Below, piece after piece: positions 1 to 21,322 of a DNA stretch of 21,322 bases (position 1 is its first letter; each line of letters starts with the position of its first letter). The notes beneath the pieces are model-generated. The model was given only the letters and a program-made list of their open reading frames with translations. It was not told the DNA's origin and made no database searches. Source of the DNA: a virus. A program made the translations under genes and the position numbers. The DNA is taken from the IMG/VR virus record IMGVR_UViG_3300027881_000102, positions 1-21,322 of that record; one strand, given 5' to 3'.

Positions 1-1
1 C

Positions 2-1858
2 ATGAGTAAAGACGTATCCATCCTCGACTTAGATCGCATCACGCAGGTACTACACCGCAGGTGTGAGTCAATGGACGTAGGTCTAACGTGGTCCAAGCAG
101 GCCACCACTGCAATGACAGATGGCAGGAACATCATACTGCCAGTGGTCAAGCAGCCTATCACTAAGGATGCAATGGATAAGCTGTATGGATTTGTGATCC
201 ATGAGTGTGGACACCACACTAGACCTGATGCATTCAAGATACTGAAGGCATTAAGTGACCCACCTCCAGAACTGTGCGCTCTGTTCAACATCTGTGAAGA
301 CGATGGTATGGAGCGTGAGGTAGCTGATGCACACATCGGTGATGCTGTAGGTCTGGGCACCATGAACACAGTGGTACTAGGTGAGGTGGCAGACGCATGG
401 AAGGAGAAGCCTATACCTGAGGATGCAACCGAGCAACAGGTAGCACCCATGTCAGTGTGTGGGCTAGGTCAACTGTCTCGCCTTGAGTGGGACGGTGTAC
501 CTAACCAGAATAGAACACGGTTCTTCGAGAACCTACCACCTATAGCTCAGAAGCTACTCAATGACCTCCACTCGGAGGGCTACGTTGACAAGATGCTAGC
601 TACCAAGGACCCACATGACACATGGGACTTAGCCGTTGACCTATACAAACGACTGTTCCCAGAGAGGGACGAAGATGAAGCAGAACAGCAGCGTTCGGAC
701 GGTCACTCGATGCAGCCAGCGCCACCATCAGAATCATCCGGCGAGGATGGACAAGTGGGTGAGGTATCTGGTATGGATGACGAGTCCGAGGACGGAGCAG
801 GATCACAATCAAAGGGTACTGTGGAAGGGGAAGAAGATAAGACTAGTGCTAAGGCTAAGAAACAACAAGGCACTGTCATTAGCTGGAAGGATGCGGTACT
901 CTCTGAGCACAATGAGTGGAAGCCTAAAAAGGACGGTGACGTAGCTGGTTCCATCGGCATAGACTGGACTGACTACAAAGCAGGCAGTGTGGTACTCATG
1001 CCACAGAAGCTAGTCAATGTCATTGACTGTCGTGGACACGACCAACAAGTACAGACAGGCAGACATGGTGATAATGAGGGTACACCTGAGTCCTTCATGC
1101 CTGACAACACAGGGTCACGTGCTTTTGGTAATCAGATCAGACGCTACCTCCAATCACAACGACGTACCAAGGTACGACGAGAGAGATACCACGGTAATCT
1201 GGACAAGTCCAGTATCGTGAGGCTAGGTATGCCACCCATTGATGGTGGTGATTGGAACAAGAAACTGTTTTACGATATGGTGCAGCGCAAGGAACTGAAC
1301 ACTGCTATCCACGTACTGACTGACTGGTCAGGCTCAATGCAAGGGACCAAGATGGTACATGCTGCTGATGCCAGTGGCAGGCTAGTGTATGTGTTCGACC
1401 GTGTACTCAGGGTGCCAGTGCAACTGGCTGCTTTCACCAATGGTAGGACACGGTGCGACATAGGTCTCATCAAGGGATTCAAGGATCGTAGCATCAGCCC
1501 TCGTCAAATAGCAGAGAACTTCTCGAAGTTCTACAAGTACAGCTCAGCTAACAACGACGCTGACTCAGTGATGTGGGCATACAACCAGCTGATACGTAGG
1601 AAAGAGGAACGTAAGATCCTCATCGTACTCAGTGATGGGGCACCAGCCGGTGCCTATGGTGGGTCAGGCTCGTCTAACCTCAAGCATGTGTGCCGCAGCA
1701 TAGAACGAGACAGTAAGGTAGAGTTGTACGGTGTGGGCATCGAGTCCAATGCAGTTGAGACATACTACAGCAACGCTAAGGTGTTGCACGACAGTGACGA
1801 GATCAACAAGACACTATTCGAAATCATTAGAGAAGGAGCATACCGTGGAACCAGATAA
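2..1858 (+). CDS. CobT-like protein with HExxH motif and VWA domain
   Basis: The 618-residue product has two recognisable parts. Near the N terminus there is a HExxH zinc-type motif (HECGH, residues 67-71), followed by an acidic NICEDDGMER stretch (about 96-105) that could supply a further ligand. The C-terminal third is a von Willebrand A domain with a MIDAS motif DWSGS (441-445) and a later LSDGAP (D545). Residues about 222-290 are acidic, Ser/Gln-rich and probably disordered. This layout resembles the CobT-type subunit of cobalt/magnesium chelatases and the VWA partners of MoxR AAA+ ATPases, which many phages encode without the rest of cobalamin synthesis. The usual ATPase partner (CobS/MoxR) is not in the window and would lie upstream. 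The ATG at base 2 leaves no room to see a ribosome site, so a start further upstream cannot be excluded. A role in remodelling a protein or metal complex is inferred; true cobaltochelatase activity is unlikely. Confidence 0.8.
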   Translation: MSKDVSILDLDRITQVLHRRCESMDVGLTWSKQATTAMTDGRNIILPVVKQPITKDAMDKLYGFVIHECGHHTRPDAFKILKALSDPPPELCALFNICEDDGMEREVADAHIGDAVGLGTMNTVVLGEVADAWKEKPIPEDATEQQVAPMSVCGLGQLSRLEWDGVPNQNRTRFFENLPPIAQKLLNDLHSEGYVDKMLATKDPHDTWDLAVDLYKRLFPERDEDEAEQQRSDGHSMQPAPPSESSGEDGQVGEVSGMDDESEDGAGSQSKGTVEGEEDKTSAKAKKQQGTVISWKDAVLSEHNEWKPKKDGDVAGSIGIDWTDYKAGSVVLMPQKLVNVIDCRGHDQQVQTGRHGDNEGTPESFMPDNTGSRAFGNQIRRYLQSQRRTKVRRERYHGNLDKSSIVRLGMPPIDGGDWNKKLFYDMVQRKELNTAIHVLTDWSGSMQGTKMVHAADASGRLVYVFDRVLRVPVQLAAFTNGRTRCDIGLIKGFKDRSISPRQIAENFSKFYKYSSANNDADSVMWAYNQLIRRKEERKILIVLSDGAPAGAYGGSGSSNLKHVCRSIERDSKVELYGVGIESNAVETYYSNAKVLHDSDEINKTLFEIIREGAYRGTR

Positions 1859-2225
1859 AAAATTGCCAGAAAATTTAACAGAGGCCCAACAGAAGGCTAT
1901 CGCTGAAGGCACTGCCTTCGCTGTACCCATTGCTAAGCCGAAGATCAGTAACCGATTGTTCACTATAGCTCTCGCTCTCCTCGTCTTCGCTGGTATAGCA
2001 CCGTTCTCAATGGGAGGCATCAGCCTCCTGATATACTTCGCTGCTCTCTTTTCAGCTGGTGGATGGATGCTACTTGCCAAGATATACGATAGCCAGTATG
2101 CTAATATCATCACAGCAAGGCATGTCGATGCAGGCATCTTCCGTCACATCATACATGAGCAAGCAGAACTTGTTGTAAAACAACAAGATAGACTCAAGGA
2201 ATTAGGGGAACTTTCTGACGATTAA
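1845..2225 (+). CDS. Small two-helix membrane protein
   Basis: I do not recognise this family. The start chosen is GTG at 1845, because AGAAGGAG (1831-1838) sits at good spacing, giving 126 residues and a 14-base overlap with the VWA gene end. After a charged N-terminal segment of about 40 residues, two hydrophobic stretches at about residues 43-60 and 62-82 look like transmembrane helices separated by a short Gly/Ser/Met turn. The remaining 40 residues are polar and end in a charged segment likely to be helical. It could be a holin-like or inner-membrane accessory protein, but its place in the replication block and distance from the lysis genes argue against the main holin. Its coupling to the VWA gene suggests they are made together. 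Confidence 0.6.
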   Translation: MEPDKKLPENLTEAQQKAIAEGTAFAVPIAKPKISNRLFTIALALLVFAGIAPFSMGGISLLIYFAALFSAGGWMLLAKIYDSQYANIITARHVDAGIFRHIIHEQAELVVKQQDRLKELGELSDD

Positions 2226-2276
2226 CTTGTCTTACTCTTACACGTACTAAGGAAATTAGTGTACCGTGGAGGTACA

Positions 2277-2558
2277 ATGACGAAGAAGAAACGCAATGCT
2301 ATCCCGATGCAAGACCTAGGGATCAGTAAGATTCCGACACCTGCTCAGGTGTTCGAGTGGTTCCAGAAGATGGGTAGATACACGAGGACAGAGCGCAATG
2401 CAGATTATGATGGTGATACCGATGGTAGTTTAGCTATCACAAAGAGTACATCAGTCGAGTTTGCTATACCCAAGCACAAGCCCATCGAACATGAGCCTGT
2501 CAAGGTGTACTCCCCGGAGGAGATAGCACAATACGAGAAGGAACGAGCAGATGATTGA
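2277..2558 (+). CDS. Hypothetical protein, 93 aa
   Basis: Unrecognised. The ATG at 2277 is preferred over an in-frame GTG at 2259 because GGAGG (2268-2272) is correctly spaced before it. The product begins with a basic cluster (MTKKKRN) and is otherwise hydrophilic and mixed in charge, with no cysteine pairs, membrane segment or known catalytic motif. Its last codons overlap the start of the primase gene by 8 bases, so it is probably co-translated with the replication proteins. A small replication accessory or host-takeover protein is possible but not supported by any motif. Confidence 0.6.
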   Translation: MTKKKRNAIPMQDLGISKIPTPAQVFEWFQKMGRYTRTERNADYDGDTDGSLAITKSTSVEFAIPKHKPIEHEPVKVYSPEEIAQYEKERADD

Positions 2559-3420
2559 CATGAAATTATGGGAGCATGAGTGTAGCATGGTCAAGCGTGG
2601 TCAGACATTACGCTTCAATCATGGCGACTGCCCCGCAGGGCAGGACACTAGGCGTAGGCTGTACCTCACCCGCCCCGCTAGCTCAGCTGGTATAGTGGTG
2701 GCGTACTGCCACAACTGCCAAGACAAAGGCATACTGACTGATGACTCTGACAAGTTCAAGGACTTCGACAAGAGGCCACTGATGAACGAACGTGTGCCAT
2801 TCAGCCAACCGTCCACCTTAGTACATGACCTAGCCAACTGGCCTACTATGGCTACTCAGTGGCGTATGAGCAAGGGACTTACTAAGGCACAGGTCAAGGC
2901 AGCACACATAGCGTATGACCCCGACACACACAGAGTATACTTACCTATCTACGATAGGGTAGATGAGAATGGTGCGCCATACACTGAGACTGAACTGACA
3001 GGGTTCCAGCTACGTAGATTAGAGGGCACTGGAGCTAAGTACCTCAATGCCTATGTGGATAACGAGGTCAAGCCTTACACTAGGTTCAACCCCAACGACA
3101 AGCTGATGTGCTTCCTAGTAGAGGACATGGCTAGTGGGCTTAGATTGGCAGATGTGTATGGTCCCAATGTAGGAGTCGTGGTCAACTACGGTATCAAGTG
3201 TACACCTGAGGTACTGTACGCCAACTCGAACATACATCGAGGCATAGTGTGGCTCGACAACGACAGTGAGCATGTGATAGATCAAGCTGCGATGATAGCT
3301 AGAACGTGGGGCTTGATCAGTGGAGTACAGTGCTACGAAGAAGAACTAGTAGCAGATCCAAAGAACTGCACGACAACGCAGATCAATGACATCCTAAAGG
3401 ATTGGAGCGGTGACTTATGA
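2551..3420 (+). CDS. DNA primase, zinc-binding and toprim domains
   Basis: This 289-residue product looks like the primase half of a T7 gp4-type primase-helicase, encoded here as a separate gene. An N-terminal zinc-binding element is suggested by H24, C27, C53 and C56 (the last two as CHNC). A toprim domain follows: the catalytic glutamate lies in LVEDMASG (E191), and the DxD metal site in WLDNDS (D236 and D238). It would make short RNA primers on the lagging strand for the helicase and polymerase encoded immediately downstream. The start at 2551 has an upstream AAGGA; a second in-frame ATG at 2560 is possible. The helicase start overlaps its stop by 4 bases, which fits stoichiometric expression of the two partners. 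Confidence 0.82.
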   Translation: MIDMKLWEHECSMVKRGQTLRFNHGDCPAGQDTRRRLYLTRPASSAGIVVAYCHNCQDKGILTDDSDKFKDFDKRPLMNERVPFSQPSTLVHDLANWPTMATQWRMSKGLTKAQVKAAHIAYDPDTHRVYLPIYDRVDENGAPYTETELTGFQLRRLEGTGAKYLNAYVDNEVKPYTRFNPNDKLMCFLVEDMASGLRLADVYGPNVGVVVNYGIKCTPEVLYANSNIHRGIVWLDNDSEHVIDQAAMIARTWGLISGVQCYEEELVADPKNCTTTQINDILKDWSGDL

Positions 3421-4685
3421 TGGAGGGCATCGACCTCGACATGCTCAAGTTCATGTCGGACAGAGACAACTACTACACCTACAAGGACGTGATCACCAAG
3501 GGCTTATGCACTAGGGAATCATGGACACTCATTGCAGACTACGGCAAGTACTTCAATGAGTACCCTACACAACAGGAGATAGACAGTGACTTCGAACTGT
3601 GGTTCAGAGTTACCGGGCATCCCGGATGGAAGCCCGACGAACACAAGATCTACGGCACGATTATTAACAACGTGCTTACGAGACAAGCACCCCAGCGTGA
3701 TGTCTTCAGGGATCAAGTGGAGCGCCTTCGGTTTGAGTCAGTACTCAAAACACAGACCGATGACTTTAAGAAAGGTGCTGCCAGTGTTGGCGATGTGCTT
3801 ACCGCACTCACAACAGCTGGGTATGATGACCCAACGAATGACAGGGATAAAATCTTTACCTTCGATCTCAACGATCTCGCTCAGCATCAGAGATCAGATG
3901 ACGGTCTCTACTGGAGACTGGAAGACCTCAATAAAAGCATCGGCCCGATCAGGAAGGGTGATGTCTGCATCGTGGGTAAGCGACCCGAGGTAGGAGGTAC
4001 GTCCTTCCTGTGCTCAGAGATGAGCTACATGATAGAGCAACTAGACAAGGATGGCAACGCTGTGTTCTTCAACAACGAGGAGGCACCTGATAAGGTAGCC
4101 ACTCGTATGGTGGGTGCTGCACTGGGTGTGGACTACCGCACCATGATGTCAGCACACAACCTGCATCAACAACAGTACCAGACGTGGCTAGACACACACA
4201 CATGGGACCTAGTACATGACACTTCAATGGACATTGGAAGCATCCATCAAACGCTGCGAGGAAAAGAGTACGGACTCATTGGAATCAACGTACTCCTCAA
4301 GGTTGGAGGAACAGGAGCTAAAGAGGACCATGACAAGTTCCAAGCTCTCGGTGAGGAACTCAGACGTATTGCACAAAGTTATGGGCCAGTACTGGCTATT
4401 GTACAAGCTGATCCGTCAGCTGAAGGTATGCAGTACATCCCACAAGACCGAATCTATAAGTCTAAGACTGCACTCCAAGGTGAAGCTGACATCCTTATCA
4501 TGATAGGTGCTGACGATCAAGGCCCAGTGGATAGCAGGTACATCCACGTGGCTAAGAATAAGATACCACCTGCACCGTGCTGTGACCTAGCAGTCAAGCA
4601 CATTAAGAGTGAGGTCGCGTTCGACCTCGGTACAGGTAGGTTCACATCAAGAAACTTCAAGGGTAACAGTAGATGTACGACATAA
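3417..4685 (+). CDS. DnaB-like replicative helicase with altered Walker motifs
   Basis: The 422-residue product has the order of a RecA-fold DnaB/gp4-type ring helicase: P-loop region (187-196), the acidic NNEE segment (219-222) common in phage homologues, a Walker B region (287-294), a QADPSAEG segment like motif H3, and a late KNK segment (HVAKNKIPP) in the arginine-finger area. It would unwind the fork ahead of the polymerase. Two expected residues are missing. The P-loop reads GKRPEVGGTS, with Gly194 where DnaB proteins have the Walker A lysine, and the Walker B strand reads LIGINVLL, with Asn291 where an aspartate is expected. K188 lies six residues earlier and might compensate. The reading frame is intact. 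Its start overlaps the primase stop by 4 bases and its end overlaps the polymerase start by 13 bases. Assignment to the family is firm; ATPase activity is uncertain. Confidence 0.78.
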   Translation: MMEGIDLDMLKFMSDRDNYYTYKDVITKGLCTRESWTLIADYGKYFNEYPTQQEIDSDFELWFRVTGHPGWKPDEHKIYGTIINNVLTRQAPQRDVFRDQVERLRFESVLKTQTDDFKKGAASVGDVLTALTTAGYDDPTNDRDKIFTFDLNDLAQHQRSDDGLYWRLEDLNKSIGPIRKGDVCIVGKRPEVGGTSFLCSEMSYMIEQLDKDGNAVFFNNEEAPDKVATRMVGAALGVDYRTMMSAHNLHQQQYQTWLDTHTWDLVHDTSMDIGSIHQTLRGKEYGLIGINVLLKVGGTGAKEDHDKFQALGEELRRIAQSYGPVLAIVQADPSAEGMQYIPQDRIYKSKTALQGEADILIMIGADDQGPVDSRYIHVAKNKIPPAPCCDLAVKHIKSEVAFDLGTGRFTSRNFKGNSRCTT

Positions 4686-6565
4686 CGATAGACCTAGAGA
4701 CTACCTGTAATGGTGGTGTCGACGGTAAGAACCCGGAGGCTCAGTACCCTAACAACAAGGTGCTGCTGTATGGTTGGACCAATGGCATTTTTATATACAC
4801 TGATCACAGAGGTGATGGCCTATACGATATGATCGAGACAGCCCATGACAGGGGAGATGTAGTCCGCATCATCGGACACAATCTCAAGTTCGATCTCAAG
4901 TACCTCATTAGGGAACGACCGGACCTACCGTGGCACAAGTTTGAGTACTACTGCACCATGTACAGTGAGTACCGACAGAGTGGACAACAGTACAGGTTCT
5001 CCTCTCTAGTAGACTCATGTGCTAGACACGGCATAGCGTTCACTAAAGGACTGGATCTAGGTGCTATCCTAGCCAGTGGGCTGAAGATGGAGGACATACC
5101 ACTCTGTGATCTGAAGCCTTACTTAGTAGACGACGTACAAGCTACCAACCAACTGTTCAATAAGCAGGTCAACCATGCTGGCTATGTGGAGTACATGCAT
5201 CAGCATGTCCTACCACTGGCACACATGGAACTACTGGGCCTGAGGATTGACAAGACAAAGACAGCCATTGCAATGAGTGGACTGGTATCCAAGGAAAAGG
5301 TCTACGATAGGGAGTTGTTCGCATGGGCCGAGGCCCGCTTAGAGTGGGACGATGGGAGACCTCTTGATGAGGGTGACATCAAGTACACAGCACCACGGTG
5401 CGTGTCCTACCTGCTCACTGGCTTCCCAACAGCAGGGTTCAAGAAGGGAACCAAGCATGTGATCAAGTTTAAGCCCGGTTGTGCCCCACTACTGAATCCG
5501 AAGCAGATCGCTGCACTGTGGCCCAGTGCTAAGCCTACGAACCTCGGGTTCCCTATGGCTAAGGGTGTGCTAGACAAGATGCCCAAAGGTAGCAAGGCCA
5601 GCATATATGTAACTGACCTGTTAGACTACCGAGCAGCTGTGAAGCTGTCGAGTACGTACTTCGGTCCCTTCCTAGAGGAGGCAGCATTGCAAGACACTAT
5701 CCATCCGAAGATGAACATGTGTCAGACAGTGACAGGCAGGCTGAGTAGCAGCAAGCCCAATGGACAGAACATGCCACCAGAGGCACGTCAGGTCTTCGTA
5801 TCAGAATTTGGTAAGTTGATGGAGATAGACTTCAAACAATTGGAGGTCGTGGCTCTCGCTCACTTGAGCAAGGACCCGCAACTACTGGCTGACATACAGA
5901 ACGGAGAGGACATACACTTCAATACAGGACGACGCGTCATGGGATGGAAGGTACCATCCGATATGACAAAGAAACAACGCACCATTGTGAAGAACGTAAA
6001 CTTCGGACTGATCTATGGTGGTGGTGCGAAGGGACTAGCTGAGACAACGGGGCAACCAGTGAAGCTGATCAAGCAACTGATCAAGGCTTTCTATGATAGG
6101 TACCCCGGTGTGTCTGACTGGCAACGGCAGTACTACACCGACATGGTGGCTCTGATGAAGACCTCTCACCTAGAGCATGGTGAGCAGGTGTACTGCTCGC
6201 TAGTACAGGATGGTACCAGTGGACGCAAGTTCTTCTTCACTGAAGGATCGAGCCCACCGTGGGTGAGGGTGAAGACAGGACGTAAGTTCTCGTTCAAGCC
6301 AACTGAAACAAAGAACTACCCAGTGCAAGGATTTGCAGGTGGGGACATAGTCATGACAGCAATGTGGGAATTGTACTACCGCATCGCTCTTATGGATCGG
6401 ACACAGATACGGATGACTGTGCACGATAGCATACTGGTAGACACAGACATGGACAAGAGTGCCCTTCGGGTACTCATGGTCGAGGTCTGTAATGAGATCG
6501 AATCTCTATTCAGTCTACCATTCAAACTGGACTTCGATATAGCATCGGGTCTTTACTGGCAGTAA
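4673..6565 (+). CDS. Family A DNA polymerase with 3'-5' exonuclease
   Basis: At 630 residues this is about the size of T7 DNA polymerase. The exonuclease motifs are Exo I DLE (D7, E9), Exo II NLKFD (D74) and Exo III YLVDD (Y150-D154), so proofreading should be active. Polymerase motif A is DFKQLE (D386, E391). Motif B, the O helix, has R436, K440, F444 and Y448. Motif C is VHDS (D585). The residue equivalent to E. coli Pol I Phe762 is phenylalanine (F444). Motif C ends in Ser rather than the usual Glu after the aspartate, and the Arg that normally follows the motif A glutamate is Val. The start ATG at 4673 has AAGGG upstream and overlaps the helicase gene by 13 bases. With primase and helicase just before it, it is clearly the replicative polymerase. 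Confidence 0.95.
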   Translation: MYDITIDLETTCNGGVDGKNPEAQYPNNKVLLYGWTNGIFIYTDHRGDGLYDMIETAHDRGDVVRIIGHNLKFDLKYLIRERPDLPWHKFEYYCTMYSEYRQSGQQYRFSSLVDSCARHGIAFTKGLDLGAILASGLKMEDIPLCDLKPYLVDDVQATNQLFNKQVNHAGYVEYMHQHVLPLAHMELLGLRIDKTKTAIAMSGLVSKEKVYDRELFAWAEARLEWDDGRPLDEGDIKYTAPRCVSYLLTGFPTAGFKKGTKHVIKFKPGCAPLLNPKQIAALWPSAKPTNLGFPMAKGVLDKMPKGSKASIYVTDLLDYRAAVKLSSTYFGPFLEEAALQDTIHPKMNMCQTVTGRLSSSKPNGQNMPPEARQVFVSEFGKLMEIDFKQLEVVALAHLSKDPQLLADIQNGEDIHFNTGRRVMGWKVPSDMTKKQRTIVKNVNFGLIYGGGAKGLAETTGQPVKLIKQLIKAFYDRYPGVSDWQRQYYTDMVALMKTSHLEHGEQVYCSLVQDGTSGRKFFFTEGSSPPWVRVKTGRKFSFKPTETKNYPVQGFAGGDIVMTAMWELYYRIALMDRTQIRMTVHDSILVDTDMDKSALRVLMVEVCNEIESLFSLPFKLDFDIASGLYWQ

Positions 6566-6578
6566 GAGAGGATACAAA

Positions 6579-7085
6579 ATGCAAGAGCAACTCAATGGTG
6601 TTATCACTAGCATCTACACGAAGACCGTCAAGACCAAGTATGGTGACAAGCCTGTCTACCATGCTTTGATTGAGGGATACGACATTAACCTCGGGTTCAA
6701 GCACTCCTACGTAGAGGGTGAGCACGTGAGCATGACAGTGGAGAATGGTAAGTATGGATACGAGCTTGCTAAGAACCAGAACCCCAATGCAGCCCCGGCT
6801 GGTGCGGCACCAGCTGCTCCGAGTCAAGCTGCACCTAAAGTACGCAGTGCGCCCGCTTTCCCTATCGCTAAGAACACGAAGGACATCAGTATCATCCGAC
6901 AGTCCTCACTTAATCGCGCTGTCGAAAGCGTCACGCTCCTGATCCACCAAGATGTATTCAAGTTCAGTACTGAGCAAGAGTACCTTGACAAGGTGATCGA
7001 GGTTGCCCTGTTCTACACTGACTTTGGCTCAGGCCAACGTGAAGTGAACCAAGCGGCAGCCATCTCAGGCTACGAGGAGAAGTAA
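6579..7085 (+). CDS. Putative ssDNA-binding (OB-fold-like) protein
   Basis: The 168-residue product starts with about 60 residues of alternating hydrophobic and polar strands (for example GVITSIYTKTV, then NLGFKHS and VEGEHVSM) that would suit a small OB-fold. A low-complexity Ala/Pro linker follows (about residues 69-88), then a helical C-terminal part with no known motif. A position directly after the DNA polymerase is usual for phage single-stranded DNA-binding proteins. The C-terminal end (SGYEEK) is only mildly acidic, unlike classical SSB tails. The start is supported by AGAGAGGA upstream; the stop shares one base with the next start (TAATG). The binding role is inferred from fold style and position, not from a signature motif. 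Confidence 0.55.
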   Translation: MQEQLNGVITSIYTKTVKTKYGDKPVYHALIEGYDINLGFKHSYVEGEHVSMTVENGKYGYELAKNQNPNAAPAGAAPAAPSQAAPKVRSAPAFPIAKNTKDISIIRQSSLNRAVESVTLLIHQDVFKFSTEQEYLDKVIEVALFYTDFGSGQREVNQAAAISGYEEK

Positions 7086-7306
7086 TGAGGATTAACGTGA
7101 ACCGTAGAACTACATTTTCTGATGTGTTGTCAGACGGAGACTACGATGTTTCGATAGAGGTACAGCACCCAGATCCTAACGTAGACGATGAGAGTGATTA
7201 TCCATTCACTCTTATATTCAGTGGGAATGAGAGCTATCTTCGTCTGGAAGATCTTAACAAATTGCAACGTCTGATTGCAGCAGCAAAGCGAGCACTCAAG
7301 GAGTAA
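7085..7306 (+). CDS. Hypothetical acidic protein, 73 aa
   Basis: Unrecognised. The product starts with a short basic segment (MRINVNRRT), continues with an acidic stretch rich in Asp (about residues 17-40), and ends in a likely helix (LRLEDLNKLQRLIAAAKRAL). No cysteines, membrane segments or catalytic motifs are visible. It starts within the stop of the upstream gene (TAATG) and ends three bases before the nuclease gene, so translation is probably coupled to both. Codon choice is somewhat more AT-rich than in the polymerase gene. Confidence 0.6.
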   Translation: MRINVNRRTTFSDVLSDGDYDVSIEVQHPDPNVDDESDYPFTLIFSGNESYLRLEDLNKLQRLIAAAKRALKE

Positions 7307-7309
7307 CAA

Positions 7310-8212
7310 ATGACGAAGTCCATAACTAGTCTCAGCGAGGACATCTATGCCGTACTTGACAGTACGCAAGACCACGAACCTAGCTCAGATCTAGCAGCAG
7401 AGTATGCAATGCGCATAGGTGGGGAGTTTGCAAAAGCTACCCTCAAGCGAGACAAGCCACGTGAGAAGGGCAAGTTATGGGCTTCCGATCTTGGCAAGCC
7501 CTGCATGAGGCAGCACTGGTACAAATTCAACATGCCTGACTCAGGCTCAGGTCTTGATGGACACACCAAGTTCAAGTTCCTGTATGGGAACATACTAGAG
7601 GAAGCCGTGTTGTACATGGCAGAGGAGGCAGGGCATGAGGTCCTCGATGCACAAGAACGAGTCACGTGTGATGTGGAGCGAACCAATGGACCCGACTGGG
7701 TGGTCTCAGGACGAATCGACTGTCTACTCGATAGGCACACGGTCGATGTCAAGTCAACATCGTCTTACGGATACCAAAGATATAAGGATGGGATCACGGC
7801 TGATAATGATTCGTTCGGCTACCGTTGGCAACTCGGGTTCTACGATGAGTTCGGAAACTTTAGCCATGCTTCGGAAGGTAAGGGATTCGTTTGGATCGAC
7901 AAGCAGAACGGGCACATCAAGTATACTCCATGCTCTACTCCAGACAGAGAGGAAATACTTGAGAGGGCGAGGAACATTGCTGACGCTGTGGAGTCAGAAG
8001 CCGTGGATGGCATCACTAGGGCATACTCATCCGAACCATATGGGAAGTCAGGGAACCTCATACTTCCGACAGCCTGCTCTTACTGTGACTTTAAGAAGGA
8101 ATGTTGGAAGGACAGTAACGGTGGGAATGGAGTGCGTACCTTTGCCTACGGACACAAGCCGATTCACTTTGTTGAAGTGAAGCGTGAGCCTAAGGTAGCG
8201 GAGATAACATGA
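7310..8212 (+). CDS. Cas4/RecB-like PD-(D/E)XK exonuclease with Fe-S cysteines
   Basis: The 300-residue product carries the PD-(D/E)XK nuclease core: GRIDCLLD (D137), VDVKST (D146, K148) and a downstream glutamine in WQLGFYDE (Q174). Four cysteines are placed as in Cas4 and AddB-type nucleases: one before the core (C65, in LGKPCMR) and three near the C terminus in CSYCDFKKEC (C256, C259, C265). They probably bind a 4Fe-4S cluster. Such enzymes degrade DNA from ends, usually 5'-3'. In a phage this fits recombination or host DNA breakdown, together with endonuclease I encoded nearby. AAGGAG precedes the start, and the last four bases overlap the next gene (ATGA). No CRISPR array or other cas gene is near, so a CRISPR adaptation role is not indicated. 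Confidence 0.8.
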   Translation: MTKSITSLSEDIYAVLDSTQDHEPSSDLAAEYAMRIGGEFAKATLKRDKPREKGKLWASDLGKPCMRQHWYKFNMPDSGSGLDGHTKFKFLYGNILEEAVLYMAEEAGHEVLDAQERVTCDVERTNGPDWVVSGRIDCLLDRHTVDVKSTSSYGYQRYKDGITADNDSFGYRWQLGFYDEFGNFSHASEGKGFVWIDKQNGHIKYTPCSTPDREEILERARNIADAVESEAVDGITRAYSSEPYGKSGNLILPTACSYCDFKKECWKDSNGGNGVRTFAYGHKPIHFVEVKREPKVAEIT

Positions 8213-8604
8213 GTTACAGATACGATGAAGGAGACATGATGTTAGATGGACAAGAACCTATCAGACTATGCCCGCCAGCAGTCGTGGCATCAAAGCCACT
8301 TGCGGGTACAAAGGAAGCTGCCAAATGGCGGAAGCAACGTCCACTTACGACGGGAGTCTTGGACTTCTTTCCAAACGCTTTGTTGGAAGTGGCGTATTGT
8401 TCATACCGTGCAACCGCCCAACACCATCCGGGTGAGCCTATGCATTGGGACAAAAGCAAGTCCACGGACGAAGCTGACGCCCTCTTGCGCCACCTCATGG
8501 AACGAGGCGGGCTCGACACTGATGGGGTGAGACACTCAGCCAAGGTAGTGTGGCGAGCATTAGCTCTGCTAGAGAGGGAGCTGGAGGAAGAAGGTGAGGC
8601 GTAA
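8209..8604 (+). CDS. dATP/dGTP diphosphohydrolase-like domain protein
   Basis: The 131-residue product matches, by pattern, the phage domain annotated as dATP/dGTP diphosphohydrolase N-terminal (DUF5664-like). Its features are a hydrophobic FFPNALLEVA segment, a HHPGEPMHWDKSKS segment, then DALLRHLMERG and GVRHSAKVVWRALALL. The many conserved acidic, His and Lys residues fit a metal-dependent nucleotide hydrolase of all-alpha NTP pyrophosphatase type, although I am matching from memory. A role in shaping the dNTP pool during replication would fit its place between two nuclease genes. The start ATG lies in the stop of the nuclease gene (ATGA), and the resolvase gene begins within its last codons. 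An open frame on the opposite strand over the same bases is considered a shadow. Confidence 0.65.
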   Translation: MSYRYDEGDMMLDGQEPIRLCPPAVVASKPLAGTKEAAKWRKQRPLTTGVLDFFPNALLEVAYCSYRATAQHHPGEPMHWDKSKSTDEADALLRHLMERGGLDTDGVRHSAKVVWRALALLERELEEEGEA

Positions 8605-9034
8605 TGTACAACCATCTGGGCGTAGAAGCAAGTTCGAAGATAGAGTGGCTAAAGATTTACGAGCCGTTGGTATGCCGTTTACGTATGAAACGTGGAGCTA
8701 CGAGTACGACGAGCCTCTGCGGAAGAATCTCGCACGATGCGCTGACTGCGGCAGCAAAAGACTTCTACGTACGGGATGGTATACGCCGGACTTTTTCTTG
8801 GAGAACGGTTGTATTATCGAATCAAAGGGACGGTTCACAGCAGCGGACAGACGCAAAATGCTTGCTGTTCAAAAAGGCCACCCTGATCTTGACATCAAGA
8901 TGCTGTTCATGAGGGACAACAAGATACACAAGAACAGTAAGACGCACTACAGTGACTGGTGTATGGAGAACGGATACGATTATTCAATTGGAATCTTACT
9001 ACCTGAGTGGTTGAAGTATGACGAACCCACATGA
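8594..9034 (+). CDS. T7 endonuclease I-like Holliday junction resolvase
   Basis: The 146-residue product closely follows the layout of T7 gp3: a glutamate in the first helix (KFEDRV, E15), then YTPDFFL (D66) and IIESKG (E76, K78). These match the four catalytic positions of the family. It would cut branched DNA, resolving replication and recombination intermediates before packaging and helping host DNA degradation. The start chosen is GTG at 8594, preceded by GGAGG (8583-8587), which gives an 11-base overlap with the upstream gene and keeps the conserved N-terminal helix. A CADC pair (C49, C52) before the catalytic Asp is an addition that I do not recall from T7 itself. Confidence 0.88.
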   Translation: MRRNVQPSGRRSKFEDRVAKDLRAVGMPFTYETWSYEYDEPLRKNLARCADCGSKRLLRTGWYTPDFFLENGCIIESKGRFTAADRRKMLAVQKGHPDLDIKMLFMRDNKIHKNSKTHYSDWCMENGYDYSIGILLPEWLKYDEPT

Positions 9035-9185
9035 TGACCCAACGATACCGTACTCAAGATGTAAGTACTGTAATTTCTTGGAATTGAAATGGGGCAGGAC
9101 TGCCTCAGGTGGTCCCATCCTAGTGACACACAATGGCAGGTACCACCTGTGTAAACCCTACAAAGAGAGGAACAAGACGACATGA
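9018..9185 (+). CDS. Small zinc-ribbon-like protein, 55 aa
   Basis: This short gene overlaps the resolvase end by 17 bases and the next start by 4 (ATGA). The 55-residue product has CKYC at residues 15-18 and a later HNGRYHLC segment (H39, H43, C45), enough to hold one zinc ion. No other domain is visible. It fits the chain of overlapping starts and stops in this operon exactly, which is the main reason to call it real. The function is unknown; small zinc ribbons in phages often bind nucleic acid or modulate host proteins, but nothing here decides this. Confidence 0.65.
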   Translation: MTNPHDDPTIPYSRCKYCNFLELKWGRTASGGPILVTHNGRYHLCKPYKERNKTT

Positions 9186-9526
9186 AGAAGAAGTACACGA
9201 AGCGTAACACGACGTTCCTGAATACACCCAGTAGTGGGTGCATGGCAGGTGTCATGTGGAGGGTGCAGTTTACTCCACCTAAGGTCATCAAGAAGAATGA
9301 GAAGGAGGAGGGGTGGTACAGTGAGGATGAACTGCTCAAGCCCAACCGAGTGAAGGCACGTATGAGTGCAAGCATCATCCTCAATGAGGACGCAAAGGAA
9401 CACTACGTACACAGCAAGGGCAATCTTCGCGCCTTGCGTAACATGAGAAAGGAACTGGATGCGTTCGAGGAGGCATGTATGCAAGCCTTACAGGACGTGG
9501 AGGACAGCAATGCGGAAATTGATTAG
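9182..9526 (+). CDS. Hypothetical basic protein, 114 aa
   Basis: Unrecognised. The N terminus is strongly basic (MKKKYTKRNT), followed by a probable beta-rich part (GVMWRVQFTPP) and a charged KKNEKEEGW segment. The last 40 residues are predicted by eye to be a long helix ending in acidic residues. The ATG overlaps the preceding stop as ATGA, and its last 17 bases contain the start of the next gene. No catalytic motif or membrane segment is seen. The basic start and helical end would suit a nucleic-acid or protein-binding adaptor, but this is a guess. Confidence 0.6.
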   Translation: MKKKYTKRNTTFLNTPSSGCMAGVMWRVQFTPPKVIKKNEKEEGWYSEDELLKPNRVKARMSASIILNEDAKEHYVHSKGNLRALRNMRKELDAFEEACMQALQDVEDSNAEID

Positions 9527-9692
9527 TTATATACAGATCATCTTAGTATGGATTGGATTCATGGTAGTGTATCCATTTGCCACGCTATTTGACGCTTGTA
9601 AGAATTATGTCTTGGGTGTCATTGATATCAGTAACAATGCAATACAAACATGGAAAGGCGTGAGTGCCGGAGGCAAAGATGCCGAGAGTTAA
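9510..9692 (+). CDS. Single-span membrane protein, 60 aa
   Basis: The ATG at 9510 is chosen because GGAGGA (9499-9504) precedes it at good distance; an in-frame ATG at 9459 has no such site and would add a shadow-like N terminus. The product has a hydrophobic stretch from about residue 4 to 27 (ISYIQIILVWIGFMVVYPFA), likely one transmembrane helix, then a polar tail of about 30 residues. It overlaps the end of the upstream gene by 17 bases and the next gene's start by 14 bases. The function is unknown. Confidence 0.55.
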   Translation: MRKLISYIQIILVWIGFMVVYPFATLFDACKNYVLGVIDISNNAIQTWKGVSAGGKDAES

Positions 9693-10440
9693 ACTACCAA
9701 TCAAACTGTTGTACTTGGACATTGAGACGACGCCCCATGAGGGCACGTTCTGGAATCTCTTTCCCAAGTACATACCAATCAACCAACTTAGGAAGCCGAC
9801 CGAGGTACTGTGTTGGGCTGCTAAGTGGGAAGGAGATAGAGATGTCATCTTCAGACGGACAGGTGACGAGGACTTCATCGAGAAAATGCACGGGCTATTG
9901 GATGAAGCAGATGCGGTCTGCCACTACAATGGAAAAGCGTTTGACATCAAGCATCTCAATAGAGAGTTTGCAGTACGTGGTCTTACGCCCCCGTCACCCT
10001 ATGCGCAAATTGATCTGCTCTCAGTTGTTCGACAAAACTTCAAACTTGCTTCGAACAAGCTCGATTACGTTTGTCGTTACTTCGGTCTCGGTACAAAGGT
10101 CAAGCATGTAGGTATCGAGCTGTGGTACGACTGCATGGATGAGGACCCAACGGCATGGAGGATGATGACTCGGTACAATAAGCGAGACACAGTCCTACTG
10201 CCTAAGCTGTACAAATTCCTACGTCCTTGGATCAAGAGCCACCCTAACGTGGCACTGTACATGGACACTGACAGGCCCACGTGTGGGACCTGTGGTAGCA
10301 CACAGCTACAGTCGAGGGGATCGTACCGTACCAAGGCATGTGTGTACCGTAGGTGGCACTGTACAGGGTGTGGCACGTGGTCACGCAGTAGACAACAAGA
10401 ACATACGACAAGTGAGAACGTACTCACGAGGGCAAACTAA
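9679..10440 (+). CDS. DEDD-family 3'-5' exonuclease with C-terminal zinc ribbon
   Basis: The 253-residue product has an RNase H-like exonuclease core of the YprB / RNase_H_2 type: YLDIETTP (D14, E16), HYNGKAFD (D89) and YNKRD (Y166, D170), which form the DEDD metal site. Beyond about residue 195 there is a zinc ribbon with CGTC (C202, C205) and CTGC (C228, C231). The ribbon may guide the enzyme to a nucleic-acid or protein target. ATG at 9679 is preferred because GGAGG lies at 9669-9673; a GTG at 9664 would add five residues. It joins the Cas4-like nuclease and endonuclease I as the third nuclease in 3 kb, which fits DNA turnover or end processing. The stop shares a base with the next start. 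Confidence 0.8.
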   Translation: MPRVKLPIKLLYLDIETTPHEGTFWNLFPKYIPINQLRKPTEVLCWAAKWEGDRDVIFRRTGDEDFIEKMHGLLDEADAVCHYNGKAFDIKHLNREFAVRGLTPPSPYAQIDLLSVVRQNFKLASNKLDYVCRYFGLGTKVKHVGIELWYDCMDEDPTAWRMMTRYNKRDTVLLPKLYKFLRPWIKSHPNVALYMDTDRPTCGTCGSTQLQSRGSYRTKACVYRRWHCTGCGTWSRSRQQEHTTSENVLTRAN

Positions 10441-10664
10441 TGAAACTGTACACGGTTAAATGGGGCGATGCATGGTCCAGTTTTAATCATTATCACGAAG
10501 GCAATGACTACAGTCCTATGGTAATGGAAGATGTAGGATGGGTAGTGGAGGAGAACGATGAGACCATTGTTCTATGTACCTCCCGTTGCTTAGACAATGA
10601 CAACAAGAGAAATCTATGTATAATCCCTTGGTGCAATGTGATTAGCATGGAGGAATTGACATGA
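10440..10664 (+). CDS. Hypothetical protein, 74 aa
   Basis: Unrecognised. The product is acidic and rich in aromatic residues, with three cysteines (C46, C50, C60) that do not form a clear zinc motif. It reads as a small beta-rich fold (LYTVKWGDAW, then VGWVVEENDETIVLCTS). A GAGGG site lies before the start, which shares one base with the preceding stop (TAATG). The next gene overlaps its end by 4 bases. Confidence 0.55.
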   Translation: MKLYTVKWGDAWSSFNHYHEGNDYSPMVMEDVGWVVEENDETIVLCTSRCLDNDNKRNLCIIPWCNVISMEELT

Positions 10665-10816
10665 GCTTAACTGGACCGGATTGGGTATACCATTGGAATA
10701 ACCTGAAAGCGTTGGACCCAGATCAACTGGTGTCTGACTTGAACTTATCAACTGACGAACTACTGGAAGCATTCCATGACCGAGCGGAGGCTTTCATCCA
10801 AAAGGAATTTGGCTAA
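10661..10816 (+). CDS. Hypothetical small helical protein, 51 aa
   Basis: This short gene fills the space between two better supported genes. GGAGGA stands before the ATG (10649-10654), the start overlaps the previous stop (ATGA), and its stop shares a base with the following start (TAATG). The 51-residue product is acidic and probably all helical (DPDQLVSDLNLSTDELLEAF). Nothing points to a function. Confidence 0.6.
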   Translation: MSLTGPDWVYHWNNLKALDPDQLVSDLNLSTDELLEAFHDRAEAFIQKEFG

Positions 10817-11247
10817 TGAGACCACGAGTAAAGCACGAGAAGCCTCCTAACTACGAGGCAATAGCGGCTGTGTTCCCCTTGACAGGGAACGAGATATTTG
10901 CCTATGCTCCCTATGTGTACATACCTAACGGTATGCCGATCAGTGAAGCACTGCAAGAGCATGAGGCTGTACACATACGGCAGCAGTTCGGTGATCCTGC
11001 TACATGGTGGAGGAAGTACCTCGTTGATGAGGACTTCCGGTTCGATCAAGAACTAGAGGCACATAGGGTAGAGTACCGTGTATTCCGACAGGGCACGAAG
11101 GACCGTAATGCACATGCTAAGTACCTCTATTCAATTGGGCGTCGACTAGCCTCTCCCATGTATGGGAGTATGGTCACTACACGTGAAGCTATGCAGAAAA
11201 TACGAGTCAACGAGTACAAGGTGACGTTGAAAGAGAGGAACAGATGA
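10816..11247 (+). CDS. HExxH metallopeptidase-like phage protein, 143 aa
   Basis: The 143-residue product contains HEAVH (residues 49-53), a HExxH zinc motif in a helix, followed about 28 residues later by QELEAH (E79, E81), where a third metal ligand is expected. The layout, a short beta region then the metal helix and a second acidic helix, is like small phage metallopeptidases with a minimal gluzincin core. No signal peptide or membrane segment is present, so it should act in the cytoplasm or in the virion. AAGGA precedes the start. It is a different protein from the HExxH genes at 2-1858 and 13656-13940. Protease activity is inferred, and a structural zinc role is possible. Confidence 0.6.
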   Translation: MRPRVKHEKPPNYEAIAAVFPLTGNEIFAYAPYVYIPNGMPISEALQEHEAVHIRQQFGDPATWWRKYLVDEDFRFDQELEAHRVEYRVFRQGTKDRNAHAKYLYSIGRRLASPMYGSMVTTREAMQKIRVNEYKVTLKERNR

Positions 11248-11801
11248 GTCATGTCTACTTCATTGGCGACCTCCATTTTGGACACTCAAGAATTGAACGC
11301 TTTAGGACACAGTTCCCTAGTGAGTCGGTTCACCGACAGTACATCATGGATACATGGACTGACCGAATTAGAAAACGGGACATTGTGTGGGTTATGGGGG
11401 ATGCAGCGTTCACGCAGGAAGGACTCGACAGCATACACACGCTTCCGGGCCGGAAGATACTCGTCAGGGGTAACCACGACACGCTCCCGACTGAGGCTTA
11501 CCTTAGTGTATTCGAGGAAGTTCATGGTATCGTCTGCTGGAAGGGGCTCTGGCTAACTCATGCGCCTATCCATCCGACCGAACTCTACGGGCGTTCCAAT
11601 GTGCACGGACATTGTCACAGGGGAGGACCTCAAGAGGTGGTATCGAATCTTAATAGTTTTAGGGGGGTCCAGTTGGGCCAGAAAGCGACTTACTTTAACA
11701 CTTGCGCTGAGCATTTACCGACGCCCTACACACCCATAGAGTACCACACTATGGTGGATCACATCAAAGGAAAGATACGAGATGAATCAGCTGCGCTGTA
11801 A
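11244..11801 (+). CDS. Calcineurin-like metallophosphoesterase
   Basis: The 185-residue product has all five motif blocks of the family: GDLHFGH (D9, H11, H14), GD (D53), GNHD (N77, H78), THAP (H106) and GHCH (H123, H125). These bind two metal ions and hydrolyse phosphoesters. Phages carry compact enzymes of this type; the substrates are seldom known and could be a nucleotide, a cyclic nucleotide or an RNA/DNA end. The size is near the minimum for the fold. GAGAGGA precedes the ATG, which overlaps the upstream stop (ATGA). Confidence 0.85.
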   Translation: MSHVYFIGDLHFGHSRIERFRTQFPSESVHRQYIMDTWTDRIRKRDIVWVMGDAAFTQEGLDSIHTLPGRKILVRGNHDTLPTEAYLSVFEEVHGIVCWKGLWLTHAPIHPTELYGRSNVHGHCHRGGPQEVVSNLNSFRGVQLGQKATYFNTCAEHLPTPYTPIEYHTMVDHIKGKIRDESAAL

Positions 11802-12027
11802 GAGACTCAGATCAGACGAGGACACCAATCATGTCCTGTTTAGTGGGATCTTTTATCGTTGTGAGGACTCACTTGAGACTGTACTGACAGTGATGGGGAT
11901 ATGTACGTCATTCAGACTGCATTTCGGACCTGCTTGTAGCAAGGAAATCACAAATGGTAACTATGCTGAGTTCCAAACCGAGCGAACAATCGCAAGACTA
12001 AAGCTAAAGGTGCTAAATGCAAACTAA
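11782..12027 (+). CDS. Hypothetical protein, 81 aa
   Basis: Unrecognised. The gene starts inside the last 20 bases of the phosphoesterase gene, with AAAGGAA upstream. The 81-residue product has a basic N terminus (MNQLRCKRLRSDED), a mixed hydrophobic middle and four cysteines without regular spacing. No membrane helix or catalytic motif is clear. The end overlaps the next gene start by 11 bases. Confidence 0.5.
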   Translation: MNQLRCKRLRSDEDTNHVLFSGIFYRCEDSLETVLTVMGICTSFRLHFGPACSKEITNGNYAEFQTERTIARLKLKVLNAN

Positions 12028-12391
12028 GAAGTGGTCTATGATAGAGACAGGGACGCAGTTCCTGCGAGGACTGTTGACCAGCTTCTTGTCCTATCAATAC
12101 ATACTGCCGTGGTGGGGTATCACTATCCCCATAGCAGTCAACTTACAGTTGACAGCGTACTTCGCTGCACTGTCAATCATACTTGGATTCCTAATAAGGA
12201 GGGCTTTTAATGCCTACGTTCGACCAGAGGTGCCTAGAGTGCAACCACGAGTGGGTAGTGTACAAAGCCTACGACGATCCGGCGACCTGTCCCGAGTGCA
12301 GAGGGACCATGACAAAGACCCTGATGCCCCGAGTGCGAGGTTCACTTTCGGACAACCCCACAAAGGTGGGGAACGTGGACAAACCGATTAA
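12017..12391 (+). CDS. Small two-helix phage membrane protein with extended tail
   Basis: Residues about 1-65 look like a familiar small phage membrane protein: a polar start, two hydrophobic stretches (about 27-43 and 46-61) and an IRRAFN end like the RRxFN endings I recall in such proteins. In relatives the protein usually stops near here. In this phage the frame stays open for another 59 residues, across the start and most of the next gene (overlap 182 bases). The extension is rich in Arg, Pro, Gly and Ser and may be disordered. It may be real, or it may be a by-product of a lost stop codon or a sequence error. AAGG precedes the ATG. Confidence 0.55.
   Translation: MQTKKWSMIETGTQFLRGLLTSFLSYQYILPWWGITIPIAVNLQLTAYFAALSIILGFLIRRAFNAYVRPEVPRVQPRVGSVQSLRRSGDLSRVQRDHDKDPDAPSARFTFGQPHKGGERGQTD
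12196..12203 (+). promoter_or_regulatory. Strong ribosome binding site inside upstream coding frame
   Basis: AAGGAGGG lies 6 bases before the ATG at 12210. It is one of the best ribosome sites in the window and shows that the zinc-ribbon gene starts there, although the upstream reading frame continues straight through it. Confidence 0.7.
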
Positions 12392-12437
12392 GTCATTCGC
12401 CAATGACCGCAGGAAGGGCGGAAAGGACACGACGTGA
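12210..12437 (+). CDS. FmdB-like zinc-ribbon protein, 75 aa
   Basis: The product begins MPTFDQRCLEC and continues to CPEC, giving C8, C11, C27 and C30. This closely fits the FmdB / CxxC_CxxC regulatory zinc-ribbon family, including the start of the family signature. The C-terminal half is basic and Gly/Lys-rich (NDRRKGGKD). Phages often carry such small ribbons; roles in transcription control have been proposed but rarely tested. The start is fixed by AAGGAGGG upstream. Its first 182 bases are also read by the upstream membrane-protein frame; of the two, this frame has clear family character, so it is the firmer gene. The end overlaps the next GTG start (GTGA). Confidence 0.7.
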   Translation: MPTFDQRCLECNHEWVVYKAYDDPATCPECRGTMTKTLMPRVRGSLSDNPTKVGNVDKPIKSFANDRRKGGKDTT

Positions 12438-12628
12438 ACAAGATTACGGTCATCAAAGGACCTAGACACCAGCACCGTGACATAGCAGGCCGTGTCCCAT
12501 GTGGATTCTATTGGGAGAAGCGCCGAGTAGTGAAGTGCTGGAGCACATACAGTCTACACATAAGGAGGAGGGATAGTGGTTTCATTGAAGATATGCAAGC
12601 TACCCGCTGGCCTCAACAGACTAGCTGA
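12434..12628 (+). CDS. Hypothetical basic protein, 64 aa
   Basis: Unrecognised. The gene begins with GTG that overlaps the preceding stop (GTGA), with GGAAAGGA upstream. The product is basic, rich in Arg and His, with two cysteines (C23, C35) and no clear fold. Its last 53 bases overlap the next gene in another frame, and the final residues look shadow-like. The gene is believable mainly because it fits the operon pattern. Confidence 0.4.
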   Translation: MNKITVIKGPRHQHRDIAGRVPCGFYWEKRRVVKCWSTYSLHIRRRDSGFIEDMQATRWPQQTS

Positions 12629-12977
12629 GTTGAAAGGTAGTACTCAGTTCGCCTTCTCTAACCCGGAGAAGTGGTCTTTGTACAAGAATTATAAGCACAA
12701 GCTATGGCTACAGTTCACCACCTCAAACCCAAGGGACATCATGTACCAGACCCTACGTGGTATGATAAGGGGCTGGACAGGACTGAACAAGGGCATAAGA
12801 CGCTCTAGCATCACAGGCCCACAGATACAAGGTAGACACACAACGATAGAGGCGATCTTCAACTCAACTACTCTGACCTATGAGTTCTACATGAGCTGGG
12901 GTGGCTATGCTATCACCGAGAAACTAACCGAAAGAGAAATGCAGGAGCAGATACATGAGCAACCGAGAAGTTATTAG
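12576..12977 (+). CDS. Hypothetical protein, 133 aa
   Basis: Unrecognised. GTG at 12576 is supported by AAGGAGGAGGG (12562-12572), a strong site. The product has Trp/Tyr-rich segments (WSLYKNYKHKLWLQF), a basic middle (MIRGWTGLNKGIRRSS) and an acidic helical end. This would fit a small mixed alpha/beta protein, perhaps nucleic-acid binding. No motif settles the question. Its end overlaps the next start by 23 bases. Confidence 0.6.
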   Translation: MVSLKICKLPAGLNRLAELKGSTQFAFSNPEKWSLYKNYKHKLWLQFTTSNPRDIMYQTLRGMIRGWTGLNKGIRRSSITGPQIQGRHTTIEAIFNSTTLTYEFYMSWGGYAITEKLTEREMQEQIHEQPRSY

Positions 12978-13263
12978 TGATTCATTCATCGTACACTTCC
13001 TTGATGGCACCAAGAAGGAGTACATCAAGGGCAACAACATCGAGTACATCTGGTCGTTGACACCAGCAGGTGATCTGTTGATCTACCTGAAGGAGACACA
13101 CGGCACATTCGCAATGGCTGCTATACGTGATGAGCGTATAGGTGCCTATGCCAGTGGTGTATGGACAGAGGTAGAAGCCCGCAAGGACTTGAACATCGAA
13201 CCAGAGGAGAAGGGTAGTGAACGGGAAGAAAGCGAAGTTCCTTCGGAAGCAATTATCCATTAA
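12955..13263 (+). CDS. Hypothetical protein, 102 aa
   Basis: Unrecognised. The first 75 residues read as a compact beta-rich domain (SFIVHFLDGTKKEYIKGN, then AGDLLIYLKETHG), and the last 25 are strongly acidic (EPEEKGSEREESE), likely a flexible tail. An AGGAGC site precedes the ATG. It overlaps the genes on both sides, by 23 and 47 bases. Acidic tails on small early phage proteins sometimes serve to bind or mimic nucleic acid, but no match is claimed. Confidence 0.55.
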   Translation: MSNREVISDSFIVHFLDGTKKEYIKGNNIEYIWSLTPAGDLLIYLKETHGTFAMAAIRDERIGAYASGVWTEVEARKDLNIEPEEKGSEREESEVPSEAIIH

Positions 13264-13408
13264 GAAGGATGAAGCAGAGGCCACTGAGAGTGGCCTTTTC
13301 ACTGACCACGATGCCTACGGCAACCCTGTTGTCAAGTTTCGTAAGCGTAGTAACCCGTCAATGCGTATCTACCGACACGTAAAGCGGGTCATAACAAGGG
13401 GAAAGTGA
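13217..13408 (+). CDS. Hypothetical highly basic protein, 63 aa
   Basis: Unrecognised. GTG at 13217 follows GAGAAGGG. The product is rich in Lys and Arg at both ends (NGKKAKFLRKQLSIKKDE and RIYRHVKRVITRGK), with a DHDAYGNPVVKFRKR middle. Strong charge suggests nucleic-acid binding. The first 47 bases overlap the acidic tail of the previous gene in another frame, so one sequence encodes an acidic tail and a basic head. The stop shares a base with the next ATG. Confidence 0.5.
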   Translation: MNGKKAKFLRKQLSIKKDEAEATESGLFTDHDAYGNPVVKFRKRSNPSMRIYRHVKRVITRGK

Positions 13409-13659
13409 TGGATTGGCACCGAATAGCAGGACTGACACTCGGTATTATCGGGGGCATTGTATTAGCCCTCGGTTTACTTGCGTGGCAAGCTGACTACAAG
13501 GACAGGCAGTGTAATAAAGCCTTTGATGTAGACGTGGCTGTCACAGCATGTATGGAGAAGCCGGGGTGTTTCTACGAAGCACAAGATTTTATTGAATTGC
13601 GCACCGCAGAGATGGTAACTAGGAGGTGTAGAGCCAGAGGCTGGGTACATACCCTCTAG
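13408..13659 (+). CDS. N-terminally anchored cysteine-containing protein, 83 aa
   Basis: ATG at 13408 is chosen over the GTG at 13405 because it follows AAGGGGA at normal spacing and makes a TGATG junction. Residues about 6-25 are hydrophobic and Gly/Ala/Leu-rich, a signal anchor or single membrane helix. The rest (DYKDRQCNKAFDVDV onward) has four cysteines (C35, C47, C53, C73) that could form disulfides if the domain faces the periplasm. The function is unknown; exclusion or envelope-modulating proteins of phages have this shape. It is the last gene of the + strand block and its stop overlaps that of the - strand block. Confidence 0.55.
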   Translation: MDWHRIAGLTLGIIGGIVLALGLLAWQADYKDRQCNKAFDVDVAVTACMEKPGCFYEAQDFIELRTAEMVTRRCRARGWVHTL

Positions 13660-13940
13660 GTGTTGGTCTTCAAGAACTGGAACATGACGTTGGCAAGTGC
13701 ATCTATCTTGTCTTCGTCCTTGTTCAGTTTACTCCAACCCAGTGTGAAGCAGATAGCATGGCACAGTTCATGATAGAATGTGTGCTGCATAACGTCAAGG
13801 TCAAAGTCTTCCTTTAGTCTAATGACGCAGTCAGTGCTATCACAATCACCATATATTTTAGGATCACCATCAATGATATCACATCGTTTAACGCGCCAAG
13901 TTCTACCACCTAATTGGAATTGCTTGGGAATACTAATCAT
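13656..13940 (-). CDS. Small HExxH metallopeptidase-like protein, 94 aa
   Basis: The 94-residue product has HELCH (residues 57-61) in a helix after a short beta-rich half that includes DCVIRLKEDFD, and it continues with KIDALANVMFQF, where D80 could be the third metal ligand. This is the minimal zincin pattern seen in many phage proteins related to the ImmA/IrrE or SprT types. AGGAAG precedes the ATG on the - strand. It ends the late operon, after the spanins. It may be a protease acting on a host or virion protein; a catalytic role is not proven. Confidence 0.7.
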   Translation of the reverse strand: MISIPKQFQLGGRTWRVKRCDIIDGDPKIYGDCDSTDCVIRLKEDFDLDVMQHTFYHELCHAICFTLGWSKLNKDEDKIDALANVMFQFLKTNT

Positions 13941-14000
13941 GGGGACTTCCTATGAGTGATGACTATTATCCAGAGTGGATGGATCGTGATACGAACGACG

Positions 14001-14261
14001 CTAGTCGCAGCTTCCTAACGGTTCATCGTGCGCACGAATTGTGTCCTCTAAGAGCAGCACGTGAGTTTTCAGAGTGGTATCATTCACTGCTACCCGGCGT
14101 AGAAGATCAGGAGACACCTCACGAATTGCCAATTGTTCTGACACTTCGATGTTCTCCAAGACCGGGCGGAGAGGGACACAAATCGGAGCCTCTATTGGCA
14201 TCGAGGAGCAAGAACATAACAGCATCACAGATACGAGCAGCACAGCGAGCATTGAACGCAA
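14001..14261 (-). CDS. Rz1-like outer-membrane spanin lipoprotein
   Basis: The open frame contains a lipoprotein signal: Arg, then a hydrophobic stretch (AVLLVSVMLL) and a lipobox ending LCSC. The mature part is Pro-containing at first (CSSMPIEAPICVPLRPVLE) and then helical (SEQLAIREVSPDLLRRVAV), as in phage o-spanins. Together with the Rz-like gene just upstream it would fuse inner and outer membranes at lysis. I chose TTG at 14261 (86 residues) because GGGGA precedes it and it supplies the basic residue a signal peptide needs. ATG at 14252 is close by, and ATG 14396 or GTG 14405 would add a Ser/Arg-rich segment that does not look like a signal sequence. An open frame of 145 codons lies antisense here. 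Confidence 0.65.
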   Translation of the reverse strand: MRSMLAVLLVSVMLLCSCSSMPIEAPICVPLRPVLENIEVSEQLAIREVSPDLLRRVAVNDTTLKTHVLLLEDTIRAHDEPLGSCD

Positions 14262-14385
14262 AGAACGTCCCCATACAGGGACGGAAAGCCGACTTTGTGA
14301 TAATGGACGATCTTGATGCAAACCTTCAAGGGTCTCGTATCCGGCCTGAGATAATCGAGGCGACAAAGAGATTGATTGAGAAGTG

Positions 14386-14667
14386 TTAGAAGTCATTGCT
14401 ATCACTCAAGGAGTCGATACCTTCGAACTCCTCCTTCGGTTGTGAGATCTTCTCTTTGATCTCTTTCTTCTTCTTGATCAGTTCTTTCTTTGCTGCTCTT
14501 TCAATCTTCTTTTGAACTACAGCAACATGAGAGCGTGCTTTCAGCACGTCTCTCTGTAGTTCTGCTTTGTCTCTTTGGTTCTTTACAGCTTGGAACCTAA
14601 CAAAGAAAGCTAGCCCTGCAAGCAGGGCAGCTCCTATAGCATACAGCTTAGCCTGTAAACCAATCAT
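14386..14667 (-). CDS. Rz-like inner-membrane spanin
   Basis: The 93-residue product has one N-terminal hydrophobic segment (about residues 6-24) followed by a long Lys/Glu-rich helix (KNQRDKAELQRDVLKARSHV onward), the shape of an i-spanin: an inner-membrane anchor and a periplasmic coiled coil. It lies directly after the holin-like gene (TAATG junction) and before a lipoprotein gene, the usual order of holin, Rz, Rz1. The sequence itself is low-complexity, so the call rests on architecture and position. Confidence 0.75.
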   Translation of the reverse strand: MIGLQAKLYAIGAALLAGLAFFVRFQAVKNQRDKAELQRDVLKARSHVAVVQKKIERAAKKELIKKKKEIKEKISQPKEEFEGIDSLSDSNDF

Positions 14668-14855
14668 TACATTTCAACTCCTTGGTCTGTCAACAGTCGC
14701 AGTGCGATGTTGGCAGCACCAACAAATGTCAATAGAATGGCGAAGGCCAACGGGCTAACAAGCCCGGTGAAGTTGGCAACGAGTGGTCCAGCACCAGCTA
14801 CGAACGTAGCTATATTGAGCCACACCGTCCTACTCTTATACCATTTCTTCTTCAC
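14667..14855 (-). CDS. Holin-like protein, 62 aa
   Basis: The GTG at 14855 lies two bases after the stop of the small upstream gene, giving 62 residues that start with a basic cluster (KKKWYKSRTVW). Two hydrophobic stretches follow (about residues 11-29 and 32-52), then NIALRLLTDQ. The pattern of a K-S-x-T-x-W start, two helices and a LRLLT end resembles a common group of phage holins. It would form holes in the inner membrane and trigger lysis. A longer frame reaches 14975, but that part is the antisense-free shadow of the preceding gene and its codons do not look real. The Rz-like gene starts at its stop codon. Confidence 0.62.
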   Translation of the reverse strand: MKKKWYKSRTVWLNIATFVAGAGPLVANFTGLVSPLAFAILLTFVGAANIALRLLTDQGVEM

Positions 14856-14856
14856 G

Positions 14857-15006
14857 TTACTTCTCTTGAGTCTCTCTGCCGGGTCCACCACTGCCACCAC
14901 CACTACGTGGTACGCTGCCTTGGTTCTTACCATCGTTCTTCTTGCCACGCTTGTAGAGGGCAAAGCCCACACCAAGCACTAGTACTGCTAATCCAAATTC
15001 TAACAT
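14857..15006 (-). CDS. Small membrane protein with Gly/Ser-rich tail, 49 aa
   Basis: AAGGAG stands before an ATG at 15006. The 49-residue product has one hydrophobic segment (LEFGLAVLVLGVGFALY, residues 2-18), a basic junction (KRGKKN) and a low-complexity tail rich in Gly and Ser. It is followed within one base by the holin-like gene. One-span proteins of this size beside a holin can be pinholins, antiholins or lysis regulators; there is no way to decide from the sequence. Confidence 0.55.
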   Translation of the reverse strand: MLEFGLAVLVLGVGFALYKRGKKNDGKNQGSVPRSGGGSGGPGRETQEK

Positions 15007-15032
15007 GATCTTACTCCTTTGTTGTCTTACGG

Positions 15033-15473
15033 TTATGGTTCTACTGATGCAGTAGCTTGAAACACTGCTGTGTCAATGTCTGCCCCACCACCTGTGGGTC
15101 GTATTCTCCACGTTCCTTTCACTCTCCTATCTCCTGTGCCGGGCACTGCTGACCACCAAGCCCTAGTACCAGACATTTGGTACCAAGTATCATAGGCTAG
15201 ACTGCCTGATCCTACTGCTACACCCCCGAGATTATCCTCAAGCATGACATCGTAGTCGGTTGCAGTGAACGTACCTGTTGCCCATGTGCCGACGTTTAAC
15301 GTCGGACCATCAGTGTCCAGCTTGTCAATGGTACCGTCAGTATCCAACTCAAACCCTGACATGGAATCAGTTGGAAGGGTCTGGAAATCAAACGCAGAGA
15401 ACTGCGCACTAGAGAAACCAATGTTGTCAGCTGGTTCTCCTGCGAATAGAGTGAACAGTCCTAGCAGGCTCAT
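15033..15473 (-). CDS. Beta-rich tail-associated protein, 146 aa
   Basis: I do not recognise a named family. The 146-residue product is rich in Thr, Gly, Asp and aromatic residues and reads as beta strands throughout (for example TWYQMSGTRAWWSAV and TWRIRPTGGG), with almost no Lys or predicted helix. It starts within the stop of the tail-fibre gene (TAATG), so it is probably a fibre partner, a distal tip or a decoration protein. A signal peptide is not evident, although the first 11 residues are hydrophobic. Confidence 0.6.
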   Translation of the reverse strand: MSLLGLFTLFAGEPADNIGFSSAQFSAFDFQTLPTDSMSGFELDTDGTIDKLDTDGPTLNVGTWATGTFTATDYDVMLEDNLGGVAVGSGSLAYDTWYQMSGTRAWWSAVPGTGDRRVKGTWRIRPTGGGADIDTAVFQATASVEP

Positions 15474-16582
15474 TAAGTCACCAACGCTGAGCCAGCAATC
15501 TTCCAGCCCGTAGATGAAACCTTCTTAATGACCGCTGAAGCACCCGCTCCCAGCGTCCTACTACCTGTCGTGTTGTCTTTCGACCACGTCAGCGTATCAG
15601 TTGTGATCGCCAGTGTAACAGACACTGTGCCATCATTCTCAATACCGATCATCGTACCCAGTGGGTACGCTACCGAAGCATTTGCAGGGATAGTGATTGT
15701 CTGTGCAGCTGTGCTGCCAGTGAATCTGATCGTCTTACCCTTATCCCCATACACCATCGTGTAGTCAGCTGTGATCCCATTGATGGGAGACACAGATGGA
15801 TCTAGGTTCTGATCGTTACCGGCATCATCGGTGAAGTACGGTACATTCGGTGCGTCACTCTTGACCCAGAATTGTCCGTATCCTGCTACGTCAGCTACTG
15901 CTGCTGCTATCTCCTTGAGGAGAACAGAATCAACAACCATGCGCAGTGGTACCTGACCTGTGTCAGTACCAGCTGTGCCTAGCGTAGCGTACGTGTCACT
16001 GTGTGACAGGTAGACGTTGTCATCGTTGGCCGTGTCCCAAACTTGGAGTACCGTGCCCATCTTAACGCCAACAGCTGCTCCAATAGAGAATCGGAGATTC
16101 GTATTGACGGTGAAGTTGAACAGTGAGTTGGTCCCACCATCAAAGTTCCAGTCAGTGATACCTGCGGCTACCATATTTAGATCAGTACCGTCAAGTGTTA
16201 CGGTGACTGTGTCACCACCTCCGGGTTCTTGTACAATCAGGTTCTCAAAAGTAGCTGCACCTGTAGAATCCACTGCACCACTGAACGTGATCGTGTTGGT
16301 GAACGTGATGACTGCATCAGGGTCGAAGTCGCCACTGCCTCCCGAAGGGAAGGCTATGCCATCTACGTAGCCCTTAGTAGCAGCATGTGAGCTAGCTGTC
16401 GGGGTAGGTAGGTTAGTAATAAACTGGGAGTTCATGTCCAAAGCAGCACTCATCGTATTAGGAGTCGTGCCATCTCTGGATACAGTATTCTCCAGTGCAG
16501 CCTCGATCAGTGCGTTGTTCGCATTGTACGTTGCGACCAGCACATAGCCTGCTGAGACATCGGTGAGTGAAAGTTTAGCCAT
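15473..16582 (-). CDS. Tail fibre / receptor-binding protein
   Basis: The 369-residue product has the composition and layout of a trimeric phage fibre. A conserved-looking N-terminal attachment segment (residues about 1-75) includes NANNALIEAALENTVSRDG and ends in AATKGYVDGI, seen in many fibre proteins. A long Thr/Ser/Gly/Val-rich beta region follows, and a C-terminal domain (from about 265) contains YTMVYGDKGKTIRF and a regular SVTLAITTDTLTW strand pattern. It would contact the host receptor. TAATG links it to the coiled-coil gene upstream and the small beta-rich gene downstream. Confidence 0.8.
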   Translation of the reverse strand: MAKLSLTDVSAGYVLVATYNANNALIEAALENTVSRDGTTPNTMSAALDMNSQFITNLPTPTASSHAATKGYVDGIAFPSGGSGDFDPDAVITFTNTITFSGAVDSTGAATFENLIVQEPGGGDTVTVTLDGTDLNMVAAGITDWNFDGGTNSLFNFTVNTNLRFSIGAAVGVKMGTVLQVWDTANDDNVYLSHSDTYATLGTAGTDTGQVPLRMVVDSVLLKEIAAAVADVAGYGQFWVKSDAPNVPYFTDDAGNDQNLDPSVSPINGITADYTMVYGDKGKTIRFTGSTAAQTITIPANASVAYPLGTMIGIENDGTVSVTLAITTDTLTWSKDNTTGSRTLGAGASAVIKKVSSTGWKIAGSALVT

Positions 16583-16797
16583 TATTTTACCTTGTCGTAG
16601 ATCATATCAATTTTAGTTTCAAGGGAACTCAGTCGTTCTCCTACCGCGATGCGCTGTTCTTGCGCCCCTGCCTCGTTACTCTCCAAGTCGGTGAGCCGTT
16701 GCTTAGTACCGTTGATCGACACCTTCACACCACCCAGTATTACACCTCCTGTGAATACTGCGGTCACAATGCTCCATACTATAGGTCCTTCTATCAT
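16582..16797 (-). CDS. Membrane/coiled-coil protein, XhlA-like
   Basis: The 71-residue product has a hydrophobic N-terminal segment (about residues 6-25, VWSIVTAVFTGGVILGGV) and then a heptad-like helix (RLTDLESNEAGAQEQ to LSSLETKIDMIYDKV). This is the layout of small holin-associated proteins of the XhlA type, although membrane-anchored fibre-assembly or virion proteins can look the same. Its ATG overlaps the stop of the endolysin gene (ATGA), so the two are translated together, which favours a role in lysis. Confidence 0.55.
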   Translation of the reverse strand: MIEGPIVWSIVTAVFTGGVILGGVKVSINGTKQRLTDLESNEAGAQEQRIAVGERLSSLETKIDMIYDKVK

Positions 16798-17186
16798 GTT
16801 ATCTTCTCGAAGTGTGCCCAGTCTCGGTCATTCTCACCTCGACCAGTATAGTTTTTCCAATGACCACCCCATCGCATGGGTACACCCTGCGAAGAAGCAG
16901 CCGCTAGTACATACGTTGCCATCTCAAAGAATTCGAAGTATGTTGCATCGTATCCACCCGGATACGGGACTATATCGAACGCTATCGCTGGCAGCGAGTT
17001 GTGCTTAGAGGTAGGCCACCGTTTCTCTGACTTACCATCGTTGTATGCTTTGTTCTGATCTTCCATTCCCCTGTGTGTCCACACAATAGAGAAATCCACG
17101 TGCTTAATCGCTTCATTGAGGACTCCTTGTAGCTCCTCGTCAGCCTCATCTCGTCGCTTGCGACTAGTCTTCCCGAACGAGGCCAT
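16794..17186 (-). CDS. M15 family endolysin (L-alanyl-D-glutamate or DD-peptidase)
   Basis: The 130-residue product carries the zinc ligands of peptidase family M15: SKHNSLPAIAFD (H62, D71) and WAHFE (H125), with WGGHW just before the last motif. The compact size and lack of a signal peptide match phage endolysins that cut the peptide stems of peptidoglycan, and it would need the holin to reach the wall. It begins 22 bases before the stop of the large upstream gene. It lies 2 kb from the holin-like gene, with tail genes between them. Confidence 0.85.
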   Translation of the reverse strand: MASFGKTSRKRRDEADEELQGVLNEAIKHVDFSIVWTHRGMEDQNKAYNDGKSEKRWPTSKHNSLPAIAFDIVPYPGGYDATYFEFFEMATYVLAAASSQGVPMRWGGHWKNYTGRGENDRDWAHFEKIT

Positions 17187-18621
17187 TAGCTATTCCCAGT
17201 AGTGGTGTCATCGCAACAGCCTGTGCTGCATTTACACCAGATTGCGCTGCTCTTGGCAGCGACGGGTTGTACAGGTTCTGCATCGTCCTCTCATCAAACA
17301 GGATGAGGGACACGTTGCCTGCATCTTCAGCCGCGTTGTGGTATATGATGTGATCATACCCTACCTCGCGCAATGCGTCCCTTAGAGCGGTGTTAGCCTG
17401 CTCTTTGCCCGCTTGCTTGACTGTCTGGACTACCTCATCAGAGATGATGTCCATTCCTTCGAGGTGCTTAGCTATGTTCTCTGCTGAGAAGTTCCCTAAG
17501 TCAGGGATATGCAGCCCATTCTGCACATTCGTCACTAAGGGGTAGCCTGAGCTGTCATAGTTGCTCGACATGATACCGTTCATGCGTTGCTTGAACCTGA
17601 ATACGTCCTGTTGGTCTAGCGCCTGTCGCGCACGACCACCTACGTTACCATCGAAACTGAGGAAACCCATCATATCCTCGAACATCTCGTCGACTACGTC
17701 ATTGAACGCGCCTTGAGAGTCACGTGGTACGGGTAACTCACCCGGCCTCAGGAAGATAGCCCTCTGTCTCTCATCAACAGCCTTCTTGAAGGCACCTGCT
17801 AGGTTGAAGTCAGGTACATCAGCAAACTCTGCTTGCAGATCTTCCTCGAATCTCTTGAAGAAGCCTTGCACCTCACCCATCGTCTGTCTAGCAGTCGGTA
17901 AACCACCACCTCCGATGTCAGATGCTGCTCTTTGACTGCCTACATGCAGACCGAACTCATGTGCGTTGGCTTCGAACTGGATCGGTGTAGCTCTGGCAGT
18001 AGGATCTGTCCTAGAGTCCACATGGTAGAACACCATAGGCTCATCAGCCATCTGCTCTGTGTCACCGAACGCTTTACGTGTATAAGCACCGTCTCCGAAC
18101 CAGCTCCTTAGAGCTGAGCCGTACCTGCCTGTCTTAAACTGGCTCTCAGTCAGGCCCCACGAGCCTGACAGCCAATCAAGCTGCTTCTCTTTCACCCGGT
18201 TCTTCAAGCCACTAGACGTGTCACCCACGTTATTGCCTGCACCGTGCATAGCTGCTTCCTCAGAGAACTCAGGGTCCATGAACTGCTCCATCCTACCCTT
18301 ATACTCCTCAGGATTACGTGCTTGCTGCATGAATCGAGGCACCTTGTTCTCTGACGTGATAGCGTACTGCCTGAACTGCTCTATGTTCTCGGCTTCTTGC
18401 CGAGCAACCTCTGCCTGCACCTCCCGAGGGTTGTGCGGTATGTCAGTGGCAGCGTCCAGCTCATTCTGAGCCTTCTGGTATGTAGCCAAGTCATCAATAG
18501 GACCGAAGTCACCCGGCACTACGTGCGGGTTCAGTACTTCGTCAGCACTCCTGCCTACTGCCTTGGCAGCGGGCTTAGTCAGAGTGCTCTTGATTACGCT
18601 AAGTGCTTTTGTTCCAGCCAT
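17164..18621 (-). CDS. Probable virion protein with ADP-ribosyltransferase-like region
   Basis: The 485-residue product has a helical, Glu/Gln-rich N-terminal part (1-185), then segments that resemble the ADP-ribosyltransferase regions of phage and plasmid polyvalent proteins. MVFYHVDSR (H200) is like the first strand with its catalytic His. PIQFE and EFGLHVGSQRAASD (222-235) are like the middle part. NGLHIPDLGNFSAENIAKHL and, near the end, VGYDHIIYHN with SLILFDERT (E444) follow the usual C-terminal pattern. About 190 residues, partly helical, separate the two halves. The final 30 residues are Ala-rich and hydrophobic. Its position among large late genes suggests a virion component that could be ejected and modify host proteins, like T4 Alt. 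The fold is inferred from pattern only; the triad is not certain and a degenerate, structural version is possible. Confidence 0.6.
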   Translation of the reverse strand: MAGTKALSVIKSTLTKPAAKAVGRSADEVLNPHVVPGDFGPIDDLATYQKAQNELDAATDIPHNPREVQAEVARQEAENIEQFRQYAITSENKVPRFMQQARNPEEYKGRMEQFMDPEFSEEAAMHGAGNNVGDTSSGLKNRVKEKQLDWLSGSWGLTESQFKTGRYGSALRSWFGDGAYTRKAFGDTEQMADEPMVFYHVDSRTDPTARATPIQFEANAHEFGLHVGSQRAASDIGGGGLPTARQTMGEVQGFFKRFEEDLQAEFADVPDFNLAGAFKKAVDERQRAIFLRPGELPVPRDSQGAFNDVVDEMFEDMMGFLSFDGNVGGRARQALDQQDVFRFKQRMNGIMSSNYDSSGYPLVTNVQNGLHIPDLGNFSAENIAKHLEGMDIISDEVVQTVKQAGKEQANTALRDALREVGYDHIIYHNAAEDAGNVSLILFDERTMQNLYNPSLPRAAQSGVNAAQAVAMTPLLGIANGLVRED

Positions 18622-20666
18622 TACTGTACAAGTGCTCCGAAGTGGGAATCAAACTGCGATTGATCCCATGTACGTACATAGTTAGCCTTCTCCTCCCCGT
18701 TGAGGATAGAGAAGATGTGAGCCCTAGACTTCAGATCTGTGGTAGCTCGCTTAGACAGCGCAGCTGCCTGTGCACGAGCCTTATTGGTAGCATTCGCTAC
18801 GTCCCTGTTCCGTTGGCCTGATACTCGGGCTTGTGCCCCTCGTACAGCTGACCCACCTATCAAGGACTTGATCTTATCCTCGTCTACTCTGAAGACTATC
18901 TCGCCATCGCTGGCATTGCTGCCATCAGGCTCGACGACATCCCAAAGTACCAGCCCATGACCGATATCACCATACTTCAGTGTCTCGTAGTTGGCCCTGC
19001 GGTCAGCATCGTTGGCAAAGGCCACGTTGCTGGCCTCTGTAGCTGCGTACAGACTGGCTTGGTTCTGTGTGCTCTTGTTTGCGGTGTTAGCCATGTCCAT
19101 GATACCGGGTTGAGCCCAGTTATCGAGAACGGATTGGGCCGCATCTACCGGCACCTCACCAGACAGCCTCAGTTGCTCTGTCTGCGATCCTATGGCACCC
19201 ATTTGGGTAGCTGCGAAGTCAGGGCTGATCGCATCCTCGACCGCCATACGCAAATACTCTGGCCTGAATTTGAGTTCTAGGTCAGTTACTGCGTTTGTCT
19301 GCACTCCACGTGCGTCTACTTGGCCGTTTCCGTAGATAGACGGGTTCTGGGTACGGATCTCACGGTAGTGGTTGGCTAGCTGCTCCGGTGAAGCGTTAGC
19401 AGGGAGCTGCCCGTTCCTAGTGAAGCCCAAAGAGCGTCCCAGTACGGCTGGGAGCGACTGATTCAGGTACCCTGCGATATCATTCTTTAATATCTCGCCT
19501 TGAGCACCGAAATCATCACTAATAAGGTCGATAATAGGCGCTAAATCCTTTAAGATTCGCGCTTCTGCCGCAAACTGGGGGTTCTTTTGCTCAAAAGCGA
19601 TGGTTTGCATGGTTTCATACGCCGCATACGCTTCTATGATGGTTGGATTGTCCTGTGTCACACCCTCTATGAGGGTATTCAGGGCTCCTACCTGTTGATC
19701 CTTGAGTGCCTTGGCTCCTTGGTAGCGTGGTGAGTTGCTCTGGCTGAGAGGGATGAGGGAGAACTGCTGTTCGATAGCGAACACTGCACTCTGGAGTCCC
19801 TGTATCGTTACGTCACGGCCACCGTCATTCCATGCAGCTATACTAGCTGCTGCACCCGGTGCCGTGGGGTCTTGCAGTGCTACGGCTATGACATCTGTGC
19901 TCTCCCGAGCACTGGCTACCATCCCCTGCACTACGTTTGACTGTCCTATCACATAGCTCTGGAAGTTGGCTGCACTGTCCTCTGCATTCAAGTCTGACTG
20001 AGACTGCATTGTCTGTGAAGTCAGTTGATTGATGTTGCGTTGCTCTACGAGCCCCGTCTTGTGGGCGTACTCCAGTGCAAACTCCTTACTGCCGAACCTG
20101 TGGATGCCCGGTACCATACCGAAACCACCTGCTGAGATGGAATCGTAGGCTTGAGACTTGATCTGAGCCAGACCAGCTGCTGCTTCCTTAGAGGAGGCTG
20201 TGTTAGCCACGTCTAAGGCGTGTAGAGCTGCTACTTCAGGGTCCATAGATACGAAACGCTTGAGTTCAGAGGCTATGGCTGAGCGCATACCGGGGAACTT
20301 CTGTCCCAGCTCGTCTGCCCTCTTGCGTAGCTCCAGCTGTAGCCTCTGCTGAGTACTACCAGTAGCTTGGTCGATACCAGACTGTAAGGTCCTGATGTTG
20401 GTGAGCAGGGCATCAGCCTCTGCGTCACCTGTGGTCTCAGGCCCATCTAGTACGATCTCCTCTACTGGCTCAGTGGCCTTAGCCAGTGCCTCATCAGCTG
20501 CATCATCGAAGTCGTCAGACATACTCTTGATTGATACGTCTGTTATCACCTCGGCTACGTCATCACCAATACCCTTGAGACCGCCCAGTACGTCTACACT
20601 GCCCGGATCTCGGCTACGTTCAGTAGCCTGTGTGTCGATTACGCCTAAGTCTCGTGTTTGTGCCAT
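18621..20666 (-). CDS. Large internal virion-type protein, 681 aa
   Basis: No known motif is visible. The 681-residue product is mostly helical, rich in Ala, Gln, Asp and Ser, poor in Cys and Trp, with acidic segments near residues 45-90 and an Ala/Lys/Arg-rich helix close to the end (NATNKARAQAAALSKRAT). This composition and its size, in a row of large late genes, are typical of podovirus internal (ejection) proteins such as T7 gp15, but I cannot align it. TAATG junctions couple it to the genes on both sides. A segment of about 160 bases at 19480-19640 has clearly different codon use, although the frame is unbroken. Confidence 0.65.
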   Translation of the reverse strand: MAQTRDLGVIDTQATERSRDPGSVDVLGGLKGIGDDVAEVITDVSIKSMSDDFDDAADEALAKATEPVEEIVLDGPETTGDAEADALLTNIRTLQSGIDQATGSTQQRLQLELRKRADELGQKFPGMRSAIASELKRFVSMDPEVAALHALDVANTASSKEAAAGLAQIKSQAYDSISAGGFGMVPGIHRFGSKEFALEYAHKTGLVEQRNINQLTSQTMQSQSDLNAEDSAANFQSYVIGQSNVVQGMVASARESTDVIAVALQDPTAPGAAASIAAWNDGGRDVTIQGLQSAVFAIEQQFSLIPLSQSNSPRYQGAKALKDQQVGALNTLIEGVTQDNPTIIEAYAAYETMQTIAFEQKNPQFAAEARILKDLAPIIDLISDDFGAQGEILKNDIAGYLNQSLPAVLGRSLGFTRNGQLPANASPEQLANHYREIRTQNPSIYGNGQVDARGVQTNAVTDLELKFRPEYLRMAVEDAISPDFAATQMGAIGSQTEQLRLSGEVPVDAAQSVLDNWAQPGIMDMANTANKSTQNQASLYAATEASNVAFANDADRRANYETLKYGDIGHGLVLWDVVEPDGSNASDGEIVFRVDEDKIKSLIGGSAVRGAQARVSGQRNRDVANATNKARAQAAALSKRATTDLKSRAHIFSILNGEEKANYVRTWDQSQFDSHFGALVQ

Positions 20667-21322
20667 TACTGTTCTTCCCTAAGTTGCTCGAACGCTTGTG
20701 CATCTACATTCACACGGCTCTCGTGTGCTTCTTGGATCAGCATTCGCAGTTGTTCACGCTGCTCAGGTGGGATATCAGTGAACCTGTCCACTAGAGCGTC
20801 GATCTGAGAGCTGTCGATCTTCCTGTCCTTCAAGGTATCAATCAGCTGTTGGTAGACATTCTTGTCTATCTTGTCATTCTGCTTGAACTCCATCGAGTCC
20901 TTCAGCATCTGGAGGCGTACGCCCTCAGGCCACTCCTCCCAGAAGTTGACCATTGCACCGATGTTCCGGTGTACGTCCTCTCTGGTCATAGTACCATCAC
21001 TCAGTGCTGTTACCATGCGAGCTAGAAACTTCTTGTTCTCCTGTACAATGTTGTTATAGGAGTCTAGGTCTTCCCAGATCTTGTTCTGCAAGCGGTAGTA
21101 GCCCATCTCCTCCCTAGAGCGAGCACCAAAGAGTGCTCTGCCTAGCAGAGTGTTCATCGTAGGACGCAGCGGCAGTGGTTCACCGGAGGTGCTGTACCAC
21201 TGGTTCATCTGGTAGCCTTGGTAGCTCCTGACTGCGTCATTGTACACAGGCAGCACACCAGAAAGCATGGCATTTGCAGAGATTGCGAACTTATCGGCTG
21301 GGTCTATGTCAGGCATCCCCTG
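20666..21322 (-). CDS. C-terminal part of a large virion-type protein (partial)
   Basis: The frame is open to the window edge. An ATG lies at 21316, but no spaced ribosome site can be seen before it and the first residues look internal, so the gene probably continues beyond the window. The visible 218 residues are helical and rich in Gln, Met, Arg and Asp (for example EQREQLRMLIQEAHESRV), with no recognised motif. It is the first of three large genes in a row and may be a structural or ejected protein. Confidence 0.6.
   Translation of the reverse strand, partial: QGMPDIDPADKFAISANAMLSGVLPVYNDAVRSYQGYQMNQWYSTSGEPLPLRPTMNTLLGRALFGARSREEMGYYRLQNKIWEDLDSYNNIVQENKKFLARMVTALSDGTMTREDVHRNIGAMVNFWEEWPEGVRLQMLKDSMEFKQNDKIDKNVYQQLIDTLKDRKIDSSQIDALVDRFTDIPPEQREQLRMLIQEAHESRVNVDAQAFEQLREEQ

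Follow-up and report, generated by a model that had tools for sequence, protein, structure and literature searches.

Putative relocation of the P-loop lysine in DnaB-type replicative helicases of phages

On balance, we favour the reading that phage replicative helicases have repeatedly moved the lysine of the P-loop from position 7 to position 1, that one lineage has in addition dropped the Walker B aspartate, and that the outcome is a working ring motor with a layout undescribed for replicative helicases. The starting point is a gene in a virus record, of which a stretch of 21,322 bases (here called the window) was analysed. The product of this gene is likely to be the phage's own active replicative helicase, in which Lys188 stands in for the Walker A lysine, a function that we infer from the comparisons below.

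The helicase gene and its ATP site

The helicase reading frame is open and free of frameshifts, and it is located between a primase-like gene and a family A DNA polymerase gene, overlapping both (Table 1). The same order of primase, helicase and polymerase is found in normal relatives and in the 49.5-kb contig behind the variant L029. The Pfam profile DnaB_C (PF03796) matches residues 164-370 (E 2.8e-9; 37.2 bits vs a curated cut-off of 27), a span that covers the RecA-like domain, and the phrog_19 DnaB-like helicase profile matches with an E value of 5e-26. An AF2 model (pLDDT 88.7) predicts a complete two-domain DnaB fold, the first run with 7 sequences having been weaker (pLDDT 71.5), and the best PDB matches in Foldseek are the DnaB entries 7t22, 9dls and 4esv, with E values of about 1e-17 over both domains and TM scores of 0.5-0.65. 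Fold, profile matches and gene context make this protein a DnaB-type (SF4) helicase, but by motif definition it fails in two defining residues.

The first of these is the Walker A GK[ST] motif, which reads G-G-T in the window protein and in all relatives with Lys188 and Gly194. The second is the Walker B aspartate, which is Asn291 in the window protein and is retained in four variants with the combination Lys188-Gly194-Asp291 (K-G-D; the window protein is K-G-N). The catalytic glutamate, the sensor glutamine and the C-terminal basic finger are present as E221, Q330 and K380/K382, and these positions are retained in nearly every variant protein. Thus, the ORF translation and the alignment agree with the initial annotation, which had described GKRPEVGGTS at residues 187-196, LIGINVLL with Asn291, the lack of a frameshift and an otherwise intact family frame. 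It had also considered that the P-loop could be sited elsewhere in the protein. This possibility was rejected: alignment to solved DnaB proteins places RPEVGGTS directly onto RPSMGKTS and IN onto the Walker B ID, and no other motif is found in the P-loop region. A regex scan for an alternative GK[ST] P-loop found none in the window protein and none in 44 of the 45 variant proteins, the lone match being AIIMIGKS in L052, far downstream of the P-loop.

At the left edge of the window (2-1858), a gene for a CobT-like VWA protein is located next to the replication genes. In the relative L132, an AAA/MoxR-type CobS-like ATPase (302-1390) is encoded directly upstream of the CobT-like gene, and ICP2 also has a CobS-like/CobT-like pair.

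Table 1. Genes and ATP-site features of the helicase region, in window coordinates
Feature	Coordinates	Strand	Evidence
DnaB-type replicative helicase gene, 422 aa, variant with putatively relocated lysine	3417..4685	+	profiles, alignment, AF2 model
Primase-like gene immediately upstream, overlaps helicase start	2551..3420	+	phrog_47 DNA primase, E 3.7e-13
Family A DNA polymerase gene immediately downstream, overlaps helicase end	4673..6565	+	PF00476, E 7.7e-55
Variant Walker A/P-loop, G187-K-R-P-E-V-G-G-T-S196	3975..4004	+	ORF translation, alignment
Lys188, P-loop position 1, predicted last residue of beta1; proposed Walker A lysine substitute	3978..3980	+	invariance
Gly194, P-loop position 7, Lys in rest of family	3996..3998	+	alignment
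E221-E222 (NNEE); E221 at catalytic-glutamate position	4077..4082	+	E221 invariant in all groups
Asn291 replacing Walker B Asp, within LIGINVLL	4287..4289	+	alignment
Q330 (motif-H3/sensor Gln) and D332 (acid)	4404..4412	+	alignment
K380-N-K382, trans-acting finger position	4554..4562	+	conserved in almost every member of each group

Residue combinations, conservation and history of the swap

All aligned normal relatives have alanine or glycine at position 1 of the P-loop and lysine at position 7; in the variant proteins, position 1 is always lysine and position 7 always glycine. For residues 188/194/291, the final alignment contains the combinations A/G-K-D (62 proteins), K-G-N (40), K-G-D (4) and A-K-N (3), in addition to one fragment that stops before residue 291. 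It contains no form with two lysines and none that lacks both. The initial annotation had proposed aligning homologues at Gly194 and Asn291, and the alignment has glycine at 194 in every member with Lys188. Its suggestion that ATP is handled in another way, for example by K188, gains good support from the exclusivity of the two lysines and from their having exchanged places at least twice, but it had left the role of K188 incomplete, since this residue is invariant and occurs only alongside Gly194.

Pattern scans of IMG/VR gave a concordant picture, although such scans select on P-loop residues and their counts show which combinations occur rather than natural frequencies. Lysine at both positions (K..GKT) was found in 0 contigs, and GGT without lysine at position 1 was found in 17 contigs, none of them with a helicase. 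When lysine was required at position 1 and any residue allowed at position 7, the helicases recovered had solely glycine there, and the five other matches were unrelated frames. The normal combination of alanine or glycine at position 1 with GKT was present in at least 120 contigs. A look for cellular homologues gave four genome-contig pattern matches, all of them short unrelated frames. Among the best phage matches, beyond which several hundred weaker ones follow, the swap was not found in cultured isolates, also when the query was aimed at the P-loop; the isolates inspected, e.g., MEP401, ICP2, JG068, H4/4 and RHEph27, carry the normal motif. As judged from these alignments and scans, K188 and K194 are mutually exclusive across the family, and the lysine appears to have been relocated six residues upstream, from position 7 to position 1, rather than merely lost.

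The variant motif KRP[DE]xGGT[ST]F was matched in 51 viral contigs, which come from 44 metagenome datasets, in each case in an NNEE-type helicase; this recurrence exceeds chance. The initial annotation had named close relatives with lysine and aspartate at the two sites as counter-evidence; the opposite is found, as every one of the nearest distinct relatives (82-50% identity) carries the motif of the window protein together with its glycine and asparagine. Codons 188 (AAA/AAG) and 194 (GGC/GGT/GGG) vary synonymously while the encoded residues are fixed, and comparison with the 82%-identical relative yields a dN of 0.12 vs a dS of 0.87 (dN/dS about 0.14). The helicase gene is under purifying selection. 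The recurrence of the motif in relatives and in 51 contigs, the synonymous codon variation and the dN/dS ratio indicate that the change is real, old and selected, and an assembly or base error is so improbable as to be negligible. A sequencing error or frameshift was rejected because the relatives share the motif. The same data bear on the idea of a pseudo-helicase, a dead structural remnant that has lost nucleotide binding, which is the textbook expectation after loss of the Walker A lysine. P-loop residues of dead ATPases usually drift. The KRP[DE]xGGT segment is instead nearly invariant across proteins with 25-82% identity, and with the low dN/dS ratio this renders a dead remnant very improbable.

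Trees were computed without columns 188, 194 and 291. On these trees, asparagine at the Walker B position is explained by one change in one clade (99/92), whereas the lysine swap requires at least three changes. Two members of the Asn clade, L181 and L246, have a normal P-loop; together with L224, they combine a normal Walker A (A-RPE-x-GKT) with a Walker B asparagine (VINVLDK or AINVLDK) and thus demonstrate that asparagine can replace the aspartate in proteins that have not undergone the lysine swap. The K-G-D group is placed with the normal ICP2-like and L053/L054 helicases. A single clade for all swapped proteins is rejected (p-AU 8e-7); it had obtained p 0.038 in a previous tree that included fewer normal relatives. 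Thus, the lysine changed place at least twice, by gains or by a gain plus reversals, the precise count of moves depending on the weakly supported placement of L052 (81/20). The substitution of aspartate by asparagine appears on these trees to be one event that is separate from the swap. Two simpler scenarios were abandoned: a common origin of all three changes was rejected, with Asp to Asn being one event and the swap several, and the view that the swap always preceded the asparagine was dropped after the A-K-N members L181, L224 and L246 were found.

Each move of the lysine changes both residues together and demands at least four base changes by the genetic code, and no half-way form was seen among the proteins compared. 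The multiple moves could partly be explained by intragenic recombination, in which phages exchange a short P-loop segment, but even a segment spread in this way would still have to function in its new background.

Putative ATP handling and the question of activity

In the proposed mechanism, the phosphate-gripping lysine would be shifted from position 7 of the P-loop, now Gly194, to Lys188, and the invariant Gly194 would leave space in which the side chain of Lys188 could extend to the beta and gamma phosphates. In the AF2 model, strand beta1 comprises residues 183-188 and residue 194 is the first of the P-loop helix, so that Lys188 is predicted at the end of beta1. The amine of a normal P-loop lysine folds back over the loop and lies beside the backbone of its first residues, and a lysine that extends from position 1 can therefore plausibly reach the same spot. 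Hydrolysis would be carried out by the usual partners, namely T195, E221, Q330 and, from the adjacent subunit, the K380/K382 finger. In the window lineage, the replacement of the Walker B aspartate by asparagine would be a separate step, after which T195, water and perhaps D332 could coordinate the metal in place of an aspartate at position 291. The contact of K188 with the phosphates, ATP hydrolysis, DNA unwinding and the role of D332 are all proposed on the basis of sequence comparison and modelling.

An acidic residue at position 332 is found in 41 of the 42 readable Asn-type proteins vs 23 of the 62 normal and 0 of the 4 K-G-D members, which suggests D332 as a candidate helper for metal binding. 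The same association could also reflect an active helicase with a retuned nucleotide or metal preference or cycle speed, beyond the mere shift of an equivalent lysine, in which Asn291/D332 and K188/G194 would be two retuning parts. The single origin of the asparagine, independent of the swap, is in line with such retuning, but D332 is common in normal members too, and we regard this explanation as improbable.

Of the alternatives, a ring that binds ATP but hydrolyses it very slowly or not at all deserves the most attention, even though it is unlikely. Such a ring would assemble with nucleotide and assist primase and polymerase as their loader or clamp, with the unwinding of the DNA left to the host DnaB. 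Both the Walker A lysine and the Walker B aspartate are altered in the window lineage, and the joint loss of K194 and this aspartate is expected to kill most P-loop ATPases. Nonetheless, E221, Q330 and K380/K382, which serve hydrolysis and coupling, are kept in essentially all variants, the K-G-D members retain the aspartate, the swapped groups sit among normal relatives in the tree, and the gene occupies the helicase slot of normal phages. The suggestion in the initial annotation of a loader or structural ring that leaves the work to the host helicase is disfavoured by this retention of the catalytic glutamate, sensor glutamine, finger lysines, whole P-loop and gene slot.

Some phages do use the host DnaB, and the contigs studied here are metagenomic and possibly incomplete, so that use of the host DnaB or of a second helicase is conceivable. 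The DnaB_C profile gave one match each in 10 of 11 long contigs (37-50 kb), always the variant helicase gene, and it revealed no second DnaB-type helicase in these 11 possibly incomplete contigs. The profile can miss divergent members, since in the eleventh contig, that of L070, the K-G-D helicase is present but scores below it. The 11 contigs, all of which encode a polymerase A, likewise gave no match to the SF2 profile Helicase_C and none above the cut-off to AAA_30. The idea that these phages carry a normal helicase in addition was therefore rejected as far as DnaB_C, Helicase_C and above-cut-off AAA_30 matches are concerned. Taken with the retained catalytic residues, we continue to prefer an active helicase that employs Lys188.

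Several observations on these contigs are recorded here in their own right. Two sub-threshold AAA_30 matches (G008:C1:2766-2912 and G009:C1:24504-24743) fall in ORFs of 367 and 374 aa on contigs of K-G-N phages, and these ORFs may encode the CobS-like ATPase. The helicase ORF of L044/L008 (contig IMGVR_UViG_3300009788_000215) has an N-terminus identical to that of L004/L029, after which the frame breaks near residue 113, probably because of an indel in the assembly. In the L070 contig (G011:C1:43001-44667), the match to the family A polymerase is divided into two separate pieces with a TAA inside one of them; this break may be an intron or insertion, and it recalls ICP2 and MEP401, in which polymerase genes are annotated as split or joined.

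Related ATPases and significance

The closest described systems are the DnaB-like helicases of Zobellviridae and Autographiviridae, represented by ICP2 gp49, JG068 gp13 and MEP401 gp12 (phrog_19, PF03796). They share with the window protein the length, the two-domain fold, the primase-polymerase placement, the NNE motif, Q330 and KNK, and they can be aligned to it end to end with 22-28% identity. They differ in having alanine or glycine at position 1, lysine at position 7 and the Walker B aspartate, where the window protein has lysine, glycine and asparagine.

Terminases with a deviant Walker A resemble the window helicase in that they lack the lysine of position 7 but have one upstream. For the Mu gp28 terminase, K64 has been proposed to replace L70 (PMC7363723, citing Mitchell and Rao 2004; also PMC5445408), and the offset is six residues, the same as in the window helicase. 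The lambda gpA terminase also has an upstream lysine, as noted by the authors of the HK97 study (PMC9410871). In HK97 TerL itself, the upstream lysine K57 is essential for ATPase activity and was suggested to contact the gamma-phosphate (PMC9410871), but this enzyme has the classical lysine K60 as well, and the distance from K57 to it is three residues vs six in the window helicase. Terminases are packaging motors of another ATPase family with an RNase H-like nuclease domain, whereas the window protein has the DnaB fold, and the likeness is confined to the P-loop. Eurotiomycete Kti12 K14L is a natural, lineage-specific loss of the P-loop lysine after which the ATPase still works (PMC7363723); unlike the window helicase, this tRNA-related ATPase has no compensating lysine and a lower affinity for ATP. 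A literature search conducted mostly outside subscription journals found no report of P-loop lysine relocation in a replicative helicase.

Throughout biology, ATPase activity is diagnosed from the presence of the Walker A lysine, and replacing this lysine is the standard kill mutation. The family described here cautions against labelling proteins without a canonical Walker A lysine as dead, and its normal, swapped with Asp, swapped with Asn, and normal with Asn members constitute a natural panel for learning the role of each residue. If the proposed relocation is true, the ATP site of a ring motor that obligatorily has to work can be rewired, and more than once.
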